This document shows, piece by piece, positions 1-64,000 of a DNA stretch of 64,000 bases (positions are counted from its first letter, which is position 1; every line of letters starts with the position of its first letter). This stretch comes from an alpha proteobacterium BAL199 (GTDB lineage Bacteria; Pseudomonadota; Alphaproteobacteria; Thalassobaculales; Thalassobaculaceae): contig ABHC01000017.1 in assembly GCA_000171835.1 (NCBI GenBank), positions 62,001 through 126,000 of the forward strand. Direction: 5' to 3'. The notes under the pieces are model-generated. The model was not told the DNA's origin. It saw nothing but the letters and a program-made list of their open reading frames with translations, and searched no databases. A program made the translations under genes and the position numbers.

Positions 1-131
1 TCGGCCTGCGGTGGCAGGAACGCCGCGAACCGCATCGACGTTCCGGTCTCCACCGATTGATGCCGGAACACCGACTGGACGCCGCCGAAGGCCTTGGATT
101 GAGAGACGGTTTCAAGACCGGAGGAGGGCAT
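1..131 (-). CDS. fghA: S-formylglutathione hydrolase, N-terminal fragment (runs off window)
   Basis: The reverse strand reads MPSSGLETVSQSKAFGGVQS and continues as VFRH...TGTSMRFAAFLPPQA to the window edge. This matches the start of FghA/esterase D, which hydrolyses S-formylglutathione to formate and glutathione in the glutathione-dependent formaldehyde detoxification route. Only about 43 residues are visible, so the catalytic Ser-Asp-His cannot be checked. The ATG at 131 is preferred over the in-frame ATG at 137 because an AAGGA motif lies at proper spacing before 131. It starts 44 bp after the end of the M20 gene on the same strand and may share its transcript. Confidence 0.72.
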   Translation of the reverse strand, partial: MPSSGLETVSQSKAFGGVQSVFRHQSVETGTSMRFAAFLPPQA

Positions 132-175
132 GCTCATTCCTTGCTGTTTGGCAACGCCGTAAGCGGCTGGATCCG

Positions 176-1486
176 CTACCCGCCGACCGGCTCGACGCCG
201 CACCAGTCGGCGATGAACAGGGCAATGGCCTTGGTCGCTTCGCGGATCGACGGAATGTTCACCCGCTCGTCGAAGCCGTGGGCGTCCTCGCAGATCGGCC
301 CGTACACCATGCACGGCATGTCGGCGTACAACACGAACACTCGGCTGTCGATGTAGGCGGTCGCGATGTAGTCGACCGGCTTTTTGCCGGACACCCGCTC
401 ATGGCACCGACTCAGCACGATCTCGACGTCGCTGCCGGGCTCCAGATCGTAGCCTTCGGTGAAGAAGCCGTTCCAGACCACTTCCGGCGGGTTGTTCGAC
501 AGGAACGGGTGCCCCGACGCCGCCTTGCGCACCGCGTCTTCGATGTCGCGCTGCATCTCCTGCGGCTTGAAGCCGGGATAGATCGAGATCCGGCAGTCCA
601 TGGTGCACCAGGAAGGGACCGACGACGCCCAGTCGCCGCCGGCGATCTTGCCGACGTTCATGTTCACCGGATGGTCGCGGTCGGCGTAGTGCTTGGTTTC
701 GTGCCGGCGGGCGTTCCACTTGTCCTCGACCGCGCGCAAGGGGGCGACCAGATCCATTGCCGCCTGGATGGCGTTCGAGCCGGTGCCGGCGTGGGCCACG
801 TGCACAGGGTGACCGCGAACCTTGATCTGGAACCACTGCACGCCCATCGTCGCCCGGGTCATCCGGCCGCCGGACGGCTCGCTGATCAGGGCCGCATCGG
901 CCTTGTAGCCGCGCACCAGGGTGGCGAGCGCGCCGTTGCCGGTGCTCTCTTCCTCGCAGACGGTCTCCATGTGCACGGTGGCTGCGGGCTGCAGGCCGCA
1001 GCGGCGCAACGCGTCCAGGGCGAACATGTTGGCGACTACGCCGGCCTTCATGTCGCCGGCGCCACGTCCGTACATCCAATCGCCCTTGATGGTCGCGGCG
1101 AACGGCGGGTCGGCCCACATTTCCACCGGCCCGGTGGGAACCACGTCGATGTGGCCGTTCAGGATCAGCGACCGACCGGTCTCGTTGCGCGGTCGATGAG
1201 TGCCGACCACGTTCCAGGCGTGGGCATAGTCGACCGCCACCGGCGAGAAGCCGGGGTGATGCTCGATGTCCTTGGGATCCACCCGCCAGCGGTCCATCTC
1301 GTAGCCGCGCTGGCGCATCGCCTGGAACATCAGGTCCTGGGCCAAATGCTCCTGGCCGCGCACCGACGGGCGGCGCACCAGTTCCTGCAGAAACTCGATC
1401 TGCTCATCGAAGCCGGCGTCGACAGCGTCCGAAAGTCGACGCGCCAGTTCCTCACCGAGAGCTGCGCCCTGGTCTTCGCTCATCAT
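176..1486 (-). CDS. M20 family metallopeptidase (ArgE/DapE-like deacylase)
   Basis: This is a 436-residue cytoplasmic amidohydrolase of the M20 family. Metal-site residues are visible: H112 and D114 in NGHIDVVPTG, the bridging D145 in GRGAGDMKAG, and the acidic pair in CEEESTGNG (about residues 178-180). The inserted dimerisation domain lies at roughly 205-320. The family includes acetylornithine deacetylase, succinyl-diaminopimelate desuccinylase and many N-acyl or carbamoyl amino acid hydrolases, and the sequence alone does not give the substrate. It is of the long ArgE/DapE type often found in catabolic loci rather than biosynthetic operons. Adjacent ATGs at 1486 and 1483 are both possible starts. 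It lies between hspQ upstream and fghA downstream, all on the minus strand. Confidence 0.85.
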   Translation of the reverse strand: MMSEDQGAALGEELARRLSDAVDAGFDEQIEFLQELVRRPSVRGQEHLAQDLMFQAMRQRGYEMDRWRVDPKDIEHHPGFSPVAVDYAHAWNVVGTHRPRNETGRSLILNGHIDVVPTGPVEMWADPPFAATIKGDWMYGRGAGDMKAGVVANMFALDALRRCGLQPAATVHMETVCEEESTGNGALATLVRGYKADAALISEPSGGRMTRATMGVQWFQIKVRGHPVHVAHAGTGSNAIQAAMDLVAPLRAVEDKWNARRHETKHYADRDHPVNMNVGKIAGGDWASSVPSWCTMDCRISIYPGFKPQEMQRDIEDAVRKAASGHPFLSNNPPEVVWNGFFTEGYDLEPGSDVEIVLSRCHERVSGKKPVDYIATAYIDSRVFVLYADMPCMVYGPICEDAHGFDERVNIPSIREATKAIALFIADWCGVEPVGG

Positions 1487-1564
1487 CGCCGCCTGTGATC
1501 CGGTTTCAGTTAGACCCCGGTATCCTGCGCCAACGCAGCGGCTGGCCGCAAGCAGGCTCGGAGG

Positions 1565-1900
1565 CTAAGCGGTCGGTTGCTTGAAGACGTAGCGGCCGTC
1601 TTCCAGGCGGTCGAAGAACTCTGGCACCTTGGGGTGGTCGACCGGGCCGTTGGTGGCGTCCTCGACCAGGTTCTGCTCGGAGACATAGGCGACGTAGTAG
1701 CTCTCCGGATTCTCGGCGAGCAGGTGGTAGAACGGCTGGTCCCGGCGCGGTCGCATGTGCTCTGGAATGGATTCGTACCATTCCTCGGTGTTGGCGAATT
1801 CCGCATCGATGTCGAACACCACCCCGCGGAAATCGTGCAGGCGGTGCCTGACGATGGCTCCCAGGGAGAAGTTCGGCGCGACAATCTTCATTCGGTCCAT
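1565..1900 (-). CDS. hspQ: Heat shock protein HspQ (YccV-like)
   Basis: This codes for a small protein of about 111 residues with the YccV/HspQ beta-barrel fold. Family hallmarks are the N-terminal FSLGAIVRHRLHDFRGVVFD stretch, then P-F-Y-H-L-L-A and YVAYVSEQNLV. In enterobacteria HspQ was described as a hemimethylated-DNA-binding or protein-quality-control factor and is a Lon specificity enhancer and substrate. In alphaproteobacteria the function is presumed similar. The start is either ATG 1900 (MDRMKI) or ATG 1891 (MKIVAP), neither with a strong ribosome site. The open frame continues far upstream, but that part is antisense to mct and is not coding. It is transcribed divergently from mct. 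Confidence 0.85.
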   Translation of the reverse strand: MDRMKIVAPNFSLGAIVRHRLHDFRGVVFDIDAEFANTEEWYESIPEHMRPRRDQPFYHLLAENPESYYVAYVSEQNLVEDATNGPVDHPKVPEFFDRLEDGRYVFKQPTA

Positions 1901-1993
1901 CCCGGCGTTCAACGGCGGCAATATCACCACATATTTGATCTTTTTGGCGCGAGGGACAAGATTGCTGCTCTGCATCATCAGGGAGATCGCATC

Positions 1994-3220
1994 ATGTTCG
2001 GCCCGCTTGGCCATCTGCGCGTGGTCGAAGGCTCGGCGTTCGTGGCCGCCCCGCTCGCCGGGCTGACGCTGGCCCAGGCCGGGGCCGACGTGATCCGCTT
2101 CGATCCCCCTGGCGGTGGGCTGGACTACCGCCGTTGGCCGTTGGCCTCGGCGTCCGGGCGCAGCCTGTTCTGGACTGGGCTGAACAAGGGCAAGCGCTCG
2201 CTGTGCGTCGACATCCGCCGGCCCGAAGGGCGGGAATTGGTGCAAAGCCTCGTTGCCGCTCCGGGCGACGGCGGCGGACTGCTGCTGACCAATTTCGCCG
2301 GTCTGCCGTGGCTTTCGGACGAGGCACTGCGGGCGCGTCGAGACGACGTAATCAAGTTGGAGATCACTGGCAATCACGACGGCTCGAACGCTGTCGACTA
2401 CACGATCAACCCTGCGGTTGGTTTGCCGACGATGACCGGTACCGGCGGACGTGAAGCGCCGACCAACCACGTGCTGCCGGCTTGGGATGTGGCCTGCGGG
2501 TTGAGCGCGGCGTTCGGCCTGGTTTCGGCGACGATCGAACGGGCGCGCACCGGCCAAGGCAAGTCGATTCGGCTGGCGCTGTCGGACGTGGCGTTCGCGA
2601 CGGTCGGCCATCTCGGGATCCTGGCCGAGGCGTCGGTCAACGGCGTCGACCGGGAGCCGTCCGGCAACGATCTGTATGGCGCGTTCGGCCGGGACTTCCC
2701 GACCGCCGACGGCGAGCGGGTGATGATCGTCGCGCTGACCTCGAAGCAGTGGACGGCGCTGGTCGAGGTCTGCGGGATTGCCACGGCGGTCCAGGACCTG
2801 GAAGCGCGGCTCGGCCTCAGCCTGCGCGACGAGGGTGCCCGCTACACCCACCGCGAGGCGATTGCCGGTTTGGTGGCCCCGTGGATAGCCGCTCGAAACC
2901 TGTCCGACATTGCGCCGGCATTCGATGCCGCCGGGGTGTCCTGGGGACCTTACCAGACGGTCCGGCAGGCGCTTGAGCGCGATCCACGGGCGTCGGTTGC
3001 CAACCCGATGTTCGCGATGGTCGATCAGCCGGGCGTTGGACCCGTCCTGGCGGCCGGATCGCCTTTCGCAACCGCGGATGAAGAGCGTTCGCCGCCGCGC
3101 GCGGCCCCCGTTCTCGGAGCGGATAACGATGCCATCCTGGGGGACATTCTAGGCTTGCCGTCGGGCGCTATCGGCAAGCTGTACGACGCTGGCATCCTGG
3201 CACGCGAGGAGGTCGGCTAA
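1994..3220 (+). CDS. mct: Family III CoA-transferase, probable 2-methylfumaryl-CoA isomerase (Mct)
   Basis: This 408-residue protein is of the CaiB/BaiF (formyl-CoA transferase) family. As I recall the Chloroflexus mesaconyl-CoA C1-C4 CoA transferase, the resemblance runs along the whole chain: LRVVEGSAFVAAPL, TLAQAGADVIRFDP, GGGLDYRRWP, NKGKRSL, NHVLPAWD and NPMFAMV. The predicted nucleophilic Asp is D135 in VDYTINPAVGLPTMTG. Mct moves CoA between the C1 and C4 carboxyls of mesaconate in the 3-hydroxypropionate bicycle, the part that assimilates glyoxylate and propionyl-CoA. No other bicycle gene is adjacent, so the role here is inferred. ATG 1994 is chosen because GGGAGA sits 7 nt upstream; the frame is open further upstream but antisense to hspQ. 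A generic CaiB-type transferase is the alternative. Confidence 0.75.
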   Translation: MFGPLGHLRVVEGSAFVAAPLAGLTLAQAGADVIRFDPPGGGLDYRRWPLASASGRSLFWTGLNKGKRSLCVDIRRPEGRELVQSLVAAPGDGGGLLLTNFAGLPWLSDEALRARRDDVIKLEITGNHDGSNAVDYTINPAVGLPTMTGTGGREAPTNHVLPAWDVACGLSAAFGLVSATIERARTGQGKSIRLALSDVAFATVGHLGILAEASVNGVDREPSGNDLYGAFGRDFPTADGERVMIVALTSKQWTALVEVCGIATAVQDLEARLGLSLRDEGARYTHREAIAGLVAPWIAARNLSDIAPAFDAAGVSWGPYQTVRQALERDPRASVANPMFAMVDQPGVGPVLAAGSPFATADEERSPPRAAPVLGADNDAILGDILGLPSGAIGKLYDAGILAREEVG

Positions 3221-3222
3221 GT

Positions 3223-3432
3223 TCAGTCCCGGCGAGCCTGGAGGATCGTGACTGCTGCTAGAATGACCAAGCACCCGACCATCAGGCCGGCACCGCCTGC
3301 CAGAGGTTTGGCAATGCCAAGATTGATCGATGCCGTGACTGCTCCAAACAGGACCAATACCGCTCCGGTCAACCGGGCATCGGCCAGGAACATGCCGAGC
3401 AGTTCCTTGAGGACATCTTTCAGCAGGTTCAT
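3223..3432 (-). CDS. Small two-helix membrane protein
   Basis: A 69-residue hydrophobic protein (starting MNLLKDVLKELLGMFLADAR) with two predicted transmembrane helices at about 20-40 and 45-65 and a basic C-terminus. I do not recognise the family. Its ATG overlaps the stop of the upstream membrane protein gene as ATGA, so the two are almost certainly translationally coupled, and GGGGAGA upstream supports the start. It probably works with, or stabilises, the larger membrane protein. Confidence 0.65.
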   Translation of the reverse strand: MNLLKDVLKELLGMFLADARLTGAVLVLFGAVTASINLGIAKPLAGGAGLMVGCLVILAAVTILQARRD

Positions 3433-4187
3433 GTGATGATCTCCCCGGTGGGTCGGCGAAGCACCGTCGCTAAGCCGAACCCGGTGGCAAGGAACAGTGC
3501 AGCGAACAGGAGCAGCACTAGATCGCCTCCAGGCCAGTCGATGCCAAGTCCTTCTCCGGTCCAGAACACCCCGAACGCTGCCAGCATGACGCCGACGCCG
3601 AACTTCAGAGTGTTCTCCGGCACGCGAGAGAGTGGACGATGCAACGCTGCGCCGACCGCAAGCACCGCAGCGCAGGCTGCAGCAGCGCCCAGGGCCGCCG
3701 CCGCCAGCAGGCCGCGACCGGCGCCAACCGCGATGACGATGAAGATGACTTCCAGACCCTCCAGCAGCACCGCCTTGAACGCGGTCAGGCCAGCGATCCA
3801 ATCGAGCGAAGCGGTGCTTCGCGAGGTTTGGCTCGACAGTTCCGCAGTTTCTTTCGCAAAGGCGGCGTCTTCATCGTGGAGTGGCAGCACACCGGCGGAG
3901 CGCAGTATCGCCTTCCTCAACCAACCCATTCCGAACACCAACAGCAAAACGCCGATCACCAGCTGCAGCGCGTGCAGCGGCACACGGTCGAGCAACGGGC
4001 CGAGCGTAACGACCATCAGTGCGAGAACGCCAAGTGCGGTGGCAGTTCCCGTCACGGCGGGGCGCCACCCTCGAAGCGTACCGACCGCAAGGACGATGGT
4101 GAACGCCTCGACCACCTCGACTATCGACGCTGCGAACGCCGAACCGACAGCGGGTGCCGCGACCGTCCACGATGCTGTATCGATCAT
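3429..4187 (-). CDS. Polytopic membrane protein (COG4280-type, FTR1/TMEM165-like)
   Basis: A 252-residue protein with about six transmembrane segments arranged as two related halves. Each half has an acidic intramembrane motif: SIVEVVEAFTIVLAVG near residue 20 and LLEGLEVIFIVIAVG near residue 140. The second resembles the REGLE motif of FTR1 iron permeases and the paired acidic motifs of TMEM165/GDT1 cation exchangers, so cation transport is a reasonable inference but is not proved. The central cytosolic loop (about 95-125) is charged. The stop overlaps the start of the small membrane protein gene. The start faces a divergent RpiR regulator across an 80-bp gap that holds a long inverted repeat. 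Confidence 0.6.
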   Translation of the reverse strand: MIDTASWTVAAPAVGSAFAASIVEVVEAFTIVLAVGTLRGWRPAVTGTATALGVLALMVVTLGPLLDRVPLHALQLVIGVLLLVFGMGWLRKAILRSAGVLPLHDEDAAFAKETAELSSQTSRSTASLDWIAGLTAFKAVLLEGLEVIFIVIAVGAGRGLLAAAALGAAAACAAVLAVGAALHRPLSRVPENTLKFGVGVMLAAFGVFWTGEGLGIDWPGGDLVLLLFAALFLATGFGLATVLRRPTGEIIT

Positions 4188-4197
4188 GCGTGACCTC

Positions 4198-4249
4198 GAT
4201 TGTCGTGAACGCTACTGATATTTGAAACAATGTAGTATTCACAACAATC
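4198..4249. promoter_or_regulatory. Inverted repeat, candidate RpiR operator
   Basis: The arms are GATTGTCGTGAACGCTAC (4198-4215) and GTAGTATTCACAACAATC (4232-4249). The second arm reverse-complements to GATTGTTGTGAATACTAC, which matches the first at 15 of 18 positions. The 16-bp centre is AT-rich. The repeat fills the space between the divergent membrane cassette and the rpiR-type gene, which suggests an operator serving both. The binding protein is inferred from position only. Confidence 0.6.
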
Positions 4250-4267
4250 ACCGTCAATGGAGTTCTG

Positions 4268-5134
4268 ATGACACCACGCTCATTCACCGATCACGTCCTG
4301 TCACTGGAGGCCCAACTCAGCCCGGCAGAGCGGCGCGTCGCCCAGCATTTTCGGGATCATCGGGAAGAGGTCCTGTTGGCTTCGGCTGCCGAGTTGGCGC
4401 GCAAGGCGGGCACAAGTGACGCCACGGTGATACGCACGGTTCGGACCCTGGGCTATGACGGCCTTGATGCGATGCGCCGGGCCATCGCCCAGGAATTGCG
4501 GCGGCACCTCAGTCCGGCCGCCCGCATTGCGCGGACCTTGCATGAGATTGGCGACGACCTGGATGCGGTGTTCAACGCCACGCTTGATCTGCACGCCGCG
4601 TCGATTGTTGCCCTGAAACAGAAGATTAGGCCGGCGCAGTTCAGGATGGCGGTCGACCATGCGCTTCGGGCCGACCGAATCGCGGTGTTCGGGATCGGGC
4701 CGTCCGGCGCGATGGCGGGGTACCTCGCAATGCAACTCGGCCGGTTTGGCATCGACACGATGACGTTGAGTGACACCGGCCTGCTGCTGGCGGATAGGCT
4801 GCTGAACCTCCGCAAGGGCGACCTGCTTGTGGTCATGGCCTACAGCCGGGTCTATCCGGAGTTGCGGGCGCTGCTGGACCGGGCGGACGCACTCGGGCTG
4901 CCGAAGATTCTGGTGACCGATACCTTGGGTCCTGAACTCGCTGGCCGGGTTGAGTTGGTGCTCGACATCCCGCGCGGCCGGGCCGACACCATCAGCCTGC
5001 ACACCGCGACGCTGGCGTTCATCGAAGCGTGGCTGGTCGGGATTGCGTCGCAGCGAAAGGCGCAGACCGTGGAGGCGCTGGGCGAGTTGAATCGGCTGCG
5101 CGCCGCCGTGGCTGGACCGGATCTGTCGCTGTAG
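4268..5134 (+). CDS. MurR/RpiR family transcriptional regulator
   Basis: This 288-residue regulator has an N-terminal HTH_6 domain (about 1-75, including LSPAERRVAQHF and GTSDATVIRTVRTLGYDG) and a C-terminal SIS sugar-isomerase-like domain (about 120-260, with VFGIGPSGAMAGYLA and VVMAYSRVYPEL). SIS domains of this family usually sense a phosphorylated sugar or related metabolite. The gene is divergent from the FTR1-like membrane cassette with an 18-bp-arm inverted repeat between them, so local control and autoregulation are likely. The effector is unknown. The 3' end lies 4 bp from the end of the convergent EamA gene. Confidence 0.85.
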   Translation: MTPRSFTDHVLSLEAQLSPAERRVAQHFRDHREEVLLASAAELARKAGTSDATVIRTVRTLGYDGLDAMRRAIAQELRRHLSPAARIARTLHEIGDDLDAVFNATLDLHAASIVALKQKIRPAQFRMAVDHALRADRIAVFGIGPSGAMAGYLAMQLGRFGIDTMTLSDTGLLLADRLLNLRKGDLLVVMAYSRVYPELRALLDRADALGLPKILVTDTLGPELAGRVELVLDIPRGRADTISLHTATLAFIEAWLVGIASQRKAQTVEALGELNRLRAAVAGPDLSL

Positions 5135-5137
5135 GTG

Positions 5138-6118
5138 CTACCGGTCTTCCTTCGAAGCTTCCGCAACCTCGGCGATCGAGCCACCGGGGTTGGTCGGCAT
5201 GCCGGTGATCAGGCGTTCGCGGTGCCAGACGTAGATGCCGGCGGCGACCAGCAATGCCCCGCCAATCAGAGTCGGCGCGTCGGGATACGAGCCGAAGGCG
5301 AAGACGCCGATCAGGATCGCCCACACCAGGGTGCTGTAGGAGAATGGCGCGATCAACGACGCTGACGCCAGCATGAACGCCCGGATCGTTAGGTACTGGC
5401 CGGCCACATGGCAGATCGCGATGGCGACCAGGAAACTCCATTCGGCCGGAGTCGGGTTTCGCCAGTCGAGGATGCCAAGCGGGATGATCGCAACCAGGCC
5501 GGACACGGTCGACCAGATCAGGATGGTCAGCGGTCCCTCGGTTCCGCGCATCTGGCGGGTCAGGATCAGGCCGGCCGCCCAGCACAGCGAGGATACCAGC
5601 GGAAGCAACATCGCCAGCTGGAACACGTCGCTGCCTGGCCGCAGGATCAGCAGCACTCCGACGAAACCGGCGCCGACCGCAGCCCACCGACGGATTCCGA
5701 CCTTCTCACCCAGGAACGGAATCGACAGCGCGGTGACGTACAACGGCGAGACGAAGCCGATGGCGGTCGCGGTTTCCAGCGGGAGATGGACCATGGCGTG
5801 GACGAACAGCGTCGCCGAGCCGATCAGCAGGACACCACGCGCAATGTGGGCGACCGGCCGGCTGGTGCGCCAGGGCCGCGCGTACCAGTGCCGCAGCACC
5901 GCCGGCACCAGCAGCACCGAGACCAGAGCGTAGCGCAGCAGGATGATCTGTTCGGCCGCCATGCCGGACCCGGCGAGGCCCTTGGCGAAACCATCCATCG
6001 CGGTGAACACGAAATTGGCGCCGAGCAGGAAGCCGATCGCCAGCAAGGGCTGGTCGGGTGCGATGCCCGGGGGCGGCGACGATCGATCGGCGGTTGTCGC
6101 CGCCTGGGGACGTGCCAT
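5138..6118 (-). CDS. EamA/RhaT family (DMT) transporter
   Basis: This 326-residue inner-membrane protein has ten predicted transmembrane helices formed by two EamA repeats (about 25-160 and 170-305). Typical features are AEQIILLRYALVSVLLVP in helix 2, ATAIGFVSPLYVTALSIPFLGE in repeat 1 and SASLIAPFSYSTLVWAILIG in repeat 2. DMT transporters export amino acids, nucleobases or other metabolites; the substrate cannot be deduced. The N-terminal 20 residues are polar and cytosolic. It is convergent with the RpiR gene and stands alone. A second, less similar EamA protein is encoded at 37689-38627. Confidence 0.85.
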   Translation of the reverse strand: MARPQAATTADRSSPPPGIAPDQPLLAIGFLLGANFVFTAMDGFAKGLAGSGMAAEQIILLRYALVSVLLVPAVLRHWYARPWRTSRPVAHIARGVLLIGSATLFVHAMVHLPLETATAIGFVSPLYVTALSIPFLGEKVGIRRWAAVGAGFVGVLLILRPGSDVFQLAMLLPLVSSLCWAAGLILTRQMRGTEGPLTILIWSTVSGLVAIIPLGILDWRNPTPAEWSFLVAIAICHVAGQYLTIRAFMLASASLIAPFSYSTLVWAILIGVFAFGSYPDAPTLIGGALLVAAGIYVWHRERLITGMPTNPGGSIAEVAEASKEDR

Positions 6119-6203
6119 GGCGCTAGCTCGGCTGACGGACGCGGTCTGCGCCCCTCAGCCATTCGGACCGAAAGCGTGAGGGTGTGCAAGCCTATATCCG
6201 ACC

Positions 6204-7214
6204 TCAACCGTCGGTCAGATCGCCAACCGCCTTGCGTAGGAACCGCATGTCGACCGGGTTCAGCGCCGGGTTGCCGGCGCGGTGGCCCCAGATCGACTCG
6301 ATCGGCCGGAACTCGGCGTTCGGCATCTTTGCGGTTTCGGCCTCGCTGTCCTCCGGCGTGAAGTACAGATCGGTGCGTGACGGCATGATGATCGCCCTCG
6401 CGGTGATCGCGCCCAGCGCCTTGTCCAGATCGCCGCCGTAGATCGGATTGTCACTGATGTCCGACAGCTCCCAGGTCTTCAGGCTGGCCACCAGATCGTC
6501 GCCGGAGCGGCGCAGGAAGTTGGCTTCCCAACTGCGCACCAGCCAATCCTCCAGGCTGCTGAAGCCGACCGTCAGGTGCAGGTTCTCGCGGTAGAACGCC
6601 TGGCTCATCGCCCAGCCGGCGTAGACCCGGCCCATGGCGCGCAGGCCGGTCACCGGTCGTTCGGTGAAGTACGATCCGCGCCACGCCGCGTCGGCGGTCA
6701 GGGTGGCGCGCACCCCGTCGATGAACACCTTGTTGTGCACCGAGGTTCGAGCCGAGCCGCAGACCGCGACGATCCGCGCGACCCGATCCGGGAAGATGGC
6801 ACCCCAGTGCAGGGCCTGTTGCGCGCCCATCGACCAGCCATAGGCCAGCGCGATCCGCTCAACCCCGAACACCTCCTCCAGCAGCCGCTTCTGGGCGTGC
6901 ACGTTGTCCCAGTGGGTGAACTCCGGGATCCGGCCGTGACCGAACGGCTCGCCCAGAGTGCTCGGCGAGGTCGACAGCCCGTTGGTGAACATGTTTGGGA
7001 TGACGATGAACCAGCGTCCGGGGTCCAGCACCTTGTCCGGCGCGATCAGCCACTCGGTGTCGGTGTGTTGGGCGCCGTAGGAGGTGGGGTACAGCACGAC
7101 GTTCGACTTGTCGGGCGCGAGTGTCCCGTAGGTCTTGTAGACGATGCGCGCGTTCGGGACGGTCATGCCGCGCTGCAGCGTGGTCGTGCCCAGGTCGAAT
7201 GTCTGCTGGTCCAT
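6204..7214 (-). CDS. Alpha/beta hydrolase of the MetX (homoserine acetyltransferase-like) group
   Basis: This 336-residue alpha/beta-fold enzyme resembles homoserine O-acyltransferases over its length: N-terminal strands with IVYKTYGTLAPDKSNVVLYP, the nucleophile elbow GWSMGAQQ (S128), an acid in PSRTDLYFTPED and a histidine in IWGHRAGNP. It lacks other features of true MetX, and proteins of this subgroup are usually annotated simply as alpha/beta hydrolases, so an unidentified ester or thioester substrate is more likely than homoserine. The ATG at 7214 is preferred to 7232 because GAGGG lies 8 nt before it. It is transcribed divergently from the TauD-type dioxygenase gene, suggesting a shared catabolic role. 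Confidence 0.7.
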   Translation of the reverse strand: MDQQTFDLGTTTLQRGMTVPNARIVYKTYGTLAPDKSNVVLYPTSYGAQHTDTEWLIAPDKVLDPGRWFIVIPNMFTNGLSTSPSTLGEPFGHGRIPEFTHWDNVHAQKRLLEEVFGVERIALAYGWSMGAQQALHWGAIFPDRVARIVAVCGSARTSVHNKVFIDGVRATLTADAAWRGSYFTERPVTGLRAMGRVYAGWAMSQAFYRENLHLTVGFSSLEDWLVRSWEANFLRRSGDDLVASLKTWELSDISDNPIYGGDLDKALGAITARAIIMPSRTDLYFTPEDSEAETAKMPNAEFRPIESIWGHRAGNPALNPVDMRFLRKAVGDLTDG

Positions 7215-7319
7215 CGTCGTGCCCTCGTTCATCGGTCTCGTGCCGCCGGTCACGGTAGGCCGGGCGAATTGCCTGCGCTAGCATCGGCTGAACGCGACGA
7301 CCTGACGGAGACGCCTGCC

Positions 7320-8159
7320 ATGGCTGCGACAACCCTGACCGTGAAACCGGTGGCGGGCGCGATCGGCGCCGAGGTCGGCGGCGTCGACCTGTCGCAGAAG
7401 CTGTCCGACGCGATGGTCGGCGCGATCCGCAAGGCGCTGCTGGATCATCTGGTGATCTTCTTCCGCGATCAGGAACTGACGCCGGAGCAACTGATGGCGT
7501 TCTCGCTGCGCTTCGGCCAACCGGTCGCCTATCCGTTCGTGAAAGGGCTCGACGGGTTCCCGGAGATCACCCCGATCCTGAAGCGCGAGGAGGACCGCAG
7601 CAATTTCGGTGGGCTGTGGCACTCCGACACGGTCTACCAGCAGGTGCCGCCGATGGGCACCATCCTGTACGCGCTGGAGGTGCCGCCCTATGGCGGGGAC
7701 ACCGAGTTCGCCAACCAGTACATCGCTTACGAGACGCTGTCGGAGCCGCTGCGGAACTTCTTGGGCGGACTGACGGCGGTGCACATCTCGGGCAAGGGAA
7801 CCGCACAGAAGACCCGCACCGACATGATGAAGCATTCGTCAGTCGGCCTGAAGGGCGACGAACTGGTCTCCCGCCACCCGGCGGTGCGCACCCACCCGGA
7901 GACCGGCCGGAAGGTGCTGTACGTCAACGTCGCCCATACCACGCATTTCGAGGGCATGACCGAGGACGAGAGCGCGCCGATCCTGGAGTTCCTGTTCCGC
8001 CATCAGATCAAGTCGGAGCTGACCTGCCGGTTCCAGTGGACGAAGGGCGCGGTGGCGTTCTGGGACAACCGCTGCACTCAGCACAACCCGATCAACGACT
8101 ACCACGGCTTCCGTCGGATGATGCACCGCGTCACATTGGCCGGCGACAAACCGGCCTGA
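7320..8159 (+). CDS. TauD/TfdA family Fe(II)/2-oxoglutarate dioxygenase
   Basis: A 279-residue cytosolic oxygenase. The facial triad is visible: H101 and D103 in LWHSDT and distal H255 in RCTQHNP, with R265/R266 in HGFRRMMHR positioned to bind 2-oxoglutarate. It conserves the TauD/TfdA N-terminus (VAGAIGAEVGGVDLS) and VIFFRDQ. The family hydroxylates sulfonates, phenoxyacetates, alkyl sulfates and similar compounds, leading to cleavage; the substrate here is not specified. ATG 7320 follows a GGAG site. It sits between a divergent MetX-like hydrolase and a convergent flavoprotein oxidoreductase, so the three may serve one catabolic route. Confidence 0.87.
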   Translation: MAATTLTVKPVAGAIGAEVGGVDLSQKLSDAMVGAIRKALLDHLVIFFRDQELTPEQLMAFSLRFGQPVAYPFVKGLDGFPEITPILKREEDRSNFGGLWHSDTVYQQVPPMGTILYALEVPPYGGDTEFANQYIAYETLSEPLRNFLGGLTAVHISGKGTAQKTRTDMMKHSSVGLKGDELVSRHPAVRTHPETGRKVLYVNVAHTTHFEGMTEDESAPILEFLFRHQIKSELTCRFQWTKGAVAFWDNRCTQHNPINDYHGFRRMMHRVTLAGDKPA

Positions 8160-8169
8160 GGCGCAGGCC

Positions 8170-9870
8170 TCAGTCCGATACGCCCGCTATGTGCCGGGCC
8201 GCGACCCAGCCGAAGGTCATTGCCGGGCCCAGGGTGATGCCGCCGCCGGGGTAGTTGCCGCCCATGATGCTGGCGTTGTCGTTGCCGGCCGCGTACAGGC
8301 CCGGGATCGGCTTGCCGGCCTTGTCCAGCACCTGGGCGTTGGCATCGGTCTTCACGCCGGCGAAGGTGCCGAGATCGCCGATCACCAGCTTGACAGCGTA
8401 GAACGGTCCGCGCTCGACCGGTGCGACGCACGGGTTCGGCGTCACGGTCGGATCGCCGAGCGAGCGGTTGTAGGCGGTCGATCCCTTGTGGAAGGCCGGG
8501 TCCTCGCCGCGCCGCGCCGGGCCGTTGAACTCGGCCACCGTGCGCTCCAGCGCCGCCGCGTCGATGCCGGTGGCCGTCGCCAGTTCGGCCAGGGTGCGGC
8601 CGCGCTTCAAGTAGCCGGAATTGATGTGCGGGGTCAGCGGCAGCGGAAACGGCTTCACGAAGCCCAGGCCGTAGCGCCGGATCGTAGGGTGGTCGCAGAT
8701 CAGCCAGGCGGCGTTCTCGGACAGGCCGTCGCAGGCCTTGACCATGGCCTGGATGAAGTCGTGGTAGGAGTTGCCCTCGTTCACGAACCGCACGCCGCGC
8801 GCCGTGGTGGCGATCACCCCCGGTTTCGCGCGGTCGATGAAGTGCGGGAAGGTCCCCATGGTGCCGTCCGGCCAGGGCACTTGGCTGACCGGCACCCAGG
8901 CGGCGGCGTTTGGGTAGCCCAACTCGACAGCCGCACCGACATTTTCGCCCAGTCGCAACCCATCGCCGGTGTTGCCTGGAGGCGCCGGCGAGAAGTGCTC
9001 GGCGTGCGCGAACAGCTGCCTGCGCCGGTCGAGGTCCTGCGGGAACCCACCGGCCGCCAGAACCACGCCCTTGGCGGCGGACACCTTCACCGGCGTGCCG
9101 TTCCGCGACACGACGGCACCGACGACCTGGCCATCCTCGACCGTGAGTTCGCCCGCCGGGCTGGAAACCCAGAGGTCGACCCCCGCATCGAACGCCGACT
9201 TCGCCAGCCGTCCGGCCAGTGCGTTGCCGTTGGTCAGCCGAACCGCACGACCGTGCAGGGCGAGGTCGCGCATGTGGGCGGCCAGCTTGCCGGCGACGAA
9301 CGCCGCCGACTTGACCGAGCGGGTGACATTGAAGAAGTGCAGCAGCTCCTTGCCGGAGCCGATCATCATGCCGACGAAGGTGATTTCCTTCAGCGGCGGG
9401 CGCAGGGTCTTCAGCCGCGCGCCGAGCCGACGGCCGTCATAGGGAGCGGCGCAGATCGAGCGGCCGCCGGGCACGCCGCCGGGGGCGTCCGGATGATAGT
9501 CCGAGAAGGTCGGGCCGGTGACGAACTCGACTTCGGTCTCACGCTCGAAGAACTCGACCATCTTCGGCCCGGCGTCGAGGAAGGCGTCGACCCGCTCGGC
9601 GTCGAAGTGGTTGCCGGTCTCGTGCTGCAGGTAGGTGCGGGCGGCATCTACGGAATCGACCACGCCTTCGCGTGCTGCCGGGCCGTTGCACGGGATCCAC
9701 AGCCAGCCGCCGGAGCGCGCGGTGGTGCCGCCGTAGACCTCCTCCTTCTCGACCACGAGTACCTTCAAGCCGAGCTTGGCGGCCGTCACGGCTGCCGACA
9801 GTCCGCCGGCGCCGGAGCCGATGACCAGGACGTCGCAGGCATGGGTCGGGGCGGTGTCAGCTTGGGGCAT
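8170..9870 (-). CDS. FAD-dependent oxidoreductase (fumarate reductase / 3-ketosteroid dehydrogenase-like)
   Basis: A 566-residue flavoprotein with an N-terminal dinucleotide fold, VLVIGSGAGGLSAAVTAAKL (about 14-33), an acidic end of strand 2 (VVEKEEVYGGTTARSGGWLW) and a C-terminal FAD-closing motif GLYAAGNDNASIMGGNYPGGG with G-P-A. This architecture is shared by flavocytochrome c fumarate reductases, KstD and related enoate dehydrogenases. No haem or flavin-transferase motif is present, so a soluble KstD-type dehydrogenase is likely. The substrate is unknown. The gene is convergent with the TauD-type dioxygenase (10-bp gap), and the tRNA-Arg gene lies upstream on the other strand. Confidence 0.82.
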   Translation of the reverse strand: MPQADTAPTHACDVLVIGSGAGGLSAAVTAAKLGLKVLVVEKEEVYGGTTARSGGWLWIPCNGPAAREGVVDSVDAARTYLQHETGNHFDAERVDAFLDAGPKMVEFFERETEVEFVTGPTFSDYHPDAPGGVPGGRSICAAPYDGRRLGARLKTLRPPLKEITFVGMMIGSGKELLHFFNVTRSVKSAAFVAGKLAAHMRDLALHGRAVRLTNGNALAGRLAKSAFDAGVDLWVSSPAGELTVEDGQVVGAVVSRNGTPVKVSAAKGVVLAAGGFPQDLDRRRQLFAHAEHFSPAPPGNTGDGLRLGENVGAAVELGYPNAAAWVPVSQVPWPDGTMGTFPHFIDRAKPGVIATTARGVRFVNEGNSYHDFIQAMVKACDGLSENAAWLICDHPTIRRYGLGFVKPFPLPLTPHINSGYLKRGRTLAELATATGIDAAALERTVAEFNGPARRGEDPAFHKGSTAYNRSLGDPTVTPNPCVAPVERGPFYAVKLVIGDLGTFAGVKTDANAQVLDKAGKPIPGLYAAGNDNASIMGGNYPGGGITLGPAMTFGWVAARHIAGVSD

Positions 9871-10011
9871 CTCGGAGGGCTTTCAACGGGCGGCGGGAGC
9901 TGGCATTCGAGCACACCCGCGCGGTCGGTAGCAATCGACCGGCGCGCCTGGAGCCGACGGCACGCACCGCTTGATTCAGCGGGCGATGCGCATTAGGTTC
10001 CGGCCTTCGAC

Positions 10012-10088
<77 letters not shown>

Positions 10089-10438
10089 AACTTTTCAAAC
10101 AATTGTTGAGATATGAAGCGAGGCGGACACGTTGTCGCCGGCCTTTCGGCGTCCGTGTTTGTGCGCGCGGTTGCTCTGTTCTGGTGATACAGGGATCGGA
10201 GAACGCTGACTATTCGGTGGTCACTTCGGCGCGCTGCGACCGGAACCGAATCTGATCTTGTTTCCTCAGCTGGGCTGTTAAGGAAGCATTAATCTGTTTT
10301 GATTATTTCTATATTTCCGAATCAAAGAACGACAAAGTGTCTGAAATGACTACTCGTCGCTCATTTTCGGAACCTGTTTCGTCAGGTTGACCGACTGCCT
10401 CTGTCAAATCTCCAGGTTGAGTACGAGGGTCCATAGAA
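10089..10438. other. Non-coding, AT-richer leader before the chemoreceptor gene
   Basis: About 350 bp with no convincing gene. Base composition drops relative to the flanks, with an AT-rich stretch at about 10275-10330. A short stem (CGCCG/CGGCG around 10136-10155) follows the tRNA and could help end its transcript. The stretch presumably carries the promoter of the chemoreceptor gene, but no clear promoter elements were recognised. Confidence 0.5.
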
Positions 10439-11746
10439 ATGAACATCTCCGCATCCATAAAGTTGCTGAATGGCGCCATTGTCGGCGCGATTCTCCTTGC
10501 AGGCGGCAGTGTGGTTCTTTTTGATCGAGCGGTCGACGTGGAGCGAAATACGCTCATTCGCCAGGCCGAGTTCAAACAACTTGGCAATGATCTGGCGATG
10601 GCGTCGGATTATCTGACCAATGAAGCTCGGCGATACGTTCAGTTCGGCGATAAACGCCACCTGGATAACTATTGGAACGAAGTCAAGAAAACGAAGACGC
10701 GCGACCGTGTCGTCAATCGACTCAAGGATCTCGGTGCGCCGCAGGCGGAGCTCGATCTCATCGAGCAGGCCAAAAACAACTCCGACGCTCTGATCAAGAC
10801 CGAGGAAGCCGCGATGCGGGCGGTTTCGGAAGGAAAGTTCGATGCGGCGCGCACATTGATGTTTGATGAAGCCTACGATCGCAACAAGCAGATCATTGTC
10901 GATCCGTTGAACGCGTTCCAGAAAGCGATGAACGATCGTGCCGCGCGGGAGGTGAGGGCAGCGGCGTCCACGACGCGCCTCTATATGGGAGTCATGGCGG
11001 GGATGCTCGCGATCGCCGCCATGATGGTTCTAGGGGCGCTCTACGTCTACGTCGTGCGCAGGGTCGTGAAGCCCATCGAAGAAATGACCTCGACGATGGG
11101 AGTGCTCGCGGCTGGCGATAAGTCAGTGCGTGTGCCCAATTTGGGGCGCGCAGACGAGGTCGGAGCCATGGCAGATGCCCTGGAAGTCTTCCGGGCCAAT
11201 ATGATCCGTGCGGATGAATTGGCGGTCGAGCAGACCAACGAGCGCGCCGCACGCGAGAGTCGAACGCAAGCCATTGAAAAGCTGACCGCCGATTTCGATC
11301 AGTTGGTGACCGCCGTGCTGAGCGAGGTTGCTGAAGCGACAACGCAGATGCAGACGACCGCCACTTCCATGGCGTCGATTGCCGAAGAGACGAACCGTCA
11401 ATCGCTGGCTGTTGCGTCGGCCTCGGAGCAGGCATCGGCGAACGTGCAGACCGTTGCCGCAGCGGCGGAGGAACTGTCCAGCTCGATCGGTGAGATCAGC
11501 CGTCAGGTCAGCCAATCCGCCACGGTTGCTTCCAAGGCCAGTGACGACGCAAACAAAACCAATGTCCTTGTCGAAGGGTTGGCCGAGGCGGCGCAGAAGA
11601 TCGGCGAAATTGTAAATCTGATTCAGGATATTGCCGAGCAAACCAACCTGCTCGCGCTGAACGCGACCATTGAAGCAGCACGGGCGGGCGATGCCGGCAA
11701 GGGCTTCGCCGTCGTGGCTTCAGAGGTGAAGTCGCTGGCGAACCAG
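10439..11746 (+). pseudogene. Methyl-accepting chemotaxis protein, 3'-truncated
   Basis: The intact part encodes a transmembrane chemoreceptor: TM1 at about 8-30, a helical periplasmic sensor (about 31-180), TM2 at about 183-205, a HAMP domain (about 206-260, [19 protein letters not shown]) and a signalling domain that includes the hairpin tip [21 protein letters not shown] and the following [15 protein letters not shown]. The sequence then stops resembling an MCP at about 11747 and continues into a reversed ABC permease gene, ending in an unrelated tail of about 40 residues. The C-terminal methylation helix is therefore missing. Codon use is less GC-biased than in the neighbours. Either a real deletion or an assembly join explains this; the product should not signal normally. 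Confidence 0.85.
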
Positions 11747-12297
11747 GCGTGGCACATCTCCAGCAGGTTGGCGGGGGTGTGGCGCACCGCGTTCAGCGAG
11801 TTCAGGACGATCACCGGCATCGCCATGATGCACACCGTCAGCACCTTCGAGGTCAGGCCGATGCCGTAGGCGAAGGTCAGGATCGGGATCAGGGCCGCCA
11901 GGGGGGCCGACTGGGCAATGATGAACAGCGGCGAGCCGAGCCACTCGGCGGGCCGGCTCAGCCCCATGGTGACACCGAGCCCGATCCCGACGACCACGGA
12001 GATCAACAGACCGAGGGCCAGCGGTTGCAGGGTTATCAGGAACGCTTGCTGCAACGACCCGTCGACCAGCAGACCGCCCAGCGCGACCATGGTTTCCCCG
12101 AAGGTCGGGAACGCCGGGCTGATCGGCACCCGTCCGCCGTACTCCCAGGCGACACAGACGACGATCACGGAGAGCAACCGGAGACTAAGTGCGTGGGTAA
12201 GGATCGCGTTCACGATGATCGATGTCCGTTGTCGGCGAAGCAAAGGGGGCCCGGCGCTGGGTGACGCCGCCGGGCCACAGGCGAGCGGTTCGGTCAA
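11747..12297 (-). pseudogene. ABC transporter permease (SsuC/TauC-like), 3'-truncated
   Basis: On the minus strand, about 184 codons encode a binding-protein-dependent permease. Visible are the N-terminal helix (LSLRLLSVIVVCVAWEYGG), AFLITLQPLALGLLISVVVG, and [20 protein letters not shown] followed by [20 protein letters not shown]. After LLEMCHAW the frame runs into the reverse complement of the chemoreceptor gene, so the last two or more helices and the part after the EAA-like loop are lost. The first codon is uncertain: a TTG at 12297 overlaps the stop of the substrate-binding-protein gene, and no ATG exists nearby. The partner ATPase gene is not in the window and was probably lost in the same event. 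Confidence 0.8.
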
Positions 12298-13289
12298 CCA
12301 CCGAGCTTCTTCGCCGCTCTTTCCAGAGGACCAAGGTCCCAGTAATCCTCGACCTTCAGGCTCGATGCCGGCCCCTGCATCTGACCAGCCTCGGTGTAGA
12401 AGTCGAAGTCGGCCTTGGCCGCCTTGGCGCCGCCGCCGTTCGGATCGAACAGGCCTTCCTTGGCACCTTCAATGTAGAACGGCACAACCTCGGCGAGGAT
12501 CTCCTTCGGCTGATCGCTGAGCAGGCCGCGCTTGGCACGCTCCTCTTCGACAACCGCGGGGTTGGTCTTCATATCCCGCCACAGCCGCAACAGTTCCTCA
12601 ACGATGATATCGGCGGCCTGTTGGTTGTCTTTCAACCAGCCGGCGCTGGCGAAGATCAGTTCGTCGCTGGCTGGGTCGTCGAGGCCGGGCAGCACGTGGA
12701 ACCGGTCAGAAGCCTTGGACATCAGCAGGTTCTTGTTGGCAAGGTCGACAATGGTCGCGTCGATCTGGCCATTCATCATTGCGATGATCCGGTTTTCCGA
12801 TCCCGGCACGTAGCTGCGATCGCCAAACTGGATGCCCTCCCGCTTCGCGATGATGTTGCCGATCGCTTCGGTGCCGGTGCCGCGGGCGTGGAAGGTGAAA
12901 GGCTGTCCATTCAGGGACTTCCAGTCCGGGTACTTCTTGCTGACGACCGGGAAGAACACCAGTCGCGACATCTGAAAGACGATCTTCAGCGGTACCTTGG
13001 ACTTCTGGATAACCGAGTATGGGGTACCGACCCCGATGTCCATCTGGCCGTTGACGATCGATTGGATCGCCAGTTCCTCCTTGGCGAAGGCGGTCATCTC
13101 GTAATCGACGCCGCGGTCCTTGGCCCGTTCCAGAGCAACCGCGACGGCCAGCGTCTCCACCGAGAGTACGTCGCCGAGGGCGACGCGCACTTTGCCTGCG
13201 GCGGCGGCAGGGCCGGCCGTGGCCAGCATCGCGGTGACGCCCGCAGCGAGTGCCAGACCACGCATTGTTCTGCTGACTATCATGTTCAT
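12294..13289 (-). CDS. ABC transporter substrate-binding protein (NMT1/THI5-like, SsuA/TauA type)
   Basis: A 331-residue periplasmic protein with a signal peptide (MNMIVSRTMRGLALAAG, cleavage near A-AAAGKV) and the NMT1/THI5-like fold: VRVALGDVLSVETLAVAVAL, IQSIVNGQMDIGVGTPYSVI and FHARGTGTEAIGNIIAKREG. Such proteins bind sulfonates, nitrate, thiamine precursors or aromatic acids; the ligand is unknown. ATG 13289 follows a strong GGGAGG site, and an upstream in-frame extension is not needed. The downstream permease gene overlaps it by 4 bp but is truncated, so the transporter is probably non-functional unless complemented. Its promoter region has been split by an IS1182-family insertion. Confidence 0.85.
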   Translation of the reverse strand: MNMIVSRTMRGLALAAGVTAMLATAGPAAAAGKVRVALGDVLSVETLAVAVALERAKDRGVDYEMTAFAKEELAIQSIVNGQMDIGVGTPYSVIQKSKVPLKIVFQMSRLVFFPVVSKKYPDWKSLNGQPFTFHARGTGTEAIGNIIAKREGIQFGDRSYVPGSENRIIAMMNGQIDATIVDLANKNLLMSKASDRFHVLPGLDDPASDELIFASAGWLKDNQQAADIIVEELLRLWRDMKTNPAVVEEERAKRGLLSDQPKEILAEVVPFYIEGAKEGLFDPNGGGAKAAKADFDFYTEAGQMQGPASSLKVEDYWDLGPLERAAKKLGG

Positions 13290-13385
13290 CGCTGCTTCCT
13301 CCCACGGCCGCGCGGTTGCTTGTATGGCGGGTATCTGCCGGTTCCGCAGCCTTGATCCGAGCGTAACCATTTTTAAATTGGTTAA

Positions 13386-14962
13386 GAGGCTGTTGCAGAA
13401 TCACCGGTTCCACCGACGATCTCCGCTTGACCCACTGACGGGGTCCTGATTCCGTTGGGAGAGGCAATTTGAAGGGGGGGGAGATGGCAAATTTTTACCG
13501 AGAACCAGATCGTAGGCAGCGGTTTCTTCTGCCGGTGGACATGGCGGATTGGGTTCCGGACACAGACCTCGTGCACCTTCTTCTGGATGCCGTGGGTTTG
13601 ATGGATCTATCGGCATTCGAGACGCACTACCGGAAGCGTGGGTCGGGAGCGCCACCGTTCGCGCCGAGGATGATGGTTAGTCTCCTTGTTTATGCGTATG
13701 CGAACGGGCAACGCTCAAGCCGCAAGATCGAGCGCCTGTGCGTGCGGGATGCTGGGTTTCGGACGATCGTGTGCGCCGAGGTTCCCGACCACAGCGTGAT
13801 AGCGCGGTTCCGCAAGCGGCACCGGGGCGACCTGGAGACCCTGTTCGTGGAGGTCCTGAAGCTGTGTCATGCGGCGGGGCTGGTGCGGTTGGGCGTGGTG
13901 GCGCTGGATGGGACCAAGGTGAAGGCAAATGCGTCGCTTGCGGCGAACCAGACCTCGAAGTCCCTGGAGGCGGAGGTTGCCGCCATGCTGTCGGAGGCCG
14001 AGGCGATCGATGCCGCCGAGGACGGGATGTTCGGGGAGGGCCGAGGTGACGATGTTCCCGTCGGGCTGAGGAAGCCGTCAGATCGGCTGTCCCGTCTTCG
14101 CTCCTGTCATGAACGTCTCTTGCGCGAAGCCGACCATCAACGGGTCGAGCAGCAGGAGAAGATCAACGCCCGGATTGCCGAGGAAAAGGCGAACGGAAAA
14201 GCCAAACGCGGGCGGAAGCCGAAGACAGCCGAGGCGGTTGTCAAGGAAGAGGCCAAGGCCAACGTGAGCGACCCGGACAGCCGGATCATGAAGAGCCGCA
14301 AGGGATATCTCCAGGGGTACAATGCCCAGGCGGTGGTGACGGCGGACCAGATCATCCTCGCCACCGATGTGACGAACCAGGCCAACGACGTTCGCCAACT
14401 GGCCCCGATGATTGCCCGGACCCTGACGATGATGGAGGCGGTGACCGGCGACGAGGCGGTGCTGGGGGTTGGCCTGTTTGACGCGGGCTATTGGTCTGAC
14501 GAGAACGCGGCCACGGAAACAGCGGAATGCGAATACCTGATCGCCACCACTAAGGATTGGAAGCAGCGCAAGGCGATGCGTGATGCTCCACCACCCCGGG
14601 GCCGTATACCCAGGGACATGAGTGCCCGTGACCAGATGGAGCGTAAGCTCCTGACCCAACGGGGCCGAAAACTTTACCGGCTGCGCGGCCAGACCGTGGA
14701 ACCGGTGTTCGGGCAAATGAAGGAGACCCAGGGCGCAGACGGATTCATGATGCGCGGGGAGCAGGAGACCCAGGGTGAATGGAACCTGCACTGCGCCGCC
14801 CACAACATCAAAAAACTACACTCGGAGTCCGTCCGCAGAGGAAGAAAGGGTGGAAAATGGCTCTTGAACTGAAGCAATTGGACAAGAAAAATGCCGTCTG
14901 AGGGCAAAATCACCGGATAGCTGCTTCATGCCGTCAAGCCAGACTCATTCAGCAACAGGCTC
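13386..14962. mobile_element. IS1182-family insertion sequence
   Basis: The element has imperfect terminal inverted repeats: GAGGCTGTTGCAGAATCA at 13386-13403, and a right end whose reverse complement is GAGCCTGTTGCTGAATGA (14945-14962), matching at 15 of 18 positions. TTAA flanks both ends (13382-13385 and 14963-14966) and is the likely target duplication. It carries one transposase gene on the plus strand. The element sits between the ABC binding-protein gene and the GntR gene. Total length is about 1.58 kb. Confidence 0.8.
13484..14872 (+). CDS. IS1182-family transposase
   Basis: A 462-residue DDE transposase. The N-terminal DUF772-type domain is clear (PPFAPRMMVSLLVYAYANGQ with RSSRKIE next to it). 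Candidate catalytic acids are D in VVALDGTKVKANAS, D in GVGLFDAGYWSDEN, and E in QTVEPVFGQMKE. A basic, coiled region (about 200-260) precedes the core. ATG 13484 is chosen because it follows a G-rich ribosome site; an upstream in-frame start would add five residues. The frame is intact, so the element may still be active. Confidence 0.9.
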   Translation: MANFYREPDRRQRFLLPVDMADWVPDTDLVHLLLDAVGLMDLSAFETHYRKRGSGAPPFAPRMMVSLLVYAYANGQRSSRKIERLCVRDAGFRTIVCAEVPDHSVIARFRKRHRGDLETLFVEVLKLCHAAGLVRLGVVALDGTKVKANASLAANQTSKSLEAEVAAMLSEAEAIDAAEDGMFGEGRGDDVPVGLRKPSDRLSRLRSCHERLLREADHQRVEQQEKINARIAEEKANGKAKRGRKPKTAEAVVKEEAKANVSDPDSRIMKSRKGYLQGYNAQAVVTADQIILATDVTNQANDVRQLAPMIARTLTMMEAVTGDEAVLGVGLFDAGYWSDENAATETAECEYLIATTKDWKQRKAMRDAPPPRGRIPRDMSARDQMERKLLTQRGRKLYRLRGQTVEPVFGQMKETQGADGFMMRGEQETQGEWNLHCAAHNIKKLHSESVRRGRKGGKWLLN

Positions 14963-14966
14963 TTAA

Positions 14967-15068
14967 GCAAATCAATTTGACCAATCAGGATTCTTGACGG
15001 TCGGGGAGTGGCCGGAGTAATGGGTGGCGCTGAGGCGTGGAACCTGTTTTCGGGGCTGGGTGGTAGGA
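14967..15068. promoter_or_regulatory. Right half of a GntR/ABC control region split by the IS
   Basis: When the IS and one TTAA copy are removed in silico, ATTGGT (13377-13382) and ACCAAT (14980-14985) face each other across an imperfect palindrome, CAAATCAATTTG (14968-14979). ATTGGT/ACCAAT half-sites resemble FadR/GntR-type operators. In the rejoined state this would lie between the divergent binding-protein and GntR genes. The assignment is inferred from symmetry and position. Confidence 0.4.
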
Positions 15069-15749
15069 ATGGATGGCGGACAGAGCGCCCTGACGCAGCT
15101 CAAGGCCTACTTGGCGCAACGCCATCTGCCGGACAACTCCAGGCTGCCTCCAGAGCGGGAACTCTGCGATTTGCTTGGAGTTCCGCGCGGCGAATTGCGC
15201 AAGGCATTGGCGACATTGGAGTCGGCAGGTGATCTCTGGCGTCATGTCGGCAAGGGCACGTTCATCGGTACCCGTCCGGTCGAGGAACTCTCGACCATTG
15301 CCGCCGTCGCCGGTCAGACCAATCCGTCAGAGGTGATGCGCGCCCGTCTGCTGATTGAGCCGCTGTTGACCGGCGAGGCGGCGCTGCAGGCCACCACCGA
15401 GGACATCGAGGAGATGCACCGCTGCCTGTCTGGCGCGCGCCGAGCGGAATCCTGGCGCCAATACGAGAATTGGGACAACCGCCTGCACCGTGCTGTGGCC
15501 GAGGCGGCGCGCAACGTCGTTCTGCTGTCTCTATTCGACTCGCTCAACGCGATCCGACGCACGGTCGTCTGGGGTCGCCTGCGGGACCAGCCGGCTCAAC
15601 CGCCGACCGACCACCATAGCTTTGGAGACCACGAAGCGATCGTCGCTGCGATCGAGGAGCGCGACGTCGAGGAGGCGACCCGAGCGATGCGCCGGCATCT
15701 GACCAAGGTCGAGCAGAGGCTGCTGCTGCGGCGCGAGGCGGCTGAGTAA
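15069..15749 (+). CDS. GntR family transcriptional regulator (FadR subfamily)
   Basis: A 226-residue regulator with an N-terminal winged helix (LTQLKAYLAQRHLPDNSRLP, then PPERELCDLLGVPRGELRKAL and GKGTFIG) and a C-terminal all-helical FCD domain (about 85-215) in which D, H and further histidines (NWDNRLHRAVAEAA, DHHSFGDHEAIVAAI) form the usual metal and ligand pocket. ATG 15069 is chosen because the earlier frame adds 15 residues unlike the family. The original partner was probably the divergent ABC transporter, from which it is now separated by the IS1182-family element. Confidence 0.85.
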   Translation: MDGGQSALTQLKAYLAQRHLPDNSRLPPERELCDLLGVPRGELRKALATLESAGDLWRHVGKGTFIGTRPVEELSTIAAVAGQTNPSEVMRARLLIEPLLTGEAALQATTEDIEEMHRCLSGARRAESWRQYENWDNRLHRAVAEAARNVVLLSLFDSLNAIRRTVVWGRLRDQPAQPPTDHHSFGDHEAIVAAIEERDVEEATRAMRRHLTKVEQRLLLRREAAE

Positions 15750-15967
15750 GGGATCGGGTCAGGCCCGTTCCAGCGTTTGACGGACGTTTGCCGACCCAGC
15801 CTTCGGCCGGTGCACTCAATCCCCGTGCTGCTGGAGACATTGAGGCGCGGCGCGGTCCGCCCGTCGGGGCCGAACCCGCGTTGGAATCCATATCTTCCAT
15901 CCGAGCAAGCAGTAGAGCCTGCCCGCCGTGGTCGTGCGGGCCGGCGGTGTCGTTGCGCCGGCAGCGG

Positions 15968-17296
15968 ATGCTGAATGATCCGATTGTGCCGATGCTGCTG
16001 CGCATGGCGTGGCCGAACGTCCTGATCATGGTGGCCCAGGCCTCGACCGGATTGATCGAGACCTGGTGGGTGTCGCATCTCGGCACCGACGCGCTGGCCG
16101 GCATGGCGCTGGTGTTCCCGGTGCTGATGCTCACCCAGATGATCTCGGCCGGCGCGATGGGCGGTGGCATCTCCTCGGCGATCGCGCGCGCCCTGGGCGG
16201 CGACCGGCGCGACGAAGCCGACGCGTTGGTCCTGCACGCAATCACGATCAACGTGGTGCTCGGCCTATCGGTCTCGGGGCTGATGTTGCTGTACGGCCGA
16301 TCCCTGTACGGCCTGCTCGGGGGCGAAGGCGCAGCACTGGAAGCGGCGGTGATCTACTCCGCCGTGGTGTTCGGCGGCAATGCCTTGCTGTGGGTGATGA
16401 ACGGACTGGCCAGCGTGATCCGCGGCACCGGCAACATGCTGGTGCCGGCGCTGGTGATCTGCGGCGGGGTCGTGCTGCTGGTGCCGCTGTCGCCGGTGCT
16501 GATCTTCGGGCTGGGGCCGATACCGGCCATGGGCATCGCCGGCGGTGGAGCGGCGCTGGTGCTGTACTATGCGGCCGGCACGGCGGTGCTCGGCTGGTAC
16601 ATCCTGGCCGGCCGCAACCTTGCACGGTTCCGCTGGGTTCGGCTGCGCTGGTCGCTGTTCCGCGACATTCTGCGGATCGGGGCAGTGGGGTCGGTCACCT
16701 CGTTGCAAACCAATGTGACGATCGCGGTGGTGACCGGGCTGGTCGCCAGCGCTGCCGGAACCGATGCGATTGCCGGGTTCGGTACCGCGGTCCGGCTGGA
16801 GTACCTGCTGGTACCGCTGGTGTTCGGCCTCGGCGCGCCGCTGGTGGCGCTGGTCGGTACGAACATCGGTGCAGGGAACCAAGAACGCGCGCTGCGCATC
16901 GCGGTGATCGGCGGCGGCTTGGCGTTCGCTTTGACCGAGACGATCGGCCTGGCCGCCGCGATCTGGCCTCAGGCTTGGCTGGCACTGTTCAGCGCGGAGC
17001 CGGCGATGATCGAGGCGGGAAGCGCATATCTGCGGATTGTCGGTCCGTCCTATGGCTTCTTCGGGCTTGGCCTTGCGTTGTACTTCGCCTCGCAAGGGGC
17101 GGGACGCCTGCTGTGGCCGCTGTGCAGCGGCTTCCTGCGCCTGCTGGTGGCGATGGGCGGCGGCTGGCTGGCGTTGCATCTGACCGGTTCGATCGATTGG
17201 CTGTTCGCGGCCGTTGCCCTCGGCCTTGTCGTCTATGGAGCGACGATGGCCGTGGCGATCCGCGGCGGCGCCTGGTTTCCCGGATCAGCCAAGTAG
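15968..17296 (+). CDS. MATE family efflux transporter
   Basis: A 442-residue membrane protein with twelve predicted helices in two MatE halves (about 10-170 and 235-400). Characteristic motifs are MAWPNVLIMVAQASTGLIET near the N-terminus, GTDALAGMALVFPVLMLTQ and LEYLLVPLVFGLGAPLVALV. MATE proteins export drugs, dyes or metabolites in exchange for Na+ or H+; the substrate is unknown. ATG 15968 gives a normal family length. The 60-codon open stretch upstream lacks membrane character and is rejected. The gene is followed at 96 bp by an amidohydrolase on the same strand, possibly co-transcribed. Confidence 0.87.
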   Translation: MLNDPIVPMLLRMAWPNVLIMVAQASTGLIETWWVSHLGTDALAGMALVFPVLMLTQMISAGAMGGGISSAIARALGGDRRDEADALVLHAITINVVLGLSVSGLMLLYGRSLYGLLGGEGAALEAAVIYSAVVFGGNALLWVMNGLASVIRGTGNMLVPALVICGGVVLLVPLSPVLIFGLGPIPAMGIAGGGAALVLYYAAGTAVLGWYILAGRNLARFRWVRLRWSLFRDILRIGAVGSVTSLQTNVTIAVVTGLVASAAGTDAIAGFGTAVRLEYLLVPLVFGLGAPLVALVGTNIGAGNQERALRIAVIGGGLAFALTETIGLAAAIWPQAWLALFSAEPAMIEAGSAYLRIVGPSYGFFGLGLALYFASQGAGRLLWPLCSGFLRLLVAMGGGWLALHLTGSIDWLFAAVALGLVVYGATMAVAIRGGAWFPGSAK

Positions 17297-17391
17297 CCGA
17301 CGCGGCCGCGAATCTTGCGGGTTGAGTTCGGTCGCTGCCGGTAGGAGGCTGCTGCCGACACGACATACCATCGCCGTTCTGGAGAACCCCC

Positions 17392-18846
17392 ATGGCCGAC
17401 ACGCTCATCGTCAACGGCATCGTCGTCACGATCGACGGACAACGCCGAGTGATCGAGGACGGCGCGGTCGCGATTGAGAAGGACCGGATCGTCGCGGTCG
17501 GGCCGACCTCGGAAGTCACCTCGGCCCATTCCGCGCCGAAGGTGATCGATGCGCGCGGCAAGGCGGTGATGCCCGGGCTGGTGGATGGGCATGCCCATGC
17601 CGGACACGGTTTGATCAAGACCATGGGCGGCGGCAACGGCGCGCTGTGGTACCGGGCCTGCGAGACCGTCTACACTGTGGCCTCGACCGAGGCGTTCTGG
17701 CACGCGGAAGCCAAGCTGGCCGCGCTGGAGCGGCTGAAGTTCGGCGTGACGACCGGTGTATCCCTGCTCGGCGGCGGCGACACCATCATGCGCACCGACG
17801 AACCGGCCTATGGGGCGGCACACTGCGCCGGCGTGGTCGAGGTCGGCACCCGCTCGGTCGTCGCGGTCGGCTCGACCCGCCCGCCGCACCCGCGCCGCTA
17901 TGCCCGTTGGCAGGACGGGAGCAGCCAGGACCGCATGGTGACGTTCGCCGACCAGATGGCGACCTGCCGTACCCTGATCGACGATTGGCACGGCACTCAC
18001 GGCGAGCGGATCCGCATCGCGCTGATCACCCCGACCCTGCGCGACGAGCACGTGGCCGAATTGGGAGCCGCAATGCTTGAGGAGGCCAAGGCGCAGGCGA
18101 AGGAAATGCGCGCCCTGTCGCGTGATCGCGGGCTGGTCTTCACCCAGGACGGCCACACCACCGGCAGCGTGAAATTCGCCCACACCCTCGGACTGCTCGG
18201 ACCCGATGCTCTGCTGTCGCACGCCACCGGCCTGACCGACGAGGAGATCGCGATCTGCGCCGAGACCGAGACCCGGATCGTCCACAACCCGAGCGCGGTC
18301 GCCGCCATCCTGGCGCGCTGCCCGGTCACCGAGTTGATCCAGGCTGGGGTCACCGTGTGCATCGGCTCCGACGCAACCGCACCTGACCGTTCCGGCGACC
18401 TGTTCCGTCACATGCAGCAGTGCATGCACTACCACCGGACCTTTCACAAGGATCCGAGCTGGCTGCCGCCGGGCAAGACCCTGGAGATGGTCACGATCGA
18501 CGCGGCGCGGGCCTTGGGGCTGGACGCGGAGATCGGCTCGCTGGAGGTCGGCAAGAAGGCCGACGTGGTGCTGGTCGACCTGCGGCGACCCCACCTTTAT
18601 CCGTTCAACATGCCGGTGTTCCGGCTGGTGTACTTCGCCAACGGCAATGACGTGCACACCGTGATCGTCGACGGCGAGGTGGTGCTGGAGGATCGTAAGC
18701 CGATCCGGGTCGACGAGGATGCGGTGCTGGACGAGGCGCAGCGCGAGACCGAACTGATGCTGGACCGCACCGGCTTCCGCTCGATGCTCGACACGCCGGA
18801 CGGGTTCTGGGGCACGGTGCGCGCCGGACCGGAGTTCCGCGACTGA
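17392..18846 (+). CDS. Amidohydrolase family protein (SsnA/TrzN/MtaD-like)
   Basis: A 484-residue metal-dependent hydrolase. The N-terminal composite beta domain (LIVNGIVVTIDGQRRVIEDG) is followed by the HxH metal motif in MPGLVDGHAHAGHGL (H67 and H69). Further ligands are H in TQDGHTTGS, H in LLSHATGLT, and D in CIGSDATAPDRSGDLF, and the C-terminus returns to the beta domain (GLDAEIGSLEVGKKADVVLV). This group deaminates or dechlorinates purine or triazine-like rings, or acts on cyclic amides and guanidines. The substrate is not determined. The stop lies 7 bp from the end of the convergent GntR gene. Confidence 0.85.
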   Translation: MADTLIVNGIVVTIDGQRRVIEDGAVAIEKDRIVAVGPTSEVTSAHSAPKVIDARGKAVMPGLVDGHAHAGHGLIKTMGGGNGALWYRACETVYTVASTEAFWHAEAKLAALERLKFGVTTGVSLLGGGDTIMRTDEPAYGAAHCAGVVEVGTRSVVAVGSTRPPHPRRYARWQDGSSQDRMVTFADQMATCRTLIDDWHGTHGERIRIALITPTLRDEHVAELGAAMLEEAKAQAKEMRALSRDRGLVFTQDGHTTGSVKFAHTLGLLGPDALLSHATGLTDEEIAICAETETRIVHNPSAVAAILARCPVTELIQAGVTVCIGSDATAPDRSGDLFRHMQQCMHYHRTFHKDPSWLPPGKTLEMVTIDAARALGLDAEIGSLEVGKKADVVLVDLRRPHLYPFNMPVFRLVYFANGNDVHTVIVDGEVVLEDRKPIRVDEDAVLDEAQRETELMLDRTGFRSMLDTPDGFWGTVRAGPEFRD

Positions 18847-18853
18847 GTTGGGC

Positions 18854-19552
18854 TTAGACTGAACTGAAGCCGTGGGCGGCGATCAGTTTCAGCATCATGT
18901 TCTTGGCGTCGATCCGGTGGGCGCGGTGGATGGCGCGCGCAGCCTCGGCATCACCCGCTGCGATTGCGTCGACCAGCCGACGGTGATCGTCATTGGAGGC
19001 ACTCGGCGTCGGGCGCATGAACAGTGTCAGCAGCCGGGCGCGGTGCGCCTGGTCAGAGTAGGTGGTGACGACCGTCTCGAGCCGTCGGTTGCCGGCAAGC
19101 CTGACCAGCGACCGGTGGAATTCGTCGTCGGCCCGTGCCCAGCGATGCCGGTCGTCAGCCGCCAGCGCCGAGTCCATTTCGTCGATGTGTTGGCGCAGTT
19201 CCGACAGTTCGACGTCGCCCGGCCGGGTGTTCGCGAGATTGTAGGCGGCGAGCGATTCCAACTCGGTGAGAATCGAGTAGATCTCTTCCATGTCGGCCGG
19301 CGCGATCGGCAGGATGCGCACGCCGTGCCGCGGCTTGACCTCCACCAACCCCTGGCCCTCCAGCACGATCGCCGCTTCGCGGATCGGCGTGCGGGACATT
19401 CCGAGCAGGGCCGCCAGTTCGATCTCCAGGTGGTTGGAGCCGGGCGGCAGCTTGTTGGAGATGACCATCTCGCGCAGCAAGGCGATGGCGCGTTGGGTCT
19501 GCGACAGTGGCTTCGCGTCGGGAGCGGCCGCGTCCGCCGATGCCGCGGTCAT
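18854..19552 (-). CDS. GntR family regulator with FCD domain
   Basis: A 232-residue regulator with a winged-helix domain at about 18-85 (QRAIALLREMVISNKLPPGS, LEIELAALLGMSRTPIREAA) and an FCD ligand domain at about 95-220 (DDEFHRSLVRLAGN, AIAAGDAEAARAIHRAHR). Its ATG overlaps the stop of the Gfo/Idh/MocA gene by 4 bp, so it is the last gene of a three-gene operon and probably controls it. A 42-bp inverted repeat upstream of the first gene (21761-21802) is the natural operator candidate. The effector is likely a substrate of the two dehydrogenases. Confidence 0.88.
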   Translation of the reverse strand: MTAASADAAAPDAKPLSQTQRAIALLREMVISNKLPPGSNHLEIELAALLGMSRTPIREAAIVLEGQGLVEVKPRHGVRILPIAPADMEEIYSILTELESLAAYNLANTRPGDVELSELRQHIDEMDSALAADDRHRWARADDEFHRSLVRLAGNRRLETVVTTYSDQAHRARLLTLFMRPTPSASNDDHRRLVDAIAAGDAEAARAIHRAHRIDAKNMMLKLIAAHGFSSV

Positions 19553-20616
19553 GCGCGCGCCGATCCGAGGTCGACGACGCGCCCAGCCGTCGCCGAGTCG
19601 TAGAGGGCGTATTCGATCTCAACATTGCGCAGGTAGCTCGCGGCGTCGTTCTCGATCGGGCTGCCGGTCAACAGGTGGTCGCTGACGTGCTTCTGCAGGG
19701 CGAACACGCTGTCGCCGCCGAAGCCGGCTTGTGAATAGCCGCCGCCGATCGGCTGCCATTCACGGCTGCCGGTGCTGCGAAACGTCAGATTGCCGAAGCC
19801 GTCCAGGGCGATCTGGCCGTCGGAACCTTCGATCAGGCACTCGCCCATGGTGAAGCGCGTGTTGTCGGCGACATGGTCGGTGAGGCGGTTGCCGTCGAAC
19901 ACCGCCCGCCGGCCGTCGGGGTAGCGGAACAGCAGGAATCCGGCATCCTCGCCGGCGATCACCGGGTTGAGCCGGCGCAGATCGGCGAACACCGAATCCG
20001 GCTCGCCCATCAGATACCGGAAGGTGTCGATCCAGTGGACGGCGGTCTCATGGATCAGGAACCGCTCCATTTTCTGGAAGTACGGTTGGCGCGACAGATA
20101 GGCGTCCGGGCCGCGCCCGTCGCCGGGCCGCATCCGAAACGAGATCTGGTACAGGTCACCGACCCGGCCGCTGGACAACTCTTCTCGGATTGCGCGGTAC
20201 CACGGCTGGAAGCGGAAGTTCTCGTGCACCACGACCAGCCGCTTGCGCTGTTCGATCAGGTGCACCGCCTCGCGCGCTTCGTCCAGCGACGTGCAGAACG
20301 GCTTCTGGCAAATGATCGCGCGCGCATCGGTCTCCAGCGCCTGCTTGATCAGCGCGAAGTGCGCGGGGGGTGGAGTGGCGATGTCAATGATGTCGGGCCG
20401 GATCGCGTCGAACAGACGGTCCGCGTCGGCATCGACGGCGACACCATGGTCCGCGCCGGCCTTGGCGGCCAGCATCCCCGAGGCCTTATCCCGGTCGACG
20501 TCGGCCAACCCGGCGAACGTGACATCGGGGTTTCGCAGCCATCCGTCTACGTGAAAGCCGGCGAAATAGCCGGCCCCGACGGTGACGGCCTTCAGCGGGG
20601 CAGGGGCGTCGGTCAC
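19549..20616 (-). CDS. Gfo/Idh/MocA family NAD(P)-dependent oxidoreductase
   Basis: A 355-residue enzyme with an N-terminal Rossmann domain (KAVTVGAGYFAGFHVDGWLR, then DVTFAGLADVDRDKA), the CQKPF motif (in IICQKPFCTSLDEA) that equals the family EKP signature lysine, and a C-terminal alpha/beta substrate domain containing HETAVHWIDTFRYLMG with the conserved histidine pair region. Members oxidise sugars, inositols or related polyols. The GTG start at 20616 overlaps the stop of the upstream dehydrogenase gene as GTGA. The stop overlaps the start of the GntR gene in the same way, so the three genes are translationally coupled. Confidence 0.85.
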   Translation of the reverse strand: MTDAPAPLKAVTVGAGYFAGFHVDGWLRNPDVTFAGLADVDRDKASGMLAAKAGADHGVAVDADADRLFDAIRPDIIDIATPPPAHFALIKQALETDARAIICQKPFCTSLDEAREAVHLIEQRKRLVVVHENFRFQPWYRAIREELSSGRVGDLYQISFRMRPGDGRGPDAYLSRQPYFQKMERFLIHETAVHWIDTFRYLMGEPDSVFADLRRLNPVIAGEDAGFLLFRYPDGRRAVFDGNRLTDHVADNTRFTMGECLIEGSDGQIALDGFGNLTFRSTGSREWQPIGGGYSQAGFGGDSVFALQKHVSDHLLTGSPIENDAASYLRNVEIEYALYDSATAGRVVDLGSARA

Positions 20617-21716
20617 GCCGGTACCCGCATTTTGTAGGCGGCTGCAATTGCACCGGCGACGGCGTCGGTACGCGCAGAGCCGCCGAGGTCGGCGGTCAAC
20701 ATACGGCCCTCGACCAGGACATCCGAGACGGCGGTGCGCAATGCATCGCCCATGGCGATCGCCTCCGTGTTGCGGTGTTCGTGGCCGAGCCACTCCAGCA
20801 TCATCGCCGCCGACAGGATCATTGCCATCGGGTTGGCTATGCCCTTGCCGGCAATGTCCGGCGCGCTGCCGTGGCAGGGCTGGAACACCGCGTGATGGTC
20901 GCCGATATCCGCCGACGGGGCCAGTCCCAGGCTGCCCATCAAGCCGGCACCCAGGTCGGACAGAATGTCGCCGAACATGTTCTCGGTCACCAGCACGTCG
21001 AACATCCAGGGCTTCTGGACCATCCACAGCGCGGTGGCGTCGACGTAGGCGGTTTCCGCCTTGATCTCGGGATATGCCTTGGCGCGCTCGAAGAAGATTT
21101 TGCGGAAGAACGCGAAGGCCTGGAACACGTTCGCCTTGTCGACGCAGTGCACGAGACCCTGGCCGCGGCCCGACTGCTGGCGTTGGCGGGCCAGGCGGAA
21201 CGCAAAGTCGAACAGTTTCTCCGAGATCGCCCGGGTGATGACCAGGGTCTCGCGGGCCTCCTTGTCGTCCTCGACCACGCCCTTGCCGTGCGAGGCGAAC
21301 AGCCCTTCGGTCGACTCGCGGATGATCACAAAGTCGATATCGGTGACCCGGCTCGACTTGAGCGGGACGTCCTGGCCGGGCTGCACGAACACCGGGCGGA
21401 CCCCGGCGTACAGGCCGAGTTTCATGCGCAGTTCGATCTGCGGGGAAATCTCGGTGCCGTCGGGGTAGCGGACCGCCGGCAGTCCCATCGCGGACAGCAG
21501 GATCGCATCGGCCTTGCGCGCGGTGTCCAGCGAAGCTTCGGGCAGCGACTCGCCAGTCTCGCGGTAGTGCGCCGCACCGGCGGCTACTTCGTGGAACTGG
21601 AATGCCAGGGTTTCGGACTCGCGAGCGAGGTCCTGCAGCAGCCTGACGGTGGGAGCCATGATCTCCGGTCCGATTCCGTCACCGCCGAACACCGCGATCT
21701 TGAATGTCTGTCGCAT
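20613..21716 (-). CDS. Isocitrate/isopropylmalate/tartrate dehydrogenase family protein
   Basis: A 367-residue beta-hydroxyacid oxidative decarboxylase. Family motifs are FGGDGIGPEIM at the N-terminus, RESTEGLFASHG (substrate loop), the Lys-Asn-type VDKANVFQ segment, NMFGDILSDLGAGLMGSLGL (metal-binding aspartates) and the NAD site HGSAPDIAGKGIANPMAMIL. LeuB normally sits in a leucine operon; this copy instead lies in an operon with a Gfo/Idh/MocA enzyme and a GntR regulator, which points to catabolism of a substituted malate or tartrate-like acid. It is the first gene of the operon and is preceded by a strong inverted repeat. Confidence 0.82.
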   Translation of the reverse strand: MRQTFKIAVFGGDGIGPEIMAPTVRLLQDLARESETLAFQFHEVAAGAAHYRETGESLPEASLDTARKADAILLSAMGLPAVRYPDGTEISPQIELRMKLGLYAGVRPVFVQPGQDVPLKSSRVTDIDFVIIRESTEGLFASHGKGVVEDDKEARETLVITRAISEKLFDFAFRLARQRQQSGRGQGLVHCVDKANVFQAFAFFRKIFFERAKAYPEIKAETAYVDATALWMVQKPWMFDVLVTENMFGDILSDLGAGLMGSLGLAPSADIGDHHAVFQPCHGSAPDIAGKGIANPMAMILSAAMMLEWLGHEHRNTEAIAMGDALRTAVSDVLVEGRMLTADLGGSARTDAVAGAIAAAYKMRVPA

Positions 21717-21760
21717 GCCACACCCTGCCTTTCGCTCGAACCACGCAATGTCTCTGTATA

Positions 21761-21802
21761 GTTCGATATAATGAATTAATCAATGCATACATTATTTCGA
21801 TC
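21761..21802. promoter_or_regulatory. 42-bp inverted repeat, candidate GntR operator
   Basis: GTTCGATATAATG (21761-21773) faces CATTATTTCGATC (21790-21802). The reverse complement of the second arm matches the first at 11 of 13 positions. The centre is AT-rich with an ATGCAT core. It lies 45 bp upstream of the IPMDH-like gene and 82 bp before pyrD on the other strand. Control by the FCD-type GntR encoded in the operon is inferred. Confidence 0.5.
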
Positions 21803-21883
21803 CTGGGTGATTGTGCGTGGCACGTATCGCCGATGCACTCCGAAGCTTGCCGCCTGCGACGCCCGCGACTACCGTCCCGCGCC

Positions 21884-22957
21884 ATGAGCCTGTTTGACCT
21901 CGCCATGCCGGCGATGCGGTGCCTCGATCCGGAAACCGCGCATCGCATCACCGTCCGCACGCTCGGTGCCGGTCTCGGTCCCGTCGACCATTCGACCGCG
22001 CCGTCGGCGCTGCGCCAGCGGATCTGGGGACTGGATTTCGCGCATCCCGTCTGCATGGCCGCGGGCTTCGACAAATCCGCCGAATGCTGGCGCGGCCTGC
22101 AACGGCTCGGCGTCGGAGCGGTCGAGGTCGGAACCGTCACGCCACGGCCGCAGGCCGGGAACCCTCGGCCGAGGCTGTTCCGCTTGCCCGATGACCGGGC
22201 GGTGATCAACCGCAACGGCTTCAACAACGCCGGCCTGGATGTCGCGAAAGCCCGTCTGATGAACCGGGACCGGCGAACCGGTATCGTCGGCATCAACATT
22301 GGCGCCAACAAGGACACCGCCGACCCGGTCGACGACTACGTCATGGGGATGCGCCAACTGGCGCCGCTGGCGGACTATGTGACCATCAACGTCTCCTCGC
22401 CGAACACGCCGGGCCTGCGCGACCTGCAGGGCGAGGGGCCGCTCGGCCGCCTGCTGACGGCGGCGTTGCAGGTACGGACCGAGGTGTGCCGCGAGGCGGG
22501 ACCACCGGTGCTGTTGAAGATCGCCCCGGATCTTGCCGATGGGCAACTCCAGGCGATCGTCGAGACTGCGGTCGCATGCGGGGTCGACGGGTTGATCGTC
22601 TCGAACACCACGATCGCGCGTCCCGATTCGCTGCAAAGCCGGTCGCGAAGCGAGCCCGGCGGACTGAGCGGCCGGCCGCTGTTCTCGCCCTCCACACGGG
22701 TCCTTGCCCGGGCCTTTCGTGTCGCCGCCGGCCGGCTGCCGCTGGTCGGTGTGGGGGGCATTGAGGACGGAGCGACAGCTTATGCCAAGATCCGCGCCGG
22801 CGCCCGATTGGTGCAGCTCTACACAGCACTGGTGTATAAAGGTCCCGGGCTGTTCCGACGCATCCGCGACGATCTCGCAGCACGGCTCGCGGCGGACGGC
22901 CTGACGCGGATCGAGGACGCGGTCGGTCTGGACGCCGACCGGCTCGCCGACGGATAG
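21884..22957 (+). CDS. pyrD: Dihydroorotate dehydrogenase (quinone), class 2
   Basis: A 357-residue membrane-associated FMN enzyme that oxidises dihydroorotate to orotate in pyrimidine synthesis and passes electrons to quinone. Class 2 features are the N-terminal helical quinone-channel segment (about 1-40) followed by DFAHPVCMAAGFDKSAE, VEVGTVTPRPQAGNPRPRLF, INRNGFNN, VTINVSSPNTPGLRDLQ (catalytic Ser) and the phosphate-binding GVGGIEDGATAYAKIRAGA. ATG 21884 gives the family start; the frame is open upstream but unlike PyrD. The next gene (EAL protein) begins within about 40 bp and may be co-transcribed. Confidence 0.93.
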   Translation: MSLFDLAMPAMRCLDPETAHRITVRTLGAGLGPVDHSTAPSALRQRIWGLDFAHPVCMAAGFDKSAECWRGLQRLGVGAVEVGTVTPRPQAGNPRPRLFRLPDDRAVINRNGFNNAGLDVAKARLMNRDRRTGIVGINIGANKDTADPVDDYVMGMRQLAPLADYVTINVSSPNTPGLRDLQGEGPLGRLLTAALQVRTEVCREAGPPVLLKIAPDLADGQLQAIVETAVACGVDGLIVSNTTIARPDSLQSRSRSEPGGLSGRPLFSPSTRVLARAFRVAAGRLPLVGVGGIEDGATAYAKIRAGARLVQLYTALVYKGPGLFRRIRDDLAARLAADGLTRIEDAVGLDADRLADG

Positions 22958-22994
22958 GAGCATCGCCATACTGGGCCACGTCCTGATCGCCGCT

Positions 22995-24167
22995 GTGTAC
23001 CTTGCCCTCGCCGTCGGTGGTGGTGCCGGGGCCGAGTATCTGGAACTGGTGCCGGCCTTGCCGGTTGCGACGGCCATGGCGGCTGTCGGTGGCGCAGTGC
23101 ATCTCGTGGTCTGGCTGAAACGCCGGACCCGCGCGCTGGAACGGCGGGTTCGCGAACTGACCCACGACATCGAGGAACTAAGGATCGAGGCGGAGGCCAC
23201 GCGCGCCGATCTGGAAACGCTGCACCTGCGCTTCGACGATATGCCCGACGCCGACAAGTTGTCCTCGGAGCTGAAGGTTCTGGGCGGATTGCTCAAGCAG
23301 TTGTCGGAAAAGAAGGAAGCGGCGGTCTCCGGGAAAGCGCTGGCGGCGCCGGATGCCAAAGCCGGGGCCGGAGCCGGCTCAGCTGAGATCAAGCGGTCGA
23401 CCGCTCCGACCATCGTCCTGGGCGAAGCGCAGCTTCTGGAGGCGATCGAGCGGGGGCTGCGCGAAGAGAAGGTCGAACTCTACATCCAGCCGGTGGTCAG
23501 CCTGCCGCAGCGCCGGCGCCGGTTCTATGAGTGCTACTCACGGATCGTCACCGACGGCGGCGGCGTGATCATGCCCGAGCAGTACATACCGGTGGCCGAG
23601 CGCGCCGGCCTGATGGCGGCGATCGACAACCTGCTGCTGGTGCGGTGCGTGCAGATCGTCCGTCGGGCACGGCGCGACCAGCCGGATGTCGGGTTCTTCT
23701 GCAACATCTCCAGCGCCTCGCTGACGGACGCCGACTTTTTCCAGGACTTCATCGGCTTCATGGCGGAGAACAAGCAGCTTTCCGAAACCCTGATCTTCGA
23801 GTTCGACCAGGCCAGTATCGATGCCGGCGACTACCTGACGCGGGTCAACCTGCAGCGGCTGCGCGGCTTCGGCTACCGGTTCTCGCTCGACCAGGTTACC
23901 GACATGGACCTCGATCTGCCGGATCTGGCGTCACAGGGGTTCCGCTACATCAAGGTCGGGGCGCACATGCTGCACGAACTGGCGCGTGGCGACGATCCGA
24001 TCCTGGACATGCGGGCGCTCAAGGGCGCGTTGGACCGCAACGCGATGGACCTGATCGTGGAGAAGATCGAGAGCGAGGACATGCTGCTCGACCTTCTGGA
24101 GTTGCGGGTGGATTTCGGCCAGGGCTATCTGTTCGGAGAGCCGCGGCCGCTGGCCGGTGCCGGCTGA
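22995..24167 (+). CDS. Membrane-anchored protein with a degenerate EAL domain
   Basis: This protein of about 390 residues has one or two N-terminal hydrophobic segments, a coiled coil (about 45-105) and an EAL-like domain (about 145-385). Conserved remnants are YIQPVVSLPQ and a glutamate in FYECYSRIV (residue 179), but the EAL triplet reads ECY. The DDFG loop reads SLDQVTDM and the FIKID strand reads YIKVG. Several metal ligands for c-di-GMP hydrolysis are therefore missing, and an inactive effector or scaffold is more likely than an active phosphodiesterase. The start is uncertain: GTG 22995 is used here, yet an AGGAG at 22955-22959 and hydrophobic codons before 22995 suggest a non-ATG start at 22968 or 22971. 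Confidence 0.75.
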   Translation: MYLALAVGGGAGAEYLELVPALPVATAMAAVGGAVHLVVWLKRRTRALERRVRELTHDIEELRIEAEATRADLETLHLRFDDMPDADKLSSELKVLGGLLKQLSEKKEAAVSGKALAAPDAKAGAGAGSAEIKRSTAPTIVLGEAQLLEAIERGLREEKVELYIQPVVSLPQRRRRFYECYSRIVTDGGGVIMPEQYIPVAERAGLMAAIDNLLLVRCVQIVRRARRDQPDVGFFCNISSASLTDADFFQDFIGFMAENKQLSETLIFEFDQASIDAGDYLTRVNLQRLRGFGYRFSLDQVTDMDLDLPDLASQGFRYIKVGAHMLHELARGDDPILDMRALKGALDRNAMDLIVEKIESEDMLLDLLELRVDFGQGYLFGEPRPLAGAG

Positions 24168-24185
24168 TCAATCGTGAGGGCGGGA

Positions 24186-25046
24186 ATGTTCGAGAGGATC
24201 GACGGTCTGGCGGCGATCGCCGACCGGTATGACGGCTATGTGTTCGACGTCTGGGGCACGCTGTATGACGGCGGCGATGCTTTCCCTGCCGCGTTGACCG
24301 TGCTGCGCACGCTGGCGGAGGCCGGCAAGGCGGTTGTGGTGCTGTCGAACTCGCCGCGGCGGCCGTCGGTGGTGGCCGATCGTCTGCGGCGAATCGGCAT
24401 CGGCGATGACCTGTACCGCGAGATCATCACGTCGGGCGGGGAGAGCCACCGGTATCTGAGGGACCGTCCGGACGCGTTCCATGCCGGTCTCGGGTCCCTG
24501 GCATTCGGCTTCGCGCCGAGCCGGGTGCCGGACATCCTGCCCGGCACCGGGTTTCAGCCGACCGATGATCTGGATGCCGCGGACTGGATCCTGAACGCCG
24601 GACCGGAGGGCGAGACCGATACCGTCGACCTTTATGAGGATGCGCTGCGCCGTGGCGCCGAGCGCGGGCTGGTCATGCTGTGCGCCAACCCGGACCGGGT
24701 GGTGGTCGATCGCGGGGTCCTGAAGATCCACGCCGGCGCGCTGGCAGACCGGTATGAGGCGCTGGGCGGGCGGGTCCACTACCACGGCAAGCCGCACGCC
24801 CCGGTGTTCGAGCGTTCGATCGCGACCCTCGGCGTAACAGCCGATCGGGTCCTGGTGGTCGGCGACAACCGGGCGACGGATGTCGCGGGCGCGGTGGCGG
24901 CCGGCATCGACTCGCTGCTTCTGGCCGACGGCGTGCATCACGAGGAACTGCTGGACGGCGGCCGGCTGTCGGAGGCTGGCGTCGCGGCCTTCCTGGCAAC
25001 CCCTGGGCCGCAGCCACGGTGGGTTTCGGCGCGGCTGACTTGGTAG
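24186..25046 (+). CDS. HAD superfamily hydrolase, class IIA (TIGR01459-type)
   Basis: A 286-residue phosphatase of the NagD-like class IIA group. The nucleophile is D21 in FDVWGTLYDG, with W in place of the second Asp of the usual DxD, as is normal for this subfamily. Motif 2 is VVLSNSPR, the cap domain lies at about 95-200, and motif 3/4 is KPHAPVF with VVGDNRATDVAGA. Substrates are probably sugar or nucleotide phosphates. ATG 24186 is preferred to GTG 24174 because GAGGGCGGGA lies just upstream. The gene follows the EAL gene with an 18-bp gap, so the two are likely co-transcribed. Confidence 0.82.
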   Translation: MFERIDGLAAIADRYDGYVFDVWGTLYDGGDAFPAALTVLRTLAEAGKAVVVLSNSPRRPSVVADRLRRIGIGDDLYREIITSGGESHRYLRDRPDAFHAGLGSLAFGFAPSRVPDILPGTGFQPTDDLDAADWILNAGPEGETDTVDLYEDALRRGAERGLVMLCANPDRVVVDRGVLKIHAGALADRYEALGGRVHYHGKPHAPVFERSIATLGVTADRVLVVGDNRATDVAGAVAAGIDSLLLADGVHHEELLDGGRLSEAGVAAFLATPGPQPRWVSARLTW

Positions 25047-25108
25047 CCCAAGGACCACATCTGGTCGCTTGCTTGTGCCGTGCCGGAAAATCCAATACAA
25101 TATATAGG

Positions 25109-25123
25109 CTTTTGAAACAAAAG
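25109..25123. promoter_or_regulatory. Palindrome before the Lrp-type gene
   Basis: CTTTTG-AAA-CAAAAG is a perfect 6-bp-arm palindrome 10 bp upstream of the ATG at 25134, within an AT-rich stretch that includes a TATA-like CAATATATAGG. It is a plausible autoregulatory site for the Lrp/AsnC protein. Length and composition make chance occurrence possible. Confidence 0.35.
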
Positions 25124-25133
25124 GTTTTTAAGC

Positions 25134-25646
25134 ATGGCGGGTGAACTGGATGGTCAGCTCGACAAAGTCGGCTGGCAGCTCCTTCGGGTCCTGCAGGAGG
25201 ACGCGCGTCTCTCGTTCAGTGAACTAGGCCGACGGGTCGGCCTGTCGTCGCCGGCAGTGGCTGAACGGGTCCGCCGGATGGAGGATTCCGGGGTCATCAC
25301 CGGCTATCGCTGTCTGGTCGAGCCCTCGAAGCTCGGCTACCCGACCACCGCATTCATCCACCTCAAAGTCACCGGCGAACACCACGGACGGATCGCGACC
25401 GTGGCGCACACCCTGGCGGAGGTTCAGGAATGCCATCACGTGACCGGCCAGGACAGCTTCATGATCAAGGTGATCGTGTCCTCGATGGTGCATCTCGAAC
25501 ACGTTATCGCCCAGTTGCGGACCTACGGTGAGACCACGACATCCATCGTCCTGTCGTCGCCGGTGAAGTCGAAGATGGTGATGGCCGGGCCGAGCGTGCG
25601 GGTCGGACCACAGTTGCCTCCGATGGCTTATGAGAACACCGGCTGA
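25134..25646 (+). CDS. Lrp/AsnC family transcriptional regulator
   Basis: A 170-residue regulator with an N-terminal helix-turn-helix (LDKVGWQLLRVLQEDARLSF, then FSELGRRVGLSSPAVAERVR and RRMEDSGVITGYRCLVEPSK) and a C-terminal RAM/Lrp ligand-binding ferredoxin-like domain (PTTAFIHLKV, EVQECHHVTGQDSFMIKVIV). Such regulators sense amino acids and form octamers. No adjacent transport or catabolic gene on its strand reveals the target. The end abuts the convergent ybaK-type gene (1-bp gap). Confidence 0.9.
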   Translation: MAGELDGQLDKVGWQLLRVLQEDARLSFSELGRRVGLSSPAVAERVRRMEDSGVITGYRCLVEPSKLGYPTTAFIHLKVTGEHHGRIATVAHTLAEVQECHHVTGQDSFMIKVIVSSMVHLEHVIAQLRTYGETTTSIVLSSPVKSKMVMAGPSVRVGPQLPPMAYENTG

Positions 25647-25976
25647 TCAGTCCTTGCGGACGTCCAGCACCGTGCCGCCAGTCAAGGTGCACAGGACGTC
25701 GGGTGTCAGTTCAAACACCGCGTTCGGTGTCCCGGCGGCGCACCAGATCCGCTCCAGCGCAATGAGATCGGCATCCAGGTAGACGACCGGCTCGATCGCG
25801 TGGCCGATCGGGGCGACGCCTCCGATGGCGAAGCCGGTCGCTTCGCGCACGAAGTTGGCATCGGCCCGGCGGATCTTCTCGCCGAGGGCGGTGGCCACCT
25901 TCTTTTCGTCGACCCGGTTCGGGCCGCTTGCCACCACCAGCACCGAGCGCCCGCTGTCGTCGGCGCGGAACACCAT
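25647..25976 (-). pseudogene. YbaK/ProRS-editing-domain protein, apparently 5'-truncated
   Basis: From [20 protein letters not shown] on, this is a good YbaK/EbsC domain ([43 protein letters not shown]), the fold that deacylates mischarged tRNA. The full family length is about 155 residues, but only 109 are present from the first ATG. The codons just before it still read REAAQIGKS, which includes the conserved lysine region, and then the resemblance ends without a usable start and the frame reaches a stop. The missing 40-odd N-terminal residues lie where the rpmB leader now begins, pointing to a deletion. A functional short form starting at ATG 25976 would lack the lysine. Confidence 0.6.
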
Positions 25977-26044
25977 CGACTTGCCGATCTGGGCGGCCTC
26001 ACGCGCTTGACGCCCATCGCCGGCTCGCGTATATCGCCGGCTCC

Positions 26045-26079
26045 GCGCCGCCCTTTGTCAGGCGGCGCCCCTGTTTTTG
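26045..26079 (+). terminator. Terminator-like hairpin upstream of rpmB
   Basis: GCGCCGCC (26045-26052) pairs perfectly with GGCGGCGC (26061-26068) across an 8-nt loop and is followed by CCCTGTTTTTG. It has the form of an intrinsic terminator on the plus strand, 48 bp before the rpmB start. No gene on that strand ends nearby, so it is either a leftover or a leader attenuator for L28. Confidence 0.45.
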
Positions 26080-26126
26080 TGGTTCCCGGAGGCGCTCGGC
26101 CCCGGGCCGAGACGAAGGAGCGACCC

Positions 26127-26426
26127 ATGGCGCGACGCTGCGAACTCACTGGCAAGGGCGTGCTGACCGGCAACAACGTCAGCCACGCCAATAACAGGAC
26201 CCGCCGGCGCTTTCTGCCGAACATCCAGGAGACCGCGCTGCTGTCCGACGTGCTCGGCCAGATGGTGCGTCTGAAGCTGTGCACCGGCGCGATACGCACG
26301 GTCGAGCATAATGGTGGCCTGGACGCATTCCTCGCCAAGGCGAAGGTCTCCGATCTGTCGCAGGAAGCTCGTCGCCTGAAGAAGCGGATCGAGAAGGTCC
26401 AGGCGCGCGCTGCCGCTGCCGCCTGA
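26127..26426 (+). CDS. rpmB: 50S ribosomal protein L28
   Basis: A 99-residue basic protein beginning [20 protein letters not shown] and continuing [11 protein letters not shown], the hallmark of L28, with an alphaproteobacterial C-terminal extension rich in Lys and Ala. L28 is a structural protein of the large subunit near the peptidyl-tRNA region. An AAGGAG site precedes ATG 26127. The gene is monocistronic, with a terminator-like hairpin in its leader and a strong terminator 25 bp after its stop. Confidence 0.96.
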
Positions 26427-26450
26427 CACGGTCCTCGATTTTGAGAGTTT

Positions 26451-26481
26451 GACGCCCGCCGCAAGGCGGGCGTCTTCGTTT
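26451..26481 (+). terminator. Rho-independent terminator of rpmB
   Basis: GACGCCCGCC (26451-26460), the tetraloop GCAA, and GGCGGGCGTC (26465-26474) form a perfect 10-bp stem, followed by TTCGTTT. It lies 25 bp after the rpmB stop. Confidence 0.85.
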
Positions 26482-26620
26482 CAGACGGACGCTTCCGATC
26501 TACGGCTGCGGTCGGCAGTCGGAGCATACTGGGCGTCGAACGCTGTGGACGTTGATCCGGTCGCGAACTAGGGTGACACGGATCTGGCGTGGTGTGGGTC
26601 ACGCTGGCAATCGGCCACCG

Positions 26621-27235
26621 GTGAGTACGTTGAGCGGGCGCCCGGCTCTTCCAGAACTCAATATGATGTCGCCGATCAACAGCCGGTGGATTAAACACTG
26701 GTGGACACTGCCGCATGTGCATTTGATCCCGCTCCGTGCCTCGTTTGACCCGGCCGACGTGCCAAGCCTGCTGCCATTTCTCGAGATGCATGACCTGCGG
26801 GAGCCTGGGGTTTCCCGTCTTCGGCTGGTCGGCACCAAGGTGGCCCAGCGCCATGGCAAGGACCCAACCGGCGAGGACTATCTCCGGTTTGTGACTCCGG
26901 AACGGCGCGACGAGGCGTACCGGGGCCTCATGATCCCGTACCAGCATCCATGCGGGATGCGGGTGGTCATGAGCAATACTTTCGAGTCCGGGCTCTCAGC
27001 GCTGATTGAGGCCGTGGGGCTGCCGTTCCAGTTCAACGACACCGGCGGCCCGATGGTGATGTTCACGGACGTCATCGTGGGAGACGCGATGCATCTGCAT
27101 ACCAACCTGGGGCGGCTCGTTCGGTATGTCCTGCACGAACGCCAATTCATCGACGTTGGCGCCGGTATTCCCGAAGGCCACATCGATACCCTGGTCGAGC
27201 CGCGGCCGCAGGTCAGGCCAGTGGCGGAACCGTGA
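26621..27235 (+). CDS. PAS domain protein (PAS_5 type)
   Basis: A protein of about 204 residues containing one PAS-like domain of the alphaproteobacterial PAS_5 group. Hallmarks are LRASFDPADVPSLLPFLEMH, VSRLRLVGTKVAQRHGKDPT and TGEDYLRFVTP. These are standalone sensory domains of unknown ligand with no output domain. The start is uncertain: GTG 26621 keeps the N-terminal PELN segment seen in relatives, while ATG 26663 and ATG 26666 are alternatives. The stop is 31 bp from the end of the convergent RraA-like gene. Confidence 0.7.
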   Translation: MSTLSGRPALPELNMMSPINSRWIKHWWTLPHVHLIPLRASFDPADVPSLLPFLEMHDLREPGVSRLRLVGTKVAQRHGKDPTGEDYLRFVTPERRDEAYRGLMIPYQHPCGMRVVMSNTFESGLSALIEAVGLPFQFNDTGGPMVMFTDVIVGDAMHLHTNLGRLVRYVLHERQFIDVGAGIPEGHIDTLVEPRPQVRPVAEP

Positions 27236-27266
27236 TTTTAGGCCCAAGCTCGAGCATCGATGCTCG

Positions 27267-27914
27267 TTAGAACTTTCCGAACTTCAGATACGCCTGTTCG
27301 GCATCCATACCGTCCATGATGGCCCGGCGCATCTCGCCCTCGGTGCCCATCACCGCCTCGGTCTCGGTTACGGTCTCTTCGACCACCTCCTTGGGGATGA
27401 TGATCACCCCGTCGCGATCGCCCAGCAGCCAGTCGCCGGAGCGGATGGTCACGGTACCGATGGTGATCGGCTCACCAAGCTGGTCATAGGTCCAGCGTTC
27501 CACGATGTCGGCCGGAGTGTTGGCCTCGCAGAATACCGGGAACCCCATCTCCAGGATGAAGTCGGTGTCGCGGCAGTGGCCGTCGACGACATAGCCGCGG
27601 GTATCCTTGACGCGCAGCGCTTGCGCCGACAACTCGCCCATCAGGGCGATCGCCTTGGTGTTCGGTTGGCACACCAGGACCTTTCCGCTCGGCACACGCG
27701 ACAGCACCTGACTCCAGCGCAGCAGCGTCTCGTGGCGCGACAAGGTCTGGTCGACATGGCCGGAGATGGTGTGGATCTCCCCAGCGAGCCGGCGGGTCGG
27801 ATCGAGTGCGCGGATCGAGGTTGGCAGTACCTGGTTGCCGTATCCCTTGGCGCGCAGCACGTCTTGCACGGCGCTGGCGTAGCAGGCAGCGAGACGCTCG
27901 GTAAGGTCGGTCAT
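27267..27914 (-). CDS. RraA-like family protein (HMG/CHA aldolase type)
   Basis: A 215-residue protein of the RraA/MenG-like fold. Typical elements are ASAVQDVLRAKG at the N-terminus, the GYVVDGHCRDTDFILEMGFP block holding the R-D pair that binds substrate and metal, and DWLLGDRDGVIIIPKEVVEE. Family members are either regulators of RNase E or class II 4-hydroxy-4-methyl-2-oxoglutarate aldolases and oxaloacetate decarboxylases. The D-x-x-x-D/R-D residues favour the enzyme. GGGAGAGA precedes ATG 27914. It is divergent from a glutamine-synthetase-like gene, suggesting a shared catabolic or detoxifying pathway. Confidence 0.82.
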   Translation of the reverse strand: MTDLTERLAACYASAVQDVLRAKGYGNQVLPTSIRALDPTRRLAGEIHTISGHVDQTLSRHETLLRWSQVLSRVPSGKVLVCQPNTKAIALMGELSAQALRVKDTRGYVVDGHCRDTDFILEMGFPVFCEANTPADIVERWTYDQLGEPITIGTVTIRSGDWLLGDRDGVIIIPKEVVEETVTETEAVMGTEGEMRRAIMDGMDAEQAYLKFGKF

Positions 27915-28040
27915 TGATCTCTCCCTGGCCGACCTCCCGAGAGGGCCGGCATGCGTGGATGCTTTCGAAGGCATCCCGATTGTCGTAAGAGTGCTGGGTC
28001 GGCGCGGGGGCGCCGGTGAGCAACCGGGAGACTGTGACGC

Positions 28041-29408
28041 ATGGAGCCGAGCGAGGTCAAAACCGTCGAGCAGGCGATGGCGCTGGTGGATGAGCGACGA
28101 CTGTCGCACGTCAAGGTCGGGGTGTTCGACATCGACGGCATCCTGCGCGGCAAGTGGATGGGCCGCGACAAGTTCGAGGGGGCCCTGAAGAAAGGCTACG
28201 GCTTCTGTGACGTGGTGCTGGGTTGGGACTCCAACGACCAGCTGTACGACAACGTCCAGGTGACCGGCTGGCACACCGGCTATCCCGATGCCGAACTGCG
28301 ATTGCTGCCTGACACCTGCCGCGACGTCCCGTTCGAGCCGGACATGCTGTTCGTGTTGTCGGAGTTCGCCGGCAAGTGGGAGCATGTGTGCCCGCGCGCC
28401 GCCCTGCGCCGGATGATCGACAAGGCCGCCGGCATGGGCTTCGGCGTCAAGGCCGCTTGCGAGTACGAGTTCTTCCTGTTCGACGAGACCCCGGAATCGA
28501 TCCGCGCCAAGAACTACAAGAACCTGAAGCCGCTAACTCCGGGGTTCTTCGGCTATTCGGCCCTGCGCGCCTCGGTGCATGCCGACCTGCACCTGATGTT
28601 CATCGAGACCATGGAGCAGATGGGCATCCCGATCGAGGGCCTGCACACCGAGACCGGCCCAGGCGTGCTGGAGGCGGCGATCCAGGTGTCGGATGCGCTG
28701 GAGGCGGCCGACCGGGCCGCCCTGTTCAAGACCTTCGCCAAGGTGTTCTTCCAGCGTCACGAACTGATGGCGACGTTTATGGCCAAGTGGGCGATGAATG
28801 TTCCGGGCCAATCCGGCCATATCCATCTGTCGCTGACCGACAAGAAGGGCAAGCCGGTGTTCCACGACGCCAAGGCGCCGAACACCCTGTCCGACACCAT
28901 GCGCTGGTTCATCGGCGGCCAGCAGGCGCTGATGCCGGAGTTGCTGGCAATGACCGCGTCGACGGTGAACGCCTACACCCGGCTGATTCCCGGCTTTTGG
29001 GCGCCGACCGACGCGACCTGGGGGGCCGACAACCGCACCACCGCGTTGCGGGCGATCACCGGCTCGCCGTCGGCCCAGCGGGTCGAGTACCGGGTCGGCA
29101 GCGCCGACTCCAATCCGTACCTCGCCATGGCCGCCGCTCTCGGCTCGGGCCTGTGGGGCATCGAGAACAAAATCGAGCCCGGTCCCGGCGTGGTCGGCAA
29201 CGCCTATGACAAGACCTTCCCGGCCAAGCTGGCGCTGCCGCGCACCTTGTGGGACGCCGCCCAGCGGATGAAGAAATCGAAGGCCGGCCGGGCGCTGTTC
29301 GGCGATGCGTTCGTCGAGCACTTCGCCGCCACCCGCGAGTGGGAGGAGCGCGAATTCCGGCGAGCGGTCACCGACTGGGAGATGCAACGCTACTTCGAGA
29401 TCATCTGA
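28041..29408 (+). CDS. Glutamine synthetase family protein (GlnA-like ligase)
   Basis: A 455-residue ligase with an N-terminal beta-grasp domain (VKVGVFDIDGILRGKWMGRD) and a catalytic beta-barrel containing CEYEFFLFDE, TETGPGVLEAAIQVSDALEA, PGQSGHIHLSL (ATP/substrate histidine) and EYRVGSADSNPYLAMAAALG (Arg and Glu of the active site). It differs from housekeeping GlnA: it lacks the adenylylation loop tyrosine context and has a D-I-D-G-I-L-R start typical of gamma-glutamyl-amine or -ether ligases. Substrate is unknown. A CGGGAG site lies before ATG 28041. Neighbours are a divergent RraA-like protein and a convergent MaoC protein. Confidence 0.82.
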   Translation: MEPSEVKTVEQAMALVDERRLSHVKVGVFDIDGILRGKWMGRDKFEGALKKGYGFCDVVLGWDSNDQLYDNVQVTGWHTGYPDAELRLLPDTCRDVPFEPDMLFVLSEFAGKWEHVCPRAALRRMIDKAAGMGFGVKAACEYEFFLFDETPESIRAKNYKNLKPLTPGFFGYSALRASVHADLHLMFIETMEQMGIPIEGLHTETGPGVLEAAIQVSDALEAADRAALFKTFAKVFFQRHELMATFMAKWAMNVPGQSGHIHLSLTDKKGKPVFHDAKAPNTLSDTMRWFIGGQQALMPELLAMTASTVNAYTRLIPGFWAPTDATWGADNRTTALRAITGSPSAQRVEYRVGSADSNPYLAMAAALGSGLWGIENKIEPGPGVVGNAYDKTFPAKLALPRTLWDAAQRMKKSKAGRALFGDAFVEHFAATREWEEREFRRAVTDWEMQRYFEII

Positions 29409-29429
29409 CCGGACAGCGCTCGGAGGCCC

Positions 29430-29927
29430 TTACGCGGCGGGGCGCTTGCGGATCAGGTAGCGGTGCTCGCCGGTCAGCACCAGTTCGCGTTTCTGGTTGT
29501 GGATGGTGGTGCCCATGACCAGCACGCCGGTGGTGCGCTGCACGATCAGTTCGGCGACCTGAAGGGCCGGATACAAGGTGTCGCCGGCAATCACCGGGCG
29601 CAGGAATTTCGACGACTGCTCCAGGAAACCGATCAGCGAGTCGGATACCTCGTGCGGGAAGCGCCCGGCGCCGGCCGCGGTGAAGCACAGCACCTGCAGG
29701 CCATGCGCCAGCAGGCCCGGCAGGCCGCGCGCGCGGCAGAACTCGACGTCGTAGTGGATCGGGTGATTGTCGCCGGACACCGCCTGGAACGCAGCGAAGT
29801 TCGCCTCGGTGATGGTGCGGCTCGGCAGCACGTAGCGCTCGCCGACGACGAAATCCTCGAACCAGCGCTGGGGTGTCACAGCATGGGCCGAGGGATCGAA
29901 GGTCGGATCGGGCGAGGATGCCATCAT
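29430..29927 (-). CDS. MaoC-like (R)-hydratase domain protein
   Basis: A 165-residue hot-dog-fold protein with the MaoC hydratase signature: FEDFVVGERYVLPSRTITEA, then FQAVSGDNHPIHYDVEFCRA, where D and H are the catalytic dyad, and GLLAHGLQVL. Such proteins hydrate trans-2-enoyl-CoA or act as dehydratases on branched or aromatic acyl-CoA. Here it is the last gene of a minus-strand run with a Pse-associated methylase and a cytidylyltransferase, and its ATG at 29927 overlaps the methylase stop. A role in making an acyl group for the sugar or glycan is possible but unproven. Confidence 0.82.
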   Translation of the reverse strand: MMASSPDPTFDPSAHAVTPQRWFEDFVVGERYVLPSRTITEANFAAFQAVSGDNHPIHYDVEFCRARGLPGLLAHGLQVLCFTAAGAGRFPHEVSDSLIGFLEQSSKFLRPVIAGDTLYPALQVAELIVQRTTGVLVMGTTIHNQKRELVLTGEHRYLIRKRPAA

Positions 29928-30550
29928 CCATGCTTCTCCAGCAGGAACCAAGTCAGGTCGTCGGCCGGAAAGTTCGGGTCGCGGTGGTACTGGAACCCGT
30001 AATCGACCAGCCTGAGATCGGGGAATCGGTCGAGGATCTCGCCCGCGAAATCGCGTTTGAACAGCCGATCGCTGTGCCCGCGGTACGGGATCGCGACCGG
30101 GGCCGGGTTGTAGTACTCGGCCACCAGGATCAGCCGCCCGGACGCAGCGTGCAGGTTGTCGTAGACGGTCGGCAGGGCGTCCGGGTTGATGTGGATGAGG
30201 ACGCCGGAGCAGAAGGCGAGGTCATAGGTTCGGGTTGCGTGCCGTTCCAGGATCGAGCCGTGAAGGGCTGTCACGCCGTCGATCTGCTTCAGGGACTCCA
30301 CCGCCTTGGCGTTGATTTCGATGGCCGCAAGCTCGATGGCCGGAAGCAATCGGCGCAACGCCAGCAGGTTCAGGCCGATGTTCGGTCCGAATTCGATGGC
30401 GGAGGTGACCGGTCCGGCGCGGCGCAGGGCGTTCGACAGCATGTGGCTGCGCCCGGCAACCAATGCCTCGCCACGGTTGCGGTCGGCGTAGTCGTTGCCG
30501 AACGCCCCGCTCCAGAACGCCTCCTGCTCGGTCTTCCAGGCATCAGTCAT
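29924..30550 (-). CDS. Pseudaminic acid biosynthesis-associated methylase (TIGR03587-like)
   Basis: A 208-residue SAM-dependent methyltransferase. The SAM site is AIEFGPNIGLNLLALRRLLP followed by IELAAIEINAKAV. The family-specific C-terminal block is present: VLIHINPDALPTVYD, AEYYNPAPVAIPYRGHSDRL and FKRDFAGEILDRFPDLRLVD. Proteins of this family occur next to pseudaminic acid genes and are thought to O-methylate the nonulosonic acid or its precursor. It overlaps the cytidylyltransferase gene by 8 bp upstream and the MaoC gene by 4 bp downstream. Confidence 0.85.
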   Translation of the reverse strand: MTDAWKTEQEAFWSGAFGNDYADRNRGEALVAGRSHMLSNALRRAGPVTSAIEFGPNIGLNLLALRRLLPAIELAAIEINAKAVESLKQIDGVTALHGSILERHATRTYDLAFCSGVLIHINPDALPTVYDNLHAASGRLILVAEYYNPAPVAIPYRGHSDRLFKRDFAGEILDRFPDLRLVDYGFQYHRDPNFPADDLTWFLLEKHG

Positions 30551-31310
30551 CGGAGTCTCCCGAAATTGGCTGTTCATAGCGTCGCTGCTTCTGGCCGACG
30601 CCGGCATTCAGCGCCCGCCAGTCGGGGTGCTTGTCCAGCAGCGCGATCACGTCGCGCCAGCCGAAATTGGGGTTGGCCGGCAGCAGCGCCTCCAGGATCC
30701 GGACCAGTAGTTCGTAGTCCGATCGTTCGTCCAGCGTCCAGCGATAGCCCGACAGATCCTTCGGCGCCAGATGCCGGGCAATCCGGAACCGCTCGGGCTG
30801 ACGGTACAGGAACGGCGTGACGTGTTCGCGGTCATAGGGATCGTCCGTCTCGGCATTGGCAAGTCGCAGTGCCGCCATCGAGGCGACCTCGACGTCGAGC
30901 CCGATCGGCCAGGTGCGTGGCACGCTGTTGGTGGCGTAGTCGACGGCCGGATCGGCGGAGCGGAACACCGTCATCACGGCGTCGATCAACTCGGGGTCGG
31001 TCAGCGGACAGTCGCCGGTCAGCCGCACGACGGTGTCGGCGCCGACGCGCTCGGCGGCTGCAACGAAGCGACCGAGCACGTCTTGTTCGGAGCCGCGAAA
31101 CACGGCGATGTTCTCGCGCTCGGCCAGATCGGCGACTTTGTCGTCGGTGGCGTTGGCGGTGGTCGCGATGCAGATCGCGTCGACCGAACGGGCCCGCCGG
31201 ACCCGGTCGATCTGATGCGCCAGCATCTCCCGGCCGGCCGCGGGCAGCAGCACCTTGCCGGGCAGGCGGGTCGAGGTCATGCGGGCCTGGATCACAGCGG
31301 CAACGGTCAC
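30543..31310 (-). CDS. SpsF/NeuA-type cytidylyltransferase (candidate PseF)
   Basis: A nucleotidyltransferase of about 255 residues with the CMP-sugar fold: VAAVIQARMTSTRLPGKVLL at the N-terminus (nucleotide-binding R and K), VVRLTGDCPLTDPELIDAVM (metal-binding D) and LDVEVASMAALRLA. The group (COG1861) activates nonulosonic acids or related sugars. In this context CMP-pseudaminate synthesis is the probable reaction, taking the place of classical PseF. No ATG is available: GTG 31310 is used, with TTG 31334 and GTG codons between as alternatives. It is divergent from the GNAT gene, with the promoters sharing under 100 bp. Confidence 0.75.
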   Translation of the reverse strand: MTVAAVIQARMTSTRLPGKVLLPAAGREMLAHQIDRVRRARSVDAICIATTANATDDKVADLAERENIAVFRGSEQDVLGRFVAAAERVGADTVVRLTGDCPLTDPELIDAVMTVFRSADPAVDYATNSVPRTWPIGLDVEVASMAALRLANAETDDPYDREHVTPFLYRQPERFRIARHLAPKDLSGYRWTLDERSDYELLVRILEALLPANPNFGWRDVIALLDKHPDWRALNAGVGQKQRRYEQPISGDSDD

Positions 31311-31398
31311 TGGCGGTTCCACCACTCCTGCCAAGCGGGCTAGTCGCTTGTAGCATGGGATCGTCGCAGCGCCGGCCGCAAGCGGCTAAGCTGCAGCC

Positions 31399-31869
31399 AT
31401 GATGGACAGGCCAAAGATCACCCTGCGCCGAGCGTGCCGAGACGACTCGGCCGACCTGTTGGCTTGGCGCAACGATCCCGATACCCGGGTGAACTCCCGC
31501 AACACCGCGGAGATCGCCCAGGCGTCTCATGAGTCGTGGCTCGACAAGGCGCTGAACGACGCGAATCGACGGATCTGGATCGTTGAACGTGATGGCCGGA
31601 AGATCGGCACTGTCTCGGCTGTTCGCACCGCGTCTGCCGAGGTGGAATTGTCGATCACCGTGGCGCCGGAAATGCGCGGCCGGGGAGAGAGCGGCGGCAT
31701 GATCCGGTCAGCCGTCCTCGAGTCTATGACAGAGTGGCCGGATGTGGTCATCCGGGCGGTGGTGCGCGTCGAGAACGCGGCGAGCCGTCGTGCGTTCGAG
31801 CGTTGCGGGTTCGGCGTCACCGGCGAAGATGATGGGCTGCTGGTCTATCGGCTGATTGACGATGGGTGA
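31399..31869 (+). CDS. GNAT acetyltransferase, probable PseH-like
   Basis: A 156-residue acetyltransferase with RimJ/RimL-PseH features: ITLRRACRDDSADLLAWRND at the N-terminus, the acetyl-CoA loop VAPEMRGRGESGGMIRSAVL and the terminal VRVENAASRRAFERCGF. In the Pse pathway PseH acetylates the 4-amino group of UDP-4-amino-6-deoxy-altrose before PseG. The assignment rests on the family and on the genes around it. Its stop overlaps the start of the first TPR-glycosyltransferase gene by 8 bp, so the two are translationally coupled. Confidence 0.72.
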   Translation: MMDRPKITLRRACRDDSADLLAWRNDPDTRVNSRNTAEIAQASHESWLDKALNDANRRIWIVERDGRKIGTVSAVRTASAEVELSITVAPEMRGRGESGGMIRSAVLESMTEWPDVVIRAVVRVENAASRRAFERCGFGVTGEDDGLLVYRLIDDG

Positions 31870-33691
31870 TCCGGAGCTGGATGCCCCGTCGGTCGAGACG
31901 GGGCTTGCGCTGCACCGAGCCGGGAGACTGCGCGAGGCGATGGCGGTCTATGGACAGGTGCTCCGAGTCGACAAGCGGCAGCCGGCCGCGTTGCACGGAC
32001 TGGCGCTGGCGCTGCACCAGTTGGGGGATCACGCTGCCGCGGAGCCGTTGATGTTCGCAGCGGTCCGGCTTGATCCGAGGGTTCCGGGGTACCGCAACAA
32101 TTTCGGAACGATCCTGCGGGCGGTCGGCCAGCATGAGCGCGCCGTGGCGAACTTCCGCGAGGCGTTGCGGCTGAATCCGCTCTATGCCGATGCTCGGGCC
32201 AATCTCGGCAGTGCCCTGCCATGGTTGAGCCACGAGCGCGATGCCCGGCACCATCTGCACTGGGCCTGTCTTTTGGAACCAGCGCATAGCGAAGGCTGGG
32301 CCAGTCTCGGTGCACTGGAGCGGTCGGCGGGACAACTCGAACGGTCGATCACGGCGCAGCGCAGGGCACTGGCAACGCAGCCCCTGAGCGCGGCGTGGCG
32401 GCTGAACGCCGGGTCGGCACTGCTGGAGGTCGAGCGGCTTGAGGCGGCCCGGAAACATCTGATCCGTGCCGCGATGCTCGATCCTGGGCTGGCGGGGGCC
32501 TGGAACGACCTCGGGTATCTGCTCCTGACGCAGTTGCAGACTGTGTCGGCAGACCGCTGCTTCCGGCACGCGGCTTTCGCTAAGCCATCCTACGGGGCCG
32601 CCTGGGCTGGTCGAGCCGAAATTGCGGCGATCGATGGAGATCTCGATGCGGCGGTCCGCTACGCGAACCGTGCGGTCGAGGCCGAACCCGGCAATCCGCA
32701 ACTGCAGTTCAGGCGTGGCATCCACAGGTTGGCTGCAGGCGACCTGAAGGGTGGCTGGGCCGACCATGACGCGATGTGGCGGAAACCCAACGCCGTCCAG
32801 CGCATAGGGGCACCGCGGCGCTGGGCGGGCGACTCGCTTGCAGGCAAGACTTTGCTGGTAGCAGCCGATCAGGGCATCGGCGACGAACTGCTGTTCTCCA
32901 GCTGCATCCCCGACGCCATGCAGGCCGCGGACCGTGTGGTGCTGGAGTGCGATCCGCGGCTTGAAACTTTGTTCAGGCGTTCGTTTCCCGGGGTGTTCGT
33001 CCATCGCTACGCGCGGGGCGGAACCCGCACCCGGCCGACCCAGAACTACGACTGGATCCCGCCCGACCTCTCGCCGGACGTGATGATCGAGGAAGGCGGG
33101 TTGATGCGCTGGTTCCGGTCTTCAGTCGAAGCCTGCGATGCCGCCGGGCAGCCGTGGCTTGTGCCGGACCCGGTCCGGGGTGCGGCTATGCGTGCCGTGG
33201 TTTCGAAGCTCGGACCGGGGCTGAAGATCGGCGTTTCCTGGCGCAGCATGCGGCAGACCGAGGCGCGGAACGTGCACTATCCGGGGTTGGCGGCGCTCGC
33301 ACCGATCCTGGCGGTGCCGGGCGTCACCTTCGTCTGTCTGCAATACGGCGCCGGCTGGCAGGACGAGTTGCGTGCCAGCCGGGCACCGGTGTCGGTCGTT
33401 CCTGGGCTCGATACCACGTCCGACATCGAAGGCGTGGCGGCGCTGGCCGCCAGCCTCGATGGGGTGATCTGTCCGTCCAGCACCATCGGCTGGATCGGCG
33501 CCGGGGTTGGAACCTCGGTCTGGCTGCTGTCGAACGAGCCGGTGTTCCTGGAGTTCGGGCTGAAGCGACTACCGGGCTTTCCGACCGTCCGGCCGTTCAG
33601 CAAGCGTCAGACGGATCCCTGGCAGCCGATGCTGGCGCAGGTCGCACAGGAGCTTGCTGCCTGGTCGGTTCGAGAATCGGGCGGCGTCTGA
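31862..33691 (+). CDS. TPR-glycosyltransferase, FlmG-like (copy 1)
   Basis: A 609-residue modular protein. Residues about 1-290 form some seven tetratricopeptide repeats (HRAGRLREAMAVYGQVLRVD, AVANFREALRLNPLYADARA). Residues about 320-600 form a GT-B/heptosyltransferase-like domain (TLLVAADQGIGDELLFSSCI, VVLECDPRL, LKIGVSWRSM, VICPSSTIGWIGAGVG). This is the layout of Caulobacter FlmG, whose TPR part binds flagellin and whose catalytic part attaches pseudaminic acid. The pse genes around it support the same role. ATG 31862 overlaps the GNAT stop. A paralogue of equal length lies at 35878-37710. Confidence 0.78.
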   Translation: MGDPELDAPSVETGLALHRAGRLREAMAVYGQVLRVDKRQPAALHGLALALHQLGDHAAAEPLMFAAVRLDPRVPGYRNNFGTILRAVGQHERAVANFREALRLNPLYADARANLGSALPWLSHERDARHHLHWACLLEPAHSEGWASLGALERSAGQLERSITAQRRALATQPLSAAWRLNAGSALLEVERLEAARKHLIRAAMLDPGLAGAWNDLGYLLLTQLQTVSADRCFRHAAFAKPSYGAAWAGRAEIAAIDGDLDAAVRYANRAVEAEPGNPQLQFRRGIHRLAAGDLKGGWADHDAMWRKPNAVQRIGAPRRWAGDSLAGKTLLVAADQGIGDELLFSSCIPDAMQAADRVVLECDPRLETLFRRSFPGVFVHRYARGGTRTRPTQNYDWIPPDLSPDVMIEEGGLMRWFRSSVEACDAAGQPWLVPDPVRGAAMRAVVSKLGPGLKIGVSWRSMRQTEARNVHYPGLAALAPILAVPGVTFVCLQYGAGWQDELRASRAPVSVVPGLDTTSDIEGVAALAASLDGVICPSSTIGWIGAGVGTSVWLLSNEPVFLEFGLKRLPGFPTVRPFSKRQTDPWQPMLAQVAQELAAWSVRESGGV

Positions 33692-33703
33692 GCGGGACGT
33701 AGG

Positions 33704-34786
33704 CTAGGGGCGAAGCGCCAGAACCGACGGTGCGACTTGGGCGATCACCCGGGCCACGCCGTGACCGTCGACCAGCGTTCCAGCGATCTCGGACATCGCC
33801 GCTCGGCGTGCCGGGTCGCGCGCCAAGCCAAGGATGGACGCACCGAGACTGTCGGCGTCGAGATCGGCGAACGGTCCGAGCATCTGCGCAGCACCCAGCG
33901 CGTCCATCCGGCGGGCGGGAGCAATCTCTTCCGGCACCAATGCCCCCAGCAGCATCGGCGCGCCGCGGCTGGCGAGTTCCAGCACTGTCGATCCGCTGGC
34001 GGAGACCACCATGTCGGCTTCGTCCATCAGGCTGACCATGTCCTGGACGTCGTGCAGGACCTCGATCCCTCGATCGCTCCCCGCGGCAGACTGCAGCCGC
34101 GCAAGCGCCGGGTTGGCGGCGCCGACCACCAGTCGAATCTCGGCGAGGCCCGGTTCCGCCTCCCGAGCCCATTGGGCGGCGGCCAGGACTGTCGCCGAGA
34201 CGCCAGCCGGATCGGCCCCGCCCAGCAACAGCAGCAGACGGCGTGCGACCAGCGGATGCTTGCGGGCCGGCACCGGGCGGGCGAACTCCGGCCGCAACAG
34301 GGCATAGCGCGGCCCGGCGAGGACGGCTGCGTCGGTCCGGCCGGCGTAGTGTTCGGTCTCGGCGTAGACGTTGTGATTCACGACGAAGGCGCCGGGAACC
34401 CATGTCCGGGCGGCTGTATCGTCGACCATCAGCAGCGGCGCGCGGCTCGCGGCCAACGTTGCCAGGAACTCCTCGTCAAAAGTCCAACCATCGACCGCTA
34501 CGAGATCGTTGTCGTCGAGCCAGACTGTCTCTCTGGGGTCCGGCAGAGGATGCACCGCGACCCCCCCGGCTTCGGCCCGACGGCGCAACGCGTCCGGCAA
34601 TTGGTGGCTGGCCAGTTGGGCATTTCCCCCGGCGCGCAACCATCCCAGCGCGAGGGCGAGGCCGCGCATCACGTGCCCGGTGCCGATGGTGGGACCAGCA
34701 TCGGCCCGGACCGTGAGGCGAGCACCGTTCAGCGAAGGCAGCCTTGGCGCTTCGCCGGTTCCGGAGCCGGTGTTACCTTCATCCAT
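33704..34786 (-). CDS. pseG: UDP-2,4-diacetamido-2,4,6-trideoxy-beta-L-altropyranose hydrolase
   Basis: A 360-residue GT-B-like hydrolase that removes UDP from the Pse precursor. The PseG signature RADAGPTIGTGHVMRGLALA is present with the catalytic histidine, followed by LLMVDDTAAR, RPEFARPV, LLLLLGGADPAG and MVVSASGSTVLELASRGAPM in the nucleotide-binding half. ATG 34786 gives a normal length, and the open frame upstream of it overlaps pseI's 5' region. The gene is convergent with TPR-glycosyltransferase 1 (12-bp gap) and divergent from pseI with only 25 bp between the start codons. Confidence 0.9.
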   Translation of the reverse strand: MDEGNTGSGTGEAPRLPSLNGARLTVRADAGPTIGTGHVMRGLALALGWLRAGGNAQLASHQLPDALRRRAEAGGVAVHPLPDPRETVWLDDNDLVAVDGWTFDEEFLATLAASRAPLLMVDDTAARTWVPGAFVVNHNVYAETEHYAGRTDAAVLAGPRYALLRPEFARPVPARKHPLVARRLLLLLGGADPAGVSATVLAAAQWAREAEPGLAEIRLVVGAANPALARLQSAAGSDRGIEVLHDVQDMVSLMDEADMVVSASGSTVLELASRGAPMLLGALVPEEIAPARRMDALGAAQMLGPFADLDADSLGASILGLARDPARRAAMSEIAGTLVDGHGVARVIAQVAPSVLALRP

Positions 34787-34811
34787 CGCGTGACCCATGC
34801 CGGGAACGATC

Positions 34812-35885
34812 ATGGCACCCACTATAACCATCGCCGGCCGGAAAATCGGCTCCGAGCATCCGCCCTACGTGGTGGCCGAGATGTCCGGCAACCACAACGG
34901 TGACATCGAACGCGCGTTCCGCATTCTGGAGGTCGCCAAGGAAGCCGGCGCCGATGCGGTCAAGCTGCAGACCTATCGGGCCGACACCATCACGATCGAC
35001 CATGACGGGCCCGAGTTCTTGGTCAGGGGGGGGCTGTGGGACGGCCGCCGACTGTTCGAACTCTACGACGAAGCTCATACGCCTTGGGACTGGCACGCGC
35101 CGATCTTTGCCCGGGCTCGCGAGGTCGGGATCACGGTGTTCTCGGCACCGTTCGATCCGACGGCGGTGGAACTGCTCGAATCGCTCAATGCCCCTGCCTA
35201 CAAGATTGCATCGCCGGAGATCGTCGATTTGCCGTTGATCCGACGGGTCGCCCGGACCGGCAAACCGATGATCATCTCAACCGGCATGGCGACGTTCGAG
35301 GAAACCGAAGAAGCGGTGACGGCCGCGCGCGGCGCCGGTGCCGTCGAAATCGCGGTCCTCCACTGCGTGAGTGCCTACCCGGCTCCGGCGAATGACACCA
35401 ACCTGTCGACCATTCGCGACCTGGAGCGCCGGCTGGGTACCGTCGTCGGGTTGTCGGACCACACCATGGACACCACGATTGCCACTCTGGCGGTCGGTAT
35501 GGGCGCGGCCCTGATCGAGAAGCACGTCACGCTGGCGCGCGCCGACGGGGGAGTGGACAGCGCGTTCTCACTGGAGCCGATGGAACTGGCCCGGCTGGTG
35601 CTGGATGCCCGGATCGCCAAGGCGGCGATAGGGCAGCCGGCCTATGGCCCGCTGGAGTCCGAGAAGACCGTGCTGAAGTTTCGCCGGTCGCTGTACGTCG
35701 TGGCCGACGTCAAGGCGGGGGGGGTGCTTACCGAAGCCGCGGTGCGCTCGATCCGACCCGCCATGGGGTTGGCGCCCAAATGGCTCGACAGTGTGCTGGG
35801 GCGCCGCGCCGCGCGCGATCTGAAGCGTGGCGAACCTCTGGCGGCTGACATGGTCGATGGCGGGATCCCGGGCTTCGATGGCTAG
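34812..35885 (+). CDS. pseI: Pseudaminic acid synthase
   Basis: A 357-residue NeuB-family enzyme that condenses 6-deoxy-AltdiNAc with phosphoenolpyruvate. Motifs are VVAEMSGNHNGDIERAFRIL, AVKLQTYRADTITID, FSAPFDPTAVELLESLNAPA, YKIASPE, ISTGMA, HCVSAYPAP, GLSDHT and EKHVTLARADGGVDSAFSLE, with a C-terminal SAF antifreeze-like domain (about 290-350). The GNHNGDI and KLQTY motifs favour PseI over sialic acid synthase. ATG 34812 or ATG 34797 may be used. Its stop overlaps the start of TPR-glycosyltransferase 2 by 8 bp. Confidence 0.92.
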   Translation: MAPTITIAGRKIGSEHPPYVVAEMSGNHNGDIERAFRILEVAKEAGADAVKLQTYRADTITIDHDGPEFLVRGGLWDGRRLFELYDEAHTPWDWHAPIFARAREVGITVFSAPFDPTAVELLESLNAPAYKIASPEIVDLPLIRRVARTGKPMIISTGMATFEETEEAVTAARGAGAVEIAVLHCVSAYPAPANDTNLSTIRDLERRLGTVVGLSDHTMDTTIATLAVGMGAALIEKHVTLARADGGVDSAFSLEPMELARLVLDARIAKAAIGQPAYGPLESEKTVLKFRRSLYVVADVKAGGVLTEAAVRSIRPAMGLAPKWLDSVLGRRAARDLKRGEPLAADMVDGGIPGFDG

Positions 35886-37710
35886 CCGGCCACGGTTCGG
35901 CGGGCTGTCGCTGGAGTCAGGGTTCGCCCTGCATCGTGCAGGAAAGCTGCGCGAGGCGGCAGCGATCTACGGCCAAGTGCTGCAAGCCAATCCGAAGCAG
36001 GCCGACGCGCTGCACCTGCTTGGCCTCGTCCTGCATCAGCTTGGCGATCACCTCAAGGCCGACGCGTTCATGTCGCAGGCGATCCGGCTGAATCCGAAGG
36101 CACCGGCGTATCGCAACAATCACGGTATGGTGCTCAAGGCGCTGGGTATGGATACCAAGGCCGTTGCAAGTTTCCGTGCAGCGCTCCAGTTGGACCCGGT
36201 GAATGCCGACGCGCTCGCCAATCTGGGTGGCTCATTGCCGTGGTCTTCGCGCGAGCAGGAGGCTCGGCGATCGTTTCGGCGGGCATGCCTGTTGGTCCCA
36301 GCCCACGACGAAGGGTTGGCGAGCCTGGGCGCGATGGAGCGCGCGACAGGCCATCTTGACCGGGCAATGGTGGCTCATCGTCGGGCGTTGACGGTTCAGC
36401 CGCTGCTGGCGGCCCGCCGACTGAACGTCGGCTCGTGCCTGGTCGAAGACGACCGCTATGACGAGGCCAGGGGTTACCTGGTCGAGGCGACCCTGCTTGA
36501 TCCTGCCTTGCCGGAAGCGTGGAGCGACCTGGGCTTCCTGCTGATGGGCCGGATGCAGGTGACTCAGGCCGAGCGGTGCTTTCGCCGGTCACTCGCGATT
36601 CGGCCGAGGCACGGACCAGCGTGGGCCGGCCGGGCCGAGACCGCGTATGTGGCCGGTGATGCGTCGGCAGCCGTTCAGGCATCGCAACGGGCGGTGGAGC
36701 TCGATCCGGCAAACCCGCATCTCCGACTGCGGCTCGGCATGCACCGGCTGGCGACCGGTGACCTGGAGCGCGGTTGGGTCGACCACGATGCGATGTGGCG
36801 CAAGCCCGACGCGGTCAAACGAATCGGAATGCCGCCGCGCTGGGACGGCGGTCCGCTGGGGGGCAAGACCTTGCTCGTCACAGCCGACCAGGGTGTCGGC
36901 GACGAGTTGCTGTTCGCATCCTGCATCCCGGACGCGATCCGGGCGGCCGGCCGTGTGGTCCTGGAGTGCGATCCCCGGCTGGTTGATCTGTTCAGGCGGT
37001 CGTTTCCCGATGTGTTCGTTCACGCGTATGAGCGCGGCGGAACCCGGATCAGGCCGATTCAGCGCTATGACTGGATTCCCCGCGAACTGGTTCCGGACCG
37101 GATGATCGAGGCCGGTGCGATGATGCGCTGGTTCCGGCCCACGGTGGCCTCGCTCGACGCGGCGGGAACGCCGTGGCTGACCCCCGATCCAGTGCGGGTC
37201 GCCGAGATGCGCGATGCCCTCGACGAACTCGGGCCGGGCCTGAAAATCGGCCTCTCGTGGCGCAGCATGCGGCTGACCGAAACCCGCAATGCCCACTACC
37301 CGGGACTGGCGCCGTTTGAGCCGTTGTTGCGAGTACCGGGGGTCCAGTTCGTGTGCCTGCAGTACGGCACCGATTGGGAGCCGGAGCTCCGCGAGACAGA
37401 CGCATCGGTGAACGTAATTCCGGGCCTGGATACGACGGCGGACCTGGATGGCGTGACCGCACTGGTCGCGGCACTCGACGGCGTGATCTGTCCGTCGAGC
37501 ACCCTCGGCTGGATCGGTGCTGCGGTCGGCAGGCCGGTTTGGCTGCTGTACAACACGCCGATGTTCCTGGAGTTCGGCACCGACCGCCTGCCCGGATTCC
37601 CGACCGTCCGGCCGTACCGGAAGAACCAGCCGGAGCCGTGGGAGCCGATGCTGCAGCGGGTCGCCGAGGACCTCGCCGGTTGGGCCGCTCAGTCGCCGGA
37701 CGCCGGCTGA
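35878..37710 (+). CDS. TPR-glycosyltransferase, FlmG-like (copy 2)
   Basis: A 610-residue paralogue of the protein encoded at 31862-33691, alignable end to end with the same TPR block (HRAGKLREAAAIYGQVLQAN) and catalytic block (TLLVTADQGVGDELLFASCI, VICPSSTLGWIGAAVG, FLEFGTDRLPGFPTVRPYRK). Differences are spread through both domains, so the copies are old enough to have diverged, perhaps for different flagellins or other acceptor proteins. ATG 35878 overlaps the pseI stop. Its own 3' end overlaps the convergent EamA gene by 22 bp. Confidence 0.78.
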   Translation: MASRPRFGGLSLESGFALHRAGKLREAAAIYGQVLQANPKQADALHLLGLVLHQLGDHLKADAFMSQAIRLNPKAPAYRNNHGMVLKALGMDTKAVASFRAALQLDPVNADALANLGGSLPWSSREQEARRSFRRACLLVPAHDEGLASLGAMERATGHLDRAMVAHRRALTVQPLLAARRLNVGSCLVEDDRYDEARGYLVEATLLDPALPEAWSDLGFLLMGRMQVTQAERCFRRSLAIRPRHGPAWAGRAETAYVAGDASAAVQASQRAVELDPANPHLRLRLGMHRLATGDLERGWVDHDAMWRKPDAVKRIGMPPRWDGGPLGGKTLLVTADQGVGDELLFASCIPDAIRAAGRVVLECDPRLVDLFRRSFPDVFVHAYERGGTRIRPIQRYDWIPRELVPDRMIEAGAMMRWFRPTVASLDAAGTPWLTPDPVRVAEMRDALDELGPGLKIGLSWRSMRLTETRNAHYPGLAPFEPLLRVPGVQFVCLQYGTDWEPELRETDASVNVIPGLDTTADLDGVTALVAALDGVICPSSTLGWIGAAVGRPVWLLYNTPMFLEFGTDRLPGFPTVRPYRKNQPEPWEPMLQRVAEDLAGWAAQSPDAG

Positions 37711-38627
37711 TCGCGGGTCACGGCGACCCGGCGCCGACTTTCCCGATAGGTGATGTACAGCCCGCTGCCGACGATCACGGTGGATCCCACCAAGGTCCAG
37801 AAGTCCGGAAACGTGCCGAACACCAGCCAGCTCAGCACCGTCACCATCAACAACTGACCGTAGTTGAGCGGAGCGAGGAACGACGCTTCGCCGAGCTGGA
37901 ACGCCCTGATGACGAAGTAGTGTCCGACCCCACCGATCATGCCCAGCAGGCAGAACAGCCCGGCATCCGTCAGAGAGTGTGGCGTCACCCACTCGAACGG
38001 CACGGCGATCGATGACAGCACGGCGCCGACGACCGCGATGTAGGTGATCGAGGTCTCGGGGGTGTCGGCCGCCGAGGTCTTGCGGGTGACGATCTGGTAG
38101 ACGGCGTAGGAGAACGCCGTTCCCAGGATCAGCAGCATGGCCCAGTGGGTCTCGCCGCCGCCGGGCCGGATGATGATCATCGCCCCGGCAAATCCGACCG
38201 CGACGGCCGCCCAACGCCGAGCCCCCACCACCTCGCCCAGGAACGGGGCGGCCAGTGCCGTCACGATCAGCGGCGAGGTGAAGTTGATCGCGCTGGCGGT
38301 CGGCACCGGGATCCAGCGCAGCGCCGTGAAGAAGCACACCGTCGAGACGAACATCAGCAGGGACCGCACAATGTGCACGCCCGGCCGGGTGGCGCGCAGC
38401 AGACCGAGGCCATGGCGCGGCATGAACATCAGCAGCATAAACACCAGATGCCCGGTGTAGCGCGCCCACAGGATCTGCGTGGTCGGGTAGTCGGTCGACA
38501 GGAACTTGGCCGCAACGTTCATGAACGGCAGGACAGTGATCGCCACTCCCATGAACAGGAAGGCGGTGATGGTGTCGCGAGTTCCGGTGGTGGCCGGTGA
38601 GGTGGGCGGCGGGGTGCCGAGCGGCAT
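37689..38627 (-). CDS. EamA family (DMT) transporter
   Basis: A 312-residue inner-membrane protein with ten predicted helices in two EamA repeats (about 20-150 and 165-295). Typical segments are TTQILWARYTGHLVFMLLMF, ASAINFTSPLIVTALAAPFL and EASFLAPLNYGQLLMVTVLS. The substrate is unknown. ATG 38627 is used, and the 12 codons upstream in frame add nothing membrane-like. It overlaps the TPR-glycosyltransferase gene tail-to-tail by 22 bp, and its location next to the Pse cluster may be incidental. Confidence 0.85.
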   Translation of the reverse strand: MPLGTPPPTSPATTGTRDTITAFLFMGVAITVLPFMNVAAKFLSTDYPTTQILWARYTGHLVFMLLMFMPRHGLGLLRATRPGVHIVRSLLMFVSTVCFFTALRWIPVPTASAINFTSPLIVTALAAPFLGEVVGARRWAAVAVGFAGAMIIIRPGGGETHWAMLLILGTAFSYAVYQIVTRKTSAADTPETSITYIAVVGAVLSSIAVPFEWVTPHSLTDAGLFCLLGMIGGVGHYFVIRAFQLGEASFLAPLNYGQLLMVTVLSWLVFGTFPDFWTLVGSTVIVGSGLYITYRESRRRVAVTRDQPASGD

Positions 38628-38764
38628 GGATGTAGAGTAATGCTGCGCTGCAGCGACTGGCAAGCGTTCGTCGGCGTTGAATTATCTCTGGTCGTGGAGC
38701 GCCGCACGGGCTTCCCTTGGGCGAGAGGGCGGCGCTATCGTCCAGAGCATCAAGGAGAACGGCC

Positions 38765-39433
38765 ATGACCATGCGGCTGCTGAATTTCACCACGCCTGAC
38801 GGGCCGGCGACGGTCGCGGTCGAGAACTGCGTCGTGGCCGGGTGGACCGGGCGCGATAAGGCGGCACTCGACCACCACATCGAGGAACTGGCGGCGATCG
38901 GAGTTCCGGGGCCGAGCACCGTGCCGCTGTACTACCGGGTCGCGGTCGAGCAGGTGGTGCAGCGCACCTCGGTCCAGGTGCTGGGTGGCGACAGTTCGGG
39001 CGAGGTGGAACCGGTCCTGATTGCGACCGAGAACGGCTTGTTGCTGACGGTGGGTTCAGACCACACCGATCGCAAGGTCGAGAGCTACTCGATCCCGGTA
39101 TCCAAGCAGATGTGCCCTAAGGTACTGGCGACCACGGCGTGGCCGGTGACCCTCGGGCCTTGGATGGACCGCCTGACCATCGAGAGCCGGGCGCTGATCG
39201 ATGGCCGCGAAGTCGTCTACCAATCGGGTACCCTCGCGATGATCCGGCCGCTGGCTGAACTGATCGACGGCTACGGCGGCTTGAAGCCTGGAACGGTGAT
39301 GCTGTGCGGCACCGTCCCGGTGGTCGGCGGCCTGCGCCATGCCGACCGCTTCTCCATGCGGCTGGCGGATCCGGATACCGGGGCCGCGGTCGAACACACC
39401 TATTCCATCGAAACCTTGCCGGTAGTCCTGTGA
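38765..39433 (+). CDS. DUF2848 family protein
   Basis: A 222-residue protein of the DUF2848 family, related to fumarylacetoacetate-hydrolase-like proteins. Visible family features are VPLYYRVAVEQVVQ, the VGSDHTDRKVESYSIPVSKQ segment with the conserved D-H-T-D, and a Gly-rich end (GTVPVVGGLRHADRFSMRLA). Function is unproven; a hydrolase acting with the downstream amidase is the natural inference. Its TGA shares one base with the amidase ATG (TGATG), indicating termination-reinitiation coupling. Confidence 0.8.
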   Translation: MTMRLLNFTTPDGPATVAVENCVVAGWTGRDKAALDHHIEELAAIGVPGPSTVPLYYRVAVEQVVQRTSVQVLGGDSSGEVEPVLIATENGLLLTVGSDHTDRKVESYSIPVSKQMCPKVLATTAWPVTLGPWMDRLTIESRALIDGREVVYQSGTLAMIRPLAELIDGYGGLKPGTVMLCGTVPVVGGLRHADRFSMRLADPDTGAAVEHTYSIETLPVVL

Positions 39434-40788
39434 TGAGCTTTGCGCCGCTGACCCCGATCGCGACCCTGTTGACCGACCTGGAGGTCGGCCGCACCAGCGC
39501 GACCGCTTTGCTGGAAACCGCGCTCGAACGCGCTGCCGATCCGGCAGGCGAGGGGGCTCGGGTGTTCGTCCATCAGATGGTCGATACCGCGCGGGCCGAG
39601 GCCGAGGCCAGCGACGGGTTGCGCAGGGCCGGGGTGGCGCCGCGGCCCCTCGAAGGCCTGCCGATCTCGATCAAGGACCTGTTCGACGTTCGCGGCCATG
39701 TCACGACCGCTGGATCGAAGGTCCTGGCCGACGAACCACCGGCCGAGGTTGATGCCCCGATTGTTGCCCGATTGCGGGCAGCCGGCGCCGTGCTGGTCGG
39801 CCGAACCAACATGACCGAGTTCGCGTTCTCCGGCATCGGCATCAACCCGCACAACGGCACGCCGGCCAACCCCTGGGACCGCGACACCCGGCGGATTCCG
39901 GGCGGATCGTCGTCCGGCGCGGCGGTCAGCGTGGCCGACGGCATGGCGACGGTCGGGATCGGTTCCGATACCGGCGGTTCGGTGCGGATCCCGAGCGGGT
40001 TGTGCGGGCTGGCAGGGTTCAAGCCGACCCAGCGCCGGGTTCCGACCGTAGGTGCCTGTGCACTGTCGCCCACGCTCGACTCGATCGGTCCGTTGGCGCC
40101 GACGGTCGCCTGTGCCGCGCGGGTCCATCAGGTGATGGCCGGCGAGCCGGTGCGTCCGATCGGCCGCCGGTCGGTTGCCGGATTGCGTTTCGCGGTGCCG
40201 CAGAGCCTGGTGTTGGAGGATCTCGACGGCACCACCGCGCAATGCTTCGAGGCAGCGCTGTCGCGCCTGTCAGCCGCCGGCGCGGTAATTACCGAGATTC
40301 CGTTCAAGGAATTGCTGGCGATCTCCGAAGCCAACGCCAAGGGCGGTTTTGCCGCGGTCGAATGCTACGAACTGCACAGCCGGCATGTGATCCGCGCGCC
40401 CGATCTGTTCGACCCGCGTGTCGTCGTGCGGATCCGCCGCGCCGGTGAGCAGTCGGCGGTCGACTACATCACGTTGGTAAGACGCCGGGCCGAAATTCAA
40501 GCGGCCTGCAACGCCGTCACGGCACCGTTCGACGCGGTCTTGATGCCCACCACCGCGCGAATCGCTCCGCCGATCGCCGAGTTGGAGGCGAGCGACGAAG
40601 CGTTCGCCAAGAACAACATCCTCATGTTGCGCAACTGCTCGGTCGGCAACTTCCTCGACCGGTGTGCTGCGACAGTGCCGGTGCAAGAGCCGGGCTCGGC
40701 GCCGGTCGGACTGATGCTGATGGGCGAGACCATGGGTGACGATGCCCTGCTGTCGGTGTCGGCGGCGGTCGAGTCCGTCTTCCGGTAA
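39433..40788 (+). CDS. Amidase signature family protein
   Basis: A 451-residue hydrolase with the amidase signature catalytic triad: Lys in LPISIKDLFDV, cis-Ser in GGSSSGAAVSVADG and nucleophilic Ser in SDTGGSVRIPSGLCGLAGFK. It lacks the extra domain of GatA and is not next to gatB or gatC, so it is a stand-alone amidase acting on a small amide. It is coupled to the DUF2848 gene, an arrangement that suggests a two-step degradation of an unidentified amide. Confidence 0.88.
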   Translation: MSFAPLTPIATLLTDLEVGRTSATALLETALERAADPAGEGARVFVHQMVDTARAEAEASDGLRRAGVAPRPLEGLPISIKDLFDVRGHVTTAGSKVLADEPPAEVDAPIVARLRAAGAVLVGRTNMTEFAFSGIGINPHNGTPANPWDRDTRRIPGGSSSGAAVSVADGMATVGIGSDTGGSVRIPSGLCGLAGFKPTQRRVPTVGACALSPTLDSIGPLAPTVACAARVHQVMAGEPVRPIGRRSVAGLRFAVPQSLVLEDLDGTTAQCFEAALSRLSAAGAVITEIPFKELLAISEANAKGGFAAVECYELHSRHVIRAPDLFDPRVVVRIRRAGEQSAVDYITLVRRRAEIQAACNAVTAPFDAVLMPTTARIAPPIAELEASDEAFAKNNILMLRNCSVGNFLDRCAATVPVQEPGSAPVGLMLMGETMGDDALLSVSAAVESVFR

Positions 40789-40926
40789 AACTCCGGTCTC
40801 ACGACCCTGCGACATTCTGTCGACTGTTCAAGACCTTGCCGGGTGGGCTTTGCGCACTCAGGTCTACAGGCGTAGCGTATGGAGTCGGAGCCTATCCCGG
40901 CCCGGCATAGATGAAAGGAGGTGCGT

Positions 40927-41094
40927 ATGACCACCACCGATCGGATTGATAGCCTGCGTAGCCGTCATGCAACCCTGGAGGCCAAGCTCGAACGCGAAGA
41001 GTGTAGGCCTCATCCCGACGATGTCACCGTGCACGACCTGAAACGTCAGAAGCTCGCCATCAAAGACGAGATCATGCGTCTGGAGCGCGTGTAG
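40927..41094 (+). CDS. DUF465 (YdcH-type) small coiled-coil protein
   Basis: A 55-residue helical protein with the DUF465 pattern: IDSLRSRHATLEAKLEREE, then P-D-D and LKRQKLAIKDEIMRLE. An ideal AAAGGAGG ribosome site lies 6 nt before ATG 40927. DUF465 proteins are abundant in alphaproteobacteria and of unknown function. The IS630-family element begins only 22 bp after its stop. Confidence 0.87.
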   Translation: MTTTDRIDSLRSRHATLEAKLEREECRPHPDDVTVHDLKRQKLAIKDEIMRLERV

Positions 41095-41116
41095 TCGAGA
41101 CTTTCCCACCTATCTA

Positions 41117-42265
41117 GTGGATAAAATCCGACATTAGAATCCCGCTCAGGATTCCCGCGGGTTCGGTGGCGTGCGAGTCTGGGGCATGCGCACCGGGATC
41201 AGCTTCACCGTCAGTACCGCCGATCGCGCCCGCCTGGAGGCGATCGTGGCGGACCGCAACAGCCCGCAAAAGCACGTCTGGCGCTGCCGGATTGTGCTGC
41301 TCACCGCCGCGGGCCTGGGCACCAACGCGATCATGCGCGAGGCCGGGGTCGCCAAGACGGCGGTCTGGCGCTGGCAGGAGCGCTTCGCCGCCGAAGGCGT
41401 GGACGGGCTGCTGCGGGACAAGACGCGCCCGTCGCGGATCCCGCCGCTGGACCCCTCGGTGGCCGAGCGCGTCGTCGCCCTGACCCTGACCGATCCGCCC
41501 GGCGAGACGACCCACTGGACCGCCGCAACGATGGCGGCACAGACCGGCATCTCGGTTAGTTCGGTGCAGCGGATCTGGCGTGCTCACGGTTTGGCCCCGC
41601 ATCGGATCCGGCAGTTCAAGCTCTCGAACGACCCGGAGTTCGTGACCAAGCTGCGCGACGTGGTCGGGCTCTATGTCGACCCGCCGGCCCACGCCATCGT
41701 GCTCAGCGTCGACGAGAAGAGCCAGATCCAGGCGCTCGACCGCACCCAGCCCGGCCTGCCGCTGAAGAAGGGCCGCGCCGGCACCATGACCCACGACTAC
41801 AAGCGCCATGGCACCACCACCTTGTTCGCTGCCCTCAACGTGCTCGACGGCACCGTCATCGGCCGCAACATGCAGCGTCACCGCCACCAGGAGTTCATCC
41901 GCTTCCTCAACCACATCGAGGCCCAGGTTCCGGCCGGCAAGGTGATCCACGCCGTCCTCGACAACTACGCCGCCCACAAGCACCCCAAGGTCCGCGCCTG
42001 GCTGCACCGCCATCCCCGCTGGACCTTCCACTTCGTGCCGACCTCATGTTCCTGGCTCAACGCCGTCGAAGGCTTCTTCGCCAGGCTCGCCAAGCGCCGC
42101 CTCAAGCGCGGCGTCTTCCGCTCTGTCGCCGACCTCCAGGCCGCCATCAACCGCTTCCTCGACGAGCACAACGCCTCAGATCCGAAGCCCTTCAACTGGA
42201 CAGCCGATCCCGACAAAATCATCGCCGCCGTCAGGCGTGGGCACCAAGTGTTGGATTCTATCCAC
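41117..42265. mobile_element. IS630-family insertion sequence
   Basis: The left end reads GTGGATAAAATCCGACATT (from 41117) and the right end reverse-complements to GTGGATAGAATCCAACACTT. TA dinucleotides flank both ends (41115-41116 and 42266-42267), as expected for IS630/Tc1-type insertion. The element is about 1.15 kb with one transposase gene. The GC content is similar to the host. Confidence 0.85.
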
Positions 42266-42268
42266 TAG
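41186..42268 (+). CDS. IS630-family transposase
   Basis: A 360-residue DDE transposase with an N-terminal helix-turn-helix (AAGLGTNAIMREAGVAKTAV) and a DDE core: D in LSVDEKSQIQALDRTQP, D in HAVLDNYAAHKHPKV and E in SWLNAVEGFFARLAKRRLKR. ATG 41186 is used, while GTG 41171 would add five residues. The TAG stop at 42266-42268 is formed by the target-site TA and the next host base, so translation ends at the insertion boundary. The frame is intact. Confidence 0.92.
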   Translation: MRTGISFTVSTADRARLEAIVADRNSPQKHVWRCRIVLLTAAGLGTNAIMREAGVAKTAVWRWQERFAAEGVDGLLRDKTRPSRIPPLDPSVAERVVALTLTDPPGETTHWTAATMAAQTGISVSSVQRIWRAHGLAPHRIRQFKLSNDPEFVTKLRDVVGLYVDPPAHAIVLSVDEKSQIQALDRTQPGLPLKKGRAGTMTHDYKRHGTTTLFAALNVLDGTVIGRNMQRHRHQEFIRFLNHIEAQVPAGKVIHAVLDNYAAHKHPKVRAWLHRHPRWTFHFVPTSCSWLNAVEGFFARLAKRRLKRGVFRSVADLQAAINRFLDEHNASDPKPFNWTADPDKIIAAVRRGHQVLDSIH

Positions 42269-42299
42269 AACCGCTGGCCCTGTCAGCGGGTCGGCACCG

Positions 42300-42330
42300 A
42301 AGCCCGCCTTCGGCTCGGAAGGCGGGCTTT
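42300..42330 (-). terminator. Strong hairpin between the IS630 element and the acyl-CoA ligase gene
   Basis: AGCCCGCCTTC (42301-42311) pairs perfectly with GAAGGCGGGCT (42318-42328), with an extra A-T pair, around a 6-nt loop. It begins 2 bp after the ligase stop on the minus strand. A run of T is present only on the plus-strand side, so it is a hairpin terminator of moderate quality. Confidence 0.6.
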
Positions 42331-42331
42331 G

Positions 42332-43951
42332 CTATGCGCCCTTCGCCCGCTCGCGCAGCACGAATTTCTGAACCTTGCCGGTCGAGGTTTTCGGCAGTTC
42401 CCCGAACACCACGGTCTTCGGGCACTTGAAGCTGGCGAGGTGCTGGCGGCAGAACGCGATCACCTCCTCAGGGGTCGTTGTCTTGCCGGGGCGCAGCGTG
42501 ACGAACGCACAGGGCGTCTCGCCCCATTTCTCGTCCGGCTTTGCGACCACGGCTGCTTCCAGGATCGCCGGATGGCGGTACAGCACGCCCTCGACCTCGA
42601 TGGTCGAGATGTTCTCCCCGCCGGAGATGATGATGTCCTTGGAGCGATCCTTCAGCTCGACATAGCCATCCGGATGCACGACGCCCAGGTCGCCGGAGTG
42701 GAACCAGCCGTCCTTGAACGCCTTGTCGGTCGCGTTCGGGTTCTTCAGGTAGCCCTTCATGACGATGTTGCCGCGCATGAACACCTCGCCCATGGTCGTG
42801 GCGTCGGCCGGTACCGGTTCCATGGTGTCCGGGTTCGCTACCATCAGGCCTTCCAGCACCGGGTAGCGCACGCCCTGGCGGGATTTCAGGTCGGCTTGCT
42901 CCTCGATCGGCCGGCCGCTCCATTCCTCGTGCCAGGCGCAGACCACCGCAGGGCCGTAGACTTCGGTCAGGCCGTAGACATGAGTGACCTCGATGCCGAG
43001 CCGTTCCATGCCTTCCAGCACCGCCGCCGGCGGAGCCGACGCCGCGGTCATCATCTGGACCTTCTGCGGGAACTCCCGCCGGGCCTCGTCGGGTGCGTTC
43101 AGCAGCATCGACATGACGATCGGCGCACCGCACAGATGGGTTACCCCCTCGTCGGCGAATGTGTCGTAGATCGCCTTGGCTTCGACCTTGCGCAGGCAGA
43201 CATGGGTTCCGGCCTGGGCCGTGATGGTCCAGGGGAAGCACCAGCCGTTGCAGTGGAACATCGGCAGGGTCCACAGATAGACCGGGTGCATCTTCATGCC
43301 CCAGACCAGGACGTTGCCCAGCGCGTTCAGGTAGGCGCCGCGATGGTGATAGACCACACCCTTGGGATCGCCGGTGGTGCCGCTGGTGTAGTTCAGGGCG
43401 ATCGCGTCCCACTCGTCGGCCGGGCGCACGCCGCGGTAGTCCGGATCGCCGCTTGCGAGGAAGCTCTCGTAGTCGGTTTCGCCGAGCCGCTTGCCGCCGG
43501 GACCCTCGGAATCGTCGACATCGATGACGGTGAGCTTGCGCGTGGTTCGGGCCAGCGCCGCTTCGATCGTCGGTGCGAACTCGGTATCGGTCAGCAGAAT
43601 GCTGGCTTCGCCGTGATCGAGCATGAAGGCGAGCGCCTCGGCGTCGAGCCGGGTGTTCAGCATGTTCAGCACGGCGCCGGTCATCGGGACGCCGTGCGCC
43701 GCCTCGAACGCCTCCGGGGTGTTCGGCAGCATGGCGGCGACGGTGTCGCCCTTGCCGATCCCCCGCTTGGTCAGCGCCGAGCCGAGTCGCCGGCAGCGTT
43801 CCGCCGCCTGCGCCCAGGTGTAGCGCCGCTTGCCATGCACCACGGCAAGCCGGCTCGGGAACACCGCGGCGGTGCGGTCGAGGAACGACAGCGGGGTCAG
43901 CGGCACGTAGTTGGCCGGCGATTTGTCGAGGTCGGTGTCGTACTGGCTCAT
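42332..43951 (-). CDS. Acyl-CoA synthetase (AMP-forming, DmdB/FadD-like)
   Basis: A 539-residue ANL-superfamily ligase. The P-loop ALNYTSGTTGDPKGVVYHHR (about 185-204), the MFHCNGWCFPW segment, the YGLTEVYGP motif, the hinge SGDLGVVHPDGYVELKDRSK and the C-terminal catalytic lysine in LPKTSTGKVQKFVLR are all present. The MFHCNGW and HLCGAPIVM features are typical of the medium-chain and methylmercaptopropionate (DmdB-type) CoA ligases common in marine alphaproteobacteria. The precise acid is unknown. ATG 43951 is preferred because the 20 codons upstream are unlike the family. Confidence 0.87.
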   Translation of the reverse strand: MSQYDTDLDKSPANYVPLTPLSFLDRTAAVFPSRLAVVHGKRRYTWAQAAERCRRLGSALTKRGIGKGDTVAAMLPNTPEAFEAAHGVPMTGAVLNMLNTRLDAEALAFMLDHGEASILLTDTEFAPTIEAALARTTRKLTVIDVDDSEGPGGKRLGETDYESFLASGDPDYRGVRPADEWDAIALNYTSGTTGDPKGVVYHHRGAYLNALGNVLVWGMKMHPVYLWTLPMFHCNGWCFPWTITAQAGTHVCLRKVEAKAIYDTFADEGVTHLCGAPIVMSMLLNAPDEARREFPQKVQMMTAASAPPAAVLEGMERLGIEVTHVYGLTEVYGPAVVCAWHEEWSGRPIEEQADLKSRQGVRYPVLEGLMVANPDTMEPVPADATTMGEVFMRGNIVMKGYLKNPNATDKAFKDGWFHSGDLGVVHPDGYVELKDRSKDIIISGGENISTIEVEGVLYRHPAILEAAVVAKPDEKWGETPCAFVTLRPGKTTTPEEVIAFCRQHLASFKCPKTVVFGELPKTSTGKVQKFVLRERAKGA

Positions 43952-44071
43952 GGTCGCTCGGGCGTTTCGGCGGATGTCGCAGACCGTAGCGTTGCGGTTG
44001 GGCAAGGGCAATCCGGCGATCGTGTCCGTGGTCTTCGCGGGGGTACGAGGCTGTCGTTGCTTCAGGAGGTT

Positions 44072-44146
44072 GTGTCATTACTGTAAATAAATTGTAGTAT
44101 TTATAAATAATAAATTTTGATATCTAACAATAAACCTTAATGACAC
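44072..44146. repeat. AT-rich segment bounded by a perfect 9-bp inverted repeat
   Basis: GTGTCATTA (44072-44080) and TAATGACAC (44138-44146) are exact inverted copies around 57 bp that are almost entirely A and T. The segment lies in the 445-bp gap upstream of the acyl-CoA ligase and before the lipoprotein gene. It could be a small non-autonomous element or a promoter region; no coding potential was seen in the gap. Confidence 0.5.
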
Positions 44147-44396
44147 CACATAGAGTTCGTCGGGGTGTTAAATCAATATGATCGAGTAACTCTCCCCGGT
44201 ATTTGATTTTCTGTGAACGCGGAATCGGTGACCCTCGATGGCGCTGTCGAGCCGCGGGGTGCTGCCTGAGTGTCGGTTTCGACGGATGCGTTGAAGCTGC
44301 GGCTCGGAGAGCCTCACGTCGGCATCCAACGACACTGAACCTGAAACGAATATCCGGCGCCGCTTGCGCGCCATGACATCTACCGGGAGACCTACT

Positions 44397-44639
44397 TTGA
44401 AACGCATCATCCTCGTTACCACCATTGCGCTCTCGGCCCTGACTCTTGCCGCTTGCGGCAACACTAAGGGCGACCGCGCCCTCAGCGGCGCCGGCATCGG
44501 CGGTGCCGCCGGCCTCGTAGGCGGCGCGCTTGTCGGGGCTCCGGTAACAGGTGCCGCGATCGGCGCTGCCGCTGGCGCTGGCGCCGGCGCTCTCACCAAC
44601 AAGGACCAGATCGACCTCGGCAAGCCGATCTGGAAGTAA
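44397..44639 (+). CDS. Small glycine-zipper lipoprotein
   Basis: An 80-residue protein with a lipoprotein signal (MKRIILVTTIALSALTLAAC, lipobox LTLAAC with the acylated Cys at 20), a glycine/alanine-rich zipper (GAGIGGAAGLVGGALVGAPV and following) and a conserved polar end, NKDQIDLGKPIWK. It should be anchored in the outer or inner membrane by its lipid and form a short hairpin in the bilayer. TTG 44397 is used because GGGAGA lies 6 nt before it, whereas ATG 44373 would put a polar extension before the signal. A decayed second copy of its end is found at 45290-45335. Confidence 0.75.
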   Translation: MKRIILVTTIALSALTLAACGNTKGDRALSGAGIGGAAGLVGGALVGAPVTGAAIGAAAGAGAGALTNKDQIDLGKPIWK

Positions 44640-44736
44640 TCGGCACTATCGTCGGTTCGTCACCCCGCTGACATCCGGCCCGGAGTGCATCAGGATCATC
44701 CTCAACGATGATCGTGGGCGCATCCGGGCCGCGACG
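44598..44736. repeat. Duplicated lipoprotein tail plus spacer, copy 1
   Basis: These 139 bp cover the last 14 codons of the lipoprotein gene and the non-coding spacer after it. They align without gaps to 45290-45428, with 103 of 139 positions identical by hand count. The match includes the identical block CTGACATC and CATCAGGATC. Copy 1 then leads into a fragment of prpE, while copy 2 leads to the start of intact prpE. Confidence 0.85.
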
Positions 44737-44794
44737 TGCTGTGGGAGGACGTGGAGGCCGCAGCACGGAGAGGCCCAAATCGGCCGTCAACGCG
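44730..44794 (+). pseudogene. Internal fragment of a prpE copy
   Basis: From 44730 to 44761, 31 of 32 bases match the interior of the intact prpE gene at 46073-46104 (codons for DVLWEDAEA). Weaker similarity continues to about 44794, ending with GGCCGTCAA. The fragment begins at the shared sequence CGCGACG, where the spacer and the interior of prpE resemble each other, so a deletion by short homology in a former second prpE copy is the likely origin. No open frame survives. Confidence 0.7.
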
Positions 44795-44992
44795 GCGCCT
44801 CGACAACGGGCTCAATGAGTATCGTCAAAAATATAAAATGCTTCGCATCTCTCAATATTCAGCCATTTTTATAAATTTTTAATATTGATTGGAAAGAAAA
44901 CGTTTCGAAATTACCGATAAAAAGAGCGCCATCTGAAGAACGTCATGTGCGTGCAGTGCATGCTGCGACGGTTCCAACCGAGGAGCGCTCCC

Positions 44993-45187
44993 ATGTTGAA
45001 GAAATCTCTCTCGTTCCTGGCTTTCGCACCCTTTCTGCTGGCCGGCGCCCCGGCCACGGCGAGCGCGGCGCAAATAGATCAAAGTAATTTTGGATCCGAT
45101 GCAAAAGATGCGGATGACGAAACTTCGATCCCTACGCTGATGTACCGACGCGATTCCGTTAAGGGGTTCTTTTGTCGTCATGACTAG
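44993..45187 (+). CDS. Small secreted protein of unknown function
   Basis: A possible 64-residue product with a typical Sec signal peptide (MLKKSLSFLAFAPFLLAGAP, cleavage near ATASAAQ) and a short acidic then basic mature part with one cysteine. GAGGAG precedes ATG 44993. The mature region is AT-richer and resembles no family I know. It lies inside the duplicated region between the two lipoprotein copies. Coding status is uncertain, but the signal peptide and ribosome site argue for it. Confidence 0.45.
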   Translation: MLKKSLSFLAFAPFLLAGAPATASAAQIDQSNFGSDAKDADDETSIPTLMYRRDSVKGFFCRHD

Positions 45188-45289
45188 GGCGTTGGCGTGA
45201 AATGGCGCCAGGAGAGGCTTGATCTCGCGCCAACCGTATCGTGGTCGGCGCTGCGATGAACGACCGGAGCTCGGATTTTAGCCTTCGCG

Positions 45290-45428
45290 AACAAAGACCA
45301 CCTCAACCTCGGACAACCGATCCGGACGCGATCGGCACAATTGCTGGCTCCCCACCCTGCTGACATCTGGCCGCGACTCCATCAGGATCGTGCCCAATGA
45401 GGATCACGGTCGCCTTGGGGCCGTGACG
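45290..45428. repeat. Duplicated lipoprotein tail plus spacer, copy 2 (decayed)
   Basis: This is the second copy of 44598-44736. The coding part is degraded: it would read NKDHLNLGQPIRT where copy 1 ends NKDQIDLGKPIWK, and it has no stop at the same place and no upstream signal sequence. Weak similarity to the glycine-zipper codons extends upstream to about 45240. The prpE start follows 18 bp later. Confidence 0.8.
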
Positions 45429-45445
45429 AGAACAGGGGAGGAAAC

Positions 45446-47344
45446 ATGGGCCGTTTCCACGAGGTTTACCGCCGCTCGATGGCGGATCCGACAGCGTTCT
45501 GGGCCGAAGCCGCCGAGGACGTGGTGTGGACCAGGCGCTGGGACCAGGTCGTCGACGACTCCCGCCCGCCGTTCTCGCGCTGGTTCGTCGGCGGCGAGAC
45601 CAACACCTGCTACAACGCGATCGACCGCCATGTTGAGGCGGGGCGCGGCGAGCAGCCGGCGCTGATCTATGACAGCCCGGTCACAGGCATCGTCGCCACC
45701 TACACCTACCGAGAGATGCAGGAGCGCATCGCCCGGTTCGCCGGCGCCCTGCGCGGGCTGGGCGTCGGTTACGGCGACCGGGTGATCCTGTATATGCCGA
45801 TGATTCCCGAGGCGCTGGTGGCGATGCTGGCGACCGTGCGGATCGGCGCCGTGCATTCCGTGGTGTTCGGTGGGTTCGCCGCCAAGGAACTGGCGACCCG
45901 CATCGACGATGCCACGCCCAAGGTGATCGTGACGGCGTCCTGCGGGGTCGAGGGCCAGCGGATCCTGGCCTACAAGCCGCTGCTCGACCGTGCGATCGAG
46001 TTGGCAACCCACAAGCCGCAGCATTGCGTGATCAAGCAGCGCCCGCAGGTCGAGGCCGACCTGACGCCGGGTCGCGACGTGCTGTGGGAGGACGCGGAGG
46101 CCGCCGGCACGCCGGCCGGCTGCGTGGCCGTCAAAGCGACCGATCCGGCCTACATCCTGTACACCTCCGGCACCACCGGCCAGCCGAAGGGCGTGGTGCG
46201 CCCGACCGGCGGCCATCTGGTCGCGCTGAAATGGTCGATGAAGAACATCTACGACGTCGACCCCGGCGACGTGTACTGGGCGGCGTCCGACGTCGGCTGG
46301 GTGGTCGGCCATTCCTACATCGTTTACGCGCCGCTGTTCCACGGCTGCACCACCGTGCTGTACGAGGGAAAGCCGGTTGGCACCCCGGATGCCGGCGCGT
46401 TCTGGCGGGTGATCGCCGACCACAAGGTCAAGGTGATGTTCACCGCACCGACCGCGATCCGGGCCATCAAGAAGGAGGATCCGGACGGCAAGCTGCTGGC
46501 CAGGTACGACATGTCGCACTTCAAGGCGCAGTTCCTGGCCGGCGAGCGCTGCGACCCGGACACCCTGAAATGGTGCCAGGACAAGCTGAAGGTCCCGACC
46601 GTCGACCACTGGTGGCAGACCGAGACCGGCTGGCCGATCGTCTCCAACTGCCTGGGCATCGAGGAACTGCCGTACAAGCCCGGCTCGCCGACCCACCCGG
46701 TGCCGGGCTGGGACGTCCAGGTGCTGGCGCCCGACGGTTCGGCGGTGAAACCCAACGAGATCGGGGCGATCTCGATCAAGCTGCCTCTGCCGCCCGGATC
46801 GCTGTCGACCCTGTGGAACAACGACGACCGGTTTGTGACCAGCTACATGACCGAGTATCCCGGCTTCTATCAGACCGGCGACGCCGGGGTGATCGATGAC
46901 GACGGCTACCTGCACGTCATGACCCGCACCGACGACATCATCAACGTCGCCGGGCACCGGCTGTCGACCGGCGGCATGGAGGAGGTCCTGGCCAACCACC
47001 CTGACGTCGCCGAATGCGCGGTGATCGGGGTCGCCGACCAGCTCAAGGGCCAGGTGCCGCTCGGCTTCCTGGTGCTGAAGGACGGGGTCAACAAGCCGCA
47101 CGATCGGATTGTCGCCGAGGTGGTGGCGATGGTGCGCGAACGCATCGGCCCGGTCGCCGCGTTCAAGGTGGCGACCGTGGTCCAGCGCCTGCCGAAGACC
47201 CGCTCGGGCAAGATCCTGCGCGGCACCATGCAGAAGATCGCCGACGGCCAGGACGTGGCCGCCCCGGCAACCATCGACGACCCGGCGATCCTGGGCGAGA
47301 TCGCCCAGTCGCTGCAATCGGTCGGCTATCCGCAGAAGGGATGA
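45446..47344 (+). CDS. prpE: Propionyl-CoA synthetase
   Basis: A 632-residue AMP-forming ligase of the acetyl/propionyl-CoA synthetase family that activates propionate. The P-loop is AYILYTSGTTGQPKGVVRPT, the substrate pocket includes WAASDVGWVVGHSYIVYAPL, the acyl-adenylate motif is DHWWQTETGWPI, the hinge is GDAGVIDDDGYLHVMTRTDD and the acylatable lysine lies in LPKTRSGKILRGTM. The length and the VVGHSYIVYAPL block favour PrpE over Acs. A strong GGGGAGG site precedes ATG 45446. The SDR gene follows within a few bases and is co-transcribed. A ghost of a second copy lies upstream. Confidence 0.92.
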   Translation: MGRFHEVYRRSMADPTAFWAEAAEDVVWTRRWDQVVDDSRPPFSRWFVGGETNTCYNAIDRHVEAGRGEQPALIYDSPVTGIVATYTYREMQERIARFAGALRGLGVGYGDRVILYMPMIPEALVAMLATVRIGAVHSVVFGGFAAKELATRIDDATPKVIVTASCGVEGQRILAYKPLLDRAIELATHKPQHCVIKQRPQVEADLTPGRDVLWEDAEAAGTPAGCVAVKATDPAYILYTSGTTGQPKGVVRPTGGHLVALKWSMKNIYDVDPGDVYWAASDVGWVVGHSYIVYAPLFHGCTTVLYEGKPVGTPDAGAFWRVIADHKVKVMFTAPTAIRAIKKEDPDGKLLARYDMSHFKAQFLAGERCDPDTLKWCQDKLKVPTVDHWWQTETGWPIVSNCLGIEELPYKPGSPTHPVPGWDVQVLAPDGSAVKPNEIGAISIKLPLPPGSLSTLWNNDDRFVTSYMTEYPGFYQTGDAGVIDDDGYLHVMTRTDDIINVAGHRLSTGGMEEVLANHPDVAECAVIGVADQLKGQVPLGFLVLKDGVNKPHDRIVAEVVAMVRERIGPVAAFKVATVVQRLPKTRSGKILRGTMQKIADGQDVAAPATIDDPAILGEIAQSLQSVGYPQKG

Positions 47345-47349
47345 GAAGC

Positions 47350-48126
47350 ATGCGCCTGCAGGGCAAGGTCGCCGTGATTACCGGTGCCGCACGGGGAATC
47401 GGTGCGGCGATCGCGGAACGGTTCGCCGCCGAGGGGGCCAAGGTGGTGGCCGCCGACATGGACCCGCTGGCCGGCGACGAGACCGTCGGCCGGATCCGCG
47501 CCGCCGGCAACGAAGCGCGGTTCGTCGGCTGCGACGTCACCAGCCGCCAGCAGGTGGCCGCCCTGATGGACCGGGCAATCGAGGCCTACGGGTCGCTCGA
47601 CGTGGTGGTGGCGAACGCCGGCATCATCCACAACACCCCGTTCCTGGAGCTGGACGACGCCACCTTCGACCGGGTGATCGCGGTCAACCTGAAGGGGGTG
47701 TTCTACACCGGGCAGGAGGCGGCCCGGCGGATGGTCGACCGCGGGATCAAGGGCATCATCGTCAACACCGCCTCGGTCAACGCGGTGATCGTGCCGCTCG
47801 GACTGGCCGCCTACAACGCGTCCAAGGGCGGGGTGAACCAGTTGACCAAGACCATGGCGGTGGAACTGGCGCGCCACGGCATCCGGGTCAACGCCATCGG
47901 CCCCGGCAGCGTGGCGACCGACCTGTTCCGCTCGGCGATGCTGACCGACCCGGAGGCGATGGACCGGGTCCGCAGCCGCACCCCGCTCGGCCGCCCGGCG
48001 GAGCCGTCGGAGATTGCCGGCGCGGCGCTGTTCCTCGCCACCGACGACAGCGCCTACTTCACCGGCCAGACCATCTACCCCGACGGCGGAAGGCTGGCGC
48101 TCAGCCAGGTGATGCCGAAGGAGTAG
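47350..48126 (+). CDS. SDR family oxidoreductase
   Basis: A 258-residue classical short-chain dehydrogenase/reductase. Cofactor motif GAARGIGAAIAERF is followed by ADMD at the end of strand 2, which favours NAD. NAG of VVANAGIIHN and the catalytic S-Y-K (S of NTASVNAV, YNASK) are intact, and the PGSVATDLF segment is typical. Substrate is probably a hydroxyacyl or hydroxyacid compound. Two ATGs are possible: 47341 overlaps the prpE stop as ATGA, while 47350 gives the usual MRLQGKVAVITG start. It forms an operon with prpE. Confidence 0.87.
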   Translation: MRLQGKVAVITGAARGIGAAIAERFAAEGAKVVAADMDPLAGDETVGRIRAAGNEARFVGCDVTSRQQVAALMDRAIEAYGSLDVVVANAGIIHNTPFLELDDATFDRVIAVNLKGVFYTGQEAARRMVDRGIKGIIVNTASVNAVIVPLGLAAYNASKGGVNQLTKTMAVELARHGIRVNAIGPGSVATDLFRSAMLTDPEAMDRVRSRTPLGRPAEPSEIAGAALFLATDDSAYFTGQTIYPDGGRLALSQVMPKE

Positions 48127-48479
48127 GGCGGCTTGCGGCCCGGAGGGGACAATCGGCGCGCGCCGGGCAACGTCCTCGAAGTGTGGAAAGCGGATATGCC
48201 GGTGGCCCACGCTTTGTCCGACCGCACCATCTGTTCCTATCATTTAAATCTGATGGAGGAGGACGGCCTAGCGTAGCTGACCGATGAACTACGCTAATCA
48301 GGGCTGAAATAGCTCTTCCCGCTGATGCCCGCCCGGTCGAAGAAAGCTTGGTTGCGACCCCTCGCGTCCTCCAGCAGCGCATCCCAGCCCATAAGTTCGA
48401 TCGAGCCGCGGAAGCCGTCTCGCGGCTGATAGACACGGCCCCGACCGTCAGCCGTGCGTTGCCAAGTATATGTCCATTC

Positions 48480-49559
48480 CTTGCCTATCCGGTTGTTACC
48501 CACACCCACTAAATGTAGGGTGAGTCCATTCTCCCGAGTAGAGCCCGTCGAAGGTCGGCGCTGCGGCCCCGCCGGCGATTCCGAGCAGTGAGCGGAACGA
48601 GTTGAACGGATAGAAGCGCCGATTGAAGCGGAACGTGAACTCGTTGAGGTAGGCTTGCAGATGCTTGGCACTGACGCCGTGATGGATGCCATTGATCCAG
48701 GTCTTCAGATTGGCGAAGACCAAGTGGATGATCGGCAGGAATTCCTCTGCGATCTCCGGGTCTCCGCATTCGGCGATCGCGTGGTGGTCGAATCCGCGCT
48801 TGCGAAGCCCGGCATAGCCGCTCCAGTCGTCGGTGACGATCAGCGATCCGGGAGCAACGGCGTTTTCGACGAAACTGCCGAGCGAATTGGCGCTGCGGTC
48901 GGGGACGACGGCGAGACGAACGCGTCCCGCGTAGCGACCGTCTTTCCGATTGTCGAGTTTGGTTCCCGGCTTGCGGCGACGCACCTCCACGGCGCAGGAG
49001 ACGAGAACCTTGTGATGGACTCCCCGGCCCTCGCCTCGGGTGCGCCCTCCAACCCACGTTTCATCCACTTCGACATGCTCTTGCGGCTTGCCGCCAATCT
49101 TGTCGCGCTCTGGGCGCACCATCGCGGCGCGGAGCTTGTGAAGGATGCCGAATGCAGTCTCATAGCGCGACAGGCCGAGTTGCCGTTGAAATTGAACGGC
49201 CGACATTCCGGGCGTCTGGCTGGCCATCAGGTAAGCCGCCCAGAACCAGGTCGACAACGGCGTGTGACTGCGCTCCATGACAGTCCCAGCCATCAGGCTT
49301 ACGTCTTTGCGACAGGCGCGGCAGCGCAGAACGCCCGGACGCGCCTCGAAACGGAACGGTTCGCCGACAACGCCGCATCTCGGGCAGACGAACCCACCAT
49401 TCCAGCGGGCCTTTTCGAGATATGCAGCACAGGCCGCGTCGTCGGGAAAAAAGCACTGAAATTCCGGCAGCGACTGCGGAAACGGCAGATCTTCTCGGGC
49501 CAGGACATCCATGCCAAACGCTAGATCTAGTGGGCATGGGAGTCAACCGGATAGGCAAG
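48480..49559. mobile_element. IS1595-family insertion sequence
   Basis: The ends are perfect inverted repeats for 16 bp, CTTGCCTATCCGGTTG, with further partial identity inward (CCCA, CCCACTA). The flanks are direct repeats of GTCCATTC (48472-48479 and 49560-49567), the 8-bp duplication expected for this family. Length is 1080 bp. It interrupts the GHKL ATPase gene. Confidence 0.93.
48496..49512 (-). CDS. IS1595-family transposase
   Basis: A 338-residue ISXO2-like transposase with an N-terminal zinc ribbon (CPRC and CRAC) and the DDE-type core: D in HVEVDETWVGGRTRGEG, D in LIVTDDWSGYAGLRKRG and the IHHGVSAKHLQAYLNEF helix before the last catalytic residue, then FRFNRRF. ATG 49512 gives a normal family length. 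The stop lies within the left inverted repeat. The frame is intact, so the element may be active. Confidence 0.93.
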   Translation of the reverse strand: MDVLAREDLPFPQSLPEFQCFFPDDAACAAYLEKARWNGGFVCPRCGVVGEPFRFEARPGVLRCRACRKDVSLMAGTVMERSHTPLSTWFWAAYLMASQTPGMSAVQFQRQLGLSRYETAFGILHKLRAAMVRPERDKIGGKPQEHVEVDETWVGGRTRGEGRGVHHKVLVSCAVEVRRRKPGTKLDNRKDGRYAGRVRLAVVPDRSANSLGSFVENAVAPGSLIVTDDWSGYAGLRKRGFDHHAIAECGDPEIAEEFLPIIHLVFANLKTWINGIHHGVSAKHLQAYLNEFTFRFNRRFYPFNSFRSLLGIAGGAAAPTFDGLYSGEWTHPTFSGCG

Positions 49560-51421
49560 GTCCATTCATCGAGCTTGCCGACGATGTCGGCCACGATGAA
49601 GCAATAGAACACCGTTTGGTCGCCGAGTTTGATCGGTCGGCCTTTCACATCACTCATAGTGCCGGCTTGCAGCCGACGTACATAACGCTCGACTTGAAGC
49701 TGCGGGTTCTCGTCGTCGGCATAAGTCTTGCGCCCCGGTCGCTTGAATTCAACGAGGAGTACTTTCGAGGGCTCCTCAACCTGACGAAGTCCGTGGACGT
49801 AGTCGAAGATCAGAACGTCCGGTCGCTCATTGCTCTCGATGGCGGCCGACAGCGTGCTGAATTCTTCGTCCGAACTGAAGTATTGTGCGAAAATGAGGCG
49901 CTCATCGATGATCCAAAGATCGTGAGAGGCTGCTGGCACGACTTTCTTCGTTCCATCGTCGAGCGTGTTCACGCGCATCGGACAGATGAACGAATGGAGC
50001 ACATCCTCCCGCTGGTAGGAACTGTCTCGCGTATCGTCGCGAACCTTCTGAAGCAGGGTCTCGACGAAATCGAGGACGACCTTCCGCCGGATGGTATACT
50101 CGGCGAGGCTTCGTTTCTCGGCTTCCTCGATCGCCTTGCCGGCATCAGTGATTGCGACGTTAAAGGATTCCGGCGTCGCCGATCCATCCTTGAGCCGTGC
50201 CAGAACTGACCGGATTTTCTCGGCTTGGCGTTGGTCTCGCCGGAAGCGCTCGCGCGAAAGATGACCATAGATCGCGTCGCTGCTCAACTCTCCGGACGGG
50301 AGCTTTGCCTGCAGTTCGTCCGTGTCACCAAAAGCCACGGACGGGTACGTCTGGGTGATGGCGCCGATGATCTCCCGTTGTTCGCCGCTGAGCAACGCCA
50401 GCGGCTCAGCGAGAAAGACCTCGATCTTCTCGAAGCATACCTCGTTGATGATGCGGTCCAGCACCGCATCCTCGAACATGAAGGCGGTTCGTTCTTGGTT
50501 GACGTTTTTGTCAAAAAAATCGCCCATAAGTATGGCATGAAAAACAAGATCAGCATTCTCGCCAAAATATTTGAGGCCAAGCTTACCATCGATGCTCTGC
50601 GAGTAAACGGTGCGGTCGTGCGCGATGAAGTGCACGAAGTGCGAGCCCTTGAGGTCAGCGCTCGCGATCTTGTCGCACTCCATCAAGGTTAGGAACAGGA
50701 CGCCATAATCCTCGGTCTCTAGGGGGAGCGGCGAGTCCTTCCGGTAGACGATCTTGTCCATGTCGTCCGGATAGAGGCGAGTTTCGTCGCCCACATAAAC
50801 TTCAACCAATGGGCTGCTGCCCCCAATGAAAGTAGGAAGGAAGTGGGAGGTCAGGTGCTGGAAAACGAAGCTATCGCGCCCGGGAAATTTGGCGAAATAG
50901 CCGTTGTCCCTTAGCCCCTCGAAGCGGACGTGGAATGATGAACCGCTGGCGTTCTCTGCGGGATCCTCCGCGTAGTTCACGATCTGCTCGTCGTTGGCCA
51001 GATTGAATTCAAAGATCCGACGAACAAACCCATCCGCCGTCTTGTAGACTGAAGAGACGCTAATCTTATCAAAACAGTCTAGCCAGAGCAGACGTCCGAC
51101 GCCCTTCCCGCCGATGCTCAGCTTGTTGTCGGTGTCAGTGGTCGTGAATGCTTCCCAGTTCCGTTCATCCAAGCCCAGTCCATTGTCCTCAACGGTTGCC
51201 CAAACCCCCTCCTTTTTCCGATTGGTATTAATCGTGACAATGACGCGTCCTTTAGACTGGACGGTGTCGCCGAACATACCCTGAGTCGAATGGATAGAAT
51301 TGCTGATCGCCTCAAAAAGAGGCTGCATCGCCGCCGCGACATTGGTCGGCTTCGGCAGGCGATCTATTCGCTTCACAATATTTGGGCGCAGAGATACCAT
51401 TTTTGATAAATAGTTGGCCAT

Positions 51422-51769
51422 TATAATCAAGTCAAGGTTGATTCTTTCTCGCCAGTGAGGACGCTATCGTGAGAGCTCTTCCGGCGGATCACTTCCGTAA
51501 GAGGAACCGAATGACGATCCGCAACGATGTCAGCCATTGGCCCCCACATTGGTTGCTTCATCGATCCCTTTCAAACGCCCCCGACTGGCGCGGCGGTCCA
51601 GTATCGGCCAAGTTCGGCCGTTCCGAAACATGAACACCTTGATCGCTCCTGGCGCTAACCCAGCCATTGAGGCAGTCGGCTCGGATGACCGTTCCCCACC
51701 CGGCGCAGTTTTCCGAACTCCACCAACTGCTGACGGGTCGGACCCGCTGACGGCATCGAACACCCGCCT
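51422..51769. other. Non-coding or relic stretch between the ATPase and a GNAT gene
   Basis: About 350 bp. The first part (to about 51480) is AT-rich and likely holds the ATPase promoter. Beyond it a minus-strand open frame of 77 codons (51530-51763) exists, but its sequence is unlike any family I recognise and it may be a chance or decayed fragment. Confidence 0.4.
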
Positions 51770-52231
51770 TCAAAGCGTCTTTCGATACAGCAGGAAATCC
51801 GTCAGGTCGGCCACCTGGTCGTAGAGCTTGCGGGCGGTGGCGTTGTTCTCCTGGGTGTTCCAGTAGACCCGGGGTGAGCCGGCGGCGGCGGCGCGGTCGT
51901 ACACCGCTTCGATCAGGGCCCGGCCGACGCCGTGGCCGCGAGCATCCGGCGCGGTGAACAGGTCCTGCAGGTAACAGGCCGGGCCGAGCATCGTGGTGTT
52001 GCGGTGATAGATGTAATGCACGAGGCCGAGCAGGCGGCCGTCGCTCTCGGCCACCAGGGCGTGCACCGGCTCGTAGGCGTCGAAGAAGCGCGCCCAGGTG
52101 GTTCGGGTGACCTCGTCCGACACCGCCGTGGGACCGACGCGCTTGTAGAAGGCGTTGTAGCCGGCCCACAGGGTCTGCCACTGCTCGAAGTCGGCTGTCC
52201 GGACATCCCGGATGGTGGGTTTGCTGGTCAT
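51770..52231 (-). CDS. GNAT family N-acetyltransferase
   Basis: A 153-residue acetyltransferase. The acetyl-CoA-binding loop is DARGHGVGRALIEAVYDRAA, preceded by the beta strand LLGLVHYIYH and CYLQDLFTAPD, and followed by VYWNTQENNATARKLYDQV, the typical end of the fold. The pattern matches stand-alone small-molecule or amino-acid acetyltransferases. The substrate is unknown. The gene marks the return to normal GC content after the foreign ATPase region. Confidence 0.85.
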   Translation of the reverse strand: MTSKPTIRDVRTADFEQWQTLWAGYNAFYKRVGPTAVSDEVTRTTWARFFDAYEPVHALVAESDGRLLGLVHYIYHRNTTMLGPACYLQDLFTAPDARGHGVGRALIEAVYDRAAAAGSPRVYWNTQENNATARKLYDQVADLTDFLLYRKTL

Positions 52232-52639
52232 CGATGTGCGCTTCCTGAGTGGGGACTGGTAACGGCGGGCACCCTAGGGCCGGCCACCGGCCGGCGTATA
52301 CGGCCGGTCGGCGTGCGGCCGATGCGTCCAAGTCTCTCACCGCCGTACAGGTCGTACACGCGCATGGCATGAAGAGAATGCACGAGCCGGCGTGACAAGT
52401 GCCGGCGGTCCGTTGGGCACTGCCCGCGAGCGGATATGGGGAGGCCGCGACCATGCGAATCGGGATGCCAACAGCCTAGTAGCAGCAATACTTTCCCGAT
52501 CTGGCGCCGTTCATGCTGGCCGCCGGCCTGTATCTGCCGCAGTTGAGCTTGGCCCGGCGCGCCGCCGGCCGTTGGCTCTAACGCGAACGGGAACGGTGTG
52601 GCATCCGAAGAGTCCAAATACCCGCCGACGGAGCCCGCC
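52232..52639. other. Intergenic region between divergent GNAT genes
   Basis: About 410 bp with no convincing gene. It contains GC-rich dyads such as repeated CCGGCC/GGCCGG near 52270-52310. Promoters for the two outward-facing acetyltransferase genes are expected here, but none is clear. Confidence 0.45.
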
Positions 52640-53362
52640 ATGTCTGCCCGCACCAACGATCACGGCCAGCCGATCGGCTTTGCCATTCCGGACTGGAAGC
52701 CGTGCGCCCGGCCCGCTCGCTCCGCCATGGTCGGACGCAGCGTGCGGCTTGAGCCGCTGCGGGTCGCCGACCATGCCGAGACCATGTTCGAGGCGGTGTC
52801 GGCGGATGACGGCAGCATGTGGACCTATCTGGCGGTCGGTCCGTTCGGCAGGGACCGAGCCGGCTTCGATGCCTGGCTGGCCAAGTGCGAGACCAGCGAG
52901 GACCCGTTGTTCTACGCGGTGGTCGAGCAGGCGACCGGCCGGGCGCTCGGCTACGCCAGCTACCTGCGGATCGAGCCGGCGGTCGGGGTGATCGAGGTCG
53001 GCCACATCACCATGTCGCCGGCGCTGCAGCGCACGGTGATGGCGACCGAGACCATGTATCTGATGATGGCCCGGGTGTTCGACGAACTCGGCTACCGCCG
53101 CTACGAGTGGAAATGCGACAGCCTGAACGCGCCGTCACGCGTCGCGGCCAAGCGGCTCTGCTTCCAGTATGAGGGGCTGTTCCGGCAGGCGACGCTGTAC
53201 AAGAACCGCAACCGCGACACTGCGTGGTTCTCGATCCTCGACACCGAATGGCCGGCTCTGAAGGCGGCGTTCAGGCGCTGGCTCGACCCGTCGAACTTCG
53301 ACGGGCAGGGGCGGCAGAAGCAGAGCCTGTCGGACCTCACCGCCGCTGCCGCATCGGGGTGA
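52640..53362 (+). CDS. GNAT family N-acetyltransferase (RimJ/RimL-like)
   Basis: A 240-residue protein with an N-terminal extension and a RimJ/RimL-type acetyltransferase domain: SVRLEPLRVADHAETMFEAV, ALGYASYLRIEPAVGVIEVG, HITMSPALQRTVMATETMYL, and KCDSLNAPSRVAAKRLCFQY. In place of the usual R-G-x-G-x-G/A loop it has ALQRTVMATE, which is typical of this RimL subgroup. It may acetylate a protein N-terminus or a small amine. ATG 52640 follows a GGAGC site. Confidence 0.83.
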   Translation: MSARTNDHGQPIGFAIPDWKPCARPARSAMVGRSVRLEPLRVADHAETMFEAVSADDGSMWTYLAVGPFGRDRAGFDAWLAKCETSEDPLFYAVVEQATGRALGYASYLRIEPAVGVIEVGHITMSPALQRTVMATETMYLMMARVFDELGYRRYEWKCDSLNAPSRVAAKRLCFQYEGLFRQATLYKNRNRDTAWFSILDTEWPALKAAFRRWLDPSNFDGQGRQKQSLSDLTAAAASG

Positions 53363-53489
53363 AGAGTCCGGACCGGCGTAGCTGTGCGGCGTTCCGCCGC
53401 ATGGCGATTGCCGCGATGGCCACGACGTAAATCACCGGAACTCGGGGGAACGGCCATGGCCAAGGCGCATGGCGCCTGAGGAGGATATC

Positions 53490-53942
53490 ATGGCGACGAC
53501 GGCACCGTATTCCGGCCGTCACGGCCAGGATCACTTCCACCCCGCCGTCTATTGGACGATGGCGGCCTTTGCGATCCTGATGATTACCGCAAGCTGGGGC
53601 TTTTTCGGCGACGGTGGGCTGACCGGTTACCTGTTGACCATCGTCACCGGGTTCGTACTCGCGACGCTGGCGTTACCGTACATGCTGCGCCGGATCCGCT
53701 TGCGCGACACGCGGCCGTGGCGCGGCAGCGAGCCGCCAGCGGTCACCGGCCAGTCCTTCACGGATTGGGAAGCCGACGAGTTTCACGCAGACCGGAGTCG
53801 GATCAGCGGCAAGCAGGCCATGATCCAGGCCGTGCTGCCGATCGCCGCGGTCGGGATCGGCATGCTGCTGTTCGCCATCGTGGTGACGCTGGCGACCGGC
53901 GACCCGTCGAGCAGAGGCCGACCGCTTACGGCAGTTCGCTGA
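53490..53942 (+). CDS. Small inner-membrane protein, unknown
   Basis: A 150-residue protein with three hydrophobic segments (about 17-35, 40-62 and 117-140) separated by a polar loop that contains FTDWEADEFHADRSRISGKQ. I do not recognise the family. GGAGGATATC before ATG 53490 supports the start. The stop overlaps the 3' end of the convergent TrcR gene by 17 bp. Confidence 0.6.
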   Translation: MATTAPYSGRHGQDHFHPAVYWTMAAFAILMITASWGFFGDGGLTGYLLTIVTGFVLATLALPYMLRRIRLRDTRPWRGSEPPAVTGQSFTDWEADEFHADRSRISGKQAMIQAVLPIAAVGIGMLLFAIVVTLATGDPSSRGRPLTAVR

Positions 53943-54492
53943 TCGACTCGAGTTGTTCTTCCGGCGGTACCTTGGTGCCGCCGGCCTTTTCGATGGCGGC
54001 GTCCAGATCGCGCTGGCTGCACAGGCCGAGGAACACCGGGTGGCGCGGCTGGATGTTCGAGCTGTTCCAGTGCGTCCGCTCGCGGATCTTGTTGATGGTG
54101 TCCTTGGTGGTGCCGATCAGGCGCGCGATCTGCGCATCCTTAAGTTCCTGATGGTGCTTGACCAGCCAAGCGATGGCATCCGGCTTGTCGCCGCGCTTGG
54201 CGATCGGGATGTATTTCGGACCCTTGGTCTTGTCGATCGGCTTCGGCAGGTCGCTGGTCGCCATGTGCAGACGGGCCTTCGGGTCGGCCTCGCATCGCGC
54301 GATCTCGGCGCGCGTCAGCTGGTTGGCGAGTACCGGATCGAAGCCCTGGATGCCGGCAGAGACTTCACCGTCGGCGATCGCTTGGACCTCCAGCGGGTGG
54401 AGCCCGCAGAACGCGGCAACTTGCTCAAAGGTCAGCGCGGTATTGTCGATCAACCACACGGCGGTGGCCTTCGGCATGAGCGGTTGCGCCAT
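53926..54492 (-). CDS. trcR: DUF1013 / TrcR-type cell-cycle transcriptional regulator
   Basis: A 188-residue protein of the DUF1013 family, confined to alphaproteobacteria. It contains a first helix-turn-helix-like region (ATAVWLIDNTALTFEQVAAF, CGLHPLEVQAIADG), a central KGPKYIPIAKRGDKPDAIAW segment and a second HTH (LKDAQIARLIGTTKDTINKI) ending in R-x-H-W-N. Members are described as cell-cycle regulators (TrcR). The gene is monocistronic and followed convergently by a small membrane protein gene. Confidence 0.85.
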   Translation of the reverse strand: MAQPLMPKATAVWLIDNTALTFEQVAAFCGLHPLEVQAIADGEVSAGIQGFDPVLANQLTRAEIARCEADPKARLHMATSDLPKPIDKTKGPKYIPIAKRGDKPDAIAWLVKHHQELKDAQIARLIGTTKDTINKIRERTHWNSSNIQPRHPVFLGLCSQRDLDAAIEKAGGTKVPPEEQLESISELP

Positions 54493-54621
54493 GATGTTCT
54501 CTCCTCGACCGCGGCGTCACCGACGTCGACGCCCGGTTGCAATCCAAGTGTAGGTGTCGGGATTCGCGTCCCTATATAGGGATTTCCATGCCACCCGGCA
54601 AAGGTTTATGTGCTCGTGTGC

Positions 54622-55656
54622 TCAGACATCGGCGGTGCAGAGCGCGCGATCCACTTCCAGAACCAGCTTGCCGATGACGCTGTCTCCGGCCAGCAGGGTA
54701 TGAGCCTGATCGACGTCTTCCAGGGCGAAGGTGGTGTGGATGATCGGCTCGATCTCCCGGCGCGCGATCTTCGGCCACAACCCGGCGTAGACCGCCTCGG
54801 CGATCGCCGATTTCTGCACGGCGTTGCGCCCGCGCAGCAGCGATCCGGTCAAGGTCAGCCGCTTGCGGGCGACCGCCCGCATGTCCAGATCAGCGGTCGC
54901 GCCGCCGACGAAACCGATGGTGATCAGTCGGCCTTCCGGAGCCATGACCTCGAGGTTCTTCGCAAGATGCGAGGCACCCACCAGATCCAGGACGATGTCG
55001 GCGCCGCCGCATTGGGCGTTGATCTCGGCGGCCCAGTCCTCGGTGCGGTAGTCGAACGCCCGTTCGGCGCCGAGCGACACGCAGGCCGCGCGCTTCGCTT
55101 CGGTTCCCGCCGTCGCAAAGATCCGGCAATCGAGGGTGCGCGCCAACTGCAGGGCCAGTGTGCCGACACCGCTGGCGCCGGCGTGCACCAATACGGCCTT
55201 CGGGATGTCGAGTTCGCCGCGCGTGACCATGTTGTCCCAGACCGTGAAGGCCGCTTCCGGCAGGGCGGCGGCTTCCACCATGTCCAGATCTCCGGGCACC
55301 GGCAGCACGCACTGCCGGGAAGCGATGACGTAGTCGGCGTACCCGCCGCCGGCGAGCAGCGCACACACCCGATCGCCCGGTTGCGGCGCCGGGATCCGCG
55401 ACGCCGGACCGATGTCGAGCGGGTCCTCGGGGCCGACGGCCTCGACGATTCCCGACACCTCCAGGCCCAGGACGTCCGACGCTCCCGGCGGCGGTGCGTG
55501 GCGGCCCTGGCGCTGTGCCAGGTCGGCGCGATTGATGCCAGCGGCAACCACGCGGATCAGAATCTCGTCCCGGCCCGGCTGGGGAACCGGCCGGCTACCC
55601 ATCGTGACGGCGCCGTCGGTCGCAGTGACGGCACGCATGGTGTCGGGACGTGTCAT
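54622..55656 (-). CDS. NAD(P)H-quinone oxidoreductase (zinc-independent MDR, PIG3-like)
   Basis: A 344-residue medium-chain dehydrogenase/reductase. It has the GroES-like N-terminal domain (VVAAGINRADLAQRQGRHAP, VLGLEVSGIVEAVG), the Rossmann motif VHAGASGVGTLALQLARTLD and a C-terminal region ending IHTTFALEDVDQAHTLLAGD. Structural zinc cysteines are absent, so it is a quinone oxidoreductase of the PIG3/QorB type. The start may be ATG 55656 or the in-frame ATG at 55638. Confidence 0.88.
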   Translation of the reverse strand: MTRPDTMRAVTATDGAVTMGSRPVPQPGRDEILIRVVAAGINRADLAQRQGRHAPPPGASDVLGLEVSGIVEAVGPEDPLDIGPASRIPAPQPGDRVCALLAGGGYADYVIASRQCVLPVPGDLDMVEAAALPEAAFTVWDNMVTRGELDIPKAVLVHAGASGVGTLALQLARTLDCRIFATAGTEAKRAACVSLGAERAFDYRTEDWAAEINAQCGGADIVLDLVGASHLAKNLEVMAPEGRLITIGFVGGATADLDMRAVARKRLTLTGSLLRGRNAVQKSAIAEAVYAGLWPKIARREIEPIIHTTFALEDVDQAHTLLAGDSVIGKLVLEVDRALCTADV

Positions 55657-55766
55657 GATCGGTGCTCACTGGTGGTGATTGAAGGTGGCAAGTCGACTTA
55701 CCATAGCTGCACCGCTTCGGTCAGGCCCGGAGCGGTGAGGCAGACGAAGAAGTTAGGAGAAACGTC

Positions 55767-55949
55767 ATGGATCTCGAGGATCTGGAACCACGCAACCAGT
55801 CGAAGAAGCTCAAGGACCTGTCGAACTGGAGCTTCGAGGACCTGGAGGCCTACATTGCCGCGATGGAGGCTGAGATCGCGCGGGCGCGTACTGCGATCGC
55901 CCAGAAGAAGGGCGTCGCCTCGGTGGCGGACACGTTGTTCAAGCGATGA
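55767..55949 (+). CDS. DUF1192 family protein
   Basis: A 60-residue acidic protein with the DUF1192 pattern: NWSFEDLEAYIAAMEAEIAR, then ARTAIAQKKGVASVADTLFK. It is largely helical with a conserved D-L-S-x-x-S-x-E-E/D-L core. Function is unknown. AGGAG lies 8 nt before ATG 55767. About 300 bp of mostly non-coding sequence follow it. Confidence 0.85.
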   Translation: MDLEDLEPRNQSKKLKDLSNWSFEDLEAYIAAMEAEIARARTAIAQKKGVASVADTLFKR

Positions 55950-56111
55950 CAATTGCGGGAATGTACGGTGGCATTTGCCCTGGACATTCTTCCCGTTTTG
56001 ACCGTATTGCCCCAGTCGCGTCGCGGGCGATGCAGCGGCTTGACCACCGCGGGGGTCCTCGCTAGCGTCGGCGCAAGCAAGTTGAGCAGGGAGCTCACGG
56101 CGAAAGCCCGG

Positions 56112-56138
56112 ACGGGGCCGCGGAACACGCGGCCCCGT
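56112..56138. repeat. Perfect 11-bp GC-rich hairpin
   Basis: ACGGGGCCGCG and CGCGGCCCCGT enclose a 5-nt loop. No T-run follows on either strand. It lies in the 296-bp gap between DUF1192 and the MetY-like gene, where an open frame of 98 codons lacks any family resemblance. It may be a Rho-assisted terminator for DUF1192 or a leader structure. Confidence 0.5.
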
Positions 56139-56245
56139 AACCGTGTCGGGGGCCGGCGGTTTCGCGGAGACGAAACGCCGGTCGCTTCGATAGACTGCCG
56201 GCCATCCGCCGGGCGGACATCAACAGCCACCAAGGAGCAGCGACC

Positions 56246-57556
56246 ATGAGCACGGACGGCAACGTCTTCGGCTTCGATACGCTGAGTCTGCACGCCGGCC
56301 AGCAACCCGATCCGGCGACTGGGGCACGGGCAGTGCCGATCTACCAGACGACCTCCTATGTGTTCCGCGATGTCGACCACGCGGCCTCGCTGTTCAACCT
56401 GGAGCGCGCCGGGCACATCTATTCGCGGATCTCCAATCCGACCACCGCCGTGCTCGAAGAACGGGTGGCAGCGTTGGAGGGCGGAGTCGGGGCGATCGCG
56501 ACCGCCAGCGGGCATGCCGCGCTGTTCCTGGCGATCTCGACGCTGATGGGCCAGGGCGGCCACATCGTGGCGTCCTCGGCGCTGTACGGCGGCAGCCACA
56601 ACCTGTTCAGCCACACCCTGCCACGCTTCGGGATCGAGACCACCAAGGTCCATCCGCGCGATCACGACGGTTTCCGCAAGGCGATCCGCCCGGAAACCCG
56701 GCTGGTGTATGGCGAGACCATCGGCAATCCCGGCCTGGAGGTCATGGATATCGCGGCCCTGGCTGCAATCGCGCACGACGCGGGCGTGCCGCTGCTGGTC
56801 GACAGCACCTTCGCCACGCCGCATCTGTGCCGGCCGATCGATCACGGCGCCGATCTGGTCCTGCACTCGGCGACCAAGTGGCTCGGCGGACACGGCGTGG
56901 CGATCGGCGGGGTCCTGGTCGATGGCGGCACCTTCGACTGGGAGGCGTCCGGTAAGTTCCCGACCCTGACCGAGCCGTATGCCGGCTACCACGGCCTCGA
57001 TTTTGCCGAGGAGTTCGGCCCGCAGGCGTTCCTGATGCGGGCTCGGTCCGAGGGTCTGCGCGACTTCGGCGCGTGCATGAGCCCGGCCAACGCCTTCCAC
57101 ATCCTGCAGGGCGTCGAAACCTTGCCGCTGCGCATGGACCGCCACGTCGCCAACGCTCGGGCGGTGGTCGCCTTCCTGGCGGCGGCGGACGAGGTGTCCT
57201 GGGTCGCCTACCCCGAACTGGACAGTCATCCCGACAAGGCGCTGGCCGCAACGTTATTGCCGAAGGGTGCTGGATCGATGGTGGCGTTCGGGATCAAGGG
57301 TGGGCGCGACGCCGGGCGCGCCTTCATCGAGCGCCTGCAACTGTGGTCGCACCTGGCCAATGTCGGCGACGCGAAGTCGCTGGTCATCCATCCGGCCAGC
57401 ACCACCCACCAACAGATGGACGCAGCGACCATGGAGGCGGCAGGGCTGTCGGAGGATCTGGTCCGGCTGTCGGTAGGCCTGGAGGACGCCAAGGACCTGA
57501 TCGACGATCTCAAACAGGCGCTGCGCGCGGCGGTTCGCGCCGTCAAGGCGGGCTGA
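56246..57556 (+). CDS. O-acetylhomoserine sulfhydrylase-type PLP enzyme (MetY-like)
   Basis: A 436-residue Cys/Met-metabolism PLP enzyme. Features are DTLSLHAGQQPDPATGARAV, YSRISNPTTAVLEERVAALE, the PLP lysine in VLHSATKWLGGHG (K211) and the C-terminal VIHPASTTHQQMD with SVGLEDAKDLIDDL. The length and insertions match O-acetylhomoserine aminocarboxypropyltransferase, which makes homocysteine or methionine from O-acetylhomoserine. No met genes adjoin it. It is followed after 4 bp by a hydrolase gene and an overlapping thioesterase gene, forming a probable operon. Confidence 0.85.
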   Translation: MSTDGNVFGFDTLSLHAGQQPDPATGARAVPIYQTTSYVFRDVDHAASLFNLERAGHIYSRISNPTTAVLEERVAALEGGVGAIATASGHAALFLAISTLMGQGGHIVASSALYGGSHNLFSHTLPRFGIETTKVHPRDHDGFRKAIRPETRLVYGETIGNPGLEVMDIAALAAIAHDAGVPLLVDSTFATPHLCRPIDHGADLVLHSATKWLGGHGVAIGGVLVDGGTFDWEASGKFPTLTEPYAGYHGLDFAEEFGPQAFLMRARSEGLRDFGACMSPANAFHILQGVETLPLRMDRHVANARAVVAFLAAADEVSWVAYPELDSHPDKALAATLLPKGAGSMVAFGIKGGRDAGRAFIERLQLWSHLANVGDAKSLVIHPASTTHQQMDAATMEAAGLSEDLVRLSVGLEDAKDLIDDLKQALRAAVRAVKAG

Positions 57557-57560
57557 GGCC

Positions 57561-58376
57561 ATGCGGTTCGTTGTCGACGGCAAGGACGCTTTCGCCTCCA
57601 CCGGCGGGCGTCCGTTCGATCCGACGAAGCCGGCGCTGGTCTGCGTGCACGGTGCTGGCATGGATCACACCGTGTGGGCGATGCAGACCCGCTATTTCGC
57701 CCATCACGGCTGGTCGGTACTAGCGCTCGATCTGCCGGGTCACGGCGGCAGCGCCGGACCGGCGCTGGCGACGGTCGAGGACATGGGGGCCTGGGTGTGT
57801 CGTGCGTTGCAGGGAGCCGGCGCCCGCCGGTCGGCGTTCGTCGGCCATTCGATGGGTGCGCTCGCGGCCCTTGAGGCGGCGGCTGGCAGTGGCGATAGCG
57901 CGCTGGCCCTGCTGATGCTGGGTGTGGTGCCGACCATGGCGGTGCATCCCGACCTTCAGGCGGCGGCGGATGCCGGTAATCACCGGGCGGTCGAGACCAT
58001 GATCGGTTGGGGGTTCGGGCGGCCGATGCAGATCGGCGGCAACCGGGCTCCGGGCAGTTGGGTGTCCGGCGCCGGGCTGCGGGTGCTGGAACGCGGGCTT
58101 GCCGGTCCGCTCGGCAGCGATCTGCGCGCGTCCAACGCCTATGCCGGAGCGCTGGCGGCGGCGGCGCGGGTAACCTGTCCGACGCTCGTCATTGCTGGCG
58201 ATGACGACCGCATGACGCCGGCCCGCCAAGCGGCTCCACTGGTGCAGGCCTTGCCGAACGGCCGAACGATCACGCTGCCGCGTACCGGGCACATGATGTC
58301 GATCGAGCGGCCGGACGAGACCCTGGATGCGATGCGCGACTTCCTGGCGGGGATCGGCCAGGGGGTCGGCCAGTGA
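57561..58376 (+). CDS. Alpha/beta hydrolase
   Basis: A 271-residue hydrolase with the oxyanion segment [14 protein letters not shown], nucleophile elbow [14 protein letters not shown] (Ser), acid in [12 protein letters not shown] and histidine in [15 protein letters not shown]. The substrate is unknown. It lies 4 bp after the MetY-like gene and shares a GTGA overlap with the following thioesterase gene, so the three genes are probably expressed as one transcript. Confidence 0.87.
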
Positions 58377-58813
58377 GCGAACGGGCTCCCGACCCGTCAC
58401 GGGCCGACTACCGGCACTTCCAGGTGATTCACACGCGCTGGATGGACAACGACGTCTACGGCCACGTGAACAACGTCCAGTACTACTCGTACTTCGACAC
58501 CGCGGTGAACCAGTACTTGATCGAGGCGGGGTGCCTGGACTTCCGGGACGGCACGGTGGTTGGTCTGGTCGTGGAGACCGGGTGCTCGTACCGCCGATCG
58601 CTGGCGTTTCCAGACGTCGTCGAGGTCGGGGTCCGGGTGGCGCGCATCGGGTCGTCCTCGGTGACCTACGAGGTCGGGGTGTTCAAGCAGGGCGAGGACG
58701 CGGTCTGCGCCTTTGGGCGCTTCGTTCATGTCTATGTGGATCGATCGACCAACCGCCCGGTCCCCATTCCCGATGCCGCGCGCCGTGCGATGGAAGCGAT
58801 CCAGATCACCTGA
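58373..58813 (+). CDS. Acyl-CoA thioesterase (4HBT hot-dog family)
   Basis: A 146-residue hot-dog thioesterase. The YbgC/4HBT hallmark is [20 protein letters not shown], with catalytic D, H and N, followed by [16 protein letters not shown] and [20 protein letters not shown]. It probably hydrolyses short or medium acyl-CoA. The GTG start at 58373 overlaps the hydrolase stop by 4 bp. A GC-rich hairpin follows. Confidence 0.9.
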
Positions 58814-58828
58814 ATGCCGATACGAATA

Positions 58829-58853
58829 GGGCCGGCCCCGTTCGAGCCGGCCC
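58829..58853. terminator. Hairpin between convergent thioesterase and hsp20 genes
   Basis: GGGCCGGC (58829-58836) pairs perfectly with GCCGGCCC (58846-58853). It lies 16 bp after the thioesterase stop and 24 bp from the hsp20 stop, so it may serve both directions. No clear T-run is present. Confidence 0.45.
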
Positions 58854-58876
58854 CGTGTCAGCCCGTTCGGTCGGCG

Positions 58877-59350
58877 TCAGGCCGCCTTCTTGCCCTCGAT
58901 TGCCTTCGGCGCGGGAGCGCTTGCAATCGCGATCTTGCGTGGCTTCATAGCCTCCGGCACTTCGCGAACCAAGGCGATGTGCAGCAGGCCGTTCTCGATC
59001 GTGGCGCCATTCACACGAATGTGGTCGGCGAGATCGAAGCGACGTTCGAAGCTGCGCGTGGCGATGCCACGGTGCAGATAGTTGCGACCCTCGTCCTCGG
59101 GCTTCTCGATCTTCCCGGACACGACCAACTGGCCGTTCTCGGCAGTGATTTCGAGATCGCCTTCACCGAAGCCGGCGACCGCCATGGTCACGCGGTACTC
59201 GTCGTCGCCAAGCTTTTCGATGTTGTAGGGCGGGAACGTCGGGGCATTGGACGCCTCGGTCGCCCGCATAGCGTGGTCCAAAAGGCGAGCCATCCGGTCG
59301 AAGCCGACGGTGGAACGGAAAGCAGGGGTGAAGTCCAGGGTAGTACGCAT
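58877..59350 (-). CDS. Hsp20 family small heat shock protein
   Basis: A 157-residue alpha-crystallin chaperone of the IbpA type. The N-terminus has [19 protein letters not shown], the alpha-crystallin domain runs from about 38 to 130 ([48 protein letters not shown]), and an I-A-I region in the Lys/Ala-rich tail may act as the I-x-I motif. It should bind unfolding proteins as oligomers. GGAGGA upstream of ATG 59350 supports the start. Confidence 0.93.
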
Positions 59351-59550
59351 GCCACATCCTCCTCAGAAGCGATATGGGTTCATCCAAATGCGGTCTGCCT
59401 GTTCGGCCAAACCGCGGTTTTGTCGGGGCCCGGTAACCGGCGCCTCCGATGCCAAATGAGGTGGTAATGGCTTCGGATCGAGTCAAGAGGGGAACGTTCG
59501 TAGCGCCAGAGGGGTTGGCAGTATACGGATCGGGCTTCATACTCGTTTTG

Positions 59551-60015
59551 ATGTCGGAACAAATTAACCATACTGACTTTGCCCCCAGCGTCATGGTGTT
59601 CGACGGAACCTATCGCGAGGTTCTGGCGCTGCTGGAGGAGGCACGTGAACTGGCTGCCACGCGCCGGGGAGCGGGCGTTCCGGGCGGCGATGGCTTGTCC
59701 GGAGAGAACCTCTGTCGCTCCATGGTGCTTCGGTTGGAAGCCAGTTGCGAGGCGTTTCGGGTTACGTCCCGCCTGTCGCATTGCCTAGCCTGGGTGATGG
59801 TCCAGCGGGCGATCCACGACGGTGAGTTGTCGCACGACGCTGCCCTTGATCCCCAGAACCGGCTGGACGGCGGCCCGGTATGCCTGGAGGTTGGCGGCGA
59901 GGCCAATCCGTATCTGCCGCAGCGGCTAAGGGCCTTGTTGGCGGCCAGCCGCAAGCTCTACGCGCGACTTGCGCGGCTTGACGCTCGCGTCTCGTCGACG
60001 GCGCCGGCTGAATGA
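59551..60015 (+). CDS. DUF1465 family protein
   Basis: A 154-residue helical protein of the alphaproteobacterial DUF1465 family. Recognisable segments are FDGTYREVLALLEEARELAA, LRLEASCEAFRVTSRLSHCL and AWVMVQRAIHDGELSHD. Function is unknown, though the family is sometimes found with cell-cycle genes. ATG 59551 gives the usual start, while the frame upstream of it is open but not family-like. Confidence 0.8.
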   Translation: MSEQINHTDFAPSVMVFDGTYREVLALLEEARELAATRRGAGVPGGDGLSGENLCRSMVLRLEASCEAFRVTSRLSHCLAWVMVQRAIHDGELSHDAALDPQNRLDGGPVCLEVGGEANPYLPQRLRALLAASRKLYARLARLDARVSSTAPAE

Positions 60016-60040
60016 TCGAGTGAAACGGTTCCAGCTCGCC

Positions 60041-60071
60041 AAACGAAAACGGCGGCCCGAAAGCCGCCGTT
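60041..60071 (-). terminator. Rho-independent terminator of rpmE
   Basis: AACGGCGGC (60048-60056), loop, and GCCGCCGTT (60063-60071) form a 9-bp stem. On the minus strand it is followed by the T-rich GTTTTCGTTT. It lies 22 bp after the rpmE stop. Confidence 0.8.
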
Positions 60072-60093
60072 GATCAGTCGACTGGAAGGTCGA

Positions 60094-60312
60094 TCAGAGC
60101 TTCAAGCCGCCGAAGCGCTTGTTGAAGCGCGAGATCTGGCCACCGCTGTCCACGATCCGGTGCTGACCGGTCCAAGCCGGATGCGACTTCGGATCAATTT
60201 CCAGCCGGATCACGGCCCCGGGCTCACCATAGGTCGACCGGGTCGTGTACTCGCTCCCGTCGGTCATGATGATCTTGATCTCGTGATAGTCGGGATGGAT
60301 ATCGGCCTTCAT
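60094..60312 (-). CDS. rpmE: 50S ribosomal protein L31
   Basis: A 72-residue ribosomal protein beginning [20 protein letters not shown] and ending [12 protein letters not shown]. It is the alphaproteobacterial form without the four zinc-binding cysteines. L31 sits at the subunit interface as part of bridge B1b. It has its own terminator; the gene upstream is the MotB/OmpA-like protein on the same strand. Confidence 0.95.
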
Positions 60313-60414
60313 CGCGTCTCTCCACAGCCGTCGCGCGATCCTGCGCGTCCGACGGGTTCTTGAACGTACGGAAGGCGGGTAGATACCCGAACCGGACCGG
60401 GGGCGCAACCCCGA

Positions 60415-62100
60415 TCAGCGCTGAGTCAGCTTCATCTCGATGCGGCGGTTGCGCTCCAGGTCGGCAGGGTCGATCGGCTGGTACTCTCCGTATCCGGTGG
60501 CGGACAGGCGTTCGGCGGGTATGCCTTGATCAACCAAGTACTTAACCACCGAAATTGCCCGGGCGGCGGACAGCTCCCAATTGCTTCGGAACTGTTCGTT
60601 GTGAATCGGCACCGTGTCGGTATGGCCCTCGACCTGCAGGATCCAGCCGATGTTTTTCGGGATGCGCGGCGCAATCTCGCGGAGCGTGGCGGCGAATTGT
60701 CCGAGTTTGACTTTACCCGGTTCACCGATTTGCGCGGACCCGGATCCGAACAGCACTTCGGACTGGAACACGAAGCGGTCGCCGACAATGCGGACGTCGT
60801 CGCGGTCCGAGAGCACTTCGCGAAGCCGCCCGAAGAACTCGCTGCGGAACCGCGCCAGTTCCTGCACCTTGGTCGCTAGGGCGGCGTTCAGCCGGCGGCC
60901 GAGATCGAGGATCTGGACCTTCTGGTCCCGGTTCTGCGTCTCAGTGGCCTCCAACGCCGCCTCAATGCGGGCGAGTTGCTGACGCAGGGCGGCGATCTGG
61001 GCGTTGAGAAGCTCGACCTGCCGGCTGGATTCGGCGGAGATCTTCTGCTCTTCGGTCAACTTCTGCTGCGTGCGTTCCTGCTCGCTGAACAGTTCTTCCA
61101 GCCTGATGTCGCGCTGCTCCAACTCGCTTTGCGCCAGCCGGGTGCGTTCGGTCTGTTCGGCAAGCCGGGCTTCGAGCTTCTTCGTAACGTCGCGCTGCTC
61201 GCTGAGGTCGGTCTCCAGTCGGACGACACGGCTGTCGGCCTTCTTCAGGGCCTCGGCCAGTTCGGCGAGCCGGGCACGCGTCGCTTCGTTGGTCTCGGTC
61301 AGGGTCCGGATACGGGTCTCGGCCTCGCCGATCTCGCCGACCAGCAACACGACCTTGCGCTCGGCTTCCTTGCGGGCTTCCTCGCTGGCCTCCGCTTTGG
61401 CCTGGAGCGCGTCGCGTGCCCGCACCAGGGCGGAAATCTCATCCTCCAGTGACTGGCGGGCCTCGCGCAGGGCCGTCAGATCGCGGCGCAGCCTTTCGAG
61501 ATCCTTCAACTGAAGCTGGATGGTCTGACGATTGGCCTCGATCACCCGGATCGCCTGCTCAAGTTCGGCAGCCGACTGGGCGCGCTCCGCACCGGCGATG
61601 CCGGCGTCCTCCTCGATTGCCTGCAGCTTGCCCAGCAGGGCATCGTGCTCCTGCAGAACCTGCAGCAACCTGGCATCGATGCCGCGTCGTGCCGCGTCGC
61701 TCTCATCCAGGCGTTGTTGCAGGACCGCCCGGCTCGCCATCAGTTCGGCCAAGCGGCCTTCCAGGGAGTCGCGGGCCGCCGTCAGCTGAGTGACTTGGTT
61801 GGTGAGCTCTTCGCGAGCGGTGATGGATATCTGCAGCTCGGACGACAACTGAGCGACCGTGACCCGTAATTCGGCGCTGGTCTCCCGCTCCAGCGACAAC
61901 AGCTCGCTGAGCTCGGCCACCTGGCGGGTCAGGCGCGCCAGGGACTCATCCTTACCGGACAGGATGCGGGTCAGATAGAACTGAGCGACGACGAAGATCA
62001 TCAGAACGAAGATGATCACCATCAGCAGGGTGGCCAGGGCGTCGACGAACCCCGGCCAGATGTTGGTGTCGCGCTGGCGACGGCGAGCCAAGGTCGACAT
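60415..62100 (-). CDS. MotB/OmpA-like peptidoglycan-binding protein with long coiled coil
   Basis: A 561-residue envelope protein. The N-terminal cytosolic tail leads into one TM helix (NIWPGFVDALATLLMVIIFV) with an aspartate where MotB has its proton-binding Asp. A very long coiled coil (about 50-410) is rich in Glu, Arg, Leu and Ala. The C-terminal OmpA domain (about 430-560) contains VEGHTDTVPIHNEQFRSNWE, LSAARAISVVKYLVDQG and TGYGEYQPIDP. It should pair with the upstream MotA/TolQ-like channel (7-bp gap) to form an ion-driven motor spanning the periplasm. This pair is common in alphaproteobacteria. Confidence 0.88.
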   Translation of the reverse strand: MSTLARRRQRDTNIWPGFVDALATLLMVIIFVLMIFVVAQFYLTRILSGKDESLARLTRQVAELSELLSLERETSAELRVTVAQLSSELQISITAREELTNQVTQLTAARDSLEGRLAELMASRAVLQQRLDESDAARRGIDARLLQVLQEHDALLGKLQAIEEDAGIAGAERAQSAAELEQAIRVIEANRQTIQLQLKDLERLRRDLTALREARQSLEDEISALVRARDALQAKAEASEEARKEAERKVVLLVGEIGEAETRIRTLTETNEATRARLAELAEALKKADSRVVRLETDLSEQRDVTKKLEARLAEQTERTRLAQSELEQRDIRLEELFSEQERTQQKLTEEQKISAESSRQVELLNAQIAALRQQLARIEAALEATETQNRDQKVQILDLGRRLNAALATKVQELARFRSEFFGRLREVLSDRDDVRIVGDRFVFQSEVLFGSGSAQIGEPGKVKLGQFAATLREIAPRIPKNIGWILQVEGHTDTVPIHNEQFRSNWELSAARAISVVKYLVDQGIPAERLSATGYGEYQPIDPADLERNRRIEMKLTQR

Positions 62101-62107
62101 GCGCGCC

Positions 62108-63244
62108 TCAGCGATCCTCTTCGCCGAGCGCCGCGATGGTGCGGGCGACCAGCCGGATCTCCCCGCGCAGCTCCTCGGTCATCTGGACCCGACCGGACGC
62201 GCCGTCCTCCAGAAACCGGGCCATGTAGGCCTCGATGTTGCGCAGATGACTGCGAACGATTTCGTCCCGGCTGCCGCCAGTCTGGTCGGCCAACCTGGAG
62301 AGGATCGGGCGGAGTTCGCCCTGGGTTGTTACCAGACGTTCCAGCAGATCGCGGTCGCCGTCGAGGCGATCCGACAACGCGCCAAGACGCTCCACCAGCG
62401 ACAGCAGGGTATGGTTGGCGCTGCGCCGGTCGTCTTCGCCGCGCGCCATGATGCGCTGCAGCTTGTCCAGGGACTCCGCCGTCTGCTCCATCAGCGCCTG
62501 CTGGAACGCGGTGGCGGAATGCTCGCCTTCTCCACTGAAGCCGCCGCTGGTGAATCGGGTCAGGCTGGCCAACCACTCTTCCAACTCGTTGTAGAACCGG
62601 TTCTGAGCCTGACCGAGTTGCAGGTCGAGGAAGCCAAGCACCAATGATCCGGCCAACCCGAACAGCGACGAACTGAAGGCGGTGCCCATGCCGTCCAGCG
62701 GTGATTGCAGGCCGATCTTCAGGTTTGCGAAAACCTCGCTGAGATCACCGCCGTCGATGGACAGTCCGCCAATCACACTGCCGACGGCGCCGATGGTCTG
62801 CAGCAAACCCCAGAAGGTGCCGAGCAGGCCGAGGAAAATCAGCAGGCCGGCGATGTAGCGCGCAATATCGCGCGACTCCTCGAGGCGCACCGAAATACTG
62901 TCGAGCAGCGCGCGCAGCGACAGCGCCGACAAGCTCTGACGGCTGTTCTGCTGACGGTCGCCGAGCAGAGTGGCTACTGGAACCAACAGGCTTGGCGGGT
63001 CCTGAATGGAGGAGCCGGCCACGTGGGCGCGATGGGCTTCAATCCACCGGACCTCGGGCATCAGCCGGAAGACCTGCTGGGCGATGAAAATCACGCCAAT
63101 CAGCAACACGCCAAGGATCACGCCGTTCAACGCCGGATTCGCCATGAAGGCGCCCGTCAGCGGGCCGCCGAGCACCCCGCACACCACGGCGACGGCGACC
63201 AGAAAGGCAACCATTCGGATTAGATAACGGCGCGGGTCGGTCAC
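62108..63244 (-). CDS. MotA/TolQ/ExbB-type proton channel protein
   Basis: A 378-residue inner-membrane protein with TM helices at about 8-30 and 38-58, a cytosolic segment, and TM helices at about 145-170 (YIAGLLIFLGLLGTFWGLLQ) and 200-225 (GMGTAFSSSLFGLAGSLVLG), the conserved MotA/TolQ pair. A cytosolic C-terminal tail (about 235-378) carries heptad-like Leu/Arg repeats. The GTG at 63244 is the start. It is encoded directly before the MotB/OmpA-like partner and after a third OmpA-domain gene. Confidence 0.88.
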   Translation of the reverse strand: MTDPRRYLIRMVAFLVAVAVVCGVLGGPLTGAFMANPALNGVILGVLLIGVIFIAQQVFRLMPEVRWIEAHRAHVAGSSIQDPPSLLVPVATLLGDRQQNSRQSLSALSLRALLDSISVRLEESRDIARYIAGLLIFLGLLGTFWGLLQTIGAVGSVIGGLSIDGGDLSEVFANLKIGLQSPLDGMGTAFSSSLFGLAGSLVLGFLDLQLGQAQNRFYNELEEWLASLTRFTSGGFSGEGEHSATAFQQALMEQTAESLDKLQRIMARGEDDRRSANHTLLSLVERLGALSDRLDGDRDLLERLVTTQGELRPILSRLADQTGGSRDEIVRSHLRNIEAYMARFLEDGASGRVQMTEELRGEIRLVARTIAALGEEDR

Positions 63245-63296
63245 CAGCCTCGCTCCACGGATTGGGCCGTCGCCGCGCCGACGTGCGGGTTGTCGG

Positions 63297-64000
63297 TCAG
63301 CGGCTTACCAGCACGACGTCTACGCGGTCCTTGGGGGAATCTTTCGCACGATTGCCAAGTGCCCGAACATCCATCCTGGTGCTTTGGACTTGCTTGTCGA
63401 TCAGATACGCCCGGACTGCCAACGCCCGCGACAGCGACAGGCGACGTGCCTTGTTGGCGTTGTCTTCGTCACCGTCGGCATAGGCGAGCAATTGGATCCG
63501 CAGCGTCTCGTCCTTCCGCAGACGGCCGGCCAGCGAGTCAAGATTGCCCTTGGCGTCGTCCGGCAGCGTCGATTGTCCGGAGCCGAATGGAACCCGCACA
63601 ACGTCGCCGAGCGCACCCTGAGAGGAGGGTGCCGACGGCGCTGCAGCCGGCCCAGAGGTCGCAGCGGCGACCTGGGTTGTCGGTTCGGGTTCGGCCTTCA
63701 CCGGCGGCGGTGCGGCGACAGGCGTGGAAGCCGTCGAAGGGATCTTCGGCAGCGGCGGCGTCTTCGGAGGCTCTGGAGCCTTGGCGGCCGGGACGGCCTT
63801 GCTGGCCGTCACCGACGGAGCGGCAGGTGCCGGTGGCTTTGGCGGAGTCGGCGTGGGTACAGCGGCGGCCGCCGGAACCTGCGGCTGAGCAGACTTTGGT
63901 GGCGTCACCGCTGGTTCTCGCACCTGACGGTACGGCTCCGACGACTTCGTGGCGCTCGGCGGTGTCAGGGTTGGCGCGGATTCGCGTGCCCGGGGTGCGG
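63297..64000 (-). CDS. OmpA-domain protein with Pro-rich linker (5' end outside window)
   Basis: The visible 234 codons read a Pro/Ala/Lys-rich linker (about 120 residues) and then a C-terminal OmpA-like domain (VVRVPFGSGQSTLPDDAKGN, AYADGDEDNANKARRLSLSR, VDVRALGNRAKDSPKDRVDV). The frame is open through the window edge, so the N-terminus, which should contain a signal peptide or membrane anchor, is missing. It heads an apparent three-gene operon with the MotA/TolQ-like and MotB-like genes (52-bp gap to the next) and probably ties this motor to peptidoglycan. Confidence 0.8.
   Translation of the reverse strand, partial: APRARESAPTLTPPSATKSSEPYRQVREPAVTPPKSAQPQVPAAAAVPTPTPPKPPAPAAPSVTASKAVPAAKAPEPPKTPPLPKIPSTASTPVAAPPPVKAEPEPTTQVAAATSGPAAAPSAPSSQGALGDVVRVPFGSGQSTLPDDAKGNLDSLAGRLRKDETLRIQLLAYADGDEDNANKARRLSLSRALAVRAYLIDKQVQSTRMDVRALGNRAKDSPKDRVDVVLVSR

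Follow-up and report, generated by a model that had tools for sequence, protein, structure and literature searches.

A pseudaminic acid locus of the alphaproteobacterium BAL199 carries two FlmG-class TPR-glycosyltransferases, candidate modifiers of flagellin

How enzymes of the FlmG class choose their sugar and their acceptor is the question raised by the stretch of DNA analysed here (64,000 nucleotides, G000:C53:62001–126000, from the 6.1 Mb, 69-contig assembly of alpha proteobacterium BAL199; hereafter the window), in which two TPR-glycosyltransferases (TPR-GT A and B) are encoded among genes for pseudaminic acid (Pse). For the Caulobacter enzyme FlmG, binding of flagellin by the TPR half and not by the glycosyltransferase (GT) half, and a requirement for Pse, are described in the available portion of the original report (PMC7591256).

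The Pse locus was confirmed in the window by open reading frame (ORF) calls and Pfam and NCBIfam scans (Table 1). All the genes listed in an earlier note on this DNA, coding for PseG, PseI, a PseH-like GNAT, a methylase, a cytidylyltransferase and two TPR-plus-GT-B proteins, were found, those for the methylase and the cytidylyltransferase upstream of the interval that it had described (31399–37710), and with PseG and PseH-like matches that remained under the family cut-offs. The cytidylyltransferase gave no NCBIfam match to PseF and is presumed to be the CMP-Pse synthetase. Because the longest pseG ORF and the pseI ORF run into each other head to head, the true PseG start is probably further in; PseI possibly starts at ATG 34812. 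A (ATG 31862) and the PseH-like gene share 8 bases at the stop of the latter (ATGGGTGA), the longest ORF of A running from TTG 31856. B (ATG 35878) and pseI likewise share 8 bases at the pseI stop (ATGGCTAG), the longest ORF of B running from GTG 35827. These starts inside the stops of pathway genes fit a translation of A and B coupled to that of the sugar genes. The EamA transporter encoded beside B has no known part in the Pse pathway. A 365-aa DDE transposase frame is present in the window at 41171–42268; its first 130 residues are identical to those of a copy on contig C67 (L040:1024–2121), so that it is probably a recent insertion element.

Table 1. Features of the Pse locus; positions are those of the window.
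Feature	Position	Strand	Evidence and remarks
Pse-biosynthesis-associated methylase	29924..30607	-	NCBIfam TIGR03587, 275.1 bits (cut-off 112.05)
SpsF-like cytidylyltransferase	30543..31334	-	Pfam CTP_transf_3, 100 bits
PseH-like GNAT acetyltransferase	31399..31869	+	Best family PseH TIGR03585, 55.8 bits, clearly below cut-off (93.1)
TPR-GT A, FlmG-class	31862..33691	+	Pfam TPR; clade P in both trees
CPSSTIGW motif of clade P, in TPR-GT A	33470..33493	+	Sequence
PseG (longest ORF)	33704..34831	-	TIGR03590, 145.1 bits, just below cut-off (153.55)
PseI pseudaminic acid synthase	34797..35885	+	TIGR03586, 466.3 bits (cut-off 340.25)
TPR-GT B, FlmG-class	35878..37710	+	Pfam TPR; AlphaFold2 model
CPSSTLGW motif of clade P, in TPR-GT B	37489..37512	+	Sequence; helix start in C-terminal half of GT
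EamA transporter	37689..38663	-	Pfam EamA; frequent neighbour, near TPR-GT in many relatives

PseB and PseC, which had been expected to be encoded elsewhere in the genome, were not recognised in the Pse locus of the window by the NCBIfam scan, and each was found once over the cut-off in the genome, both on contig C60 (3172–4143 and 7074–8252, respectively). A full NeuB domain occurs in a single gene of the genome, the window's pseI; a second NeuB match covers 102 of 241 model positions (23.8 bits, just over the Pfam cut-off). On C60 (L041:7059–11737), pseC is the last gene after those of an ABC transporter and a HlyD-type protein, overlapping the HlyD frame by 26 bases, and pseB lies about 3 kb off. 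The search for flagellin genes suggested in the earlier note located them on C65 and C67, with FlbT and FlaF also present in the genome: Flagellin_N gave six matches, four of them over the cut-off, and both flagellin ends were recognised in the three proteins scanned. A lack of flagellin genes, which the earlier note had named as a refutation of its proposal, is thereby ruled out. The genome profile search placed no flagellin gene near the Pse locus. Near a flagellin and hook genes on C67, a 616-aa protein combines TPR repeats with a sulfotransferase domain (L039:7604–9454) and possibly sulfates a flagellar protein or glycan. Maf proteins transfer nonulosonic acids onto flagellin, several paralogs per genome are known, and Maf-1 carries its TPR at the C-terminal end, in contrast to the N-terminal TPR of A and B, according to the available part of the source (PMC13317340). 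No match to Pfam PF01973 (Maf) was found in the genome by a search that detected only four archaeal controls and whose sensitivity to bacterial Maf is unproven.

The Pfam and NCBIfam families matched by A and B are of the TPR type only, and the GT-B half is assigned from the structure model of B. This AlphaFold2 model (alignment of 32 rows; mean pLDDT 94.5, pTM 0.89) showed TPR helices at residues 12–308 followed by a GT domain at 314–605. Residues 324–606 were aligned with the solved GT9 protein 3tov (VIA-align; Z 17.9, 3.5 Å over 263 residues), and no other match among 50 rows was restricted to the GT half, other GT families being possible. The best Foldseek PDB matches of the model were SPINDLY and O-GlcNAc transferase (OGT; GT41), in which, as in B, a TPR superhelix precedes the glycosyltransferase. 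The donors of these enzymes are UDP-GlcNAc or GDP-fucose. Over the full length their TM-scores were low, about 0.2 to 0.4, with 11 to 17% identity in the Foldseek rows listed; a differing angle between the domains might explain these scores. The FlmG-type layout recognised in the earlier note is thus present in B by Pfam TPR, model and PDB matches, and in A through its 62% overall identity with B. FlmG of Caulobacter crescentus has the same TPR N-half and GT-B C-half and a similar length (596 aa), as given in the accessible text (PMC7591256).

The distribution of the enzyme was studied in 116 genomes, 36 of them of the Thalassobaculaceae, with B as query (E ≤ 1e-80). Thalassobaculum fulvum (G001) belongs to the same genus as the window, and the next named relatives are T. 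litoreum and Nisaea. Matches were obtained in 23 genomes, of which 22 belong to the family (22/36) and the 23rd (G094) has a protein of a different clade. PseI over the cut-off and flagellin were present in all 22 family genomes with the enzyme; among the 14 without it, PseI was found in two and flagellin in seven (Fisher, 36 family genomes, 7e-8 for PseI and 4e-4 for flagellin, values that are uncorrected for relatedness and for incomplete assemblies). In G020 there is a partial TPR-GT next to an EamA-like frame at a contig end (E 2e-95 with the alignment); it was counted as absent. The TPR-GT gene stands directly behind pseI in 21 of the 22, the exception being G011, where it lies on another contig beside an EamA gene. 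A neighbourhood due to chance is unlikely, given the recurrence of this adjacency and a simple estimate of about 1% for such neighbours in one genome. Genes for the methylase, SpsF and PseG were usually, not always, recognised nearby, the methylase gene being found in most of the relatives' Pse loci read, beside that of the cytidylyltransferase. G035, in which PseI and the pseI-associated enzyme are missing and the flagellin-locus enzymes are kept, was considered as a natural experiment and dropped: its PseB is intact, and a missing contig explains the pattern equally well. Of 72,556 plasmid records, 139 gave a match to B, every one below 60% identity.

In a first tree of 61 TPR-GTs the 27 rows of the pseI type formed one clade (100/100), named clade P, in which A and B grouped with the copies of T. 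fulvum and G002 (100/100). Two clade-P copies stand at the locus in the window and in four Nisaea-genus genomes (G003, G014, G027, G031) and one in the rest; G005 has a second clade-P gene away from the locus. The sister of clade P (95/87) was composed of flagellin-locus enzymes, one other C67 protein and the third TPR-GT of Pse loci, whose gene lies directly behind the clade-P gene(s) in five Nisaea-genus genomes and G023. Through this third enzyme, whose sister is the family's FlbT-adjacent flagellin-locus type (99/95), the Pse locus and the flagellin locus are linked. A second tree had 65 rows. In it, FlbT-adjacent enzymes from other families formed a clade of their own with nine rows (100/100), and clade P was joined with most of the family's flagellin-locus enzymes in one clade (95/97) that excluded these nine; one flagellin-locus row, G001fla_413, fell outside the joint clade here and inside it in the first tree. 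Constraining clade P with the nine rows was not rejected (p-AU 0.07), and the same constraint on the family's own FlbT-adjacent enzymes was rejected (p-AU 5e-5). In our reading the TPR-GTs of the family probably expanded from an ancestor on the flagellin side, and clade P is as close to the FlmG group as the rest of the set.

Clade P is marked by the motif PS[ST]TxxW, present in 27/27 of its rows and in none of the 34 other rows of the first tree or the 34 rows added for the second. In a scan over the named genomes the motif occurred in 22 of 127 TPR-GT frames, which were the 22 best-scoring (at least 346 bits; best frame without it, 299), and in 0 of the 105 others. In the model of B it opens helix 541–549, which follows a strand of the C-terminal half of the GT domain. 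In the GT-B fold the donor phosphate is commonly bound at such a place. The FlbT-adjacent enzymes of other families have SAPTAA, GPGIAG and similar residues at this position. The use of CPSST as a sign of CMP-Pse utilisation was dropped and the motif is kept as a clade mark only; CPSST is lacking in those FlbT-adjacent enzymes of other families, likely the FlmG group. Outside the Thalassobaculaceae, about six TPR-GT genes stand in tandem in G094 (L105:4231–15960), some 5 kb from a flagellin gene, and the five G094 rows in the tree lack the clade-P motif. Frames of about 950 to 2,000 aa with TPR-GT matches occur in Azospirillum and a Roseomonas-labelled genome (L152–L155, L161–L164, L176); they possibly join several TPR-GT units in one protein, and some have a second such frame on the opposite strand.

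The search with B gave 40 matches in the BAL199 genome, many of them to TPR only, and BLAST on the matched stretches identified 14 further proteins with a GT half besides A and B. Two full TPR-GT genes lie among the flagellins on C65, one (232001–233839, + strand) divergent from FlbT and FlaF and the other at 229070–231085 (- strand), and on C67 a GT half without TPR is encoded about 5 kb from another flagellin. Some of the 14 lie beside a type I secretion/RTX locus, and thus the architecture alone does not mean flagellin. That locus, on C57 at about 36–58 kb (L045:8351–19764 and L046:2155–9670), codes for an RTX protein with 19 calcium-binding stretches, an ABC/HlyD type I secretion pair, other glycosyltransferases and five frames with a TPR-GT-type GT half, an arrangement which suggests enzymes aimed at the type I secretion substrate. 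In the family, at least one TPR-GT was found in the flagellin stretch read for 20 of 24 genomes; none was found in the stretches read for G004, G011, G012 and G017, in genomes that have several flagellin loci and with stretches cut by contig ends. Other families of the alphaproteobacteria likewise have FlbT-adjacent TPR-GTs next to their flagellin genes.

The position of flmG, beside flbT-flaF and flagellins, is therefore held in this genome by C65:232001–233839 and not by A or B. In C. crescentus flaF, flbT and flbA-flaG are reportedly contiguous, and flmG presumably corresponds to this unit. As far as the accessible part of the report goes, the C. crescentus genome resembles the present one in its scattered Pse genes, a cytidylyltransferase unlike PseF and the presence of flagellins; its flmG is paired with flmH, apart from the Pse synthase gene, and the one enzyme serves six flagellins (PMC7591256). 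Unlike this arrangement, the BAL199 enzyme B follows pseI and further TPR-GTs accompany the flagellins, the likeness of A and B to FlmG considered here being one of architecture and context. A parallel at the annotation level is provided by Phenylobacterium zucineum, for which the available part of the genome paper gives one flmG divergent from flbT-flaF, in the same gene order as on C65, and a second close to flmD, flmC and flmH (PMC2529317). The split between flagellin locus and sugar locus is shared, with one flmG listed in the sugar locus of P. zucineum and two TPR-GTs here (PMC2529317). No work on Thalassobaculum flagellin glycosylation appeared among the literature matches listed, a result that does not prove its absence from print.

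By halves, A and B are 54% (TPR) and 69% (GT) identical, and B and the T. fulvum copy 58% and 72%. At the TPR positions expected to be ligand-facing, A and B are 50% identical versus 58% in the rest of the TPR half (54% versus 60% for B and the T. fulvum copy). The suggestion that two copies mean two acceptors or two sugar variants is not supported: divergence by domain is like that of orthologs, neither half is specially changed, and the duplication is absent from the genus's two other genomes, T. fulvum and G002. No gene separates pseH from pseG in T. fulvum, so that A was probably inserted at this point; only the window, among the loci compared, holds a copy between them. A would then be the added copy, and B stands in the usual place behind pseI. 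As to the age of the copies, A grouped with the T. fulvum copy, together with G002, at 92/89 in the first tree and at 90/43 in the second, but sites were divided 47 to 39 in the TPR half and 24 to 38 in the GT half. Because part of the TPR half of the G002 copy is out of frame, little weight can be given to the TPR identities of this copy. Eight sites of the GT, every one in the C-terminal donor half, are conserved in B and five relatives and changed in A, and the reverse case comprises two sites changed in B, a weak hint of donor drift or faster change in A. These changes, and the single copies of T. fulvum and G002, would suit a role for B only, with A a redundant or decaying duplicate, which is compatible with our preferred explanation for B. 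A is, against this, an intact frame overlapping the PseH-like gene, and it keeps 42 of the 43 columns invariant in 16 other aligned clade members (B, 42 of 42) and is probably active; we consider its dispensability possible and rather doubtful.

Two other explanations concern the acceptor. The flagellin-locus TPR-GTs of C65 and C67 could transfer Pse to flagellin as FlmG does, with A and B acting later or elsewhere, for example in adding a sugar to Pse or on another acceptor. The gene on C65 does hold the FlmG-like position, as in P. zucineum, a point missed in the earlier note, whose proposal of a FlmG-like flagellin role for A and B otherwise agrees with the architecture, the Pse pathway, the flagellins and the conserved company in the 36 family genomes. 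Position and descent disagree, however, in that the AU tests reject one clade of the family's FlbT-adjacent type with that of other families and do not reject one of clade P with the latter, and the type found behind pseI is clade P; we regard this explanation as unlikely. A and B might also modify some other target in the cytoplasm, for instance a type I secretion substrate, or a polysaccharide or lipid, the flagellin link being a by-product of shared lineage. PseC closing an ABC/HlyD secretion operon on C60, the TPR-GTs flanking the RTX/type I locus on C57 and the fold of the GT half, like that of a GT9 protein, all speak for such an acceptor. Against it, none of the seven family genomes without a flagellin match has a match to B at E ≤ 1e-80, and none of the ten proteins scanned at 28–39 kb of the window is a polysaccharide or lipid assembly protein. 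In G007, moreover, the one flagellin-less family genome with PseI over the cut-off, PseI, PseG and SpsF are kept, the clade-P gene and the next TPR-GT are fragments only and the methylase frame is short (112 aa), a loss that fits flagellin as the acceptor, in a single assembly that is 87% complete. Action on another acceptor is accordingly judged quite improbable.

The explanation that we favour, with reasonable though limited confidence, is that A and B are FlmG-class cytoplasmic O-glycosyltransferases, genetically bound to the Pse pathway, that put Pse on flagellin. The genes of the window together with PseB and PseC from C60 would provide CMP-Pse, perhaps methylated, as the donor. Unfolded flagellin would be held by the N-terminal TPR superhelix, and the GT-B domain would transfer Pse to flagellin serines or threonines before export. 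The separate TPR-GTs beside the flagellin genes may serve other sugars or other sites on the same flagellins.

A more tentative and less likely reading is a divided flagellin glycosylation code in the Thalassobaculaceae, in which a Pse-dedicated, pseI-locked clade P, with PS[ST]TxxW in the donor half, would act alongside flagellin-locus TPR-GTs, generally two to four in number, that use other donors or sites; a filament might then carry several sugars added by separate, duplicating enzymes. What is new is that a sugar-locus clade and flagellin-locus paralogs are separate, a split with a precedent in the Phenylobacterium annotation. A clade that gene order links to one sugar pathway and that has its own motif, alongside flagellin-locus relatives with other residues at the place of the motif, bears on the choice of sugar and acceptor by FlmG-class enzymes, and the clade-P and flagellin-locus enzymes of the family would constitute natural pairs for domain swaps of the donor half or the TPR half.
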